Shown here piece by piece: positions 1 through 46,113 of a stretch of 46,113 bases of DNA; the first letter of the stretch is position 1; each line of letters begins with the position of its first letter. The DNA comes from a virus. The notes under the pieces are model-generated. The model saw only the letters and a list, made by a program, of their open reading frames with translations, did no database searches and was not told the origin of the DNA. The DNA lies in IMG/VR virus record IMGVR_UViG_3300011247_000029, positions 1-46,113 of that record; one strand, given 5' to 3'. Both the position numbers and the translations under genes were made by a program.

Positions 1-799
1 TATAAAACCGAAAAATGGAGTTGCCGCCGATATGCTGCATACCCCATATCGAGTCTTCCTTGTAGATGATGTTGGTCTCACCCAAAGGCAACATATCAAT
101 ACAGAAACCCGGTGAACCGGCTAACTCGGTTTCATTGGCGTCTACCGTTGCATCGGTTTCATCCCATGATGTCGGCGTCGATCCTGCTGCCGTAGGGTGT
201 GACCATTTCACCATTAACGGATAACGCGCACCGGCCTTCGTTACATCGAGCGCAACAAGGTATTGCTTGAACGGACGAATGACGCGGGCTTTATGTCCGA
301 GGTCGCCCCATGTATTCGTACCGTCATACGTCAACGGTGTAAGTTTGGTTGCTGCCGAAGTTGTCGCCCACTCTTGCGGTTCATCAACAGCATTGTTGAT
401 AACAGGGATGCCGCCGATCACGCCACCATTCCAGCCGATATCACCATCCATGTTGTAGTCAACATTCACACCAAGCGTTTGCCGGGTGATGTCATGGTGC
501 GTAACTCCATCCGTTACAAAAACAGATTTGCCGCCGCAATACATCCACCAGTTTGTCGTTGTGGTGGGTACGGGTTGCATCCAGCGCGGGGTTGTATCAG
601 CGGTATCAATCGCGGCACCCGTGGCATTAAACGCATTACCTGTGGACGTAAAAACAGACGAATGGCCCGTTATCTTTTCGACCTTGCCATCTCGAAACCG
701 GACATTCTGACCAGCAGACCACGCGCCGTCAGGTAATTCATGATCGGGTATGTCGTCGATGATCCCGATACGGCCAAGGTCTTTATGGGTGATAATCAT
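1..799 (-). CDS. Tail hub/stabilisation-like protein, N-terminal half (gene crosses the window ends)
   Basis: Starts at the ATG at 799 and reads leftward off position 1 without a stop. Position 1 and the last two bases of the window form one codon (AAA), after which the frame continues to a stop at 45302, giving one 536-residue protein. This part holds residues 1-266. It is rich in Trp, Gly and beta-strand-like segments and opens with a proline/aspartate-rich stretch followed by 'NVRFRDGKVEK'. Its place after the tail fibre and before the ejection proteins fits a tail-hub or P22 gp10-like stabilisation protein of beta-propeller type. That role is inferred from synteny and composition. The start lies 2 bases from the stop of the tail fibre gene. 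Confidence 0.75.
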   Translation of the reverse strand, partial: MIITHKDLGRIGIIDDIPDHELPDGAWSAGQNVRFRDGKVEKITGHSSVFTSTGNAFNATGAAIDTADTTPRWMQPVPTTTTNWWMYCGGKSVFVTDGVTHHDITRQTLGVNVDYNMDGDIGWNGGVIGGIPVINNAVDEPQEWATTSAATKLTPLTYDGTNTWGDLGHKARVIRPFKQYLVALDVTKAGARYPLMVKWSHPTAAGSTPTSWDETDATVDANETELAGSPGFCIDMLPLGETNIIYKEDSIWGMQHIGGNSIFRFY

Positions 800-800
800 T

Positions 801-2324
801 TTATGTGCGTAATCCGTATAATCTGATCGTGCCGGTTGCTAGATTGCCGCTGGATGCAAAGAAACGAATAGCGGTAACGGCAGTAGTGGCATCATAACAA
901 CCACCTCCATCACCATTTATTGCGTTTAAAGGGCCAGTGCTACTAATCCCCTGCGCGCGCCACGAAAAGTTTTTACGTTTTGTCGTTGACTGAATACCGT
1001 ACATGTAAAACGTACCCGACATTGAAGCGGACGCATCATTGCTTAAGGGATTAATCATAGGCATATAGTTCGACCCGGCATTGTTGTACACCGACCCTGC
1101 TTGCCACGTTGGCGTTGCGCCTGTGCCTACCCTTGCTCCTATATAAACGGCGTTTGTCGCTGGGGTGACTTGATCTAAGACACACATATATGAATCATAA
1201 ACACTAGCCAATCCTGTAAAATCAATCGTGGCATCTGACGAAATAGCTTGCTCTGATATTAATGCCCACGCACCGGGAGTGCCTGTGTCAACATACGCCT
1301 TGATAGATTGCTGAGTCGCTAATTGCGTGGTGCTATCTGACGCCATGTTGTCCTCGTCAAGCACAGCAGTACCCGACACGCCGGTATTCAATACAGGCGA
1401 GGTGAGCGTTTTGGCAGAAAGTGTTTGTGTGTCAGTGGTGCCAACAACCGTACCGGCTGGCGCGGCCAATGTTGAGATAGTGCCTAAGCCTAGATTTGTT
1501 CGTGCGCCTCCTGCGGTACTCGAACCCGTACCACCATCAACCACGGCCAAGTCAGTGATGCCATTGATCGTGCCACCATTAATATCAATGCTGGTTATCG
1601 CGCCGCCCACTGCGCCGGTAATCGTCGGTGCTGTCAGCGTCTTGTTAGTCAGCGTTTGAATGTCAGACGTACCAACAATCGTACCGGCTGGGGCTGATTG
1701 TCCATCCAGTAGGTCGGCATTCAGGTTTGTGACAACCGTTGTCGATGCAACGGTCAGTGGTGCCGTGCCGGTAACAACATCCGATTCCAAAGTCAGTGCG
1801 CGTAATTCAAAGGCACCGATATCGACATCATTGGCCACGGTCAGCGAGGTAATCGCATCCACGGTGCCGCCGTTGATATCCGGCGTTGTTAATGTGGGGC
1901 TGGCTGAATTCGCCTTGGTGTCAATTTGCGTTTGTATCGCACTTGTCACACCCGACAAGGTATTGAGTTCCACGGCGGTTGCGGTGGAGCCTGTCAGCTT
2001 ATTTAGCTCCGCTGCTGTGGCCGATACGGCAACACTGTTTATTTTGAGGCCACTGACATCGGTAACATTCAACGTCTTGCCGGTCGGAAGCGTAACCTCA
2101 AGTGTGGTTGCTGAAAGGGTTTCCTCAAAATTTGTCGTGGCATTTAAATCAGCTACCGAAGCGGTAATAGGCGCATTTGCATTGGGCAACGTATTCGCAA
2201 GAACATTTTTCATGCCGCGAATATGGTTATCGCCTTCATTCTTGGCGTCGGTCGCGCCGTCAGGGTTTGTAACAACTAAATCACTAACGTATTTCGCCGA
2301 GCCGGTCAGGTCTTCCAATGCCAT
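801..2324 (-). CDS. Tail fibre protein with Thr-rich repeats
   Basis: 507 residues. Residues about 20-50 carry the pattern NP.G.TDAKNEGDNHIRGMKN, which is typical of the N-terminal region of many phage tail-fibre proteins. The middle (about 55-340) is a Thr/Ala/Leu-rich low-complexity shaft with recurring units such as TLTNKTLTAP and TLSAKTLTSP. The last 150 residues are richer in aromatic residues and look like a globular tip domain. It follows the adaptor gene with a stop/start overlap (TAATG), so it is translationally coupled. Likely role: fibre or fibre-anchor for host attachment. The tip sequence gives no receptor specificity. A long plus-strand frame lies antisense to it and is a compositional shadow. 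Confidence 0.82.
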   Translation of the reverse strand: MALEDLTGSAKYVSDLVVTNPDGATDAKNEGDNHIRGMKNVLANTLPNANAPITASVADLNATTNFEETLSATTLEVTLPTGKTLNVTDVSGLKINSVAVSATAAELNKLTGSTATAVELNTLSGVTSAIQTQIDTKANSASPTLTTPDINGGTVDAITSLTVANDVDIGAFELRALTLESDVVTGTAPLTVASTTVVTNLNADLLDGQSAPAGTIVGTSDIQTLTNKTLTAPTITGAVGGAITSIDINGGTINGITDLAVVDGGTGSSTAGGARTNLGLGTISTLAAPAGTVVGTTDTQTLSAKTLTSPVLNTGVSGTAVLDEDNMASDSTTQLATQQSIKAYVDTGTPGAWALISEQAISSDATIDFTGLASVYDSYMCVLDQVTPATNAVYIGARVGTGATPTWQAGSVYNNAGSNYMPMINPLSNDASASMSGTFYMYGIQSTTKRKNFSWRAQGISSTGPLNAINGDGGGCYDATTAVTAIRFFASSGNLATGTIRLYGLRT

Positions 2325-2944
2325 TACGGCGTACCTCCATCAGTTCTTACAACAAGCGCGGAACCGGAATACCGGCCTCGTTCATCCTGTTCATTCAGTT
2401 TCATTACCGCCTCGTCAAAAAGCGCCTTCCATAAAGAAATGCGTTCATCGTTTGCGGTGAAAGGTTCGGCCTCGATAAGAGAGCCGTATAACAATAGGTC
2501 GGGCGTGTAAGTCAGAAACCAGCTTGTCGTGTTGGTGGCTGATAACGCGGGAAGCTGGTACATGTACGCAATTTCGACCTCGACCGTACTATCAGGCGTC
2601 GGGCCTAATTGAAGTTCGTTGCCGATGATTGTGTAAACACTTGGGGTTCCCGATTCACTGCCCGCATTAATCGAATCAAGGTGTTCAGGCGAGACATATT
2701 CCAATCGTTTTTTAGGCGAGGTGTTTAGCTGAATATTCCGCATTTCCAAGAAGTCATCAGGCAATAAAATATATTGCGTGGCGGCATTGGTCGTCACACG
2801 CTTAACCATTGATCGGGAAGTAACCGACCGGGCAATACGTGATTCCGCCAAGGCAATAAACTCGACAATGCGATCCGTTAGATCAGCCCGGTCAAGATAA
2901 TTGGCTACCGCTGTTTGCAGTTCTGCATACGTTGAGATTGCCAT
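2324..2944 (-). CDS. Head-tail adaptor (SU10 adaptor / P22 gp4-like)
   Basis: 206 residues. The N-terminus (MAISTYAELQTAVANYLDR, then an acidic/hydrophobic helix ending AESRIARS) is the usual opening of the phage adaptor family that includes the SU10 adaptor and T7 gp11-like connectors. Next come beta-rich segments with LLPDDFLEMRNIQL and a C-terminal helical part with YGSLIEAEPF and DERISLWKALFDEAV, typical for this family. In such virions the protein forms a ring under the portal and completes the head for tail assembly. It lies between the small head genes and the tail fibre and overlaps both neighbours at start and stop. Confidence 0.85.
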   Translation of the reverse strand: MAISTYAELQTAVANYLDRADLTDRIVEFIALAESRIARSVTSRSMVKRVTTNAATQYILLPDDFLEMRNIQLNTSPKKRLEYVSPEHLDSINAGSESGTPSVYTIIGNELQLGPTPDSTVEVEIAYMYQLPALSATNTTSWFLTYTPDLLLYGSLIEAEPFTANDERISLWKALFDEAVMKLNEQDERGRYSGSALVVRTDGGTP

Positions 2945-3240
2945 TACATTTTGCCCGGTGTCGTTCTGAGATAACGATAATCAGGGTCGTTCAACTTCTT
3001 CCTGATTGCAGCCTTAGAGTTATCATCGAAGATGTTTATGCCTTCCTTCATCCACTGTTCAATTACGCTCAGTGGAATTTCAGCCATCTTCACGAAGTCA
3101 CCTTTGAAACGCCCGGTTTCTTGCGCGTCATTAAAGGCCCGCTTGTTCTTGTCCAAATACGGTTCGACATCCTGCGTCCGTTGAACGATTAGCGTGTCTT
3201 CATGATCGACGTAGTGCAGCTTGGTTTTAATTTCACTCAT
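2944..3240 (-). CDS. Conserved virion-region protein of unknown function
   Basis: 98 residues, charged and mostly helical (KTKLHYVDHEDTLIVQRTQD near the start, DDNSKAAIRKKLND near the end). No known catalytic motif or membrane segment is visible. Its stop shares bases with the ATG of the adaptor gene, and its own start overlaps the upstream gene by 4 bases. It is therefore part of a tightly coupled head-completion run. A minor head or assembly protein is plausible by position only. Confidence 0.75.
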   Translation of the reverse strand: MSEIKTKLHYVDHEDTLIVQRTQDVEPYLDKNKRAFNDAQETGRFKGDFVKMAEIPLSVIEQWMKEGINIFDDNSKAAIRKKLNDPDYRYLRTTPGKM

Positions 3241-3791
3241 AGGTATCCGTACCTTTTCGGGTAGTGTGGAAACATCGTGCCTAAAGGGATGCCTTGTGCA
3301 TTGAATCGCAATAAATACGACTCTTCGGGGATCGTGACCTTGATCCCCCTGCCCCTTGCTAACCCGATCAGATACTCGGCGTTAGGTCGCTGGTAGGCGT
3401 ATTCCTCACTGTCTGTCATATCCACGCCCCATATTCCGATTTCATCAACACCCTCATGAATAGCCAGTGCGATCATGTAAGCGATAGACGAATTGAAATA
3501 ATCGCCAACAAGGTCGGCGACTTCTTCAACGGGGTATGGTGTGACGTTGGGAAAATAGGCTTGCTGCATGTAAAGCGGAACGTCCACATTTTTCAGCTTG
3601 TCTATGTATCCGTTGTGGCGTTTTGCTTCTGGTTTTTGTATCAGGTCGATGTCGTGCATTTCAAACAGTCGATCACAATTAGCCCACCACCCGTTGTCCC
3701 ACGGCAAACCCCATAGTTCCCATTCAAGGTTTCCAAAAGGGGCTTGGTCATGAGTGGACGGGGCTAGGCCCACAATGGCGACTTTTCTCAT
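3237..3791 (-). CDS. Rossmann-like phage protein of unknown function
   Basis: 184 residues. The start MRKVAIVGLAPSTHDQAPFG gives a beta-strand followed by a glycine turn (VGLAPST), as in nucleotide-sugar or Rossmann-type folds. A Trp-rich WELWGLPWDNGWW segment follows, then a second strand ending IGIWGVDMTDSEEY near residue 125. Comparable proteins sit among head genes of other podoviruses, with no function assigned that I know of. The GVDM and GLAPS positions could form a ligand pocket, but this is inference. It overlaps both neighbours by 4 bases. Confidence 0.78.
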   Translation of the reverse strand: MRKVAIVGLAPSTHDQAPFGNLEWELWGLPWDNGWWANCDRLFEMHDIDLIQKPEAKRHNGYIDKLKNVDVPLYMQQAYFPNVTPYPVEEVADLVGDYFNSSIAYMIALAIHEGVDEIGIWGVDMTDSEEYAYQRPNAEYLIGLARGRGIKVTIPEESYLLRFNAQGIPLGTMFPHYPKRYGYL

Positions 3792-4069
3792 TCCGTCATT
3801 TCGGTGACGTACAAACTCCCGCCAGAAGTGTGCTGAATAGCCGAGACCTTTTGACCGGGCTTGATCGTGAATATCTGTTCACGTTCACCCGGAACATAAA
3901 CGTCGGCGGTGGTCGCTACAGGGGTTCCCGCAATCTGAATAAAAGCGGATGTCGTGCAGACAATACGAACACGGTTGATATGATCACCAACCGCATTAGA
4001 AATTGCCCCATGAGTACCCGTATAAGCCACGCTTTGGCTTGTTAATGGATAACCTTGGGGGCAGCTCAT
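3788..4069 (-). CDS. Small beta-rich head protein (decoration candidate)
   Basis: 93 residues with short alternating hydrophobic segments (VRIVCTTSAFIQIAG, REQIFTIKPGQKVSAIQH) that suggest a small beta-sandwich. It has no signal peptide or catalytic motif. It is the second gene after the capsid protein and overlaps the next gene's start by 4 bases. A capsid decoration or minor head protein is the most likely role by position. Confidence 0.7.
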   Translation of the reverse strand: MSCPQGYPLTSQSVAYTGTHGAISNAVGDHINRVRIVCTTSAFIQIAGTPVATTADVYVPGEREQIFTIKPGQKVSAIQHTSGGSLYVTEMTE

Positions 4070-4422
4070 TTTGTCATTCTCCGAATAACGAACGTGATAC
4101 CAACAGGCACGGTATTCGTTGACGCACCATCCGTTACGATGCTGATAACGTCACCCTCGTTTACCGAGTTTGCCGCTGTAGGTTCTGCTGAGTCTTGATC
4201 CCACGCGGCGGAAGATGCAGTCGCAACCGTAACCACACCCGTTGTGATGGCTGTTCCATTAATACTCGCCGTAAGGACAGCATCGGCGGTCGCAATAGCA
4301 CCACTGATAACCGTTAGAATCTTGACGACTTCGCCACCATCAGGCACAACCACATAGGCCGTGGTTGCCGTGGAAATGTCAGCAAGGTCAGTACATAAAA
4401 AATAATCATTTAAAGGACGCAT
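4066..4422 (-). CDS. Candidate capsid cementing/decoration protein
   Basis: 118 residues, Thr/Ala/Val-rich and nearly all beta in character (TTAYVVVPDGGEVVKILTVI, then DAVLTASINGTAI). It is the first gene after the major capsid protein. That is where BPP-1-type phages encode their jelly-roll cementing protein, so the same role is proposed from synteny and composition. A hairpin terminator separates it from the capsid gene, which would set a lower expression level. Confidence 0.65.
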   Translation of the reverse strand: MRPLNDYFLCTDLADISTATTAYVVVPDGGEVVKILTVISGAIATADAVLTASINGTAITTGVVTVATASSAAWDQDSAEPTAANSVNEGDVISIVTDGASTNTVPVGITFVIRRMTK

Positions 4423-4436
4423 TTAGTTCACTCCAT

Positions 4437-4468
4437 AAAAAAGACCGACCCCCCGAAGAGGGCCAGCC
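4437..4468 (-). terminator. Intrinsic terminator after the major capsid gene
   Basis: On the minus strand an 11-bp stem (GGCTGGCCCTC paired with GGGGGTCGGTC, including G-U pairs) closes a TTCG tetraloop and is followed by six T. It lies directly after the capsid stop and before the cementing candidate. It could lower downstream expression relative to capsid, or be read through by antitermination. Confidence 0.7.
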
Positions 4469-4489
4469 TTATGGTTTACCTAACGTTGA

Positions 4490-5449
4490 TTAGGAGGTGG
4501 TTAGATCAGCGATAAGACCGCTGGCGGCTTCATTGCATGACTGCAATGTGTATTCCACGATGATCTGTTTCTTCTCGGTGTCACCAGTACGTGCCAAGTC
4601 TTTGGTCATGTACGGACGCAACATCGGAATTTTCCACTTATCCATTTGCAACACGAACCCGGAACGTGAACGACTGAACCGATTAGGCACAATCTTGATT
4701 TCGCCAAAATCAGAAACGTACACGTCAACCGAAGCGGTCAGCTTTTTGTCTTCTGTTTTGTCGAACTTCGTTGCGCCACCTGTGAAGGTAGAGGCCACAC
4801 GTTTATTAAACGCACCCACCATCAACACGTCAGGCTCACCACCAGCCGTCCAGCACAATTGCAGGACATCCTTTAGCAAGTCTTCTGTGAAGGCGCGTTG
4901 GTCGCCGTCAGTACGTGCGGTTGTACCCGAGCTTGCGCCTTGGCCGGTAGGGCTTGCGCCGGAACCACCACCGAACGAATCGTTGGTATAAATAAACGAC
5001 TCGATGGATGCCAGCTCACGCGCTGTGGTGGCGTTACCTGCGACACGGGCGTTATTCAGACCACAAATAGCGTTCTCCATGTCACGTTTCAGTTCAGCCG
5101 ATTTCTTGGCCATCTGATACGCCATTTCACGGCCACGACCGGCGCGATTAACTGCCTCGGTAGTACCGGAAACCGTCGCGGTCTTGTCTGCGATTTGCGT
5201 ATAGTTGCCCATACGAACCGTAGGTACTGCGGCGTCCATTGTGGCTTCATCGCCCTCAATGACTTTGTTATCCGACACTGCTGCGAGTGCGTCCGTTTGC
5301 CATTCGGTAAACGTGTTACTTGCGCTGGTGCGTTTGAAGCCACTCAGACAAGGTGTGTCTGTTGGGCTAATGTTTTCGATTAAATCCGAGAGGTCTTCCC
5401 GAACACCGATGTTGTCGTATGAGTCATACGTGTTGGTTGGTTGTGCCAT
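4490..5449 (-). CDS. Major capsid protein (SU10/BPP-1 type, DUF5309-like)
   Basis: 319 residues. The N-terminal pattern NIGVREDLSDLIENISPTDTP followed by a T/S-rich arm and 'TEWQTDAL' is characteristic of the DUF5309 / SU10-type HK97-fold capsid family. Other family features are VNRAGRGREMAYQMAKKSAELKRD (spine-helix region, about residues 101-125) and a C-terminal 'KIPMLRPYMTKDLARTGDTEK'. The start follows a clear ribosome site (AAGGAAG). It lies directly after the scaffold gene and is followed by a terminator. Length matches the BPP-1 capsid protein (about 330). Confidence 0.9.
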   Translation of the reverse strand: MAQPTNTYDSYDNIGVREDLSDLIENISPTDTPCLSGFKRTSASNTFTEWQTDALAAVSDNKVIEGDEATMDAAVPTVRMGNYTQIADKTATVSGTTEAVNRAGRGREMAYQMAKKSAELKRDMENAICGLNNARVAGNATTARELASIESFIYTNDSFGGGSGASPTGQGASSGTTARTDGDQRAFTEDLLKDVLQLCWTAGGEPDVLMVGAFNKRVASTFTGGATKFDKTEDKKLTASVDVYVSDFGEIKIVPNRFSRSRSGFVLQMDKWKIPMLRPYMTKDLARTGDTEKKQIIVEYTLQSCNEAASGLIADLTTS

Positions 5450-5465
5450 TGTCTTACTTCCTTCT

Positions 5466-6497
5466 TCAAGTTAGGAAAAGTTCAGCAAGGTCATCAATGC
5501 TGCCGGATTTGGCAAACCTCGATTTCAGTGCTGATTTTTTGTCGTTGTCCACATCTGCCGATGTCGATGCAGCCCCCGGTTTTTGTACTTTCGGTAGGGA
5601 CTTCACTTTCTTTCTAGCAACTGTTTTCCCTTTTTGAAGTTGGTCATACAACATGGCCTTTCGGGATAGGATAACCGCCCGGTGGTCAATGATGCCGTTG
5701 ACTTCTTCTGTAGAAAAACCTGTATTGGCAAGATAATCTTGCAATGCGTTTCGTTCTTTCGTCGCTACGGTTTCGTCCGACCACTCAGGGATAGCGTCAA
5801 TCAGCTTCCCGCGCTCGTCATTCACCGTTGCGTCGTACTGCTTCTTCTGTTCAAACTGCTGTTGTTGGTTCTGCTGCTCTTGCGCGGCCTTAACCTGATT
5901 TAGCGCGTCCGTCCGTTCCCTCGCTTCTTCTTTTAACCGGACATATTCAATCGGATCGTTTTCACGCAATTCAGGCCAATTGACTTCTTTGTCTTGGGTT
6001 ACAAGCTGGGAAAGTTGTTCACTCAAGCCATTCAGGTTTTCCATCTGTGCCTGATAGGCTTGCGCTGATTCTGCAAACTCGGCATCCATGCGTTTCCGCT
6101 CGTTGCTGAGTTCAATTGATTTTTTATTGACATGGCCTTCAAGCTGGTAGCTTTTAACCAAGTCACGCAATGAAACGTCTTGTTCAACACCGTCAACCTT
6201 GGCCTTGGCCTTTAGGTTCATCAGCGTGTCGGAATCGGTCTCTAAAAAATCAATGAGTTCCGATAAGGTTTCCATGCCGGAATCGTCATCGGTTGTTTCT
6301 TCGGTGGCATCTTCCGTTGCATCGTCGCCTTCAACTTTGGCGGTCGATTCTTCGGTAGTGTCGTCGGTTGTTTCTTCGGTGGTCTCTTGAGTGGATGCTT
6401 CGGTGGTTTCGGTAGTAGGCTCAGTGGTGGTCTCTGGTTGCGCCTCTTCGGTTGCAAACAGTCCTTCCATTTGTGCCGCTGCTTCGTCTGGTTCCAT
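5466..6497 (-). CDS. Head scaffolding protein
   Basis: 343 residues with no cysteine. The first ~75 residues are a low-complexity acidic tract of Thr/Glu repeats (TTEPTTETTE and variants). Residues ~75-260 are highly charged and helical, with a coiled-coil-like Gln-rich segment (QEQQNQQQQFEQKK). The C-terminus (~290-343) is basic and then ends SIDDLAELFLT. An acidic N-terminus, a coiled-coil core and a basic C-terminal helix that docks on capsid protein are the usual plan for scaffolds, and the gene sits between portal and capsid. The start has a strong GGAGGGGAG ribosome site. No protease motif is visible. Confidence 0.82.
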   Translation of the reverse strand: MEPDEAAAQMEGLFATEEAQPETTTEPTTETTEASTQETTEETTDDTTEESTAKVEGDDATEDATEETTDDDSGMETLSELIDFLETDSDTLMNLKAKAKVDGVEQDVSLRDLVKSYQLEGHVNKKSIELSNERKRMDAEFAESAQAYQAQMENLNGLSEQLSQLVTQDKEVNWPELRENDPIEYVRLKEEARERTDALNQVKAAQEQQNQQQQFEQKKQYDATVNDERGKLIDAIPEWSDETVATKERNALQDYLANTGFSTEEVNGIIDHRAVILSRKAMLYDQLQKGKTVARKKVKSLPKVQKPGAASTSADVDNDKKSALKSRFAKSGSIDDLAELFLT

Positions 6498-6517
6498 GCT
6501 CCCCTCCGTGGGTTTGG

Positions 6518-6676
6518 TTATGCGTATTCATTCCAATAAATTGAGCCGACAATGCAAACTAGCCGCTCTCTCTCCAATGTCCTTTCGTAAACAATCCTGT
6601 TATCCGTGAGCCTATTGGCGTGAATAAAAAGATTGTGTTCGGGCATTAAATCCAAAATTTCTCGTTCAAAAAGCAT
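6518..6676 (-). CDS. Small protein of 52 residues, unknown
   Basis: Opens MLFEREILDLMPEHN and ends SIYWNEYA. It fills most of the gap between the portal-associated small gene (ends 6697) and the scaffold (starts 6497). It is charged and aromatic and has no membrane segment. There is no good ribosome site before its ATG, which lowers confidence, but there is no other occupant for the gap. Confidence 0.4.
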   Translation of the reverse strand: MLFEREILDLMPEHNLFIHANRLTDNRIVYERTLERERLVCIVGSIYWNEYA

Positions 6677-6696
6677 TGTGTCGTCGCTGTAATTCA

Positions 6697-6957
6697 CTAC
6701 GAAATTCCGCTAACCGACTTCAAATTAAACTCATGTATTTTTTCATCGTTGATACAGGTCTGAATGTGTTGCTTGATGTTGTTCAACACCTGAAAGCTCA
6801 ACGTGATGGCCTGTTGAGTGTCCCGGTCTGTCATTGGTACAATTTGCATGGCTTGAATAAGGCCGTCGTTGACCGAATCAAAACATTCCTGCAACACTTC
6901 GTTGTTTTGTAATTGCTTTGCCGCCGATGCCCGGTGCTTAATCTTTATCTCGTCCAT
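6697..6957 (-). CDS. Small helical protein downstream of portal
   Basis: 86 residues from the ATG at 6957, chosen because a GAAGGA ribosome site precedes it; an in-frame ATG at 6987 lacks one. It is all-helical in character with many Gln/Asn (ASAAKQLQNNEVLQECFDSV). It overlaps the end of the portal gene by 20 bases, so it is translationally coupled. Its function is unknown; a portal- or head-associated assembly role is only suggested by position. Confidence 0.7.
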   Translation of the reverse strand: MDEIKIKHRASAAKQLQNNEVLQECFDSVNDGLIQAMQIVPMTDRDTQQAITLSFQVLNNIKQHIQTCINDEKIHEFNLKSVSGIS

Positions 6958-9073
6958 TCGGTTTGGTGTCCTTCGCCTTGCTGGCATTGCGTTGTGTTTC
7001 GGCGGCTAGGTCAGCCTTGTATTTTTCCATCGCAAGTTTTGCGTCTGCTGTCTCTGCATCAACGGCAATAGCGTGTTGGCTGATCTCGTTCGCCCGTGCC
7101 TTGTTTGCGGATTCAATATTCGCCTTCTCAATTTCAGCGTTAGCGCGAATCATCGCCTCGTTCATGCGGCTATCGGCATCGGTGCCATCGGCCAACTTCG
7201 CTTGTTCGATCTGTAGACGAATCGCGGCTTCCTCGATTTTCATTTCGAGTTCACGTTCTTTTAGCGATTGCTCGCCGGTCTTGATCTTCATGTCGCCTTG
7301 GAATTTCTGTTGTTCCAACTGCAACTTGGCTTGATTCATTTGCATCTCTGCCTGTGCCTTCATTTCTTCGGGATCAGGTTTCGGTGGTTGTGGTTCAGGC
7401 AAGGTGAAGAACGATTCGCCGTTATGGCCAAACGCATCGACTAATTTCTTAGCGGAGTTATATAAATTCTCAGGCGTGGCAAGGCCCATCTGTGCAAGGT
7501 TCATCTGAACCTGCATGATGTTTTGCATAGCCATTTGGGTTTGCTGTTTGTTGCCCGTACCCAAGCCGACGTTAATGGTCATGTTCATACGGTCGCGCCA
7601 TTCAGTCGGAGAAACAGGCGTCCACTTGTTACGCAACTTCACCCATTTTTTCTTGGTCTGGTGTTTTAGCAATAGTTCGTGGATGTCCAAAAACATTTGC
7701 TTAACACCCGTTTCGGCAAAGACACGGGCGATCAACTCAAGGCGTTCTTGTGACGCATCCATGATGGCCGTGATACCCGTCGCCGTTTTGTTCAGGCTGT
7801 CGGCATCCATGCCTTGGTTGTAGCGGGTTATGCCCGTGCGCGATTCGCGGATCGTGTCGAGGTATTCCAACAGGTCGAAACTTGGCGCACCCAAAATTGG
7901 TGTATCCAATCGTTGCACCATGCCGGGGGCTTTCTGACGTACTACCCCACCGGGGCGTGACGTTAACAAATCATCAAGGTTCACTTGACCATCAACAACG
8001 GCAAAGCGGCCATTGTTTAAGTTGTACATGTTATCGAGGACTTGTCTTAATACCGTGGACTTTGCAATTTGCACATCCATTGTTTTATCGGCGGAAGACT
8101 CACCCGTAAATGAATGCGGCATGATGTAAGGCGTGATGGCACAAAACGGTGAACGATCAACCTGCTCATTGCCCAAAATGGTTTTACCCACTCGGAATAC
8201 CTGTCTCAGTTCCGAGATACCGTCATCGTCGTAATCAACGCGAATATAGAATTCTTCCAACCACAATTTGCGATTGGCTTTATCTACGCTGTTGTCGGTA
8301 TCAATGTAATCTTCGTCTTTGTATCGCTCCCAGCGTTCAGTGTTCGCCGCGCCGCTTTCAGTCGATTGCAGCTCGTCAACCTTGGCCTTGTCGAAACCCA
8401 TTTCAATAAGGTCGGATGCCGTCTTACTGGAACGATGGCAAGCGCATAAGGCTGTTTTCGGATTAACCGAATTGTGCGTTTTGGAAATGACAAATTCTTC
8501 GGGCGGGATATTGAATATCGTCACCTTGCCGGGGAATGATCGTTTAATCGCTACATCGGCGGTGCCGTCTTCATTCTCAGTGAATTCGAGAGGCTCGACA
8601 TATTCATCGGATAACAGTTCGGCGAGTTCGTTTTCATCAAGGCCCGTGTACGTCTCACGCTCAACCTTTTCATTCTCTTCCCACACGACTTTAATCAGGC
8701 CGTTACGTTGTATCAGCGCATCCTTAAACCATGTGTATAAAATCTCGAACCCGGCATTTTCTTTGTAGAAAACGTGATTAACAACATCGGATTCCTGCTC
8801 CGCGCCCTCTTCATCTTCCGGGCCTTCCGGGTCAAACTGCACAGCCTCATGTGAAGCGGTGAATATTTTCATCAATGCGGGAAGTTGTGCCTCGATGGTA
8901 TCCGCAACCTCGCGGGTAACAACCTGAGACCGACCTTCAACCTCATTGCCATAGGGTTCGCCTTTGAAATACTTCATGGCGTTGAGACGGTCTTTTGATA
9001 ACTGCCCGCCCTGATACCCTACCCCGTTCTCAAGTTCGTTATCGAGAACGGCGTTCAATGTTTCCTTTTTCAT
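6938..9073 (-). CDS. Portal protein (P22-type)
   Basis: 711 residues, close to the P22 portal (725). Family features are an N-terminal MKYFKGEPYGNEVEGRSQVVTR-like region (residues ~28-50), EAQLPALMKIF, a central 'GKVTIFNIPPEEFVIS' and RESRTGITRYNQGMDADSLNKTATGI (~415-440), a hallmark of P22-like portals. The C-terminal ~150 residues form a Gln/Glu/Ala-rich helix, matching the long barrel helices of this family. It acts as the dodecameric ring for DNA packaging and ejection at the head vertex. It overlaps the upstream small gene by 4 bases. Confidence 0.9.
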   Translation of the reverse strand: MKKETLNAVLDNELENGVGYQGGQLSKDRLNAMKYFKGEPYGNEVEGRSQVVTREVADTIEAQLPALMKIFTASHEAVQFDPEGPEDEEGAEQESDVVNHVFYKENAGFEILYTWFKDALIQRNGLIKVVWEENEKVERETYTGLDENELAELLSDEYVEPLEFTENEDGTADVAIKRSFPGKVTIFNIPPEEFVISKTHNSVNPKTALCACHRSSKTASDLIEMGFDKAKVDELQSTESGAANTERWERYKDEDYIDTDNSVDKANRKLWLEEFYIRVDYDDDGISELRQVFRVGKTILGNEQVDRSPFCAITPYIMPHSFTGESSADKTMDVQIAKSTVLRQVLDNMYNLNNGRFAVVDGQVNLDDLLTSRPGGVVRQKAPGMVQRLDTPILGAPSFDLLEYLDTIRESRTGITRYNQGMDADSLNKTATGITAIMDASQERLELIARVFAETGVKQMFLDIHELLLKHQTKKKWVKLRNKWTPVSPTEWRDRMNMTINVGLGTGNKQQTQMAMQNIMQVQMNLAQMGLATPENLYNSAKKLVDAFGHNGESFFTLPEPQPPKPDPEEMKAQAEMQMNQAKLQLEQQKFQGDMKIKTGEQSLKERELEMKIEEAAIRLQIEQAKLADGTDADSRMNEAMIRANAEIEKANIESANKARANEISQHAIAVDAETADAKLAMEKYKADLAAETQRNASKAKDTKPNGRDKD

Positions 9074-9252
9074 TTCTTAAGGTTTTCCAAAACGGCTTGA
9101 TGCTGGTTTTCGATAAACTTAATTCGTTTTTCAAAGCCCGCTAACGTCGTGTCGATTTTTTTGATTGCCTTGGCAACCTCAATGGGCATCGTTGCCGCTT
9201 CATCTAGCTGGGCCTTCATGGCCTTAAAGTCATTCAACTGTGCAATGTTCAT
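9070..9252 (-). CDS. Small coiled-coil protein between terL and portal
   Basis: 60 residues, entirely helical and heptad-like (AMKAQLDEAATMPIEVAKAI, then EKRIKFIENQHQAVLENL). It overlaps both terL and portal by 4 bases (ATGA), so the three are translated together. No family is recognised. A packaging or portal-assembly helper is possible by position. Confidence 0.75.
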   Translation of the reverse strand: MNIAQLNDFKAMKAQLDEAATMPIEVAKAIKKIDTTLAGFEKRIKFIENQHQAVLENLKK

Positions 9253-10694
9253 ACGATCCCCAATGACGGATATTTAATTTTCGAGTCATACTTGGCCCAC
9301 TTGTTTTGACCGGCTTGGGCAAATCGCAACATCATCATTGCGTAGCGAGAAGCGGACATAAGATCGTCACGCACCTTCACCACCTTGCCGTCCTTGCGGT
9401 GATACAAGCGGAACTCTTCAAACCATTCGTGTAAGTGTCGGGCGACTTTCCAACGGCCCGTTTGCATTCGATCCAACATGTCCATAATTCCGGGTTCAAC
9501 CCACGAACCTTTTTCATCGGAATACTTGGCGCGTTCAAACGTCATGTTCACGCCCTGAATGCGGTACAACTCAGCCAACGTGTCACCACTGCCCTTGTCG
9601 TGTTGCGAACCATCGTGTGGCCATGCAACAGGTATCCAATCGCCGCGAGACTTCACAGCCGCCGCATGAACAATTGGTGTGGCTTCACTCTGTCGGTAAC
9701 AGTCATAGATATGCACAACATCGCTTTCACGATCCCATGCGATCCACACACACGCGGTCGGATGATCCCAACCAAAGTCGATGCCAGCGATACGCGGCCA
9801 ATGGGAGGGGATGTCTATTTGGTCTTCGGAAATTAATTCTTCGGTAATCGGAAACACACGGCCTGAACCCAACATAGGCGTACCCTTGGTTCGGGCTTCC
9901 TGTTCATGCGGTGGGTATGAAGCAATGATTCGTTTTTTGTCTGCTTCCGAAAAATGATCAACGTCGGCAATCGTCATGATTGTGACTGAACGATCTTTTT
10001 GGCCTTCGTCGCCATCAGTCGGCGTAAGGAAACGGGCCACTACATTCGACATTCCCTTTAACGGAGTGAACGTCACGATGACCGGCCCCATCGTTGTGTT
10101 GGTTCGTGTTATCCCTTCAAGGTAAACATCTATGTTCGGTTCTTCATCAAACCAAACGCCCCCAAGGTCGGCGGACTGCCAGCGGTCACGCCCTTTTCCG
10201 TAAGTCTTAAAGTACACATACGACTTCCCGCCAGTAACATGTTCGATAACGGCGTAATCGAGTAAATCCGGCACACCACGGGCGGTCTTGCTTTCGAGGA
10301 TAAGATGCTTCGGTACTGAGCCTGTACCCGGTTCCTGTCGTGTACCAAGTAATAATTTTTGCGGAGTGTCTCGCGTTGACTGTCCATCTTCACCCGCTAC
10401 CCACCATGTTGTTGGGCCATTCAATCGACGGCCTTTCCAATCGTCAGGATAAAGGCCCGTTAAGTGATAGCCGACTTCAAACGATCCGGCCAAACTCTTG
10501 CCCAACCGATTGCCCGCCATGAATAACCGTTCACGATCAGTCAGACCTTTTGCAAAAAAATCTTTCTGTTTTTCGTATGGCTCGAAAAAACCAATCTGAT
10601 TAACCTTGATGTCTTCGAGCGCCCGGTGATACTGCTCAAGCAATTCCTTCGGGACATCATCAATTTTCAAATCATCCATGATCTCAAGACTCAT
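9249..10694 (-). CDS. terL: Terminase large subunit
   Basis: 481 residues. The ATPase part shows Walker A GNRLGKS (residues 61-67) and Walker B GGVWFDEEP (about 178-186). The nuclease part opens with IAGIDFGWDHPTACVWIAW (about 302-320), where the Asp is a metal ligand, and ends with RDDLMSASRYAMMML near 440-455. It packages DNA into the prohead at the portal and cuts the concatemer. Headful or cos cutting cannot be decided; neat joining of the window ends without a repeat slightly favours headful. It overlaps the upstream nuclease-like gene by 11 bases. Confidence 0.93.
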   Translation of the reverse strand: MSLEIMDDLKIDDVPKELLEQYHRALEDIKVNQIGFFEPYEKQKDFFAKGLTDRERLFMAGNRLGKSLAGSFEVGYHLTGLYPDDWKGRRLNGPTTWWVAGEDGQSTRDTPQKLLLGTRQEPGTGSVPKHLILESKTARGVPDLLDYAVIEHVTGGKSYVYFKTYGKGRDRWQSADLGGVWFDEEPNIDVYLEGITRTNTTMGPVIVTFTPLKGMSNVVARFLTPTDGDEGQKDRSVTIMTIADVDHFSEADKKRIIASYPPHEQEARTKGTPMLGSGRVFPITEELISEDQIDIPSHWPRIAGIDFGWDHPTACVWIAWDRESDVVHIYDCYRQSEATPIVHAAAVKSRGDWIPVAWPHDGSQHDKGSGDTLAELYRIQGVNMTFERAKYSDEKGSWVEPGIMDMLDRMQTGRWKVARHLHEWFEEFRLYHRKDGKVVKVRDDLMSASRYAMMMLRFAQAGQNKWAKYDSKIKYPSLGIV

Positions 10695-11142
10695 TGTTGA
10701 CCATCCACATAAACTTTCTCATCGGAAATACAATGCAAGGTTCCTTCGCTTTGGGATCGTCCGGCCTGTCACTTCTCCCCCAATGCTCCACCTCGAACGC
10801 GGGGAACTTCCCGTCTTTGTTCTGTGGTCGCGTCAAGTCAATCCACGCTGTTTCACCATCACTAAAACTCACCACCAAAATAAACGGCACCTTGCGCTGC
10901 TTGGCCAAGGCAATGCCCGCATCGTATTTGGCCTTCGATAAAAGATACGTCGGCCACTGGTTATGCTTACAGGTGCGCGTCTTCACCTCGATATATGCAA
11001 ACAACTTGTTATCGCGGGTTGCCGCAAAATCAATGCACCGCTCTTTGGGCAACTTGTGCAATGTTGCCCGCCAGCACAGTTCCAAATAAAACTTAACGCG
11101 ATCCTCGCGGCTCAAGTCTTCGTCCGTTTCATACAGGGGCAT
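10684..11142 (-). CDS. PD-(D/E)XK nuclease-like protein next to terL
   Basis: 152 residues from the ATG at 11142, which follows AAAGGA. Residues 36-55 read CIDFAATRDNKLFAYIEVKT, the D..(E)VK core of PD-(D/E)XK nucleases (Asp38, Glu52, Lys54), and a helix with Lys70 follows. The rest has a strand LVVSFSDGETAWIDL and a basic tail. Comparable nuclease-like genes are often placed beside terL in tailed phages. A role in packaging, recombination or host DNA attack is inferred, not shown. A terminator U-tract ends about 20 bases before its start. Confidence 0.65.
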   Translation of the reverse strand: MPLYETDEDLSREDRVKFYLELCWRATLHKLPKERCIDFAATRDNKLFAYIEVKTRTCKHNQWPTYLLSKAKYDAGIALAKQRKVPFILVVSFSDGETAWIDLTRPQNKDGKFPAFEVEHWGRSDRPDDPKAKEPCIVFPMRKFMWMVNNES

Positions 11143-11161
11143 GGCCAAATCCTTTTGGCAT

Positions 11162-11184
11162 AAAAAAACCCGCACAAGGGCGGG
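11162..11184 (-). terminator. Intrinsic terminator just before the nuclease-like gene
   Basis: On the minus strand CCCGC and GCGGG pair around a short loop and are followed by seven T. The T-run reads into ATGCC and then the ribosome site of the gene at 11142. Without antitermination this would block transcription entering the terL-portal-capsid run. Confidence 0.75.
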
Positions 11185-11272
11185 TAGATGATGTTTGGGG
11201 AGCTGCCAGCGTGAGCCGCGTTATACACGCACTTAAAGGGCGGGGAGGACAGCCCCCCAAAACGAGGGCAAT

Positions 11273-11294
11273 AAAAAACCCGCACAGGGCGGGC
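11273..11294 (-). terminator. Intrinsic terminator after the phosphoesterase gene
   Basis: On the minus strand the stem CCCGC/GCGGG with loop CCTGT is followed by six T. It lies about 25 bases after the stop of the phosphoesterase gene. The 88 bases between this and the next terminator contain a second G/C-rich inverted repeat (GGGG...CCCC) and no gene. Confidence 0.75.
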
Positions 11295-11318
11295 TTGTTA
11301 TGAACTTTTAAAAATGGA

Positions 11319-11873
11319 TCAGGCTAATGCAAAATCTTTCGGGAATAGATCAGCCATCTTCGGTGTCTCGCGGCTTTTAAACATAGCCCGCACACTCTCC
11401 AACGGAATCGGCGCAAAACCATGAACGTCCATGTTCAGGTTTAAATACCGATCATCTTTGATATTGTCTTCTTCAAAATGAATATGCCCGTGCAGGTTCT
11501 TACCCCAGCGATATTCCAAACAGTCAGGGTGAATCGGGACATGAGTTAAGACAAACTCCTTGTAACGCATCACCCCCTCGATTTTGTTAAACCCCACATC
11601 GACATAAGACTGAATGGGGAAGTTATCGTGGTTGCCCTTGATTAAATGCTTGTGGCCATTACACCGGGCAATGTTTCCTAATGCCTTCTGACTAAACGCG
11701 ACATCGCCTAAGTGATAAACCGTGTCGTTAGGATTAACTACCGTGTTCCATGCCTGAACAAGAATGTCATCGTGTTGTTCAATGGTTTTGATTTCACCAC
11801 GCAAAGGCGAGAACGTGAGAATGTTCTTGTGTCCGAAATGGGTATCACTGACAAAAAATACGTTGTGGGTCAT
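11319..11873 (-). CDS. Calcineurin-like metallophosphoesterase
   Basis: 184 residues with the complete set of family motifs: SDTHFGH (residues 9-15), HLGDVAF (about 54-60), GNHDN (about 79-83), THVPIH (about 110-115) and HGHIH (about 129-133). These His/Asp/Asn residues bind two metal ions for phosphoester hydrolysis. Its likely acts on nucleotide or nucleic-acid phosphates in the cytoplasm; the true substrate cannot be read. It ends the small-gene operon and is followed by a terminator. Its start is overlapped by the preceding small gene. Confidence 0.9.
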   Translation of the reverse strand: MTHNVFFVSDTHFGHKNILTFSPLRGEIKTIEQHDDILVQAWNTVVNPNDTVYHLGDVAFSQKALGNIARCNGHKHLIKGNHDNFPIQSYVDVGFNKIEGVMRYKEFVLTHVPIHPDCLEYRWGKNLHGHIHFEEDNIKDDRYLNLNMDVHGFAPIPLESVRAMFKSRETPKMADLFPKDFALA

Positions 11874-12030
11874 CCTTGGCCCTTAGCTCCTGTTGTGCAG
11901 CATCACGTCTGCGGTGGTCTGAAAATTTCTCGCCTTCCTTGCGTTCAGTCACATACCCGTTCACCTTCCAGAATTTGCACATCTTGCAACCGGCGCGGGT
12001 ATTACGTGGTTTGTGTCTCTTGTGGTTCAT
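11845..12030 (-). CDS. Small basic CxxC protein
   Basis: 61 residues from the ATG at 12030, preceded by GAGAAGG. The N-terminus is strongly basic (MNHKRHKPRNTR), followed by CKMCKFW, a single CxxC knuckle. It overlaps the phosphoesterase start by 29 bases. It could bind zinc or nucleic acid as a dimer; no family is recognised. Confidence 0.6.
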   Translation of the reverse strand: MNHKRHKPRNTRAGCKMCKFWKVNGYVTERKEGEKFSDHRRRDAAQQELRAKDDPQRIFCQ

Positions 12031-12166
12031 ACGGTGCCTTCTCGGGCCTGCTGTTGCAAATCTCGCAATCAGGGTTTGTGCATGGTGATTCCCACCATTC
12101 ATAAGTTTCCTTATGATAATGCGCGTCCCACTCGGGACTGTAGATATATTCGTCTAAAAAACTCAC
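12002..12166 (-). CDS. Small cysteine-containing protein with GTG start
   Basis: 54 residues. Opens MSFLDEYIYSPEWDAHYHKE and has CTNPDCEIC, a zinc-knuckle-like cluster. The GTG start shares bases with the TGA of the upstream gene (GTGA) and is preceded by GGAGAGG. It overlaps the next small gene by 29 bases. The fit to the packed operon supports it as real; its function is unknown. Confidence 0.55.
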   Translation of the reverse strand: MSFLDEYIYSPEWDAHYHKETYEWWESPCTNPDCEICNSRPEKAPYEPQETQTT

Positions 12167-12351
12167 TTACCCGCCCACCTCTCCCGTATGCGCTCAAGTG
12201 TTTTGATGTCACTAATAGCATGGGCGGTTTCATTATCATTCAAATAACGAAAAGCCATTGCCTCGCGTAAAATCCTAGTGGCGTTCGTCAGGCTTTCTGA
12301 AAACCCAGCCGGTTCAGGAATGACAACATCATGACCACGATCAAAATTCAT
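12163..12351 (-). CDS. Small protein of 62 residues, unknown
   Basis: An acidic, helical protein (LTNATRILREAMAFRYL, then AISDIKTLERIRERW). It is coupled by 4-base overlaps to both neighbours. There is no Cys, no membrane segment and no recognised family. Confidence 0.65.
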   Translation of the reverse strand: MNFDRGHDVVIPEPAGFSESLTNATRILREAMAFRYLNDNETAHAISDIKTLERIRERWAGK

Positions 12352-12530
12352 TTGCCCGGAACAAAATTACTACACCGAACCAACAACGTGTTGCCGTCCG
12401 TCTCCAACACCGGGAGCATCTTGTAAAACTCAAGGTCACTACAATCGCGTGAGAGATGTTCGCAAGCGGTACACATCCCGCCCTTGGGCTGGAAATACAA
12501 CGTCACGCCTTCAATGGTTTGAACGTTCAT
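12348..12530 (-). CDS. Small Cys-rich protein of 60 residues
   Basis: Taken from the ATG at 12530, which overlaps the upstream TGA by 4 bases; ATGs at 12545 and 12563 are alternatives. It contains GGMCTACEHLSRDC and a further RCSNF, a CxxC...C...C arrangement likely to bind a metal. Its function is unknown. It resembles small zinc proteins common in phage early or packaging-region operons. Confidence 0.65.
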   Translation of the reverse strand: MNVQTIEGVTLYFQPKGGMCTACEHLSRDCSDLEFYKMLPVLETDGNTLLVRCSNFVPGK

Positions 12531-12712
12531 TCTTTTGGTATCCATACCGCATACAGGCCGCACACGTCACACTTGATTTGCCGGTGCGTGGCGAACTTCT
12601 TCTTGGCCCATTCCTGCCAACTGAAATAATCAGACGGGCAAGGCGTGTGATTCGGGGAACAGTCTTTTGTATCGGTCTTGCGCTTCGGCTCGTCTTGTTT
12701 GTAGTCGGTCAT
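12527..12712 (-). CDS. Small zinc-ribbon-like protein
   Basis: 61 residues. The first half is hydrophilic with Cys18 and Cys25, and the C-terminal part has KCDVCGLYAVWIP, a rubredoxin-like CxxCG knuckle. It overlaps the genes before and after by 4 bases. Its function is unknown. Confidence 0.65.
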   Translation of the reverse strand: MTDYKQDEPKRKTDTKDCSPNHTPCPSDYFSWQEWAKKKFATHRQIKCDVCGLYAVWIPKE

Positions 12713-12933
12713 CTTTGAGCAAGTACGATATTAGCTAATGCTCTAGCCAACATGTCCCTATAAAATTCGGCGTGTTCTTCATCTTCCGCATCAGCAACAC
12801 AAAAACTTTGCACCCCTACCTTTAAGTGTACTGTCCTTGCATCCGGTTCACCGCGAACACTTTCCGGCTTTGAAAACGTATAGTCCTTTTTTAATCGGCT
12901 CTCTAAATTGCTCACGTCACAGACCAACCGCAT
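12709..12933 (-). CDS. Small protein of 74 residues, unknown
   Basis: A beta-alpha protein with a basic first third (SRLKKDYTFSKPESV) and an acidic C-terminal helix (EDEEHAEFYRDMLARALANI). There is no metal cluster or membrane segment. It overlaps the zinc-ribbon gene upstream by 22 bases and the next gene by 4. Confidence 0.65.
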   Translation of the reverse strand: MRLVCDVSNLESRLKKDYTFSKPESVRGEPDARTVHLKVGVQSFCVADAEDEEHAEFYRDMLARALANIVLAQR

Positions 12934-13181
12934 GACTCACACTTAACCACATCAATGAGCTTGCCGGGGCCACCGGGGGATATCGTCTGCCCTGCGGAAT
13001 GAACGTCCATACCGGGGAAGTCAGGCATACCCGCCGTATACGTCTGAGCCATCGCCTTACCATCAGCCATCCGACCACCACACTTGCGACACTTCACCTG
13101 TGCGTATTTTTTAATCTCACCCGTGGCCGCATTTCGAACCCGCGTCACTTCCGGGGGGATTTTGGCTCTGGTCTGTTTCAC
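12912..13181 (-). CDS. Zinc-ribbon protein
   Basis: 89 residues with two knuckles, CRKCGG (residues 31-36) and CESCGW (near the C-terminus), about 50 residues apart. The linker is rich in Gly/Pro/Met. Four cysteines in this arrangement suggest one structural zinc. It may bind DNA or act as a protein adaptor. It overlaps both neighbours. Confidence 0.7.
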   Translation of the reverse strand: MKQTRAKIPPEVTRVRNAATGEIKKYAQVKCRKCGGRMADGKAMAQTYTAGMPDFPGMDVHSAGQTISPGGPGKLIDVVKCESCGWSVT

Positions 13182-13384
13182 TCGTCAGCCTTCTCATAAA
13201 CGACATCACACTTGCCACATATTGACGCCTTCATCGACTCCTCGGTATCACCGGCAAATATGAAAAACTCCTTATCGGGAATACCGGGAAATGAAAACTT
13301 CATCGGATTGCCAGCCTGTAGGCGCTTAATATTCTCAGCCGATAAACCGAAAATAACCAAATCACCAGACGATGCCTTAATCAA
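13178..13384 (-). CDS. Small protein of 68 residues with CxxC
   Basis: Opens MIKASSGDLVIFGLSAENIK, a short fold seen in other small phage proteins that begin with a strand and an 'LS.EN..RL..G.P' helix. It ends with SICGKCDVVYEKADE, a single CxxC. It is coupled by 4-base overlaps. Its function is unknown. Confidence 0.68.
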   Translation of the reverse strand: MIKASSGDLVIFGLSAENIKRLQAGNPMKFSFPGIPDKEFFIFAGDTEESMKASICGKCDVVYEKADE

Positions 13385-13896
13385 TGCTTCGTCACTTTAG
13401 GGCCGTACTTCTCCTTGGCCTCAAGCAACGACTCAATCATTTCGTCAACCGCTTTCCAATCCAAGCCAAAAGACATCGTAGGCTGCGTGTAACGAAGAAC
13501 CACTTCTTGATCCTTATCAATACCAATCGTCATGCGACAGTTTTTAGCACCATTAATCGCCGACGAAATGTCGCACATCTCACTCGCAACCTTCATCGCA
13601 ATGTCCGGGGGCAATTCACAATCACACTTCAAAATAACCCGATCATTGTGACGACCCATCTCAACCGTATGAATGGAATCATTCAACTTGCTAAGGGCCA
13701 AATCCGCTAAAGAAGCATCATCGCCAAACGTCTCTTTAATCAACCGCTGGACTGCCTTGTGTTCGTCCGACGACTTCAACCGCTCAATCACGTCATCGGA
13801 ACTTTCCTTGTCGGAGCTATTCATTTCCGCCTCAAGCAAACGACCATAAGCCGCAATCACCGGGGAACCCTTCAAACTCGCAATTTTATCTTTCAT
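13381..13896 (-). CDS. Phage protein of 171 residues, unknown
   Basis: Start taken at 13896, right after the ribosome site GGGAGGGAG. The N-terminal half is acidic and helical. The C-terminal half alternates strands and helices (RVILKCDCELPPDIAMKVA, then EVVLRYTQPTMSFGLDWKAV). It is the first gene of the tightly packed small-gene operon. An operator-like site (13908-13922) sits between its ribosome site and the upstream gene, so it may be repressed in the lysogen. Confidence 0.72.
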   Translation of the reverse strand: MKDKIASLKGSPVIAAYGRLLEAEMNSSDKESSDDVIERLKSSDEHKAVQRLIKETFGDDASLADLALSKLNDSIHTVEMGRHNDRVILKCDCELPPDIAMKVASEMCDISSAINGAKNCRMTIGIDKDQEVVLRYTQPTMSFGLDWKAVDEMIESLLEAKEKYGPKVTKH

Positions 13897-13907
13897 GTCT
13901 CCCTCCC

Positions 13908-13922
13908 TGTACAACCAGTACA
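13908..13922. promoter_or_regulatory. Operator-like site TGTAC-N5-GTACA
   Basis: The sequence TGTACAACCAGTACA matches the dyad half-sites found in the two divergent early promoters. It lies 12 bases upstream of the start at 13896 and overlaps the leader. If bound, the repressor could block entry into the small-gene/packaging operon, comparable to a stoperator. Confidence 0.55.
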
Positions 13923-13939
13923 CTACTACCAAAGGAGGA

Positions 13940-14107
13940 TCATGGCAACAGTCTTTTCATCTCAATAACCAACCGCAAATAAGCCAATACCATACCGGGG
14001 CAACTGTGCTTCCACTGACAAACCGTGTTCGTGTGGACATCCGCTATCTTGGCTAATTCAACCTGTTTGAGACCAGATTTCTCCAATAATTGCTCAAAAT
14101 CACTCAT
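13940..14107 (-). CDS. Small HTH protein (Cro-like, 55 residues)
   Basis: Opens MSDFEQLLEKSGLKQVELAK and continues IADVHTNTVCQWKH, a classic helix-turn-helix in which 'KQVELAK' leads into the turn and 'HTNTVCQWK' is the recognition helix. A short C-terminal helix ends MKRLLP. No strong ribosome site is seen. A perfect inverted repeat (14132-14148) lies 25 bases upstream and is a candidate autoregulatory operator. It lies between terS and the small-gene operon, so it may regulate late genes. Confidence 0.65.
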   Translation of the reverse strand: MSDFEQLLEKSGLKQVELAKIADVHTNTVCQWKHSCPGMVLAYLRLVIEMKRLLP

Positions 14108-14131
14108 TCAGGGGCTTGGCTCGGTGTGTTT

Positions 14132-14148
14132 ATCACTGTTTCAGTGAT
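14132..14148. promoter_or_regulatory. Inverted repeat upstream of the 55-residue HTH gene
   Basis: ATCACTG-TTT-CAGTGAT is a perfect dyad with 7-bp arms and a 3-bp spacer. It lies upstream of the small HTH gene and differs from the TGTAC operators. It is a candidate binding site for that HTH protein. Confidence 0.5.
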
Positions 14149-14261
14149 TTGCTATTTTGAGGATCAGTGTCGTGTGGGGACTACACATACAGACCACCCC
14201 CCCTGTTCTCGCGGGGTCGGCGGGGGTCTCGGGTCTGGAACCCGTGGCATTGTCTTTTTTA

Positions 14262-14756
14262 TCAGTCACTTACAGGGCTGTCGTGTGGAATTGCTGTCAA
14301 TTCATCCGCTTGATCAGGTTCAAGCACCCGCTCACGCTGTGCCAGTGCCTTGCGGATATCGTCAAGGATGGCGGTATATTGGGCCTTCGTGGTCAATGGC
14401 TTGTCGCTCTGTAGCTCACTGGTAGCGCGGAGTCCGGCCCTGTTGAGCATATCTTGCGCCGCAGATAGACGTACCGAGTCGCTATTGCTGTGTACGGCAA
14501 GGTAGCGAATGGTCTCTAAACCCACTGGGATCAAGCTGTTAAGTCGCTTGGTGGACTCTCTGACTATAGCTAACTGTATATGCTTGAGTTTCATCATCTC
14601 GCCTGACTTGGCCTGTGCTGCTCTCTCGCTGTATCCGGCATCCCTTGCGGCTTGCACCTGACTTCCCCCATTGGTGACTAGATGCACAACATAGGCGTCC
14701 TGCATGGGTGTTAAGCCGTGTTCATCCTTTGTTAAGTTAGCGCCTGCCTTGGGCAT
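14262..14756 (-). CDS. terS: Terminase small subunit
   Basis: 164 residues. Residues ~14-60 carry LTPMQDAYVVHLVTNGGSQV then AARDAGYSERAAQAKSGEMM, the typical N-terminal HTH of small terminases that recognises the packaging site. A helical central part follows (AVHSNSDSVRLSAAQDMLNR is a common TerS pattern) with an acidic tail. The ribosome site GAGAGGTG precedes the ATG. It is unusually far (3.5 kb) from terL, separated by small genes. DNA binding at pac/cos and regulation of TerL is the known family role. Confidence 0.85.
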   Translation of the reverse strand: MPKAGANLTKDEHGLTPMQDAYVVHLVTNGGSQVQAARDAGYSERAAQAKSGEMMKLKHIQLAIVRESTKRLNSLIPVGLETIRYLAVHSNSDSVRLSAAQDMLNRAGLRATSELQSDKPLTTKAQYTAILDDIRKALAQRERVLEPDQADELTAIPHDSPVSD

Positions 14757-14849
14757 TCTTTCACCTCTCTATAATGTCCCAGCGTATGGGGTAATTATTT
14801 AGCAATTAATTGTTGTTTCATCTTGAATTGTGTGATTAGATAGCCATAC

Positions 14850-14864
14850 TGTACATACAGTACA
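14850..14864. promoter_or_regulatory. Operator-like site between terS and the plus-strand block
   Basis: TGTACATACAGTACA is a match to TGTAC-N5-GTACA. It sits in the divergent intergenic region, 32 bases before the plus-strand gene at 14896 and 94 bases before the terS start. A possible -10 (TATTAA, 14865-14870) abuts it, so it could repress the plus-strand block in the lysogen. Confidence 0.55.
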
Positions 14865-14895
14865 TATTAATCATTTACCGCTTGAGGGTTTACCA

Positions 14896-15090
14896 ATGAA
14901 AAAGCTACTTATCAATGAGGCCGCAATGGTTCGGGTTGTTCACCCTGTTAAAACGCCAATCCGTAAAGGCCAGATCATCCCCGTAATTAATACAGGCCAC
15001 GGGTTAATGGTGTTTACTAACGCGGCGGGCTTACATGTTGAGCCTAGCGAAGTTGTCCCCGTCGATATGCCATTGCAGTGTGTAATCTAA
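14896..15090 (+). CDS. Small protein of 64 residues, unknown
   Basis: The first gene of the plus-strand block, with ribosome site TTGAGGG. Beta-rich with MVRVVHPVKTPIRKGQIIPV and a 'GHGLMVFTNAAG' turn, resembling a small SH3-like barrel. The function is unknown. Its stop overlaps the ATG of the next micro-gene (TAATG). Confidence 0.65.
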   Translation: MKKLLINEAAMVRVVHPVKTPIRKGQIIPVINTGHGLMVFTNAAGLHVEPSEVVPVDMPLQCVI

Positions 15091-15167
15091 TGCTTACCAC
15101 CATTTCACTCATTGCCCTCATGATCGCGTTTACATTCGCGGTCTTTGGGCCAGCATCGAAGGATTGA
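15090..15167 (+). CDS. Possible 25-residue membrane peptide
   Basis: Starts in a TAATG overlap and is almost entirely hydrophobic (SLIALMIAFTFAVFG) with a short polar tail ending SKD. It has no own ribosome site and would depend on coupling. It could be a true micro-protein or a chance frame. Confidence 0.3.
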   Translation: MLTTISLIALMIAFTFAVFGPASKD

Positions 15168-15172
15168 AGGCC

Positions 15173-15361
15173 ATGAAAAAGTCCAGCCCTACTTATGGTT
15201 ATGAATTCACCGCTACAAAAGGCCGTGATATCCAAACAGAGCGCAATTTTGCTAGTGAAATGAGCGCCATCAAGTCAGCCCGTGAATATATCGCGCTGGG
15301 CTGGTCTGTTGATTTAGTTATGCACACCAACACATCAATGATTGTTAAGACGTTTTATTAA
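15173..15361 (+). CDS. Small protein of 62 residues, unknown
   Basis: Start at 15173 after GAAGGATTGAAGG. It is basic at the N-terminus, then a mixed alpha-beta pattern (SAIKSAREYIALGWSVDLVM). There are no metal-binding or membrane motifs. Confidence 0.6.
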   Translation: MKKSSPTYGYEFTATKGRDIQTERNFASEMSAIKSAREYIALGWSVDLVMHTNTSMIVKTFY

Positions 15362-15370
15362 ATAACCAAT

Positions 15371-15384
15371 GCCCTTGCAGGGGC
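15371..15384 (+). promoter_or_regulatory. TTGCAG-loop hairpin before the DnaJ-domain gene
   Basis: GCCC-TTGCAG-GGGC forms a 4-bp stem with a TTGCAG loop. It ends 6 bases before ACCAAGGAGC, the ribosome site of the DnaJ-domain gene. The same loop and following sequence recur at 16940 and 17253. Confidence 0.5.
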
Positions 15385-15405
15385 TATCACCAAGGAGCAA
15401 AGACC

Positions 15406-15903
15406 ATGAATACCATGCACTATAAAGACGCCGCCAAAATACTTGGCATTAACGGCAACATCACACCCGAGATTGTAAAAGCCGCTTATCGTTCGGCATG
15501 TTCCAAGTACCACCCCGACCGCAACCCCGCAGGGCTTGAGATGATGCAAGCCGTAAACCTTGCCTATGCAACCCTCAAAGACTCAACCCAAACGATTGAA
15601 ATAGATGATTCGGTTATTAACTACGGCGAAGACCTAAACGCCGCGCTCTCTGCAATCATCAACTTGCAGGGGCTTGTCATTGAATTGTGCGGGGCTTGGG
15701 TTTGGGTATCCGGTGACACTAAAACCCATAAGGCCACATTGAAAGAGGCCGGATATAAATGGGCCAGCAAGAAACTAATGTGGTATTTCCGTCCGTCCGA
15801 CTTCCGGTCATTCTCACGCGGCAAAGCATCAATGGATGATATACGCGCCTCTTATGGTTCGCGTTCCGTTCGTGGTCAAGCTCAGCCACGTCTAGCCCGG
15901 TAG
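15406..15903 (+). CDS. DnaJ-domain protein
   Basis: 165 residues. Residues ~4-60 form a J domain with the diagnostic HPD (positions 36-38 in SKYHPDRNP) and the following 'AVNLAYATLKD' helix. J domains stimulate Hsp70 (DnaK) ATPase. The C-terminal part (about 80-150) has Trp-rich segments (WVWVSGDTKTHKATLKEAGYKW) that match no DnaJ substrate-binding domain I recognise. It could direct host DnaK to a phage target such as replication or assembly complexes. Ribosome site AAGGAG, preceded by a hairpin. Confidence 0.85.
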   Translation: MNTMHYKDAAKILGINGNITPEIVKAAYRSACSKYHPDRNPAGLEMMQAVNLAYATLKDSTQTIEIDDSVINYGEDLNAALSAIINLQGLVIELCGAWVWVSGDTKTHKATLKEAGYKWASKKLMWYFRPSDFRSFSRGKASMDDIRASYGSRSVRGQAQPRLAR

Positions 15904-15974
15904 TGGTGCAAGTATTGGGCATCCCTCGCGGGGTGTTCAATGCTGGCAATGCTGCCAACCAAGGAGATAAGACA

Positions 15975-16382
15975 ATGAGCGCATATTTAATGAACCCTAG
16001 CGAGATTGGAACGCTAGCGGCCTATGCAACACAGGACAAGTCCACACAATTTGGTGCCTGTTATAACAAGGGGCTTGACGAATTGTCGGACGTTGCCGAA
16101 TGCCTTGCACTAGCTAACATCGAATCAGTCGAAGACCGCTACAAAGGCACCGAGGGAGCCGAGAAGTTCATGGGCATATCTAACGCCGAGTTTATTAGTC
16201 AATGTCTGCATTCTGCAATTGGTGCCAATCTCACGCCCTATAATCCCGGCCAGATTGCCCGACTTGCTGCAACCTATGACTATCAAGCAAGTGAGCCGGA
16301 TGGCTGGTACGATTCGCGGGCCTTCAAAGTTCTAACCGTAATAAGGGAGCGCCTTGTTAGGGGGTTGCCGGGTTATGATTAA
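15975..16382 (+). CDS. Phage protein of 135 residues, unknown
   Basis: Start at 15975 after AAGGAGATAA. Mostly helical and acidic, with many Ala, Tyr and Asn. Typical segments are DELSDVAECLALANIESVED and ISQCLHSAIGANLTPYNPGQ. No known motif. It overlaps the next gene by 8 bases. The leader carries its own inverted repeat (CATCCCTCGCGGGGTG) rather than the TTGCAG type. Confidence 0.68.
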   Translation: MSAYLMNPSEIGTLAAYATQDKSTQFGACYNKGLDELSDVAECLALANIESVEDRYKGTEGAEKFMGISNAEFISQCLHSAIGANLTPYNPGQIARLAATYDYQASEPDGWYDSRAFKVLTVIRERLVRGLPGYD

Positions 16383-16938
16383 CCGCAAAAACTACCACCG
16401 CAAGGCCAAAGCAATCGCCGGACATTTACCGGGCTGGCGGTTTGATCACCTTAACTCTGACGACTGCCGTTGCCAGTTGATCGGGCCGGACAAGGCACGT
16501 CTAAACCTGTACTTCGACACGTACCGTCAACACTTGTCTGTGTCGGGTTTGTTTGTCAGTCGCTACAAGCGCGGCACAGATAACGCGTGTATGAATTACA
16601 AGCGGCCTAGCAAAGCCCTAGCCGTTGATATCCGCCGCCGTGTCATTGCCGACTACTTGCCACAATTCGCCGCCGATAAATTGCTATATAAGCAGGAGCA
16701 GGAGCAGGAGCAGGCATACAAAGTGTATCGGGATATGGTGTTTCGTGTTTCTAGCTCTAAAAGGTACGGCCAGACTAGCCGAGGCCAAACCGAAAAGCGT
16801 TGCGAGTTTCGGAATTGGGACGCCGATACCAATGTCGATATTTACGGCGAGATTTATGGCGAATCAATTGATTGGCTGAAACTCTCAAACCTTACCAATG
16901 AACAAGCTTTCAAAATCTTTGCCATCATCAACGAATAA
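16375..16938 (+). CDS. Phage protein of 187 residues, unknown
   Basis: Start at 16375, overlapping the previous stop and preceded by GGGGG. Basic N-terminal half (INRKNYHRKAKAIAGHLPGW) and a strand-rich 'RLNLYFDTYRQHLSVSGLF' region that might be a nucleic-acid-binding fold. A short KQEQEQEQ tract near residue 105 comes from three GGAGCA repeats in the DNA and is a likely replication-slippage site. The C-terminus is acidic. The function is unknown. Confidence 0.65.
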   Translation: MINRKNYHRKAKAIAGHLPGWRFDHLNSDDCRCQLIGPDKARLNLYFDTYRQHLSVSGLFVSRYKRGTDNACMNYKRPSKALAVDIRRRVIADYLPQFAADKLLYKQEQEQEQAYKVYRDMVFRVSSSKRYGQTSRGQTEKRCEFRNWDADTNVDIYGEIYGESIDWLKLSNLTNEQAFKIFAIINE

Positions 16939-16939
16939 C

Positions 16940-16953
16940 GGCCTTGCAGGGCC
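16940..16953 (+). promoter_or_regulatory. TTGCAG-loop hairpin before the 90-residue zinc protein
   Basis: GGCC-TTGCAG-GGCC, a 4-bp stem with the same TTGCAG loop as at 15371. It is followed within 4 bases by the ribosome site ACCAAGGAGC. Confidence 0.5.
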
Positions 16954-16968
16954 ACCAAGGAGCAAACC

Positions 16969-17241
16969 ATGTCATACCCCTACCGATGTAGTAAGGCCGC
17001 TTGCAGGAAGCGTGTAAGCCTACCGCGCAAGGTCGAGGACTATGTTTACACTAAGAAGTGTCCAGCGTGTAAGTGTGAGTCGCTAAAGTTAGACATGGCC
17101 CACCGTGCCGAGTCAAAGCGCAACCGTTGCGGGTGTGACTCTAAACCGTGGCCACACCGTAAAGGCTCGAATCCATTTTGCATTCATACAACCGCTACGC
17201 CTACCGATGATGATTTTCAGGTGTTTTATAGTGCCGCATAA
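16969..17241 (+). CDS. Cys-rich zinc-binding protein
   Basis: 90 residues with CSKAACRK, KKCPACKCESLK, RNRCGCDSKPWPH and a later C..H. The pairs (C..C and C.AC) plus His resemble zinc ribbons that bind nucleic acid. The whole protein is strongly basic except for the acidic C-terminal DDDFQ. It lies in the plus-strand block after a hairpin leader. The specific partner is unknown. Confidence 0.65.
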   Translation: MSYPYRCSKAACRKRVSLPRKVEDYVYTKKCPACKCESLKLDMAHRAESKRNRCGCDSKPWPHRKGSNPFCIHTTATPTDDDFQVFYSAA

Positions 17242-17276
17242 AAAAACCCCACACCGCTTGCAGGCGGTAAAGCGTG
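17241..17276 (-). terminator. Leftward terminator that also carries the third TTGCAG hairpin
   Basis: On the minus strand CCCCAC pairs with GTGGGG around an inner CTTTACCGC...GCGGT hairpin, followed by seven T. It would end leftward transcription of the tail cassette about 230 bases after its last stop. On the plus strand the inner hairpin ACCGC-TTGCAG-GCGGT (17253-17268) lies in the leader of the gene at 17305 and has the same loop as at 15371 and 16940. It seems to serve both strands. Confidence 0.65.
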
Positions 17277-17304
17277 GGGCCGTCAATATCACCAAGGAGC
17301 GAAC

Positions 17305-17526
17305 ATGACTAATAAGAATATAGCACCATTCACCCTGACAATCATCTGCGCGTGGGGTCAAGTCTTTACCTTCCGCCGTTCATCATTGGGAAAGCTAATG
17401 AAGTACGCGCTTGAAATGGAAACCGCTCACCGTATCGTTGAAAAAGGCGAAACCGTGATATGGGAAAGGGACGGGTTAACTAATACTAACCTTTTGCCAA
17501 GTCGTTGCCGTGTCGGTAGGGTCTAA
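17305..17526 (+). CDS. Small protein of 73 residues, unknown
   Basis: Ribosome site ACCAAGGAGC before the ATG. Strand-rich start (FTLTIICAWGQVFTF), basic centre and a helix (KYALEMETAHRIVEK). Its 3' end overlaps the convergent tail gene by 51 bases, so leftward readthrough gives antisense RNA here. Confidence 0.6.
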   Translation: MTNKNIAPFTLTIICAWGQVFTFRRSSLGKLMKYALEMETAHRIVEKGETVIWERDGLTNTNLLPSRCRVGRV

Positions 17527-18738
17527 CCACCCTTGATCGGGGTTTGCTGGCTCAATAATTACGTTATCAACACTGCCCCTAAATGTAACACTGGCTTGAA
17601 ATGTTAGTAGCGTATTACCCGCACCGGCCACAATGGTTTCGGTATAGGTTCCGTCCGCGTCTCTATCCGTACCCGAGACCGCCGAACCACCGCCGAACCG
17701 TGGCTTCACTCTTCCGCTAGTCCTATCCGACAGCGTGAATGTTACCGTGTAGCTTTCACCCTCTGTGAAACTATAGGCTGTGTCAATTGTGCTTGAACCG
17801 TTGGCATTATGAGTCGCCACACCGTTGGCGATTACCCAATTATAGGGAAGCGTCCAAGTTCCATCATCACTATCAAACGTGTACGTGGTTAATGCTGCGC
17901 TTTCAGTCGCCCATGTTGCCGCTGTGTCGGTCGTATCGTTCCAACTACCATATAAAATAATGGCACCTGAACTTGTCGCGGCGTTTGCCTGCATAGTCGA
18001 TACACCAACAATACCCTTGCCACCCGAACCCGCGCCCGTGGCCGTGCTGGCCGCTGGTGTGCCGCTGCCGGTGATATTGCGAACCGTTACCGCCGTAACC
18101 GTTGCGCCCTGTGCTTGAGGTGTACCACCACCCGCTACATTCCCTTCAACAATGCCGCCGATGGTCTCAGTCGTTGCCGTGGTGGCTTGTGGTGTGCCGG
18201 TGCCGGTTATGTTTCGAACCGCTACGCCCGCCGACGTTGCCGTTGTGGCTGTCGCTGTGCCGGTGCCGGTTTTGGTGCCAGAGCTGGCCGTTGTCGCCGT
18301 TGCTCTCGATGCCTTGGGGGCATCAATAAACCAACCGCTAAACCAACCCGGAGAATCAAGTGGGGGAAGCCACCCACGGCGCGAACCGTCGATTGTAATA
18401 ATGCGAACACCAGCACCGCTAGTGGTGGCCGTTGCCGCTTGTGGTGTGCCGCTGCCTGATACGCCAGTTACGCCAACACCGCTTGCTGTGGCTGTTACTG
18501 CTGTCGGTGTGCCGGTGCCGGTATGCGTAGCCGCCGATGTTGGGGTTTTTGCTGCGAATCTTTTATAGGCCGCTCTCGGTACACCCGAAATACCTAGTCG
18601 TGTGACTGCACCAACATTGCCAATGCCACTTGCGGTTGCAGTTGTTACGTCAGGCTTATTGCTTTGGCCAATAACTAATTTAGTTGTGCCGTAGCGTTCC
18701 CGAGGTACGCCAAATAGGCCGAGCCGGGTTGTAGCCAT
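17476..18738 (-). CDS. Repeat-rich tail/virion protein with C-terminal beta domain
   Basis: 420 residues. Residues 1-55 hold two related LG.(F/S)GVPR..Y motifs (RLGLFGVPRERY and RLGISGVPRAAY). Residues ~70-265 consist of about nine imperfect repeats of the type GTGTPQA.TAT..G.GV.NI, nearly free of charge. The C-terminal ~150 residues (from SWNDTTDTAATW) look like a jelly-roll carbohydrate-binding domain (YNWVIANGVATHN, then SYTVTFTLSDRTSGR). Such a plan fits a fibrous virion protein with a binding tip. It is the last gene of the tail cassette. Confidence 0.72.
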   Translation of the reverse strand: MATTRLGLFGVPRERYGTTKLVIGQSNKPDVTTATASGIGNVGAVTRLGISGVPRAAYKRFAAKTPTSAATHTGTGTPTAVTATASGVGVTGVSGSGTPQAATATTSGAGVRIITIDGSRRGWLPPLDSPGWFSGWFIDAPKASRATATTASSGTKTGTGTATATTATSAGVAVRNITGTGTPQATTATTETIGGIVEGNVAGGGTPQAQGATVTAVTVRNITGSGTPAASTATGAGSGGKGIVGVSTMQANAATSSGAIILYGSWNDTTDTAATWATESAALTTYTFDSDDGTWTLPYNWVIANGVATHNANGSSTIDTAYSFTEGESYTVTFTLSDRTSGRVKPRFGGGSAVSGTDRDADGTYTETIVAGAGNTLLTFQASVTFRGSVDNVIIEPANPDQGWLDPTDTATTWQKVSIS

Positions 18739-18741
18739 GAC

Positions 18742-19125
18742 TTACGCCGATGCGGAATAGGTAAAGCTGGTTATTGATACAGTATCGCCAACACCAACAG
18801 AAACGGATGAAAGCTCGATATCACCGCCGCCACTGGTAGCCGTTACCGTACCCCGAAACACCTCGCCATTGTCGCGGTCTTGAAACTTGAACAACGCGGC
18901 TGTGCCACCCGTTGCGCTTGAATCGTTTGTTATTGCGGCGGCTGTGATTGTACCGGCTGCCGCTGCGCCGAATGCCGTTGCCGATAGTGCGAGCGTTGCG
19001 ACCTCAACATCGCCCGATGTCATAATGACTAGATCGCCACCGGCATCGGTGGTGCCAGCATTGCAGGCGGCATCAATGGCATCGGCTAAAGTGTTTCGTA
19101 GTGCAGTTACGTGTGTGAGGGCCAT
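18742..19125 (-). CDS. Small beta-rich tail-cassette protein
   Basis: 127 residues, Ala/Thr/Gly-rich, beginning MALTHVTALRNTLADAIDAA. Later strands (EVATLALSATAFG, EVFRGTVTATSG, TVSITSFTYSA) suggest a small beta-sandwich that makes a virion or fibre component. Ribosome site AAGGA lies within the end of the preceding micro-gene. Similar proteins occur in other phage tail cassettes with no known role. Confidence 0.72.
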   Translation of the reverse strand: MALTHVTALRNTLADAIDAACNAGTTDAGGDLVIMTSGDVEVATLALSATAFGAAAAGTITAAAITNDSSATGGTAALFKFQDRDNGEVFRGTVTATSGGGDIELSSVSVGVGDTVSITSFTYSASA

Positions 19126-19238
19126 ATATATTCCTTGTCCTTCTCTGAAAGACTGTCAATAATTTCTTGCGGGAGTGTTTCGGGGTTGTCTACTTTGGGG
19201 TTGCCGTCTTTGTCACGCACAAGGGCATATCCCTTCAT
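19107..19238 (-). CDS. Micro-gene of 43 residues in the tail cassette
   Basis: Opens MKGYALVRDKDGNPKVDNPE, then LPQEIIDSLSEKDKEYIW. It fills the gap between two tail genes and overlaps the downstream start by 19 bases. The composition is protein-like. No ribosome site is seen before its ATG. Confidence 0.45.
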   Translation of the reverse strand: MKGYALVRDKDGNPKVDNPETLPQEIIDSLSEKDKEYIWPSHT

Positions 19239-19251
19239 CGTTGTTGCTGCA

Positions 19252-19881
19252 TCAGCTAATGACAAAGGTATCGCCGCCGCTTGCTGCTTCTGTGAGAGCT
19301 GTAACCGTGAGAGTTTTGGTAGAGCCTACATAATCAAGAATGTCTGTTGACTGTCCGAGTAGAACACCCGAGGTGAAGGTGATAATTCGTCCGTTGAAAT
19401 GGTCATCGGTCGCTTCACTAAGAGTGGTAACGATTGACGTGGTGGTACAACCTGCATCAGCCGCGCCCGACACAAGCCCCAACGCGCCCGCTTCCAAATT
19501 ATCCGCTGCGGTTGCGCTTGAACTAATTTGCGTTAGATCAACTTGAAGCAAGTCGGTAGAGAAAAACGAATCAAATACATTAGCCGGGACGACTGAATAT
19601 TCTTTCCATACCGGCAAGGCACCTGTTGCAACAATCTGTACGATAAATGTTCCAAGGGTGCCGGTGTCAGTTGTCGTAAATGGCACCTGATACCAACCAT
19701 CTGCATCGTGGGTTGTTGTGGGACTTGCTTCCGAAGTCTGAGCAAACGCGGCACCGGCTTTTGAAATTTGTATGTCTGCTTGCGCGATTGTTAGCCCGGT
19801 CTCTGCCGTTACCCCATCTGTTGAATCAACAAAAGGGCCACACCTGCTTATAAAAACAGTGCTTTGTTTAAGAAACTGCAT
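19252..19881 (-). CDS. Tail/fibre protein with N-terminal domain shared with the 22.98-kb gene
   Basis: 209 residues. The start MQFLKQSTVFISRCGPFVDS is common for phage virion proteins of this type. Residues ~30-70 (ADIQISKAGAAFAQT...DGWYQVPF) match ADVKLSKDGAAFANI...LGWYKWTP in the protein starting at 22982, so the two are paralogous. The C-terminal half (DDHFNGRIITFTSGVLLGQS) is another beta domain of a kind seen in tail fibres and base-plate uppers. A terminator sits immediately before it and its ribosome site is GGAG. Confidence 0.75.
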   Translation of the reverse strand: MQFLKQSTVFISRCGPFVDSTDGVTAETGLTIAQADIQISKAGAAFAQTSEASPTTTHDADGWYQVPFTTTDTGTLGTFIVQIVATGALPVWKEYSVVPANVFDSFFSTDLLQVDLTQISSSATAADNLEAGALGLVSGAADAGCTTTSIVTTLSEATDDHFNGRIITFTSGVLLGQSTDILDYVGSTKTLTVTALTEAASGGDTFVIS

Positions 19882-19897
19882 ACTTTACTCCGGGCAT

Positions 19898-19919
19898 AAA
19901 AAAACCCGCGAGAAGCGGG
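19898..19919 (-). terminator. Intrinsic terminator inside the tail cassette
   Basis: On the minus strand CCCGC-TTCTC-GCGGG is followed by seven T and then ATGCCCGGAG. The last four bases are the ribosome site of the next gene. The element has the same form as the one at 23000-23022. Confidence 0.78.
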
Positions 19920-19944
19920 CTTGTAGTTTTGTTTATTGTCGGTA

Positions 19945-21117
19945 TTAGTTGTTGTTCAACTGCATGAGATGGTTTGTGAAAATCGGAACACTAGATGTTG
20001 CTGTAGGCCATTGCACAACAGAAAAACGATACTCTCTTGTGTAATAAGTGCTGCCCCTGCTCAGGGTTGCCGTTGTTGCCGCCGTTAATCTTACGCCCAT
20101 CAACGCCTGATTCGACCTGTTGCCATTGTTAGGCACAGCACATTCACCCATAACCGATGCAGTTGTCAGTGTGACAGAATTGACGGTTTCCGCCCAAGTT
20201 TCGGGGCCATCGTCTAATATCCCTGTTGCCGCCCGCGTACCACTAAGATGCTCGACGACCATTCCACCACTTGTATCTTCAACCACCCATGCAACCGAAA
20301 ACGGCGGTGTAGTGTTAATCAGTTTTGCATAAAAAGTAAGTTGGCTTGTGCTTGATATCCAAACCTTGTGGTTGCCTCTTCTAACGCCGACGGCGCTGCC
20401 ACTATCAATCCTAATCTGTGGATGAATGAAAGCCTGTGTGGTCGCACCTAATGTTGTCCCTAGTGTTTCGGTTTCTTCCGTTGCTGCCGTTGTGTAAGTG
20501 TGTGTGACACGCTCAACACGCCAATTTGAACCTGTAAACTCAACCACCGCAAGAGAAACAACCGATGTCCTTGTGATTGTATCGCCGCGTACCATTCTTG
20601 CAACATCGCTTGCGCCGATCCATTCAGAAGTGAACGCAAACTCTTCCAGTTCTACATCGGCGGACGCGCCCGATGTGCAACCTTGACTTGTTATAAACGG
20701 CAAAACATCAGCATCGGTTGCAACCCCGCTAACCGTACTTGTATCCTTTGTTACATCACTTGCACCGAAGCTCATTAACTCTTCATGCAACACCTTTATT
20801 TCATAAGCACCACCAGCCGAACCGACATACTCGATAATTTCCCACTGTATTTTTTCTGCGTTGACTGGTGTCCCTTGGCGACTGAATGTTATAGATGTCA
20901 ATAAATTGCTAGGGTTTGTAATCCAAACTCTAGTGTGGGAGCTATTGCCGGGGTATGTCTTATTAATACCGTCGCCAGCATAACCATTGCCGGTGATTCG
21001 TATGAACGCTTTGCTAGTCGCCGACGGTGCCGTGTACTCGCTTCCCGCCGTGATCGTGATAGACGAGCCACTCGAAGCAATGGTTGCTTCACCACGCTGT
21101 ATATTAAAGTCTGCCAT
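19945..21117 (-). CDS. Tail protein with internally duplicated beta domain
   Basis: 390 residues, acidic and beta-rich. Two halves look alike: residues ~38-110 (IRITGNGYAGDG, SHTRVWITNPSNLLTSITF, EKIQWEIIEYVG) and residues ~230-300 (IRIDSGSAVGVRRGNHKVWI, then VAWVVEDTSG). This indicates a domain duplication. No enzymatic motif is seen. It is probably a structural virion protein close to the tailspike, whose stop abuts its start. Confidence 0.72.
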   Translation of the reverse strand: MADFNIQRGEATIASSGSSITITAGSEYTAPSATSKAFIRITGNGYAGDGINKTYPGNSSHTRVWITNPSNLLTSITFSRQGTPVNAEKIQWEIIEYVGSAGGAYEIKVLHEELMSFGASDVTKDTSTVSGVATDADVLPFITSQGCTSGASADVELEEFAFTSEWIGASDVARMVRGDTITRTSVVSLAVVEFTGSNWRVERVTHTYTTAATEETETLGTTLGATTQAFIHPQIRIDSGSAVGVRRGNHKVWISSTSQLTFYAKLINTTPPFSVAWVVEDTSGGMVVEHLSGTRAATGILDDGPETWAETVNSVTLTTASVMGECAVPNNGNRSNQALMGVRLTAATTATLSRGSTYYTREYRFSVVQWPTATSSVPIFTNHLMQLNNN

Positions 21118-22659
21118 CTAGGCTATCTCCGCGCCTTTAGTTCCCAAGTGATCGTCTCGGGCAGTTCCAATTAAATCCATTGTTGCTAAATCAAACGGGG
21201 CCGGGTCGGTGTTAGTGTAAAGCACGTTCCCTGAGTAAAGGTTTAAATAATTTCCCGCTAGTGATGTCTGATCGGAAAGTATTACATTATTGTAAACATC
21301 AACCTCATTGCCGGTGCTGTAATTACTATTTGCAATTCTTCCGTAAACAGAATTTCTGTAATATTTAATGCCGGTCATGTAATCTGCCGTACCTGACCGG
21401 CCATTATATAAAACCTTATCTGACAAATTGTCATACCCAAGTTTGCAATAACAAACCTCAACATTATTTGTATAATCAGTTCCGCTTGTTGCTCCGTATG
21501 TTTCTATCAACGCTACGTGTGTGCCTGATATATCCAACACGCTGGCGTATGAAACACACCCATCGACGTGCGTTCCTTTCAAAAAGATTGGGACTCCACC
21601 CACATTGCCGTTATGTGCATGTATGTTTTCAAACGCAAAATTATTTAAACCGTACCCACCCACCATTTGAACTGGCAAATCTGTAATGCCACCGCAATCA
21701 TAATCACAATCAGAAATGAAAATATCGTTGTGGCCCTCTCTAGTATTAGCATCTCCAACGTGGAAATAAACAATACATCGCTGATTATCACCGCCGACAC
21801 TGCCTCTATACGGCGTGACAAAATTTAATTGCCATAATGCTTCACGGTACGTTTTCTGAAAGTGCATAAATACGCGGGTATTGGCATTAGGGTTATACCT
21901 AGCGCAATCAAGTATTGTGAACCCAGCACAAAAGATGTCGTATGCCGTGGCCGTTAAATGAGCAAACTGGCCTTGGTTCGACGCATCCATAACTATCGTT
22001 TCGTCGGGGTGATTCTGCCACGACATTGGATAACCTGCCGTTCCAAATAATAATTCGTTGTCCATAACCAGTGTTCCGCCACGGACATACACAATCTCGT
22101 TGCCAACTGAATTTGTATAGACTTCTTCGACGTTACTTAATGGGTCTGTAAGCGTTCCTGTACCACCTGCCGAAACATTCGGATCAAGAAATAAAAACCC
22201 GGTGTACGTTGGCGTTACTGTCCACGTTAAATTTATCGTAGACCCTGCTTGATCTGTGACTCTAATTGTTACGTCTTCTGCGGGGCCATCTGTTACCGGC
22301 GTCCATTTCACTACGCGATAATCTGCACCGAAAACCCACCTATCAATTAAGAATGTAAGTGTGTTCCCAATAGTCATGCCCGTGGGGCCGACTATCACAT
22401 CATAGCGATAAGGTTTCTCGCCACCCCTTACCCCTACAGGAATTTGATACTCAACACCCGGATAGGCGTTTCTATGCCGCGCATAACTATTTGTTGTGGC
22501 ATCCGGCAACGGGTATACGGCGGCTAAATCAAAATGCCCTTCATAGTGGCCCGCGTCTAATTTCCAGCTACGTTCGCCACCACCGCCCGTGGTAGCAAGT
22601 GCGCCACGATACCCTGTGTTCTCTCCACGGTTTTGACCCGTGTTCTCACCGATACCCAT
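21118..22659 (-). CDS. Tailspike-like right-handed beta-helix protein
   Basis: 513 residues. N-terminus is Gly/Arg-rich (virion attachment). Residues ~60-155 look like an Ig-like domain (YQIPVGVRGGEKPYRYDVIV, then NLTWTVTPTY). From ~165, 'DPNVSAGGTGTLTDPLSNVEEV' is the usual entry to a pectate-lyase-type beta-helix, followed by many short repeating strands (GNEIVYVRGGTLVMD, NNVEVCYCKLGYDN, TGNEVDVYNNVIL). Such proteins bind and often cut host polysaccharide. A catalytic site is not identifiable by eye. It overlaps the upstream gene at ATG/stop. Confidence 0.8.
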   Translation of the reverse strand: MGIGENTGQNRGENTGYRGALATTGGGGERSWKLDAGHYEGHFDLAAVYPLPDATTNSYARHRNAYPGVEYQIPVGVRGGEKPYRYDVIVGPTGMTIGNTLTFLIDRWVFGADYRVVKWTPVTDGPAEDVTIRVTDQAGSTINLTWTVTPTYTGFLFLDPNVSAGGTGTLTDPLSNVEEVYTNSVGNEIVYVRGGTLVMDNELLFGTAGYPMSWQNHPDETIVMDASNQGQFAHLTATAYDIFCAGFTILDCARYNPNANTRVFMHFQKTYREALWQLNFVTPYRGSVGGDNQRCIVYFHVGDANTREGHNDIFISDCDYDCGGITDLPVQMVGGYGLNNFAFENIHAHNGNVGGVPIFLKGTHVDGCVSYASVLDISGTHVALIETYGATSGTDYTNNVEVCYCKLGYDNLSDKVLYNGRSGTADYMTGIKYYRNSVYGRIANSNYSTGNEVDVYNNVILSDQTSLAGNYLNLYSGNVLYTNTDPAPFDLATMDLIGTARDDHLGTKGAEIA

Positions 22660-22982
22660 TAGGTGCCGTCGTGTTGTGCGGAAGCATCCCCGCCCGTGAC
22701 AAACACAACACCGTTTTCATCGAACAACGTACCCACATTGTCTTTGATATTTATGATTCCGATTTTACATTGTGTATTAGCCGCCGCTGCCGGTGTCCAC
22801 TTATACCAACCAAGCCCACCCGTGGCTTCTGCACACGCTGTACCAATATTTGCAAACGCGGCACCATCTTTGGAGAGTTTCACATCTGCGGCATCAAACG
22901 TCACACCGGCCACGGCTACGCCTGAAAGGGTTAGTTTGAAAAAAAACGGGTCAATTGATCCGTAGCGGTGAAGTTGGGCCAA
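22659..22982 (-). CDS. Tail-cassette protein with TTG start
   Basis: 107 residues, starting at TTG (22982) 7 bases after GGAG. Beta-rich (DPFFFKLTLSGVAVAGVTF) with the ADVKLSKDGAAFANI segment shared with the protein at 19881. It is the first gene downstream of the late promoter and terminator that follow Q. Likely a small fibre- or spike-associated virion protein. Confidence 0.7.
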   Translation of the reverse strand: MAQLHRYGSIDPFFFKLTLSGVAVAGVTFDAADVKLSKDGAAFANIGTACAEATGGLGWYKWTPAAAANTQCKIGIINIKDNVGTLFDENGVVFVTGGDASAQHDGT

Positions 22983-22999
22983 GGTGTTTCTCCGGGCAT

Positions 23000-23022
23000 A
23001 AAAAAACCCGCCAAGTGGCGGG
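23000..23022 (-). terminator. Terminator between Q and the tail cassette (tR'-like)
   Basis: On the minus strand CCCGCC-ACTT-GGCGGG is followed by seven T. It lies about 70 bases downstream of the candidate late promoter and just before the first tail gene. Its position matches the lambda late leader terminator that Q antitermination overcomes. Confidence 0.78.
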
Positions 23023-23089
23023 CTGAATGAACGTGTAACGTGGGAGAGTGTTACATTTAGTCTACTGTCTATTTACACAGCATACCCCG

Positions 23090-23117
23090 ACTATAGCAAA
23101 ACAATGTACATAATCAA
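23090..23117 (-). promoter_or_regulatory. Candidate late promoter after the Q-like gene
   Basis: On the minus strand TTGATT (23117-23112) and TATAGT (23095-23090) are separated by 16 bases. The -10 is preceded by TG one base away, an extended -10 feature. It overlaps the stop codon of the Q-like gene and points into the tail cassette through a terminator. Confidence 0.5.
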
Positions 23118-23500
23118 GCAATTTTTATATGTAATTTTGCAGCAAGGTAAACGTGGGCGTCTCTGAGGGTGTATGCGTATTTCCGCTCCTTCAATCCCAT
23201 CATTTCAGCCGCTTGTTTTTGTGTCACTTGTTCAACGTAACGATATTTGATGGCGTTTCCCCATTCGCTGGGCATACTAGATATAGCTATGTCCGTCTCA
23301 GACGCGGTTAAGTGTGGCATGTACCTCAACACCGTGGCCGAGGGTTTCCCCGACTGTGACGCACCCGATCCGTATTCCATTAATCGCGCCTCAACGGTCG
23401 AGGGTGAATATGATAGGCCATGTATGGGGCTGACGTAGTATTCCGCCCATGACTGCAATCGACCTTCCAGAATTTTCATACCCCGCTTGTATTCGCGCAT
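23114..23500 (-). CDS. Antitermination protein Q-like
   Basis: 128 residues. It has an RLQSWAEYYVS helix near residue 14, like the R...WA.W pattern of phage antitermination Q proteins. A long linker is followed by IKYRYVEQVTQKQAAEMMGL and the HTH end 'KERKYAYTLRDAHVYLAAKL', the sigma-like region of the family. It is the last gene of the leftward early operon and precedes a late promoter and terminator, the expected place. It should let RNA polymerase pass terminators in late genes. Confidence 0.78.
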   Translation of the reverse strand: MREYKRGMKILEGRLQSWAEYYVSPIHGLSYSPSTVEARLMEYGSGASQSGKPSATVLRYMPHLTASETDIAISSMPSEWGNAIKYRYVEQVTQKQAAEMMGLKERKYAYTLRDAHVYLAAKLHIKIA

Positions 23501-23504
23501 GATG

Positions 23505-23909
23505 TTATTCCGGGTCTTCGAAATCTAACGGTGCTACTTCCTCGTAGTCCAGCGGTTCCGGCATGTCTTCCTCGATTAGCGTATTCGGGTTGCGGTACGC
23601 CCTAGTGATGATTAGGAATGCCTCGGTGACACTGGTTGCCCAACCAGATACCCCATTGTGGTCTGCCACCTTGGCCAAAAAATCCATTTGTTCGGTTGTC
23701 GGGAATTCCCCCGGCAATTTTACCTCGATGGCAAACAACCGCCCGTCCTTGAGCTGGCCAGTGATGTCGCTCTTGCCGACAAAGCCTATTGTCATCCAAT
23801 GACCATTTCGCCCTTTGACCGTGGCGGATGTATTCACCTCTGCCCATGCCACCATCGGATGATTAAGTAATCCCTTTAAAATGTCCGTCTGTAATTCTGA
23901 CTCACGCAT
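23505..23909 (-). CDS. VRR-NUC domain nuclease
   Basis: 134 residues. Residues ~44-75 read VGKSDITGQLKDGRLFAIEV then KLPGEFPTTEQ. This is the VRR-NUC variant of the PD-(D/E)XK fold with Asp48, Glu62, Lys64 and Gln74 as active-site residues. Phage members sit with replication genes and are thought to act on branched DNA. The tail is acidic (EDMPEPLDYEE). It overlaps the HNH gene by 8 bases and ends 5 bases before Q. Confidence 0.85.
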   Translation of the reverse strand: MRESELQTDILKGLLNHPMVAWAEVNTSATVKGRNGHWMTIGFVGKSDITGQLKDGRLFAIEVKLPGEFPTTEQMDFLAKVADHNGVSGWATSVTEAFLIITRAYRNPNTLIEEDMPEPLDYEEVAPLDFEDPE

Positions 23910-24207
23910 TTTTAAATACCATCGCTATTGTTGCCGCCAATAAATCCAATTCGGTGCCGTACATTCTCTCGAAGGTTTCTTGTCCCGCGTGTATCGCCAC
24001 ACCATGCCCACCGTGCTGGTGGTGCATCGGGCAAAGAGGAATGGTTAGGAAATTGCTGGCGCGTTGTGACATGCCTTGTCCGGCCCGTATGTGGTGAACC
24101 TGCGCCGGGGTGTTTGGATGCCCTTCGCCAATACACACAATGCAACCGAGTTCAGCAACCGCACCCATGTAATCTTTTTCAAGCTGGGTCGCGCCTTTTT
24201 TGCTCAT
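23902..24207 (-). CDS. HNH nuclease (P1 Ref-like, RecA-dependent type)
   Basis: 101 residues. CIVC (residues 22-25), VHHI (37-40), LCPMHH (58-63) and IH near 72-73 form the Cys/His zinc and HNH active-site pattern of the Ref family (RecA-dependent nuclease of phage P1), which ends with FE.MYGTE.DLL as here. The role in this phage would be recombination or repair of replicating DNA. It overlaps both neighbours by 4-8 bases. Confidence 0.8.
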   Translation of the reverse strand: MSKKGATQLEKDYMGAVAELGCIVCIGEGHPNTPAQVHHIRAGQGMSQRASNFLTIPLCPMHHQHGGHGVAIHAGQETFERMYGTELDLLAATIAMVFKNA

Positions 24208-24527
24208 ATATTCCCTTTGCGGCGATTGGCGTTAAGACTACGAAACACCTCAATAACCATCACCTCGGTATTGCGCTTGTTGTTTAAGGTTTCGTAATCA
24301 AAAACGGCGTCTTGTAACTTCGCCAAGTGATCCCTATACGCCTGTGATGCCCTCGCCATTTTTTCGCGTTGGCCAAGCGCACCTGTGTTTTTCATAAACT
24401 CAATGGCTTCAATGGTTTTGATCTGGCTATCCAGACCTTTCATCAAAGCCTTGGCCATCGCGCAAGATTCATCGGTCTCAACCAAATATTTCAGGGCTTG
24501 CGATACCCGTTCTTCGCTAACGCTCAT
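24204..24527 (-). CDS. Helical phage protein of 107 residues, unknown
   Basis: Almost wholly alpha-helical and charged (VSQALKYLVETDESCAMAKA, then RASQAYRDHLAKLQDAVFDY). Similar helical proteins lie between helicase and nuclease genes in other phages. No function is recognised. It overlaps the neighbouring genes. Confidence 0.7.
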   Translation of the reverse strand: MSVSEERVSQALKYLVETDESCAMAKALMKGLDSQIKTIEAIEFMKNTGALGQREKMARASQAYRDHLAKLQDAVFDYETLNNKRNTEVMVIEVFRSLNANRRKGNI

Positions 24528-24639
24528 GTATCACCAGTTTCACCGTTGGTTTGCCGAACGCCTCGTTAATTTCCAAAAGGAGCTTGGCCATGTCCGGGGC
24601 ATTTTTCTTAATCCATTCCCACTCTTCGCGCTTGGTCAT
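24517..24639 (-). CDS. Micro-gene of 40 residues after the helicase
   Basis: Opens MTKREEWEWIKKNAPDMAKL and ends VKLVIHER. Its ATG overlaps the helicase TGA (ATGA) and its stop lies 11 bases inside the next gene, so it fills the gap exactly. Helical and charged; function unknown. Confidence 0.6.
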   Translation of the reverse strand: MTKREEWEWIKKNAPDMAKLLLEINEAFGKPTVKLVIHER

Positions 24640-25529
24640 AACGGAATGTTCATCACCCGGCCACCGCTACCGGGTACAAACTGCATTGATTCGGGGTTCA
24701 CCCATAACTTGAACAAGCCTTCCCATTCAAAGTGTCGCTGTTTTTCGATGGCCAAAAAGCAATCGGCGTCTTCCGCGTCAACGGTTTCCCCCATAGCGAT
24801 TTTTTTCTCTTTGGATTTGTTGCGGTAGACGATCAGCACGTTATCAACCAAGTCGGTCAACTCACCCGCGCCACGAAAATCGGTTTTGGTCGGTCGGGTA
24901 AATTCATTAATGCCCTTCCGCATGTGGTGAACAAGATGGATATGCACATTTTCGTTTTTTGCTGCCCAGCACAACCGATCAACAAACCTTGCTTGTGCCT
25001 CGTAATCCTCTCGACCAATGCCACACTTGATCAGCGAATCAATCACGATATGTTCCACGTGTAACTCTTGCGCCGCGTAATGCACCATGCCAAGAATACG
25101 GTCTGATTTAACACTGTCGGTCTGGTCGTAAATCCATAGACGATCATTTGTCGATTCCAACCACCCGCGCACAAAATTCTCAGTGGGCGAATTATTCCCG
25201 GCAACCTGTCGTGTCATGCGTTCCATCGTGGCCGCTGGTGACATTTCCATCGACGCAACCAGCCATTTTTGTTTGAGTGACCACGCGCAGACTTGACCAA
25301 GCATCAACGACTTACCGTGTCCCGAGTAACCACCCCACAACGTCACTTCACCGGGGCGGAACCTGAACAGGTTATGTGTTTTGCTCCAAGGCAATTTATC
25401 GCCATAAATCTGGTGGCCACCGGCAAAGCGATTAACCACGTCATCAGCCCATTGACTCGCCGGGGCAAGAAATTGGCTTTCTTGTTTGCCAAGAAATTTT
25501 ATAAAGTCTTGGTCGGTCAGCGTTTTCAT
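24636..25529 (-). CDS. DnaB/RepA-type replicative helicase
   Basis: 297 residues with a RecA-fold core. Walker A is GGYSGHGKS (residues 66-74), Walker B HIVIDSL (160-166), and a motif-3-like VHIHLVHHMRKG follows near 195-206. It lacks the N-terminal primase-binding domain of full DnaB. Ring helicases of this size serve phage replication forks. The primase zinc domain and replication initiator lie directly upstream, so the three form the replisome loader set. Confidence 0.87.
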   Translation of the reverse strand: MKTLTDQDFIKFLGKQESQFLAPASQWADDVVNRFAGGHQIYGDKLPWSKTHNLFRFRPGEVTLWGGYSGHGKSLMLGQVCAWSLKQKWLVASMEMSPAATMERMTRQVAGNNSPTENFVRGWLESTNDRLWIYDQTDSVKSDRILGMVHYAAQELHVEHIVIDSLIKCGIGREDYEAQARFVDRLCWAAKNENVHIHLVHHMRKGINEFTRPTKTDFRGAGELTDLVDNVLIVYRNKSKEKKIAMGETVDAEDADCFLAIEKQRHFEWEGLFKLWVNPESMQFVPGSGGRVMNIPL

Positions 25530-25855
25530 TGCGCTGCATCATCAAACTGGCATTCGTCTGAGATTTTATTTAATAACTTTATCGTGTCGTGTTCGGACTC
25601 GATCTTTGTTTCATAAAGCGTGTTGGCAATATAGTCCTCATTGTTTTCATGTATGCCACATAGCCGACATATAAACGCATCAACATCAATTCCCGCCCAA
25701 TCAAGAACATTGTCCTGCATCCCCACGTCTTCAAGCCTGTCACCGATCTCACTTGCGCGTTGGTTATGCTTCAAAACAATGGTTAATAATTCTATGGCCA
25801 ACACGCCCCATCTGTGTTTTTTCAATACGTCTTGAATCTGGATAACCTCAGACAT
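25526..25855 (-). CDS. Phage protein of 109 residues between primase and helicase
   Basis: Start at 25855 after AGGAGAGGG (a GTG at 25861 is also in frame). Helical N-terminus (VIQIQDVLKKHRWGVLAIEL) and a C.LCGIH segment near residue 64. The rest is acidic. No known family. It overlaps the primase gene by 8 bases and the helicase by 4. Confidence 0.68.
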   Translation of the reverse strand: MSEVIQIQDVLKKHRWGVLAIELLTIVLKHNQRASEIGDRLEDVGMQDNVLDWAGIDVDAFICRLCGIHENNEDYIANTLYETKIESEHDTIKLLNKISDECQFDDAAQ

Positions 25856-26234
25856 GTTCACCCTCTCCTTTCAGGTACATAAATGCTTGCCGTTCTCGCT
25901 CAAGGTCGGCACCACTTAACCGCACACCCTCTGCCCTGTCGTGTTCGGCTATCGCTAAAACCAATCGCTCTTTTTCAAGCAGCTTTTCATTTTTTTGTGT
26001 TTTATGTTCGCCGTTGTTCTCGTCGGGAAATAAATCACCCATCGACATGTCCACCGAATCCATAATTTCAGCAGGGGAACAACCGGCAAAGCAGTGAATT
26101 AAAATTTGGCCGCTATCTTTTTCCGTAATGGAAAGTGACGGGCTACGGTCATCATGGGAGGGACAACATGCCATGTGCTTACCTGAACCGTTAGGACGAA
26201 CCTTGTCCAACCGTGAAAGCAATACGTCGATCAT
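25848..26234 (-). CDS. Primase zinc-binding domain protein (CHC2 type)
   Basis: 128 residues. ACCPSHDDRSPSLSI (residues 22-36) and ILIHCFAGCS (44-53) are the zinc-binding motif of DnaG-type primases, which reads the template. The zinc domain ends around residue 75 and is followed only by a charged helix, so the TOPRIM catalytic part is absent. It may recruit host primase, or the helicase/initiator may supply the rest. It overlaps the initiator gene by 4 bases. Confidence 0.82.
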   Translation of the reverse strand: MIDVLLSRLDKVRPNGSGKHMACCPSHDDRSPSLSITEKDSGQILIHCFAGCSPAEIMDSVDMSMGDLFPDENNGEHKTQKNEKLLEKERLVLAIAEHDRAEGVRLSGADLERERQAFMYLKGEGEHV

Positions 26235-26860
26235 ATTGCCCCCATGTCGTTACGCTCAGTGACAGGGTTGTTGTTTTCCCATGTACGAACACAGGCTTGC
26301 CAGCTTTTGATTGGCTTGCCTTTGCCTTGAACCCATCCGTTCGTTTCGTAGTGGTCGAGGAATGCTTGAGGGCTTACCGCATTTTTACGTTCAAGGCAGT
26401 AACTTGTGATTTCTTCTAACGTCGGGGGAGTGAAACGACCCTTGTTCTTTTCTAGTCTAGTCTTGTCTAGTCTAGTCTTGCATGACTTTATCATGACCCC
26501 ATCATGATTTTGTTTTATTTCCGCAATGAGTTTTCGCATCTGCGGGCTTGATGTCATTGACTGATCGAGCCGTTTTGCAAGTTTCAAACAGGTGACAACA
26601 CCACCGGCATTTTCGAACAAACCAAGGCCAACCATGAACGTCATCATTTCCTGCACACGGTCTTGATGAATGCCGGTATCGAAGGCAATAACCTCCGCGT
26701 CATGTTCCAATTCAAACGTGACGTTATTGGTCTCGACCCCATTGGCAATAATCTCGATACAATGCCAGTACAGGCCGTACCCTTCCATGCCGTATTTCAT
26801 GGTGACTTTGCGTAGTTTGGCGTCCCGGTGGGCGTCGGCGTCGTGCTTAAACCATTTCAT
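26231..26860 (-). CDS. Replication protein with N-terminal DUF4373-like domain
   Basis: 209 residues. MKWFKHDADAHRDAKLRKVT, then MKYGMEGYGLYWHCIEIIA, is the characteristic start of the DUF4373/Lin1244-type domain of phage replication proteins. The middle (KTRLDKTRLEKN, residues ~125-140) is a basic repeated linker encoded by a 15-bp repeat. The C-terminus is Trp-rich (GWVQGKGKPIKSWQACVRTW) like DnaD-type replication proteins. It likely binds the origin within its own gene and loads the helicase, as lambda O does. Confidence 0.78.
   Translation of the reverse strand: MKWFKHDADAHRDAKLRKVTMKYGMEGYGLYWHCIEIIANGVETNNVTFELEHDAEVIAFDTGIHQDRVQEMMTFMVGLGLFENAGGVVTCLKLAKRLDQSMTSSPQMRKLIAEIKQNHDGVMIKSCKTRLDKTRLEKNKGRFTPPTLEEITSYCLERKNAVSPQAFLDHYETNGWVQGKGKPIKSWQACVRTWENNNPVTERNDMGAI
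26451..26508 (-). other. Candidate replication origin inside the initiator gene
   Basis: Two perfect tandem copies of TCTAGTCTAGTCTTG (26451-26480) are followed by three CATGA/TCATGA units up to 26508 and then an AT-rich run (tttgttttatttcc). Iterons followed by an AT-rich tract in the initiator gene is the arrangement of the lambda-type origin. The repeat also codes for KTRLDKTRL, so coding selection alone could explain it. Confidence 0.5.
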
Positions 26861-26898
26861 ACAAGACCCTCCTTGGCCCTGACGTGGTTATAAAATGC

Positions 26899-27099
26899 TT
26901 ATGTGAAATGCGCGGGTGATAGCTGTGTCCGCTGTAGTTCCCCGTGGGTGAGGTGTTCCCACTTCACGGCGTTGTCGGCGGTAATCCGTCTCCGCCCATT
27001 TTCACAATGCGCCACCAGTGATTCGGAACAACCGAAAATACTGGCCAATTCGGCACGGCTTAACTGCTTCTTTTTTCGGTAATCTTTTAAGTATGTCAT
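26899..27099 (-). CDS. Cro-like HTH protein
   Basis: 66 residues from the ATG at 27099. MTYLKDYRKKKQLSRAELAS then IFGCSESLVAHCENGRRRIT is a full HTH_3 domain. Its length, single domain and place as first gene of the leftward early promoter fit a Cro role. The in-frame ATG at 27135 is rejected because it would read through the operator at 27108. An operator lies 9 bases upstream of its start, so it is probably autoregulated. Confidence 0.8.
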   Translation of the reverse strand: MTYLKDYRKKKQLSRAELASIFGCSESLVAHCENGRRRITADNAVKWEHLTHGELQRTQLSPAHFT

Positions 27100-27105
27100 C
27101 GGTGA

Positions 27106-27135
27106 AATGTACTCTGAGTACACACGCCAAGTCAA
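27106..27135 (-). promoter_or_regulatory. Leftward early promoter of the cro-replication operon
   Basis: On the minus strand TTGACT (27135-27130) and TACATT (27111-27106) are 18 bases apart. The operator TGTACTCTGAGTACA lies between and over the -10, so a bound repressor would block polymerase. Confidence 0.65.
27108..27122. promoter_or_regulatory. Operator O(left) TGTACTCTGAGTACA
   Basis: A 15-bp palindrome around a central T, identical to the operator in the rightward promoter at 27949. It is a binding site for the repressor and/or Cro-like protein. Confidence 0.75.
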
Positions 27136-27163
27136 TTATTCAGCACTATTCCACTTGCTAACC

Positions 27164-27178
27164 TGTACAGCCTGTACT
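27164..27178. promoter_or_regulatory. Weaker operator between the divergent promoters
   Basis: TGTACAGCCTGTACT keeps TGTAC and GTAC with the 5-base spacer but has a weaker outer base. It lies upstream of a possible -10 (TATACA, 27209-27214) before the repressor gene, so it may tune repressor synthesis. Confidence 0.5.
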
Positions 27179-27260
27179 ACAGTGAACACTTAGCCGCTAG
27201 ATGGATCGTATACATGGCTATGTCCACAATGGATATGGATGAACTTGGAAGGGGAATTGC

Positions 27261-27653
27261 ATGAAAACTTGGCAAAAACGAATGGCCCACCGGCTTGACG
27301 CCTTGGGGATGACTCAAGACGCCCTCGCCGCAAAAGTGGGGATAACTCCATCGGCGGTCGGCCACTGGATCAATGGTCGGCGTACCCCGCTAATCAGTCA
27401 ATTTGAGACTGCCGCCAAGGTACTGCAATGTACGCCTGAATGGTTAATCTACGGTGTTACCGCCGATGTCGTGGATGAAAACGCCTTGCGGGGCTTTGTT
27501 GAGGCTCTTGAATGGGTGGAAAAAGACACGGGTACAGCCATTTCCGCCGACAGGAAATTAAGCCTTGCAATAGGTATGTACAACAAGTACATTTCCAAAC
27601 CCCCATCAATAAACAAACTAAGGGCAGAGGCCCGGAAACTGATAAGGGGGTGA
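27261..27653 (+). CDS. Repressor-like HTH protein
   Basis: 130 residues. HTH_3 domain at residues ~8-65: RLDALGMTQDALAAKVGITP then SAVGHWINGRRTP, with a typical 'WLIYG' end. The C-terminal half is a helical, basic oligomerisation-like part without the S24 peptidase Ser/Lys of RecA-cleaved repressors. It lies between the divergent promoters carrying identical operators, the position of lambda cI. It is therefore the best candidate lysogeny repressor. Ribosome site AAGGGG. Confidence 0.78.
   Translation: MKTWQKRMAHRLDALGMTQDALAAKVGITPSAVGHWINGRRTPLISQFETAAKVLQCTPEWLIYGVTADVVDENALRGFVEALEWVEKDTGTAISADRKLSLAIGMYNKYISKPPSINKLRAEARKLIRG
27577..27591. promoter_or_regulatory. Operator-like site inside the repressor gene
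   Basis: TGTACAACAAGTACA is an exact match to TGTAC-N5-GTACA within the repressor coding sequence. It could act in autoregulation or looping, or be chance. Confidence 0.35.
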
Positions 27654-27671
27654 TTTTTCAGGGAGAAAAAC

Positions 27672-27911
27672 ATGTTGCCGGAATCCGAAGACCTTTTCAA
27701 AAAGGCTAGATTTTACATCGCTGCGTCATCCACCCCGAAGGGCTACATTGCCCTGCATTCCAAATCCATCATCATCCATATTCTGCTTGCCATTGCCCTA
27801 GTTGGCCTCGGCTTTTACGCGGATTATCGGTTACACGACCACACCAAATCCCTCGATAAAAAAACCGAACTGTCCGTTCATATCCCCACTAAGCCATACA
27901 ATCAGCCATAA
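27672..27911 (+). CDS. Small membrane protein in rex-like position
   Basis: 79 residues with one membrane segment at about residues 32-50 (SIIIHILLAIALVGLGFYA), a basic N-terminal part and a hydrophilic C-terminus. It follows the repressor gene by 18 bases, so it should be expressed in the lysogen. That is the place where lambda carries rexAB. A superinfection-exclusion role is only suggested by position and topology. Confidence 0.65.
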   Translation: MLPESEDLFKKARFYIAASSTPKGYIALHSKSIIIHILLAIALVGLGFYADYRLHDHTKSLDKKTELSVHIPTKPYNQP

Positions 27912-27918
27912 AATAAAA

Positions 27919-27933
27919 TGTACTTTAAGTACA
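27919..27933. promoter_or_regulatory. Operator O(right)2 TGTACTTTAAGTACA
   Basis: A 15-bp palindrome 30 bases from O(right)1 (about three helical turns), lying upstream of the -35. The spacing suits cooperative repressor dimers. Confidence 0.7.
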
Positions 27934-27940
27934 TTAGTGC

Positions 27941-27970
27941 TTGACAACTGTACTCTGAGTACATTATAAA
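27941..27970 (+). promoter_or_regulatory. Rightward early promoter
   Basis: TTGACA (27941-27946) and TATAAA (27965-27970) with 18-bp spacing (17 if TTATAA is used). Operator O(right)1 fills the spacer, as at the leftward promoter. It drives the genes from 27978 on. Confidence 0.75.
27949..27963. promoter_or_regulatory. Operator O(right)1 TGTACTCTGAGTACA
   Basis: Identical to O(left) at 27108, located between -35 and -10 of the rightward promoter. Confidence 0.75.
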
Positions 27971-27977
27971 TACGTCC

Positions 27978-28142
27978 ATGAAGCGATTTAATCCAACAAC
28001 GTACAAGCCCAGCACGGAAGCTGTGCGCCGGTTCGAGCAAGATCAAAAGAACCTGCAACGTTTATTGGAATGGAGCGGTAAAAAGCATGGACGATTGCAA
28101 TGTGAACAAGGATGTTCACCCCACCCCCGAGGACATCACTAG
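27978..28142 (+). CDS. First small gene of the rightward operon, 54 residues
   Basis: Opens MKRFNPTTYKPSTEAVRRFE and continues QDQKNLQRLLEWSG. Basic, helical in the middle. The start lies just 8 bases after the -10 element, so the message may be nearly leaderless. It overlaps the next gene by 56 bases. Unknown function. Confidence 0.45.
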   Translation: MKRFNPTTYKPSTEAVRRFEQDQKNLQRLLEWSGKKHGRLQCEQGCSPHPRGHH

Positions 28143-28290
28143 ACTGGCGATGTTCAAAGCCTACTGTTTTCAACGACGGTATGGTTTGTCTCATTCTCAG
28201 TGTACCCGGCTTGGTTTTCCAGATGCTTACAGACACGTTTACGCCCATGTGCGTAAGCCAAGGGAGAACTATGGAAACGCCAACCATTAA
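28087..28290 (+). CDS. Small protein of 67 residues, unknown
   Basis: Ribosome site GGAGCGG before the ATG. Basic with several His/Cys (MDDCNVNKDVHPTPEDITRL, then YGLSHSQCTRLGFPDAYRHV). Its stop overlaps the next start (28271). No family recognised. Confidence 0.55.
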   Translation: MDDCNVNKDVHPTPEDITRLAMFKAYCFQRRYGLSHSQCTRLGFPDAYRHVYAHVRKPRENYGNANH

Positions 28291-28744
28291 CACCGCCACC
28301 CGTGCCTACAACACGACAGGAGCATCAACCATGACGGTCGGAGTCAGCGGCTTTTCCCCATACAACACCGAATTGATTGGCTTACAGGCAGCAGCAAATA
28401 ACGTTGATAACACGGCAACATTGAAGAGTCTCGCCGACAGATACCTAATTGCAACCAAGGGGAAAAAAATGCAACACACCACACGACGGATCGTACAAGT
28501 TTACATCGTAGACCCGGACACGAAATTACCACTAGACAACGCTGTGTTATTCACAGGTGAGCAGCAGCTTACCGACTCCACTGACGAGGAATTGTTTTTC
28601 GAATTGCCCATCAAGGAACTGATCGACACGCACAACGAATTGAGGGCTAAGACCCTCGATAAAAAAGCCAAGAAAGAAACCTACCTTGAGCCTGTACGCA
28701 TTCGTGACTTGACCATGACCGTCGTAACGATTGCAGAATTTTAA
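28271..28744 (+). CDS. Phage early protein of 157 residues, unknown
   Basis: Start at 28271 after AGGGAGA; alternatives with ribosome sites in the same frame are 28331 (AGGAG) and 28470. The 28470 form would hold only the C-terminal domain (MQHTTRRIVQVYIVDPDTKL to the end). That domain alternates strands and acidic helices and ends RIRDLTMTVVTIAEF. The N-terminal part is Thr/Ala/Asn-rich and may be a disordered arm. Function unknown. Confidence 0.65.
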   Translation: METPTINTATRAYNTTGASTMTVGVSGFSPYNTELIGLQAAANNVDNTATLKSLADRYLIATKGKKMQHTTRRIVQVYIVDPDTKLPLDNAVLFTGEQQLTDSTDEELFFELPIKELIDTHNELRAKTLDKKAKKETYLEPVRIRDLTMTVVTIAEF

Positions 28745-28747
28745 CTT

Positions 28748-28957
28748 GTGAGCAGTGACAACGTAATCCCATTAGGGATGATAACCAAACTCGACATACC
28801 CGTGGATAAGGTACTAGAGGGAGCCAAGGGACAGCTCGAAGGGATTGTAATTATGGGATATGACCATGATGGAAACCAATATTTTGCTTCGTCTTATGCG
28901 GATGGTGGCACAGTCCTTTGGTTAATGGAGCAATGCAAAATCAACTTGCTGGACTGA
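28748..28957 (+). CDS. Small conserved phage protein with GTG start
   Basis: 69 residues starting at GTG 28748, 4 bases after the previous stop. The pattern VIPLGMITKLDIPVDKVLEG, then LEGIVIMGYDHDGNQYFASS and GGTVLWLMEQCKINLL, is one I recognise from many phage early regions. Its function is unknown. It is a compact alpha-beta protein. Confidence 0.72.
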   Translation: MSSDNVIPLGMITKLDIPVDKVLEGAKGQLEGIVIMGYDHDGNQYFASSYADGGTVLWLMEQCKINLLD

Positions 28958-28960
28958 AAC

Positions 28961-29194
28961 ATGTATCGCACCACGACAAACATACTCGGTTGTAGTCACG
29001 ACGTAGCCGTTAGTTATGACTACTTCCCCGGATCATTCGGCAAACGTGAGAACGGCGTACCGATTGAACCCGATGAACAAGGCCGGGTAGTGATCAACGA
29101 GGTGATGATTAATACATCGGTGGGCTGGATCAGTTTTGATTCTGACACTGACACGGACGAACAATTTGCTTACGCAATTTTGGAACAACAATAA
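28961..29194 (+). CDS. Small acidic protein of 77 residues, unknown
   Basis: Opens MYRTTTNILGCSHDVAVSYD and ends DTDTDEQFAYAILEQQ. Beta-rich with an acidic Asp/Thr run. Its stop overlaps the next micro-gene (TAATG). Ribosome site is weak. No known motif. Confidence 0.55.
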   Translation: MYRTTTNILGCSHDVAVSYDYFPGSFGKRENGVPIEPDEQGRVVINEVMINTSVGWISFDSDTDTDEQFAYAILEQQ

Positions 29195-29298
29195 TGGATG
29201 GCGATATCGCTTTGATATTTGCAATTTTAATCCTCGTCATCTTTTTTTATGGCGACCCCGATATCGCGGATGCAATTATTCATTCATTAATGAAATAA
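29194..29298 (+). CDS. Possible 34-residue membrane protein
   Basis: Starts in a TAATG overlap. ALIFAILILVIFFYG is a single membrane segment, followed by DPDIADAIIHSLMK. It is followed by an A-rich leader and the AAA ATPase start. Too short to assign. Confidence 0.45.
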   Translation: MDGDIALIFAILILVIFFYGDPDIADAIIHSLMK

Positions 29299-29329
29299 AA
29301 AAAACACACACTGATAGGGAGAATCAGAC

Positions 29330-30163
29330 ATGACACAAAAAATAGACGGATGGTTACGACTCGATAGCCATAACTTCAAACGTATCGAAGTAGACCCTAA
29401 CAAGTTTCATGAAACCATGCCGCCCGGTGCGTATGACATGCTCACCGATATGGAAGGCAACTTGATTTTTCACCGTGAGAAAATCACTTCCGAACCCCTG
29501 CTAAACACGGGAACGGTAATCACTCCCGTCATCAATGAGTTTGATATTTTCATGAACGCCCGTGAAAAATATGAACTCTATGGCCTTCCCCATAAACGCG
29601 GTTTGTTATTGCATGGCCCAGCCGGAACAGGGAAAAGCTGTATTGCCCGGATGATCATGACCGAAATTATCAAACAGCGCGGTATTTGTCTGGTGGCCGA
29701 GACAGATACATTAGGGCTAGTTGAAGCGGCTTATGATGAAATTCGTTCCGCCCAACCGGATACCCCTATCGTTGTGTTGATTGAAGACATCGACGTGTTC
29801 GACGGCAACATGGGGCTACGCCGCTTGCTAACCAATATCCTCGACGGCCTTTCTGATCTGAGAAATATCATGTTTGTGGGAACCACAAATTACTTTGACA
29901 AGTTAAGCCCACAACTCACCCGGCCAAGTCGTTTTGATTCACTGGTGGAAATTGGCCCAGCCGATTCAAGAACCCGCAAACAGTATTTCGAGTCTCTTGT
30001 GTTGGGTGATGAAAGTGTTGCCATGTGGGAAGTTCACACCGATGGTTTCACCTTCGCACAGATGAAAGAGCTATTTATCTGCGTTCACATTCTTGGGCTT
30101 CATTTTGACGTTGCCCTACACCGATTGGGAGCCACCAAAAAACTCACCGCAGTAGAAGCCTAA
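29330..30163 (+). CDS. AAA+ ATPase
   Basis: 277 residues. Residues 1-85 form a substrate or partner domain with KYELYGLPHKRG leading to the ATPase core. Walker A is GPAGTGKS (96-103), Walker B VVLIEDID (148-155), sensor-1 TTN (185-187) and an arginine-finger region RPSRFD (198-203), all of classical AAA (Spastin/BCS1/FtsH-like) type. A C-terminal helical lid follows. It should remodel a protein complex or DNA-bound proteins. Neighbours are ERF and an SSB-like protein, so recombination or replication is the likely setting. Confidence 0.85.
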   Translation: MTQKIDGWLRLDSHNFKRIEVDPNKFHETMPPGAYDMLTDMEGNLIFHREKITSEPLLNTGTVITPVINEFDIFMNAREKYELYGLPHKRGLLLHGPAGTGKSCIARMIMTEIIKQRGICLVAETDTLGLVEAAYDEIRSAQPDTPIVVLIEDIDVFDGNMGLRRLLTNILDGLSDLRNIMFVGTTNYFDKLSPQLTRPSRFDSLVEIGPADSRTRKQYFESLVLGDESVAMWEVHTDGFTFAQMKELFICVHILGLHFDVALHRLGATKKLTAVEA

Positions 30164-30184
30164 TTCCCAAGGAGGGGAACGACA

Positions 30185-30478
30185 ATGACATTAACAACGA
30201 CACTTCCGACAAGCCTTGATGAACTTAAAGACATCAAAGACTACTCCTATTCACAAGGCTATCAGACCGGAACTAAGTATGGCCGCCGTTTGGAAAGAGA
30301 AAATGCCGCCTCTACACAAACAACGATTAAGCCCGGAGTGAGCAAAGCATTTAACGTTGCACTGAAAACCCTGCTAGCAATGGATAACGATGGTTTGGGA
30401 CTGCTTGATACAGAAATTGACAATCTGTGCCATCACGCGGCGTTTGCCTTGACTCTCGCACAAAGCATGGAGAATTAA
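30185..30478 (+). CDS. Small protein of 97 residues before ERF
   Basis: Strong ribosome site AAGGAGGGG. Mixed polar and helical, with LDELKDIKDYSYSQGYQTGT and a C-terminal LCHHAAFALTLAQSMEN. No known family. It ends 2 bases before the ERF start, so it is part of the recombination unit. Confidence 0.68.
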   Translation: MTLTTTLPTSLDELKDIKDYSYSQGYQTGTKYGRRLERENAASTQTTIKPGVSKAFNVALKTLLAMDNDGLGLLDTEIDNLCHHAAFALTLAQSMEN

Positions 30479-30480
30479 AA

Positions 30481-31146
30481 ATGGTAGCTAGTGCAGCAAA
30501 GAAAATCGACGAGGCATTGCCCGTTGTAAGTTTGAATATTCATCAACGGTTACACGCCGTAATGAAAGACGTTGCCTATGTGCAGAAAGAAACCAAGATG
30601 GTGAACAACCAATACACGTTTGTTTCGCATGATGCTGTCACCGCTAAGGTGCGTGTTGCGTTGATCGAACATGGCGTGTTGGCTATTTCCCGTGTGGTTA
30701 ATCATGTGCAATCGGGGAACTTAACGCTTGCGGATATTGAAGTTGATTTCATTAACATTGATAGACCGGAAGACTTAATAACCGTGCCATCGTTTGGCTA
30801 TGGTATCGACGGTCAAGACAAGGGGCCGGGTAAGGCTGTCACCTATGCAGTGAAGTACGCCTTTCTCAAGTCGTTATGTTTGGAGACCGGCGACGACCCT
30901 GAACGAAGCAACATTGATCGTGATGGCACCGGGCCTATCGTTGATGATCTGAAGCCACCACCCGTCGTGAAGATGAATGCCAAACAAGTGGCCCAATTTG
31001 TTGAAGACGCTTTGGTATGTCTAAGCGATGGTGACAAAGAAGGGTTAGAACAGCTTTTGGCGGAATGGAGTAACGAGGAAATGATCGTTTTGTGGGGAAA
31101 GTTCAATTCTCAACAACGAGCAGCAATTAAGGAGTTGAGAAAATGA
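30481..31146 (+). CDS. ERF-family single-strand annealing protein
   Basis: 221 residues from the ATG at 30481 (GGAG ribosome site). Residues ~12-140 follow the ERF pattern: INIHQRL-type start, 'VAYVQKETKMVNNQYTFVSH' with DAVTAKVRVALIEHGV, then 'YGIDGQDKGPGKAVTYAVKY' and AFLKSLCLETGDDPE. It anneals complementary strands for phage recombination and circularisation. The C-terminal tail is acidic. The SSB-like protein two genes later is its natural partner. Confidence 0.88.
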   Translation: MVASAAKKIDEALPVVSLNIHQRLHAVMKDVAYVQKETKMVNNQYTFVSHDAVTAKVRVALIEHGVLAISRVVNHVQSGNLTLADIEVDFINIDRPEDLITVPSFGYGIDGQDKGPGKAVTYAVKYAFLKSLCLETGDDPERSNIDRDGTGPIVDDLKPPPVVKMNAKQVAQFVEDALVCLSDGDKEGLEQLLAEWSNEEMIVLWGKFNSQQRAAIKELRK

Positions 31147-31340
31147 GTAAGTTTGGTGAACAAATAAGATTGTCACTTAACGATAAAGACTTTTGTGAGC
31201 TAGTCGCCTACGGAATTAATAGAACGGTTTTAAGTCATCAACAAGCGGACATGAAGGTAGTTAAAGTTAATAGAAATGCACCTTCCAATACGTTCACAAT
31301 TTACATGGAAGAACGAAAACAAAAGGAATTAGCAAAATGA
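31143..31340 (+). CDS. Small protein of 65 residues, unknown
   Basis: Basic with a small mixed fold (IRLSLNDKDFCELVAYGINR, then NTFTIYMEERKQKELAK). It overlaps ERF and the SSB-like gene by 4 bases each, so it is coupled to them. No motif recognised. Confidence 0.65.
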   Translation: MSKFGEQIRLSLNDKDFCELVAYGINRTVLSHQQADMKVVKVNRNAPSNTFTIYMEERKQKELAK

Positions 31341-31612
31341 GTTATAACCCGATGAACAACGGCGCACTGTTTAAAAACGCAGATAAAAAAACCGACAACC
31401 ACCCGGACTATCGCGGCACGATTATGGTATCCCCTGAACTCGCCGGGAAGGAGGTTAATATTGCCGCGTGGTTGAAGGAAAGCGGCCCACAGAGCAAGAA
31501 GCCCGGAACCAAGTACATGTCACTATCAGTCAGTGAAATGCGCCCAGCGACGACACAGAGCGCCACAGCAGCACCCGCCAATGATCTGCCATTCGACGAT
31601 ATCCCCTTCTGA
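31337..31612 (+). CDS. SSB-like small protein
   Basis: 91 residues. NGALFKNADKKTDNHPDYRG then TIMVSPELAGKEVNIAAWLK resembles small phage OB-fold/SSB-like proteins. A disordered Ala/Thr/Pro linker leads to the C-terminal tip DDIPF, matching the acidic SSB tip (DDDIPF) that binds SSB partners. The likely role is single-strand binding with the ERF protein, but this is not established from sequence alone. It overlaps the previous gene by 4 bases. Confidence 0.65.
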   Translation: MSYNPMNNGALFKNADKKTDNHPDYRGTIMVSPELAGKEVNIAAWLKESGPQSKKPGTKYMSLSVSEMRPATTQSATAAPANDLPFDDIPF

Positions 31613-31643
31613 GCCAATGGTTTAGCAGTTATTTGTGTTCTAC

Positions 31644-31663
31644 TGTACTTAGTGTACTATAAT
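31644..31663 (+). promoter_or_regulatory. Promoter with operator-like site before xis/int
   Basis: TATAAT at 31658-31663 is a perfect -10, with no good -35. The site TGTACTTAGTGTACT (31644-31658) abuts it and has TGTAC and GTAC with the same 5-base spacer as the early operators. The integration module may thus be under the same repressor. Confidence 0.55.
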
Positions 31664-31676
31664 AGAGGTGTCAGTG

Positions 31677-31886
31677 ATGGTTAGGTTTGTGACAGTTAAG
31701 AAATTCGCCGAGTTGACAGGGTACTCCCCCGAGGCAATAAGCAGGAAGATTTCGCGGGGGGTGTGGGCCAAGGGTGCGGTATGGATGAAGGCACCCGATG
31801 GACGACGACTAATCGACAATGAGGGGTATGAGGCATGGGTACAACAACTGGAATTCGACCCGTTTCAAGAACAAGCACCGAATTAA
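31677..31886 (+). CDS. Excisionase-like HTH protein
   Basis: 69 residues from ATG 31677 (ribosome site GAGGT). VRFVTVKKFAELTGYSPEAI then SRKISRGVWAKGAVWMKAPD is a winged-helix/MerR-type HTH of the AlpA/Xis kind. It overlaps integrase by 52 bases, the usual arrangement of xis with int. It should bend attachment DNA and bias integrase to excision. Confidence 0.72.
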   Translation: MVRFVTVKKFAELTGYSPEAISRKISRGVWAKGAVWMKAPDGRRLIDNEGYEAWVQQLEFDPFQEQAPN

Positions 31887-32995
31887 GTTTTACACTTGAT
31901 AGCGGTGAACGAATCCGTGAGCGAATCAAGGTCAGTTATTACGATCCAAAGGGGCTTCAATTCTGCAAAGCGAAACGCCACCAGATTTTATTAGAGATTG
32001 GCCAAGGCACATTCGAGTTTGCGAAACACTTTCCGAAAAGCACACAGGCAAAAAAATTCGCCAAGCATAAAGGTGATGTAACAACGGTGAATGATGCTAT
32101 CGGTAAATGGCTTGTTTCATTACGCGCCGATTATGATGCCGGAGATATCAAGCACAGCACACACATGGACTATAACTCTTGCGCGAAAATCTGTTGCGAA
32201 CAGTTTGGCGATAGGATGATGACCGACATCAAATTGAAAGAGATTTCGAGTTGGTTGTATGCCAGAAAAAATAGTTTGAAGCGGGCCAACAATCTAATTA
32301 TTCCTCTCCGTCGTATCTACTCCCACGCATTCGAGCAAGACCATATCGAAACCGATATCTTGAACGGATGGACGCCGAAAATTAAAAGCAAGAAGACACG
32401 CAAGATTGACCCGTTCACTCCGGCAGAAGTCACCACGATTTTGGATAACTGCGAGGGGCAATTACAAAACTTTTTCCGGTTCGCTTTTTGGACGGGCTTA
32501 CGTTCATCCGAATTGATTTCTCTACGCTGGGACAATATTGATTTTGATAAAGGCGTTGCCAACGTCACCACGGCGTTTGTTCGAACAGTGGAAGACGATA
32601 CCAAAACCGAGGCCGGATTGCGGGCAGTAAAATTATTTCCCGAAGCATTGAAGGCATTGAAAGACCAAAAGCAATTCACCCTTCTGTTCAAGGATCATGT
32701 CTTTCACAACCCACATTCAAATCGACCTTGGCGGAGTCCTGCGAAAATCCGGTTGTCATGGATCAAGATATTAGAACAAGCCGAGGTGCGTTACCGGGTG
32801 CCATATCAAACCCGTCACACTTATGCGTCGATGATGTTGACCAGCAATGAAGACCCACTATGGGTATCTAACCAGATGGGCCACGCTGATAAAACGATGG
32901 TGTACAAGGCTTATGCCACGTGCATTGAAGAGATGAACCCCGATGCCGGGATGAAGGCCGTAGCGGCGTTTGAGGCGGCTTTGAAGAAGGTTTGA
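31835..32995 (+). CDS. int: Tyrosine integrase
   Basis: 386 residues. Residues ~5-70 match the Arm DNA-binding domain DUF3596 (GIRPVSRTSTELSFTLDSGE, then KHFPKS). A core-binding SAM-like domain lies at ~85-175. The catalytic domain has Arg223 (TGLRSSEL), Tyr324/Arg327/His328 (PYQTRHTYAS), His350 (QMGHAD) and Tyr360 (VYKAYA) as the nucleophile. It integrates at the attachment site about 235 bases downstream. The start overlaps xis. Confidence 0.9.
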   Translation: MGTTTGIRPVSRTSTELSFTLDSGERIRERIKVSYYDPKGLQFCKAKRHQILLEIGQGTFEFAKHFPKSTQAKKFAKHKGDVTTVNDAIGKWLVSLRADYDAGDIKHSTHMDYNSCAKICCEQFGDRMMTDIKLKEISSWLYARKNSLKRANNLIIPLRRIYSHAFEQDHIETDILNGWTPKIKSKKTRKIDPFTPAEVTTILDNCEGQLQNFFRFAFWTGLRSSELISLRWDNIDFDKGVANVTTAFVRTVEDDTKTEAGLRAVKLFPEALKALKDQKQFTLLFKDHVFHNPHSNRPWRSPAKIRLSWIKILEQAEVRYRVPYQTRHTYASMMLTSNEDPLWVSNQMGHADKTMVYKAYATCIEEMNPDAGMKAVAAFEAALKKV

Positions 32996-33013
32996 ATGGA
33001 CTCTCAGTACATG

Positions 33014-33043
33014 CCCGGTTGGTTGACGCCAATCGGGTTTTTT
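33014..33043 (+). terminator. Terminator after integrase
   Basis: CCCGGTTGG pairs with CCAATCGGG (one G-T pair) around TTGACG, followed by six T. It ends rightward early transcription. Confidence 0.8.
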
Positions 33044-33127
33044 ATTGCCCGCTAACATTCGGGGCGTTTCTTGTCTGCGGTAAAACCTTGCCGGGGTATT
33101 CCTGCACACACGAATTAGGGGCTTCAA

Positions 33128-33149
33128 AAAATGCTGTCAAAATGCTGTC
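33128..33149 (+). repeat. Tandem 11-bp repeat near attP
   Basis: Two adjacent copies of AAAATGCTGTC, 19 bases after a stretch of AT-rich DNA and about 80 bases before the core. It could be an integrase or IHF/Xis arm site. Confidence 0.45.
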
Positions 33150-33219
33150 AAACCATGTCCATCACAGGCATATATATGACCACTTTTTGACACGATTGAA
33201 ACCTAAACTTGTTTAAAAT

Positions 33220-33285
33220 CAACGACTTAATGGAGCGGGAAACGAGATTCGAATACTAACCTTCACCCGTAAAAACAACGACTTA
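33220..33285 (+). repeat. Direct repeats CAACGACTTA flanking the attP core
   Basis: Identical 10-bp copies at 33220-33229 and 33276-33285, one on each side of the tRNA-like core. They are candidate integrase arm-type sites. Confidence 0.5.
33231..33253 (-). other. attP: Putative attP core: 3' end of a tRNA-Gly gene
   Basis: On the minus strand this reads TTCGAATCTCG then TTTCCCGCTCCA. That is the T-loop and acceptor arm of a bacterial tRNA-Gly(GCC) ending in CCA; it differs by one base from the E. coli gene as I recall it. There is no 5' part of a tRNA, so it is not a gene. A tRNA 3' end beside a tyrosine integrase is the usual attP. The integrated phage would restore the host tRNA-Gly. Confidence 0.75.
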
Positions 33286-33469
33286 CAATAAAAAGTGGCA
33301 TATTGCTGTAATTCATAGGCACATCGTAGCCCATCAGAGGCATAAATGGAACGATTCACTACGCCAATGCCGATACGGATGTAATACGGCAAAATTGATT
33401 TGCCGGAGTTGACTACAGATAGTTACAGGCTGATTTTCAGTGAGTTACACCACACTACAAAAAACAAAC

Positions 33470-33484
33470 TGTACTCCTTGTATC
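33470..33484. promoter_or_regulatory. Weak operator-like site before the accessory operon
   Basis: TGTACTCCTTGTATC keeps TGTAC and GTA with the 5-base spacer but misses the last bases. It lies 86 bases upstream of the first accessory gene. No clear promoter elements are seen nearby. Confidence 0.3.
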
Positions 33485-33569
33485 GTCAGTTTTTATGATG
33501 TAGTCTCTTAACAGTCGTATGATTTATATGGGCATTTAACAATAAAAATATGTGGTTTGGGGGAGGAAT

Positions 33570-34358
33570 ATGACATATCTAGGAACGCGAAAGGGCGAAT
33601 TAAGCCCGGAGTCAACACCCGGAAAAATATACTATCAGATATTGAGTGACACGGTAGCAATGTCCAACGGCAATGTCTTTGCAGAGCTGCAAAAGATGGG
33701 GGTATCAATAACGGCGAACAATGTTTCCGGCCAACTCCTAAGCCTAGTTAATCGCAAATTCGCCAACCGTAAGCAGATTGGCGGCAAGTATCATTATACA
33801 AAACGACTCTCGGGTGCCAAGCAAAAATCAACACAAGAAACACTCGTCGGCTTTTCCAAAGAGATCAGCGAACACTTGCCAACGGCGGCGGACGTGGGTG
33901 GCAAGATCGGATCATTAATCAATTCACTAAGAGGGAATATCGGCAAGCCACTTCCCGCCAAAGGCTGGGCAGCATCGGCAGGCATCCCCTTCAATAGCTC
34001 CGTACTGAAAAACCTCAAAACATTAAGCGAACGTGGCGTTGTCAGTGAAGACAAGCCATCTTATTCAAGCACCGCCCTCTTCACACCCCTACCCACCATT
34101 GCGACCTACAGCCACGCTGCACATAGGCAGCAACCCGGCGCGGCGGCTGGCAGCACACGGCAACACCTACAAGACATATCCGCACACCAGCCAAGACTAT
34201 CTCCTGCCCCTATGCGTACCGATCCAAACGCCGCGCCTGATCTTGTAAATGCCTTTCAACAGATACTAGATCAGGGCGCACAAAACCAAGCCTACAAACA
34301 AGCCTTAATACAAATTGCCGGAATTCTCAGGGACATCGGCATCATTGAAATAGATTAA
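33570..34358 (+). CDS. First accessory gene, possible winged-helix N-terminus
   Basis: 262 residues from ATG 33570 (GGGGGAGG ribosome site). Residues ~14-75 (SPGKIYYQILSDT-type helix, NVFAELQKMGVSITANNVSG, FANRKQIGGKYHYTKR) look like a winged helix. The middle is Pro/Ser/Ala-rich and probably disordered (residues ~160-215). The C-terminus is helical (NAFQQILDQGAQNQAYKQAL). It may be a DNA-binding regulator with an oligomerisation tail. No family is recognised. It is next to attP, so it would lie at a prophage end. Confidence 0.6.
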   Translation: MTYLGTRKGELSPESTPGKIYYQILSDTVAMSNGNVFAELQKMGVSITANNVSGQLLSLVNRKFANRKQIGGKYHYTKRLSGAKQKSTQETLVGFSKEISEHLPTAADVGGKIGSLINSLRGNIGKPLPAKGWAASAGIPFNSSVLKNLKTLSERGVVSEDKPSYSSTALFTPLPTIATYSHAAHRQQPGAAAGSTRQHLQDISAHQPRLSPAPMRTDPNAAPDLVNAFQQILDQGAQNQAYKQALIQIAGILRDIGIIEID

Positions 34359-34374
34359 CAAAAGGGAGAGCAAC

Positions 34375-34707
34375 ATGACGAAGGTAACACCCATAAAAAA
34401 AGAAGAAGACGATATTGATTTAAGCCGTGAAGGATTGCCGCCTGAATTGATTGCCGAACTCAGCAAAGGTAGAAGTACCTCGCCAGTGGTGTTCACCCAG
34501 CTAGCCGCGATTGTGGGCCAGCTTGGTGATAACGCAAACGTGGACAATATTTCTATTGCTTACTATCGGAAACACAATGAAATCATTAAACGAGCCGGTC
34601 TAGTTACTCGCCTGAATACGATGGCCGACAGGGAACTCATTGACCGAACCGAAGTGCGCGGCTATTGGGTGGCAAAGAAAACCGACGATAATAAAAAAGA
34701 AGATTAA
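34375..34707 (+). CDS. Small possible winged-helix protein
   Basis: 110 residues, ribosome site GGGAGAG. N- and C-termini are lysine/acidic-rich. The core (TQLAAIVGQLGDNANVDNIS, YYRKHNEIIKRAGLVTRLN, VRGYWVAKK) reads as a winged helix with a final strand. It is co-transcribed with the previous gene, and the pair may act together. Function unknown. Confidence 0.6.
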   Translation: MTKVTPIKKEEDDIDLSREGLPPELIAELSKGRSTSPVVFTQLAAIVGQLGDNANVDNISIAYYRKHNEIIKRAGLVTRLNTMADRELIDRTEVRGYWVAKKTDDNKKED

Positions 34708-34733
34708 CAACAACGACCAGAGAGGATGGAACC

Positions 34734-35021
34734 ATGAAGGATACTTGTAAAACACCGGGTTGCGAAAGTGACGCTAAATGCTTAGACCTTTGCTCCGCTT
34801 GCTATTCATACGCTTATTATTGGAACCAGAAGCCAGCGCAAGCACTCATTAAACGTCAACACCAAATCCAGATGTACACCACACGCATGGATATGATGGG
34901 TGCGCCGGTCAGCATTAAGCATGTCAGGATTTCCGCAAAACTCCGTTTGTCATCATCGGCAGGCACCATGCCCGGAACAACCCGGACACAGGTTAAACAC
35001 AAGATGGTCAAAACGGCATAA
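34734..35021 (+). CDS. Small zinc-finger protein
   Basis: 95 residues. The first 24 hold CKTPGCESDAKCLDLCSACY, a six-Cys cluster like the zinc knuckles that precede DNA-binding domains in phage homing-type proteins. The rest is basic (KRQHQIQMYTTRMDM, KHVRISAKLRL), as expected for nucleic-acid binding. It is followed immediately by the first AP2-like protein, so the two may work together. Confidence 0.65.
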   Translation: MKDTCKTPGCESDAKCLDLCSACYSYAYYWNQKPAQALIKRQHQIQMYTTRMDMMGAPVSIKHVRISAKLRLSSSAGTMPGTTRTQVKHKMVKTA

Positions 35022-35477
35022 ATGAGTGAACGGAAATATATATCTCGCACGGTTTGCGGGTGGCAGGTCAGGATTAACACATCGGGCGTTGAGAAAGTTT
35101 CGAGGTGTTTTTCTGACAAAACGCATGGCGGTAGGGCTAAAGCATTAGCCGCCGCCAAGGCGCTTCGTAACACTGTGCTTGACTCGAATAAGATCACCCT
35201 CAAGGCAGGGAGAATGAGTGGCCCCCGCAACAATTCGAGCAAGTCATCAACCGGCATTATCGGTGTGTCTTTCCGTGGCGATGCGTGGAAGGGTCACTAC
35301 CATGACAAGGTAAATAGCTGTCCAGTGAACAAGGCATTCGCCACCCTTAAATATGGTGATTGCGAATCCTTTGAAATGGCATGTCAGTACCGATTTAAAA
35401 AATGCGGCACATTGAAGGTTTATCGTGGGTATAAATTCCCATGCAAAATACCAGTGCCGTTTGAATACGTGGATTAA
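35022..35477 (+). CDS. AP2-like DNA-binding protein (paralogue 1)
   Basis: 151 residues, basic. An N-terminal half (YISRTVCGWQVRINTSGVEK, CFSDKTHGGRAKALAAAKAL) and a second half (STGIIGVSFRGDAWKGHYHD, EMACQYRFKK) each follow the short strand-strand-strand-helix form of AP2 domains. In phages these domains mark homing or integrase-arm type DNA binders, but no nuclease motif is present here. It is related to the proteins at 37801 and 38253 but more diverged. It begins one base after the previous stop. Confidence 0.68.
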   Translation: MSERKYISRTVCGWQVRINTSGVEKVSRCFSDKTHGGRAKALAAAKALRNTVLDSNKITLKAGRMSGPRNNSSKSSTGIIGVSFRGDAWKGHYHDKVNSCPVNKAFATLKYGDCESFEMACQYRFKKCGTLKVYRGYKFPCKIPVPFEYVD

Positions 35478-35488
35478 GGGAGAATCTA

Positions 35489-35737
35489 ATGAGCGCAGTA
35501 GCACAGAGAGTTAAACACGAATTGGCCGTCATGGATGGCACGGGTGATACGAAGTACATTTGGGACATAGACAACGAAGACGAAGTAGACGTTGCCCGTT
35601 CCACCTTTGATAAATTGAAGGCGAAAAACTATATCGCCTACACCGTGAAAGGCAACGGACAAAAAGGTGAAATCGTCAAACGCTTCGATGAAACCCTTGG
35701 CAAGATCATCATGATTCCCCCTGTCGTGGGTGGCTGA
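35489..35737 (+). CDS. Small protein of 82 residues, unknown
   Basis: Ribosome site GGGAGAA. Contains DTKYIWDIDNEDEVDVARST, then FDKLKAKNYIAYTVKGNGQK and ETLGKIIMIPPVVGG. The pattern of an acidic loop followed by 'F..L..KGY.AY' and a C-terminal 'MIPP..GG' is common in phage-encoded unknown proteins that stand next to the next gene's type. Confidence 0.66.
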   Translation: MSAVAQRVKHELAVMDGTGDTKYIWDIDNEDEVDVARSTFDKLKAKNYIAYTVKGNGQKGEIVKRFDETLGKIIMIPPVVGG

Positions 35738-35738
35738 A

Positions 35739-36332
35739 ATGCCCACCTATCGCACCGGCACCTCTATATCCGACGCGGAATGGAGTGAATGGACAACCAC
35801 CTCGACAGCCTCAACATGGGGCTGTTGGGTGGATGGTACTACCAGTGTCACCAGTGTTACCAACTGCACCGTAGCCAGCTCTACCGCTGCATGGACAACG
35901 TGGACGGGTGAATATCAAGGTGATGAACTAACCGCCGAAGAATCCGCCGCATGGGAACAACGCCGAGTTGAATTCCGAGAACAAGAAACAGTACGACAAC
36001 AACAAGCAAGGGAAGCCCATGAACAACGCATACGCAATGCCAAGGCCGGTGAAGAACGAGCTACCAAGTTACTCCGTGACGCGCTGGATAAAAAACAACG
36101 CAACCGATTTGATAATCACGGCCACTTTTTTGTCCGTGGCCCTAGCGGTCGCCTCTATCGTGTTGATCCCGGCAGGGTCGGGAATGTGCGGGTAATGGAT
36201 GGTGACAAAATCGACCATAGCTTATGTTGCCATGTCAGAGAGAACGTACCCAATCACGACAACATGCTTGCCCAAAAGGTCATGCTTGAGCATTTCGAAA
36301 CGGAATTTCTGAGCATGGCGAATAGGCATTAA
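35739..36332 (+). CDS. Conserved phage protein with Thr/Trp-rich arm and C-terminal domain
   Basis: 197 residues from ATG 35739 (a GTG at 35730 is possible). Residues 1-60 are Ser/Thr/Trp-rich (EWTTTSTASTWGCWV). Residues ~65-125 are a Glu/Arg/Gln coiled coil (EESAAWEQRRVEFREQETVR). The C-terminal ~70 (NHGHFFVRGPSGRLYRVDPG, VRENVPNHDNMLAQKVMLEH) form a domain I recognise in many phage and some bacterial proteins, with no assigned role. It may be a small adaptor. The start overlaps the end of the previous gene's region by no bases. Confidence 0.68.
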   Translation: MPTYRTGTSISDAEWSEWTTTSTASTWGCWVDGTTSVTSVTNCTVASSTAAWTTWTGEYQGDELTAEESAAWEQRRVEFREQETVRQQQAREAHEQRIRNAKAGEERATKLLRDALDKKQRNRFDNHGHFFVRGPSGRLYRVDPGRVGNVRVMDGDKIDHSLCCHVRENVPNHDNMLAQKVMLEHFETEFLSMANRH

Positions 36333-36700
36333 TGTTCCACGTCCCTGAGAAATTCCGGGTAACAACTGGCGGCTATGGTTCGGATAGTTCCATCGTGAAC
36401 AACGGATTATTCCGCATAAAATCTTTGAAACTGAAAACACCGATAAAGGTAATATGCTCCGATAAAGAAGGCTGGGATCATGTGTCGGTCTCACTGGATG
36501 TCAAACACCCTAACCGATGTCTAACGTGGGAAGAAATGTGTTTTGTTAAGGACTTGTTTTGGGATAAGGAAGACTGCGTTATTCAATATCACCCGGCAGA
36601 GAGTGAATACGTCAATTGCGCTCCCTATGTGCTGCATTTATGGCGTTCATTGGATGCAGTCGTCCCTATCCCACCTTCAATAATGGTTGGGCCTAAGTGA
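36332..36700 (+). CDS. DUF7694-like phage protein
   Basis: 122 residues. MFHVPEKFRVTTGGYGSDSS, then WDHVSVSLDVKHPNRCLTWE and EMCFVKDLFWDKEDCVIQYH, with AESEYVNCAPYVLHLWRSLD, follow a family found in many phages (I believe DUF7694). It has no known function. Its ATG overlaps the previous stop (TAATG). Confidence 0.75.
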   Translation: MFHVPEKFRVTTGGYGSDSSIVNNGLFRIKSLKLKTPIKVICSDKEGWDHVSVSLDVKHPNRCLTWEEMCFVKDLFWDKEDCVIQYHPAESEYVNCAPYVLHLWRSLDAVVPIPPSIMVGPK

Positions 36701-36990
36701 TTACCCCCGACGAAATAACCGCCGCAGGCTATGACTTTTTCCGCATTCTCGACGACGGGACTTATCTAGCCGTAAGTGATATGTCTTTTGGTAAAGGCCG
36801 GTTGATCCTCTCTGACAATATATGGGGCTATGAACGAGGCTGGTGCTATACCAACTTCAACGAAGCCATACATGAAATGAACCGATGGAACCCGGAAGAC
36901 GAAGAGAAGCCACAAGGATGGATGCGCGAAATTCACACCGGGTTACGTCGTCCCGATGGGGATGCAAGCAAGGAGTATCACAACTGGTGA
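36697..36990 (+). CDS. Phage protein of 97 residues with GTG start
   Basis: GTG at 36697 overlaps the upstream TGA (GTGA). An alpha-beta protein with FNEAIHEMNRWNPEDEEKPQ and WMREIHTGLRRPDGDASKEY, a pattern repeated in many phage small proteins (ending 'W.R....GRRRPDGD..E'). Function unknown. Its stop overlaps the next ATG. Confidence 0.72.
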   Translation: MITPDEITAAGYDFFRILDDGTYLAVSDMSFGKGRLILSDNIWGYERGWCYTNFNEAIHEMNRWNPEDEEKPQGWMREIHTGLRRPDGDASKEYHNW

Positions 36991-37469
36991 TGGAGTTACG
37001 ATACGCCCTGCTCAATGCAGACAAAAGCCTACGATTCACAGCGGACGTGATGGAATGGGCAAGGATGTTCGAAGGTATAGAAAGGTTCGTTGAACAAACC
37101 TCACTTGATAAATCCCTGCACAATGTTTGTCAGTGGGAACATTCAGGCAGCATTAGCGGCGACCGAATCGACAAAGTGTTTATATCCACGACATTCCTTG
37201 GCCTCGATCATAGTTATACGGAAGGGAAATCACTTTGGTTCGAAACAATGATTTTCGGTGGCAAGGAAGACGGTTATCAGGATCGGTGCGAAACGTGGCT
37301 ACAAGCCAAGGACATGCACGGCAAAGCCGTAATGAGAGTGATAAATGGGCGAGACTACCGAAATGATTTTGGAAAGGATACTGTGTCAGCAATGCGGGGC
37401 TTATATGGGCGACGGGGATGGTTTTCCTGTTTCATGCGAGGGGTGCGCTACCCAAGATCGTACCGATGA
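36990..37469 (+). CDS. Conserved phage protein of 159 residues
   Basis: Start at 36990 (TGATGG overlap). IDKVFISTTFLGLDHSYTEG then KSLWFETMIFGGKEDGYQDR and CETWLQAKDMHGKAV is a family widely seen in phages ('VSTVFLGLDH...FETM.FGG...RC.TW.EA...H'). The last ~40 residues (NGRDYRNDF onward) look unlike the family and overlap the zinc-ribbon gene at 37345, so a late frameshift or simple overlap may have extended it. No known function. Confidence 0.7.
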   Translation: MELRYALLNADKSLRFTADVMEWARMFEGIERFVEQTSLDKSLHNVCQWEHSGSISGDRIDKVFISTTFLGLDHSYTEGKSLWFETMIFGGKEDGYQDRCETWLQAKDMHGKAVMRVINGRDYRNDFGKDTVSAMRGLYGRRGWFSCFMRGVRYPRSYR

Positions 37470-37512
37470 ACCTCTCGAAAATGATTGCGACACTGACGAA
37501 GATTCGGAATGA
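37345..37512 (+). CDS. Zinc-ribbon micro-protein hidden in overlap
   Basis: 55 residues in another frame, overlapping both the 36990 and 37466 genes. LCQQCGAYMGDGDGFPVSCE then GC forms CxxC...CxxC, a compact zinc ribbon of a type common in phage proteins ('LC..CG..MG...G.PVSCE.C'). The tail is strongly acidic. Ribosome site GAGAG. Good family-like sequence supports it despite heavy overlap. Confidence 0.55.
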   Translation: MGETTEMILERILCQQCGAYMGDGDGFPVSCEGCATQDRTDEPLENDCDTDEDSE

Positions 37513-37804
37513 ATTGGGGAATCACAATATTAATGAATTGATTGTGGTTCTCGACGCGCTTGAGAGCGATCTAGTCTACAACTCCCCCACTTGCGGCAAA
37601 GACATTCATCGCAAATATAACGTCCCTTACGATACAGCTAAGAGTGTCTTACGGCGTTATCACGGTTGCGCTTACCGGGGAAGGTTGCCCTATGACCGAA
37701 TGCTCTTTGACCGTGAGCAGGCAATGGGGAATCGGGGGAATAAGCACCTAAACCACGCCACCGAGGATGCTGAAAGATTTGTTAAAAAGGTATTTGGGAA
37801 ATGA
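37466..37804 (+). CDS. Small protein of 112 residues, unknown
   Basis: ATG at 37466 shares bases with the upstream TGA. Helical N-terminus (MIATLTKIRNELGNHNINEL), then basic (DIHRKYNVPYDTAKSVLRRY) with a possible DNA-binding helix. No strong ribosome site; coupling to the previous gene likely. No family recognised. Confidence 0.6.
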   Translation: MNLSKMIATLTKIRNELGNHNINELIVVLDALESDLVYNSPTCGKDIHRKYNVPYDTAKSVLRRYHGCAYRGRLPYDRMLFDREQAMGNRGNKHLNHATEDAERFVKKVFGK

Positions 37805-38256
37805 GACACATCAGCCGCATTGACGCGGGCAACACCCATTGTTATACCGTCCGGTTTCAAAAAAAAGATGGGATGCCACATAAGACATTTAGTGATGGGG
37901 TATGGGGAGGGAAACGCAAAGCATTACGCGCTGCGAGAGATTGGCGGGATTATGCTTGCAAGGTGTTGAAGAGAACGCCCGATGAAAGAGACATCCGTGG
38001 CCCGGTAACGTCGGACATAAGAAACAAAACGGGGGTGATAGGCGTTCATCTAACCACTAAGATAAAAAATGGCGTGGACTACCCCTCTTTCCGGTGCCAA
38101 TGGCAATTCGGGCCAATCAGCAATCGCAAATCAAAGACACGGCATTTCAGCATTGACGCCTATGGCTATGGCAAGGCATTCCGAATGGCCGTGAGAGCAA
38201 GGTATGAAGGACTAGGCAAACCCGTACCCCGTGGCATTAAGGTTCCCGATTTATGA
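37801..38256 (+). CDS. AP2-like DNA-binding protein (paralogue 2)
   Basis: 151 residues. N-terminal half TFSDGVWGGKRKALRAARDW is followed by a central TGVIGVHL, FRCQWQFGPISNRKSKTRHF and FRMAVRARYEGLGKPVPRGI. Both halves have the short AP2-type fold. It is strongly basic. It is close to the next gene (TFSD.VWGGKRKAL, KPVPRG(I/L)KVPDL shared), so the two arose by tandem duplication. No nuclease motif is present. It overlaps both neighbours by 4 bases. Confidence 0.75.
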   Translation: MRHISRIDAGNTHCYTVRFQKKDGMPHKTFSDGVWGGKRKALRAARDWRDYACKVLKRTPDERDIRGPVTSDIRNKTGVIGVHLTTKIKNGVDYPSFRCQWQFGPISNRKSKTRHFSIDAYGYGKAFRMAVRARYEGLGKPVPRGIKVPDL

Positions 38257-38720
38257 TGCACATTAGCCGCAAGGATGACATTGGGAGTCAGACACACGCC
38301 TATATTGTCCGGTTCCATAAAAATGACCCGGTACGATCACATAGAACATTTTCAGATAGTGTGTGGGGTGGAAAGCGGAAGGCATTGAAGGCTGCTAAGG
38401 CATGGCGGGATGTGTTGTGCAAGGAGTTAGGAAGGACAACCGTGACGAGGAATGTTTACAACCCAAGAGAAAAGATGAACGTAAACAATCGAACCGGGGT
38501 TTCCGGTGTTGGGTTTCATCGTGACGTTAATGACAGCGGGGAATATGTTTATTTTTATGCACAATGGCGGGTCGGGCCAAGCCATAGACGAAAAGCTGAA
38601 AGGCTGTGTTACTCGATTGAGAAGTACGGATATGATAAAGCATTCCGAAAAGCAGTAAGGAAGAGGTGTGAAATGATTGGGAAGCCTGTTCCCCGTGGAT
38701 TAAAGGTGCCGGACTTATGA
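38253..38720 (+). CDS. AP2-like DNA-binding protein (paralogue 3)
   Basis: 155 residues. It shares RTFSDSVWGGKRKALKAAKA, TGVSGVGF, 'YFYAQWRVGPSHRRKAERLC' and KPVPRGLKVPDL with the gene at 37801, with about half of positions alike elsewhere. The basic AP2-like halves suggest DNA binding. The pair may bind the same or related sites as a heterodimer, or be on the way to divergence. It is coupled by 4-base overlaps. Confidence 0.75.
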   Translation: MMHISRKDDIGSQTHAYIVRFHKNDPVRSHRTFSDSVWGGKRKALKAAKAWRDVLCKELGRTTVTRNVYNPREKMNVNNRTGVSGVGFHRDVNDSGEYVYFYAQWRVGPSHRRKAERLCYSIEKYGYDKAFRKAVRKRCEMIGKPVPRGLKVPDL

Positions 38721-39088
38721 TTGTTGGTAACGCCGAGGTGATAAAGAGGTATCGGGAAATTCACGACCTTGAGGCCAAGCTTGATAAATTGAAACCAGCG
38801 ACCAAGTTCACAACGGCTGGCGTGAATTTCTCATTCCTTGTTTCTATCATTAATATCTATTATGACTATAGCGCCGTTATTTTCACAACTATCACCATAT
38901 CATTGGTCTGTATCACCGTCATGACCATCAACATGCTCATATCAAGACGACTCTACAAAAAAATATTCAAACTGTTCGATGAAATTAACGCCCTTCTTGC
39001 CGTTGATATTGACGAAAAAATTATTAAATTTATCGTAAAAATCAATGAAATTCCGCCAAGTGAGCCGCCATCATCTTCTGAAAAATAG
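38717..39088 (+). CDS. Two-TM membrane protein
   Basis: 123 residues. A helical charged N-terminus (RYREIHDLEAKLDKLKP), then two membrane segments at ~33-49 and ~53-75 (VNFSFLVSIINIYY; VIFTTITISLVCITVMTINM) and a charged C-terminal tail ending PPSEPPSSSEK. Last gene of the accessory operon. The 2-TM form fits holin-like or exclusion proteins but nothing specific. Its end overlaps the convergent lysis-region gene by 47 bases. Confidence 0.65.
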   Translation: MIVGNAEVIKRYREIHDLEAKLDKLKPATKFTTAGVNFSFLVSIINIYYDYSAVIFTTITISLVCITVMTINMLISRRLYKKIFKLFDEINALLAVDIDEKIIKFIVKINEIPPSEPPSSSEK

Positions 39089-39269
39089 CTTCTGGTTTCG
39101 GTTCAACAGGCTGGGCCACTTCGATAGGTTCAATCACTTTAGCCGCGTTGTTCGCCTCAATAAATCCATAGACGTTATAGCCAAGGGTGCCTAAAACAAA
39201 GCACCACATTGTTATAATCACTTTGCTATTCTCAAAAAATAGCTTCGTCCATTCGAACCGGGTGGCCAT
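39042..39269 (-). CDS. Single-TM protein at the end of the lysis cluster
   Basis: 75 residues. One membrane segment at ~17-37 (VIITMWCFVLGTLGYNVYGF), then a periplasmic-type Pro/Glu-rich part (EPIEVAQPVEPKPE) and a short helix. It could be an inner-membrane spanin-like or holin-like protein. It shares its start base with the stop of the upstream gene. Confidence 0.62.
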   Translation of the reverse strand: MATRFEWTKLFFENSKVIITMWCFVLGTLGYNVYGFIEANNAAKVIEPIEVAQPVEPKPEAIFQKMMAAHLAEFH

Positions 39270-39622
39270 CAGAATCGCCAGTTCACGGCGGCACCATAAC
39301 CCGTCTTACCGTCTTCTGTGCCAACACTGCCGTTAATCAATATGCGGTCGAATCGTTTGGCCACACCCACCGATAGCGCGTCACTGCTGCCATAACTCCC
39401 AACGGCAAGCGAACCCTGTAAGTCATAACTACCCCAATCAAACGAGTGTTGGGCCGTAGCAATGGCAAGGGCGACACCCTTGGACTGTTCAAGGGTGGTA
39501 ACCGTTGTAACCGTTGAGGCAGGAAGGGTTATCACGGTTGTTTCGTGGTGATGACTGCCCCCTGCATAAGCCACCATCGGTATTAGCAATAATAGGTATT
39601 TCGCTGCTAATGGTAACGCCAT
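39269..39622 (-). CDS. Secreted protein with YadA-like C-terminal beta motif
   Basis: 117 residues from ATG 39622 (AAGGGG ribosome site). Residues 1-20 are a signal peptide (AKYLLLLIPMVAYA, cut before GG). A His cluster (HHH) follows. The C-terminus ALSVGVAKRFDRILINGSVG, GKTGYGAAVNWRF has the alternating strands and terminal Phe of YadA-type outer-membrane anchors. Only one anchor-like part is present, so it may form a trimeric outer-membrane stub. It could be a lysogenic surface protein or an unusual lysis factor. Confidence 0.6.
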   Translation of the reverse strand: MALPLAAKYLLLLIPMVAYAGGSHHHETTVITLPASTVTTVTTLEQSKGVALAIATAQHSFDWGSYDLQGSLAVGSYGSSDALSVGVAKRFDRILINGSVGTEDGKTGYGAAVNWRF

Positions 39623-39623
39623 G

Positions 39624-39929
39624 TTAAATCCCCTTCGGGTCGTATTCGACGTGCATGTGTGAGCCGTGAACAATCACGTCATAGTTATGGCCAAGAGCCA
39701 AGCGCATTTCATCGGCGATATCGTCAATGGTGGGCCGGTCGAAATACCGTGTTCGCAAGTCAACCGCGTAACCGTAATAGTGAAGGCTCCCGGCTGAATG
39801 CGTACCATCAAGGCCCGCTGTCACTACCAACTCTTCCCCGGCTTCATGCCATAGCTGATCTGCGGCGGTTAATACCGGGCGCATCTCTAGCCTCAGACCT
39901 TTGAGGTCTGCTCCGTCTTTAATTTTCAT
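39624..39929 (-). CDS. M15-family peptidase (endolysin)
   Basis: 101 residues. HSAGSLHYYGYAVDLR (His50, Asp57) and DVIVHGSHMHVEYD (His91/His93, with Asp84) are the zinc-ligand motifs of M15 D-Ala-D-Ala/L-Ala-D-Glu peptidases. It lacks a cell-wall-binding domain and is short for the family (usually ~120-150). It should cut peptidoglycan cross-links for lysis. It follows a holin candidate and precedes the secreted YadA-like gene. Confidence 0.82.
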   Translation of the reverse strand: MKIKDGADLKGLRLEMRPVLTAADQLWHEAGEELVVTAGLDGTHSAGSLHYYGYAVDLRTRYFDRPTIDDIADEMRLALGHNYDVIVHGSHMHVEYDPKGI

Positions 39930-39934
39930 GGGGT

Positions 39935-40168
39935 CTACTTTTTTTTATCGTGCGTGTAAAAATCACGCTCAAGCGTGTGAATACGATCTTCTTGGCGGGC
40001 GTACCATTCCCGCATTTGGCTCTCGGCACGATTTTGTGACATTTTGATGTTATGTATCTCTGCACCTAATACCGACACAGTGGTATAGGCCGATAAACCA
40101 CCAACAATCAGAGCTACGGCCAATGGCGCGATAACTCTGTACGACAGGGTAGTTATTTCATTGCTCAT
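39935..40168 (-). CDS. Holin candidate
   Basis: 77 residues, one membrane segment at about residues 12-35 (VIAPLAVALIVGGLSAYTTV) and a charged C-terminal helix ending THDKKK. It ends 5 bases before the endolysin gene and follows the last ejection gene, the usual holin place. One TM with a cationic tail fits class III or pinholin-like proteins. Confidence 0.6.
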   Translation of the reverse strand: MSNEITTLSYRVIAPLAVALIVGGLSAYTTVSVLGAEIHNIKMSQNRAESQMREWYARQEDRIHTLERDFYTHDKKK

Positions 40169-40175
40169 AAGCCGC

Positions 40176-42812
40176 CTATTGATTTACAAGTTGTGCTTCT
40201 GGATTTGCAAGGCTATAGCCACTATCGCCGGAACCGGGTTCCGTACCTTCCAACAAGGCATCAGCCATCACGCCAATAACACCGACAGGGTTTTGAGTGA
40301 ATTGAGTTTTCCCCGTACCAAGGAAGAACTTTGCCGCGCCTTCGCTTTTTAGAACGTGCGCCAATAGCGTATTCACACCCAGCTTGTGAACGCCGGATAG
40401 GAATGTTGATGGATGTTTCAATGAGGTGATGGCCTGCGCCGCCTCAAGTGATACGCCGGGATCACGTCCACGGCCTGTCACGATGTCGAGATACGACTTA
40501 AGCCCTTGCAGCCTTACCCGATCATCTTTGGTCAGTACCCGTGTCCAAATACCCTTCACTTTGTACTCGGCGATCTTGGTGGCCATTGCACCCTTATCAA
40601 GCGTGGGAATACCCATCTTGCCCGGTGCAATTGAAGACTCTACGAAGTCCTCATACGCGCCATTGCGGAGCTGTTGCCGACCACCCGGCCCGACCTGCCC
40701 CAACAACTTTTGCATGGATGCCTCGGACAAATCCTTGCGACCAAGAATAGCGTGAAGCGCATTCCTACCTTCAAGTTGTTGCGTGGCAATGTTGTGAAGT
40801 GGTGAGTTTCGCAAGTCGTCCAGTTTCCCGGCGACCTTCAATAATTGTTTCTCTTCGCCCTTCGGAAAGAACACGCGGTATCCTTCTGGATCAAGACGAC
40901 GATAGTTATTGACCGCATTCGCCGCACCATTTTCATCCATCAGGATTTGCGCTTGCACACCCTTTCGGAATCGCAACACATTCTTTGGCCCAGCCTTACC
41001 CGATTGGATAACTTTCAACACGTCGCCGGTCATCTGATTGGGTTTACTGGCGGCTAACACCAACTGTCCATTGTTCTCGGACGACATCATTGTTCTAATC
41101 GACTGTTGCCCCATCACGTCAAAACGTGCCTTGGCTTTTTCCGTCGCGCCGACAATGGCCTTAACAAAACCCTCTGAACCATTCACCGGCTTACGCATTG
41201 CATCCGATAACGCGCCATACAAATTTCTGGCTTGTCGGGTGTTTATGTTTGCCTGCCACGGCATATCGTCAATCACTGAACCCAAGCGGGTGCGAAGTTG
41301 TTTTATCACTTCATAGTTGACTTGCCCCGAGGATAATTTCTCGATGTCATTAATCACATTCAACAATGGGCCATGAGGTGTGTCGGCTACGTTGAGAGGT
41401 GTTGACGGTTTCGGTGGTTCAATTCTGTTGGGTCGTCTGAAAATGGTTTTCCCATCAACCACTTTTGGTGTGCCTTGAACAAGCGTTGGTTCGTTGGCCT
41501 TACCTATGCCTAGAACAGTCTCTTTGATTTGTTGACCAGTACGCATAACACCCGATAAATCGAACATGGGGTTTTCTTTTTGTGCCATGTCGTCGGCTTG
41601 TTGGTATGCACGGGTTACGCCTTTCTTTGCACCCTCAAGATATGTTTTGATAGCCTTGGTGCCGGACTCTTGCCCTTGACGTGGAGTAACCCGACTGACT
41701 TTGTTATTCAGTGCGTTGTAAGCGTTTTTATATTCTGCCTTAGCAATGCTAACGAACTTCTGCCCGGACTTGTGCATCGTGCTGTTGATGCCTTCTTGCC
41801 CAGCCTTAAGCGCGGATTGCTGTTGCGAGATAAGATGATGTTGTGCGGCCTTGCTGGTCGATTCAGCTTGTGCGCCAATCCGATTAAGCACCATGTTCTC
41901 AGGGGCCATCTGGTGAAGCATTGGATTAGTGACTTCACCACCACGGGCTTTCATCTTATTAACATCATCAAGCAATGTTCTAACTTCGGGGTGTGGGTTC
42001 ATATAACCACGGCCTGTCGCGGCATTAAATCCCTTTGTGGCCAATCCGCCAGCACCCACCATTGCCGCCGTTATCGCACCTTGTTTAAGGGCGTCGGTGG
42101 CCACTTCTGCACCGGGCTGTAACTGGTCGCCACGCAATGCTTCAATACCTTCCTTACCTGTATGAGACAATGCAGCGGTGGCACCTGTAGCGAGCATTTG
42201 AATAGGAATAGACGCACCCCCGGTCATAATGCCAGCGGCAATCGTTGGGCCAGCAATCAAAGCAGGGCCACCCATGTCGGCAACATCACCCATTGAGAAG
42301 CCTTGATCCTCAACCGACTTCCACTTTTCGCGGGGATCGTCCCAATTTTCTTTGAACATCAGTCGAGTAGTAGCAAGTTCAAAAGTATCGCGTCCATGTC
42401 CGCCACGCGCACCGAGTCCCTTATCTCTTCCGCCTGTAACCTGTCGGCCTTTTGGAATAGGCACACGAAACATCGCGCCGTTATGATATTTTTGAGAGAA
42501 CTTGTTTTTCACTTCCTCGTCGTTATCCGCCATGCTGTAATTCAGACGGTCTTTAAATGAGGCACCCGTGGTCATGTCCACCATATCCGAAGGTATGTTC
42601 GTCACTTTAGACACTCGCTGTGCTAGCGAATCGGCTGTACCGGGCAATGGATGTTGTTTGTAGAATTCGCTTCTCGCCGCGCCTACGTCACCGCCTTTCA
42701 CTTGAGGCGCAACCACTGACGAGAAATATTCAGATTGTGCATTTTGTCTTTGCGAGGGCGTGAGCGATTGATACCCCTCAGATGCGGCAACCTCCGACCA
42801 TTTCTTAGGCAT
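40176..42812 (-). CDS. Internal virion / ejection protein (878 residues)
   Basis: Start at 42812 (TAATG overlap). The start MPKKWSEVAASEGYQSLTPS, then YFSSVVAPQVKGGD is common in internal virion proteins of podoviruses. A hydrophobic segment at ~185-225 (GPALIAGPTIAAGIMTGGAS) could insert in the membrane. The rest is long, helical and Lys/Gln-rich. It is probably ejected with DNA to help cross the cell envelope. No lysozyme motif is seen. The largest gene here. Confidence 0.75.
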   Translation of the reverse strand: MPKKWSEVAASEGYQSLTPSQRQNAQSEYFSSVVAPQVKGGDVGAARSEFYKQHPLPGTADSLAQRVSKVTNIPSDMVDMTTGASFKDRLNYSMADNDEEVKNKFSQKYHNGAMFRVPIPKGRQVTGGRDKGLGARGGHGRDTFELATTRLMFKENWDDPREKWKSVEDQGFSMGDVADMGGPALIAGPTIAAGIMTGGASIPIQMLATGATAALSHTGKEGIEALRGDQLQPGAEVATDALKQGAITAAMVGAGGLATKGFNAATGRGYMNPHPEVRTLLDDVNKMKARGGEVTNPMLHQMAPENMVLNRIGAQAESTSKAAQHHLISQQQSALKAGQEGINSTMHKSGQKFVSIAKAEYKNAYNALNNKVSRVTPRQGQESGTKAIKTYLEGAKKGVTRAYQQADDMAQKENPMFDLSGVMRTGQQIKETVLGIGKANEPTLVQGTPKVVDGKTIFRRPNRIEPPKPSTPLNVADTPHGPLLNVINDIEKLSSGQVNYEVIKQLRTRLGSVIDDMPWQANINTRQARNLYGALSDAMRKPVNGSEGFVKAIVGATEKAKARFDVMGQQSIRTMMSSENNGQLVLAASKPNQMTGDVLKVIQSGKAGPKNVLRFRKGVQAQILMDENGAANAVNNYRRLDPEGYRVFFPKGEEKQLLKVAGKLDDLRNSPLHNIATQQLEGRNALHAILGRKDLSEASMQKLLGQVGPGGRQQLRNGAYEDFVESSIAPGKMGIPTLDKGAMATKIAEYKVKGIWTRVLTKDDRVRLQGLKSYLDIVTGRGRDPGVSLEAAQAITSLKHPSTFLSGVHKLGVNTLLAHVLKSEGAAKFFLGTGKTQFTQNPVGVIGVMADALLEGTEPGSGDSGYSLANPEAQLVNQ

Positions 42813-43948
42813 TACTGACCACCCCAAAGATGTGAGTATGATTCTTTCGAATTCTTCTTGTGCGCCCCGCGAGTTCTGTTAAGAGATTCCATCGACTTTT
42901 TCTTGCCGTTCTCAATAGCCTCCCGGACGACATTCAATGCTTCCAGCGCTTGGTCAACATTGGTCATCAGATTCAAACCACGATTCACGGCGTCAACGCG
43001 CTCCATATCTCTGTCGGAATACCGGCCCGATGTGTCGCCGGTAACACGCGGGATCAATTGCCCGGTCAACATCCGAATACCTGTGCGAACTTTGTGTTCA
43101 TCGCCCGACTGTAGATTCTCTGCCATCATGCGGCCCGGATCACCGAACTGCCCAGCAAGGCCCGCCAAGTTCTCACCAATGGCACCACGCAAACCGACAG
43201 CACCCGGATTGGCCGTCAACCCTTTAATGACTTCATCAATTGAACCAAGGGCCAAATCATCGCCGTCCAACGTCTTCATGATGTCGCCAACTTGACTGCG
43301 GGTACGACCACCAAGTTTCGACATTTCATCAGTCTGTACGGATGGCACCCGTACCAAGTTATGCGACTGAAACATGTTGTCAGGGATAGCCTTATCGGTT
43401 CCACTGAGCATGTACTTCCGCGTTTTATTATTAAACGTAATAGGTATCTGATTGTCGGCATTGTCCTTGCCCACCAATACAAAATTGGATTCAGTGCCTA
43501 CCGGGTCTTTTGCATCACGCTTTAATTTATCCGCCTGTTGCACACGAAGGGGGTCAGTCCGATTAACCAAACCCGTCATTGCCGGATTACCAACATCGGT
43601 ATCAAGCAAATTCGTTTGTGCGGTTTTCATATCCATAGTGCCGCCCAATAGCCCGCGCTTCACTTGTCCTTTCACGCCGGATGAATAGCTTTCACTCTGC
43701 CCAGCCATTAACCGATTCGCCTCAGTGGACTCCATGCCACGAACACCCATCAAGTCACCCAACAAACCACGATCAGGTTTGAAGTTAGGGAGGTTTTGCG
43801 ACAAGCCGCCCCTCGTTTTTAATATCCCACCACTTTCAGGTAGACCACTTGTACGACGCATCTGATCACGCTCAAGCGCAAGCGAAAGCTCTTCTTTGCG
43901 CTTTGCGTTGTACTCTTTATTCAGCCAACTTGAAATATCAAAAGCCAT
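42812..43948 (-). CDS. Ejection protein, middle (378 residues)
   Basis: MAFDISSWLNKEYNAKRKEE opens a charged helical protein rich in Lys/Arg/Gly (ERDQMRRTSGLPESGG). The C-terminal ~150 residues are helical with 'VDAVNRGLNLMTNVDQALEA' followed by LNVVREAIENGKKK. No catalytic motif. It lies between two ejection-type genes, so it is likely an internal or injected protein. Its start is 16 bases from the previous stop. Confidence 0.7.
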   Translation of the reverse strand: MAFDISSWLNKEYNAKRKEELSLALERDQMRRTSGLPESGGILKTRGGLSQNLPNFKPDRGLLGDLMGVRGMESTEANRLMAGQSESYSSGVKGQVKRGLLGGTMDMKTAQTNLLDTDVGNPAMTGLVNRTDPLRVQQADKLKRDAKDPVGTESNFVLVGKDNADNQIPITFNNKTRKYMLSGTDKAIPDNMFQSHNLVRVPSVQTDEMSKLGGRTRSQVGDIMKTLDGDDLALGSIDEVIKGLTANPGAVGLRGAIGENLAGLAGQFGDPGRMMAENLQSGDEHKVRTGIRMLTGQLIPRVTGDTSGRYSDRDMERVDAVNRGLNLMTNVDQALEALNVVREAIENGKKKSMESLNRTRGAHKKNSKESYSHLWGGQ

Positions 43949-43963
43949 TTCGATTCACCATTG

Positions 43964-45040
43964 TTAGAACTTTTTAGCGCCGCCTAACTGGATAGGGGCA
44001 AAGATACCGTTAGTAGCCGGAGTGGCCCCGGTGCCGGAACTCGTCGAACTGCCGCTACTCGATGACGTGCTGGTGTTCTGACTGCCGCCATAACTATTGC
44101 TAGTGTTCAAGCTGCCGCCCGTGTTGTACCCGGTATTTTGTGAACCACCCGTGGAGTAACCCAAATTCTCACTACCATTAAGGCTAGTGTTGCTGCCCAT
44201 AGATTCCATAATCGGGTTGCCGTAGATGTCCTTTTGCATATTCATTGTTTGCCACGGGTTCATTAACTGTTCGGATTCAATACCGCGCATTTCATTACCC
44301 ATTCCCTGCATCGCACCGGCACCGGCAAAGCCAAGGTCACTAATGGCGGGCATACGATTAACCGCATTATTCATCGAGTCCATGCCTTGGTTGTAGGCAT
44401 TGTTTCCCATGTTGGTGTAAAGGCCAGACATAGCCCGTGCGAATGGATTAGCGGCCTTTTGAAGCCCCTTGTTATACGTGCCTTCGCCCTTGTTGGTTGT
44501 CCACTGTCCTGCGGCTACGCCTTCATTTCTAAGCGAACCCATCGTGTCGCGGAATTGGTCGTTCAATCCTTCCGCCGCATAATCGGTCGCCGCCATCAGG
44601 TTCGGGTTATTGAACATGATGTTGGGATTCGCCAAATAATCATTGGCCTGTGACATCTTGCCAAACAGGCTATTCGAATTCGCTGCTGCGTTGGCACCCA
44701 TGCCCCACCCTGCGGTTTGGTATGGGTTCACGTTGGCGAAAGTTGATCCGCCATTTTGCGCTTGATCCCACATTTGTTGCAGGTAAGGCATTTGCTGTTG
44801 ATTAACAAAAGACGACGTATCGCCCGTGCTTGCACCAAAGCTAGAGCCTTGGCTTCCGCCTTCGTTAAAGCTGGTGCCTTGGTTGGCTCCATCACTAAAA
44901 CTGGAGCCAAAACTGTTGGCTCCATTAAACGACGTACCTTGGCTATCGGATTGACTTTGGTTAGTAGAGGAACTGCTCGAACTACCAGCCTTGCCACCAC
45001 CCCCGAACGCAAAATCCCTTATACCGCTTAATAAGCCCAT
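43964..45040 (-). CDS. Ejection protein, Ser/Gly/Asn-rich (358 residues)
   Basis: Opens MGLLSGIRDFAFGGGGKAGS. The first ~80 residues are Ser/Gly/Gln-rich repeats (GTSFN.G...GSSF). The centre is Ala/Asn/Met-rich and helical (AAEGLNDQFRDTMGSLRNEG). The C-terminal ~70 hold a second repeat run (GYSTGGSQNTGYNTGG-type). Such composition is usual for internal virion proteins that unfold for ejection. It lies after the tail-hub and adaptor-like genes. Confidence 0.7.
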   Translation of the reverse strand: MGLLSGIRDFAFGGGGKAGSSSSSSTNQSQSDSQGTSFNGANSFGSSFSDGANQGTSFNEGGSQGSSFGASTGDTSSFVNQQQMPYLQQMWDQAQNGGSTFANVNPYQTAGWGMGANAAANSNSLFGKMSQANDYLANPNIMFNNPNLMAATDYAAEGLNDQFRDTMGSLRNEGVAAGQWTTNKGEGTYNKGLQKAANPFARAMSGLYTNMGNNAYNQGMDSMNNAVNRMPAISDLGFAGAGAMQGMGNEMRGIESEQLMNPWQTMNMQKDIYGNPIMESMGSNTSLNGSENLGYSTGGSQNTGYNTGGSLNTSNSYGGSQNTSTSSSSGSSTSSGTGATPATNGIFAPIQLGGAKKF

Positions 45041-45053
45041 GTCATTTCCTTAT

Positions 45054-45302
45054 TCATAATTTGCTCCACGTTCCTGCATTGGTGTATTCGTAAATTCCCT
45101 CACCCGCGCCGGGGTTCCAATCGGTTCCATCAGCCCGGTACAAATCCCCTTCCCGTGGTTTGCTTGGTGCAACGTGGTGGGTTCTTAATCGTGCGTGGTC
45201 TACTGCCATTTCAAATAACGCATTGGAAATTTGCCGCAATTCCTCGGCCACATAACGGCGTAAATCTTCGGTGCTATCCGGTGCCTCGCGGGGTTCATAC
45301 AT
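45054..45302 (-). CDS. Small tail-associated protein (82 residues)
   Basis: An N-terminal helix (TEDLRRYVAEELRQISNALF) leads to a C-terminal 'PREGDLYRADGTDWNPGAGE GIYEYTNAGTW', a Trp/Gly-rich motif I recognise at the end of small tail proteins in many podoviruses. Its start overlaps the stop of the tail-hub gene. Likely a tail-associated structural protein. Confidence 0.72.
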   Translation of the reverse strand: MYEPREAPDSTEDLRRYVAEELRQISNALFEMAVDHARLRTHHVAPSKPREGDLYRADGTDWNPGAGEGIYEYTNAGTWSKL

Positions 45303-46113
45303 TAGCGAGTACCCATCGGCACAACGTCGAGGTCATAGCTCGATAGCTGCCATGAAACATCCGTGGTGGTTTCAAACTTGATGGCCATGTAACGACCTGT
45401 GACGGAACAATCAATTTTTCGATCCGTGCCAATCACAAACGGAAACGGGCCACTCCACGATATGGCATCGCCGCGTTGCATCTGCATACCCACGTAAATG
45501 TTTACCGTGCCGGTGCCGGTCATTCGGGGGTACACTTTTTTAATGCGTTTTATTCTTTGGTCTTCGCCAAAATCCATCCCGGTGCGTTCGACATACGAAG
45601 TCATCGCCGTGCCGTTCAGGGTGTTGGTGTCGTCGCCCACATAAAAGTCGGACTGTAGATTTTCAGTTAGAAGGAGTTTTCTTTCGGTGGGGTTATAAAG
45701 ACGTTCATCCCATACCGTAGTATCAGAATCCCATGTACCACTATCAGAATCCCATGTCTCAGTTTCGGACGGATCAACCACGCCATAGGCAATGTGCGGG
45801 CTGTTGGGGAGTTCTCTAATTCCGACGCTACCATCGCGCCAATTCCAGATAAGTGCCGTGTCGGCGTAGGTGGCCCCTGTGGACGGGAAACAAACCCACA
45901 TTTCATTGTTTTTGTAATTCGGGACAATGAACGACTTTTGATAATTGGTAGAGTCGATATTTCTGAACAACCAGCGACGGCGTTTATTATCCAGAATAGG
46001 CACGATCTGTTGCCCATCATGAACAATCAAATCACCATTGGTCAGGACAATATGTTTTCGCTCAAACGCCTTCATGCAACGCCGGGTTAGAATTCCGGCT
46101 TCGTTGGATATTT
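45302..46113 (-). CDS. Tail hub/stabilisation-like protein, C-terminal half (gene crosses the window ends)
   Basis: Continues in frame from position 1 (see the entry at 1-799) and gives residues 267-536. The first codons here (ATA TCC AAC GAA) follow the shared AAA codon. A start at 46075 would give a 257-residue protein but lacks a ribosome site and is only the internal Met of the full protein. It has beta-rich repeats such as 'TWDSDSGTWDSDTTVWDERL' and ends 'LDVVPMGTR'. It shares its last base with the next gene's start. Confidence 0.78.
   Translation of the reverse strand, partial: ISNEAGILTRRCMKAFERKHIVLTNGDLIVHDGQQIVPILDNKRRRWLFRNIDSTNYQKSFIVPNYKNNEMWVCFPSTGATYADTALIWNWRDGSVGIRELPNSPHIAYGVVDPSETETWDSDSGTWDSDTTVWDERLYNPTERKLLLTENLQSDFYVGDDTNTLNGTAMTSYVERTGMDFGEDQRIKRIKKVYPRMTGTGTVNIYVGMQMQRGDAISWSGPFPFVIGTDRKIDCSVTGRYMAIKFETTTDVSWQLSSYDLDVVPMGTR

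Follow-up and report, generated by a model that had tools for sequence, protein, structure and literature searches.

The three hairpins with an identical TTGCAG loop in this phage stand at gene junctions of a constant operon architecture, in which a stop codon is followed by a hairpin and then by a Shine-Dalgarno (SD) sequence. The reading we favour, to which we give an even chance, is that these are ordinary intercistronic hairpin-plus-SD junctions in the small-gene rightward operon of a temperate phage, with a copied core common to two or three of them. The window, by which we mean the whole stretch of DNA analysed, is an IMG/VR virus record of 46,113 bases. It encodes an integrase, a terminase, a portal, a scaffold and a major head protein, and therefore represents a temperate tailed phage or prophage. 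All three hairpins belong to a run of small rightward genes (14896-17526) with leftward blocks on either side, in which genes were called by eye using ORFs, SDs and overlaps.

The earlier note had placed three TTGCAG-loop hairpins upstream of ATG codons, and we found its coordinates and sequences to be exact, on the plus strand. The first, J1 (GCCC-TTGCAG-GGGC, 15371-15384, +), lies 9 nt past the upstream stop codon at 15359-15361 and precedes the SD ACCAAGGAGC (15389-15398, +) of a gene at 15406-15903 (+), which encodes a DnaJ-domain protein of 165 aa (Pfam PF00226, E = 4.7e-11). J2 (GGCC-TTGCAG-GGCC, 16940-16953, +) begins 1 nt past the stop codon (16936-16938) of the gene at 16375-16938 (+), for which a search of IMG/VR returned no relatives. 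It is followed by the SD ACCAAGGAGC (16954-16963, +) of a gene at 16969-17241 (+), whose product is a Cys-rich (zinc-ribbon-like) protein of 90 aa (phrog_17384, E = 6.3e-7) with relatives at other loci (below); bacterial genomes searched for this protein yielded none. J3 (17247-17279, +) is situated between this Cys-rich gene and the gene at 17305-17526 (+), whose SD, again ACCAAGGAGC, is at 17291-17300 (+). It consists of an inner hairpin, ACCGC-TTGCAG-GCGGT (17253-17268), and an outer stem, CCCCAC/GTGGGG. Measured from the stem, ACCAAGGAGC is 4 nt away at J1, 0 nt at J2 and 22 nt at J3 (11 nt when counted from the outer stem of J3). As had been described, each hairpin is succeeded by a start codon: all three are placed between the stop of a plus-strand gene and the next SD, with ACCAAGGAGC and an ATG following.

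The operon has a fourth such junction, overlooked in the earlier note. The 71-nt gap at 15904-15974 holds strong hairpins and ACCAAGGAG, with other loops: a hairpin (J1b, 15911-15944, +) with a TCGC loop and a stem of about 15 bp, whose leader has a minimum free energy below that of shuffled sequences (p = 0.004-0.005), and a second, GGCA-ATGC-TGCC (15945-15956, +), four bases 5′ of AAGGAG. The SD ACCAAGGAG (15958-15966, +) belongs to the gene at 15975-16382 (+). Consequently, every one of the four junctions of at least 30 nt within 15361-17305 has a hairpin directly 5′ of ACCAAGGAG and three of the four have the TTGCAG loop, so the hairpin, and not the loop, is the constant feature. In the order stop codon, hairpin, strong SD ACCAAGGAG and ATG, the hairpin would serve as punctuation that sets neighbouring cistrons apart, end from beginning, and shields the upstream 3′ end, providing insulation and stabilisation, and it would stop upstream RNA from covering the SD. 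We infer that punctuation together with mRNA protection is the most likely role. The hairpins may plausibly also tune translation or mRNA stability, as originally suggested.

Sequence shared between the junctions bears on how they may have arisen. Exact CTTGCAGG occurs five times in the window, always on the plus strand and always within 15374-17264; its flanks are complementary at the three intergenic copies and not at the two copies inside ORFs (15663 and 17000). J1 and J2 have CCTTGCAGGG (ten bases) and CACCAAGGAGCAAA in common, while TATCACCAAGGAGC is common to J1 and J3, as copying predicts. Accordingly, the core CTTGCAGG together with ACCAAGGAGC most probably spread through the copying of junction segments within this one phage genome, after which the arms would have diverged yet stayed complementary. 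A DNA-level palindromic operator or recombination site, instead of an RNA element, would account for copies confined to one 2-kb stretch and for the two extra CTTGCAGG inside ORFs. However, the three hairpin copies share one orientation and all lie at gene junctions, and variation falls in the arms, the part that a dimeric DNA-binding protein would recognise; we consider such a site highly improbable and rejected the DNA operator because the arms vary and not the centre.

The grouping of these loops is not what composition alone would give. TTGCAG is not enriched in the window (29 sites vs 26.5 expected), nor are hairpins with 6-nt loops overall (143 vs 142 in shuffles). Nevertheless, when any loop of 6-8 nt on stems of at least 4 bp was counted, at least three identical loops within 2 kb were seen in 1 of 600 whole-window shuffles and in none of 5,000 local shuffles. 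Identical loops are therefore clustered beyond chance, although J1 and J2 do not count as independent cases. Separately, the idea of TTGCAG as a generally favoured hairpin loop was rejected.

J3 has a second identity on the opposite strand. Read leftward (17236-17279, −), it was identified by a terminator scan as an intrinsic terminator with a TTTTTTT tail (CCCCACGCTTTACCGCCTGCAAGCGGTGTGGGGTTTTTTTATGC), and the leftward gene at 17476-18738 converges on it; both this role and the outer stem of J3 had been overlooked. It belongs to a repeated terminator family of the phage: the 14-nt GCATAAAAAAACCC, which includes the T-tract, is common to four places (11158, 17236, 19894 and 22996), and at 19894 and 22996 a longer repeat, CTCCGGGCATAAAAAAACCCGC, constitutes a leftward terminator with the SD of the next leftward gene directly after it. 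As a separate observation, the leftward terminators at 11158-11173, 17236-17249, 19888-19909 and 22990-23011 have GGGTTTTTTTATGC in common, and two of the four run directly into CGGAG, which is the SD for the leftward gene that follows, making a terminator-plus-SD junction repeat on the minus strand. For J3, a predicted terminator on the opposite strand appears to be the simpler explanation, and under our preferred reading J3 would also end converging leftward transcription. The likeness to intrinsic (Rho-independent) terminators in phage gaps, namely a GC-rich stem and a tail of seven T, is limited to the minus strand of J3, whereas J1 and J2 have no T-tract on either strand.

These properties raise the alternative of a partial coincidence, in which J3 does no more than terminate the opposing leftward operon, J1 and J2 are one short repeat present twice, and the loop is common to J3 by chance. 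The canonical minus-strand terminator of a repeated family fits this account, and so do the absence of homologues, the ease with which shuffling reproduces the covariation counts (below) and the 10-nt core common to J1 and J2, which is already nearly self-complementary. It has more difficulty with the rarity of the loop clustering in shuffles (1/600 and 0/5,000), with the TATCACCAAGGAGC that J3 shares with J1, and with complementarity that extends past the common core, comprising two outer pairs each in J1 and J2 and four in J3. We regard a partial coincidence as possible but rather doubtful.

The earlier note had also proposed stem covariation around a fixed loop. Formally this is present: in an ungapped alignment of J1-J3, three pairs vary on both sides, another does not vary and the outermost exists in J3 only; pairing holds in 86.7% of cells, and the covariation score of 0.80 compares with 0.17 or less in slid controls. 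This supports the original interpretation in part, as the alignment consists of three sequences from one genome and, owing to this small number, the count of covarying pairs was reached by 58 of 500 shuffles. Further, J1 and J2 have CCTTGCAGGG in common, so that their stem is partly shared sequence and the two do not represent independent covariation.

Searches for further copies gave little to add to this. Covarying homologues had been expected from a covariance-model search, and their absence was held to speak against the element; they were largely absent. The model built from J1-J3 found no fourth copy in the whole window. Across 178 kb of loci, both related and other, its sole notable match, with E-values that are rough for a model of 16 positions, was L133, a locus fetched by the loop pattern, and covariance-model matches in pattern-selected loci are expected from the selection itself. 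An Rfam scan of the window returned no match above the gathering score, and a DNA search against phage records found none. Within IMG/VR, 30 inspected matches to CTTGCAGG followed by CACCAAGGAG included no comparable junction hairpin. A scan of 2.9 million contigs for CCTTGCAGGG followed by an SD and ATG gave 56 places with no excess of stem-forming flanks, five sites having at least two further pairs vs about 3.5 expected by chance. The CGCTTGCAGGCG scan produced a single real hairpin, that of L133, from an unrelated phage: AAATAGCCCGC-TTGCAG-GCGGGCTATTT, then AAAAAGGAG and ATG. Its opposite strand carries a T-tract, making L133 terminator-like in the manner of J3. This hairpin has an 11-bp stem and is flanked by a stop codon on its 5′ side and by the SD of the following gene on its 3′ side (730-860 of the locus, minus strand).

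These results weigh on the proposal that the UUGCAG loop is bound by a phage or host protein that governs how the operon mRNA is translated or degraded. A fixed loop on changing stems would fit loop-specific binding, and T4 gp43, a phage protein that binds a hairpin upstream of an RBS, offers a precedent (PMC3014915). The T4 gene 43 translational operator likewise has a loop conserved across phages; here, by contrast, there are no homologues, and several unrelated genes are involved and not one autoregulated gene. Moreover, the fourth junction of the operon does not have the TTGCAG loop, neither Rfam, relatives nor IMG/VR supplied a match or covarying homologue, and in context the hairpins of J1 and J2 form only marginally. 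Beyond the identity of the loops, then, the suggestion of recognition by a protein gained no support, and we judge a protein-binding element of this kind to be quite unlikely. Even less probable, in our estimate, is a phage-encoded regulon in which the unrelated small genes downstream have their expression set by one factor, or by loop-loop contacts, at the common UUGCAG loop, which is self-complementary if G-U pairs count.

Predicted folding differs markedly between the three sites. As an isolated hairpin J1 has a free energy of −6.7 kcal/mol; in context its pairing probability is 0.07-0.13, because UGCCCUUG pairs with CAAGGAGCA across the SD. The J1 leader is no more structured than shuffles (p = 0.21), while its SD is predicted to be covered (0.25 unpaired), more closed than in 93% of shuffled leaders. 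The J2 hairpin forms with a probability of 0.99 in the leader alone and is displaced once the coding sequence is included; direct reading points to a possible competitor, CGGCCTT with AAGGCCG near 16993-16999. The openness of the J2 SD (0.55) is as in shuffles. J3 is predicted to be stable (−17.7 kcal/mol, with a pairing probability of about 1 whatever the context) and its SD to be 0.80 unpaired vs 0.53 in shuffled leaders, with 4% of shuffles as high. The exposed SD of J3 counts for our favoured reading of ordinary hairpin-plus-SD junctions; counted against it are the J1 hairpin that does not form in the model, the unexceptional structure of the J1 leader, the J2 hairpin that forms only without the coding sequence, and the covered SD of J1.

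The J1 prediction invites a different interpretation, a bistable translation switch in which pairing between CUUG in the hairpin core and CAAG in the SD makes the hairpin and an SD-covering structure mutually exclusive. Consistent with such a switch are the minimum-energy structure of J1, which pairs UGCCCUUG with CAAGGAGCA and leaves its SD less exposed than most shuffled leaders do, and CUUG being invariant in all three cores. Yet chance would readily produce four nucleotides that match an SD, and the SDs of J2 and J3 are as open as shuffles or more so. With the SD closed at J1, as expected at J2 and open at J3, a common switch mechanism is not supported; we think it unlikely, although in the folding model J1 alone could act as a switch.

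Among published systems, the SAS/ESAS repeats (Start-Associated Sequences and extended SAS) of Cluster K mycobacteriophages are the nearest analogue, by resemblance of arrangement, as class membership fails on several features. These are short repeats found in one phage group at the RBS of some of the small non-structural genes, some of them preceded closely by an inverted repeat, and their function is unknown (PMC3203893). The likeness lies in a near-identical RBS-covering repeat within one genome, here (A)CCAAGGAG, which recurs at four junctions within 2 kb. SAS is found in 11-19 copies per genome and is common to several phages (PMC3203893), compared with 3-4 copies in one genome here. ESAS has conserved arms of 17 bp around a variable spacer, and its authors saw little evidence of RNA pairing and argue against an RNA hairpin (PMC3203893), whereas here a constant loop is combined with varying, paired arms. 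Nor is the repeat of this phage conserved past what an SD needs while being absent elsewhere: CACCAAGGAGCRAA..CATG is a common phage start signal, found at 25 loci that are mostly plausible gene starts in many unrelated phages. Conservation at orthologous genes was likewise not seen, the corresponding junctions in L032-L041, which are distant relatives only, having no TTGCAG hairpin. Similar gene-start motifs with further conserved sequence upstream, also of unknown function, occur in Microbacterium cluster EF phages (PMC7302621). If functional, the hairpins would add a non-actinobacteriophage case to these poorly understood start-associated repeats, with a conserved loop in place of conserved arms, and would suggest that phages repeatedly spread ready-made gene-junction cassettes. 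In their present state, the data mainly show that a terminator and two copied junctions can mimic an RNA family.

Other phages help to put these junctions into context. Relatives of the DnaJ-like gene are found at L032-L037, where they are 36-63% identical, and in the podovirus record MW202738, where the gene lies near the terminase genes on the strand opposite to them, as in this phage; those of the Cys-rich gene are at L038-L040. Across loci related by the portal, DnaJ-like and Cys-rich genes, homologous junctions had no TTGCAG hairpin, and 545 TTGCAG sites in 650 kb included one chance case. In L038 and L040, a long hairpin of another kind stands 5′ of the SD of the Cys-rich gene. In unrelated phages, strong hairpins were found upstream of the CACCAAGGAGC start signal in 3 of 19 distinct leaders (L136, L140 and L157) vs 0.44 expected. 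At L135 (2620-2930), a junction of about 35 nt, CCCTCGCAGCCTAACCACCCACACCAAGGAGCAAA, is repeated before two adjacent genes and includes the end of the upstream gene, in what appears from its sequence to be a duplicated gene junction in another phage. In MW202738 (2520-3950 of our locus L073, minus strand), genes past the DnaJ-like gene have a start-associated motif, roughly AGGAATCATCATCATG, with hairpins in some of the gaps.

Elsewhere in the window, the leftward regions 40176-45040 (−) and 17476-22659 (−) encode large proteins of 883, 378, 358, 420, 390 and 513 aa, none of which had a Pfam match; a PHROGs search of the same proteins, leaving out that of 358 aa, also gave none. An inverted repeat, TACTGTA-CA-TACAGTA (14847-14862), in the gap where the small-gene cluster and the gene for the terminase small subunit diverge, is a candidate operator. 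Finally, a 15-bp near-palindrome, TGTACTCTGAGTACA, is present in two copies (27108-27122 and 27949-27963) in a region of divergent leftward and rightward genes, and these are candidate repressor operators.
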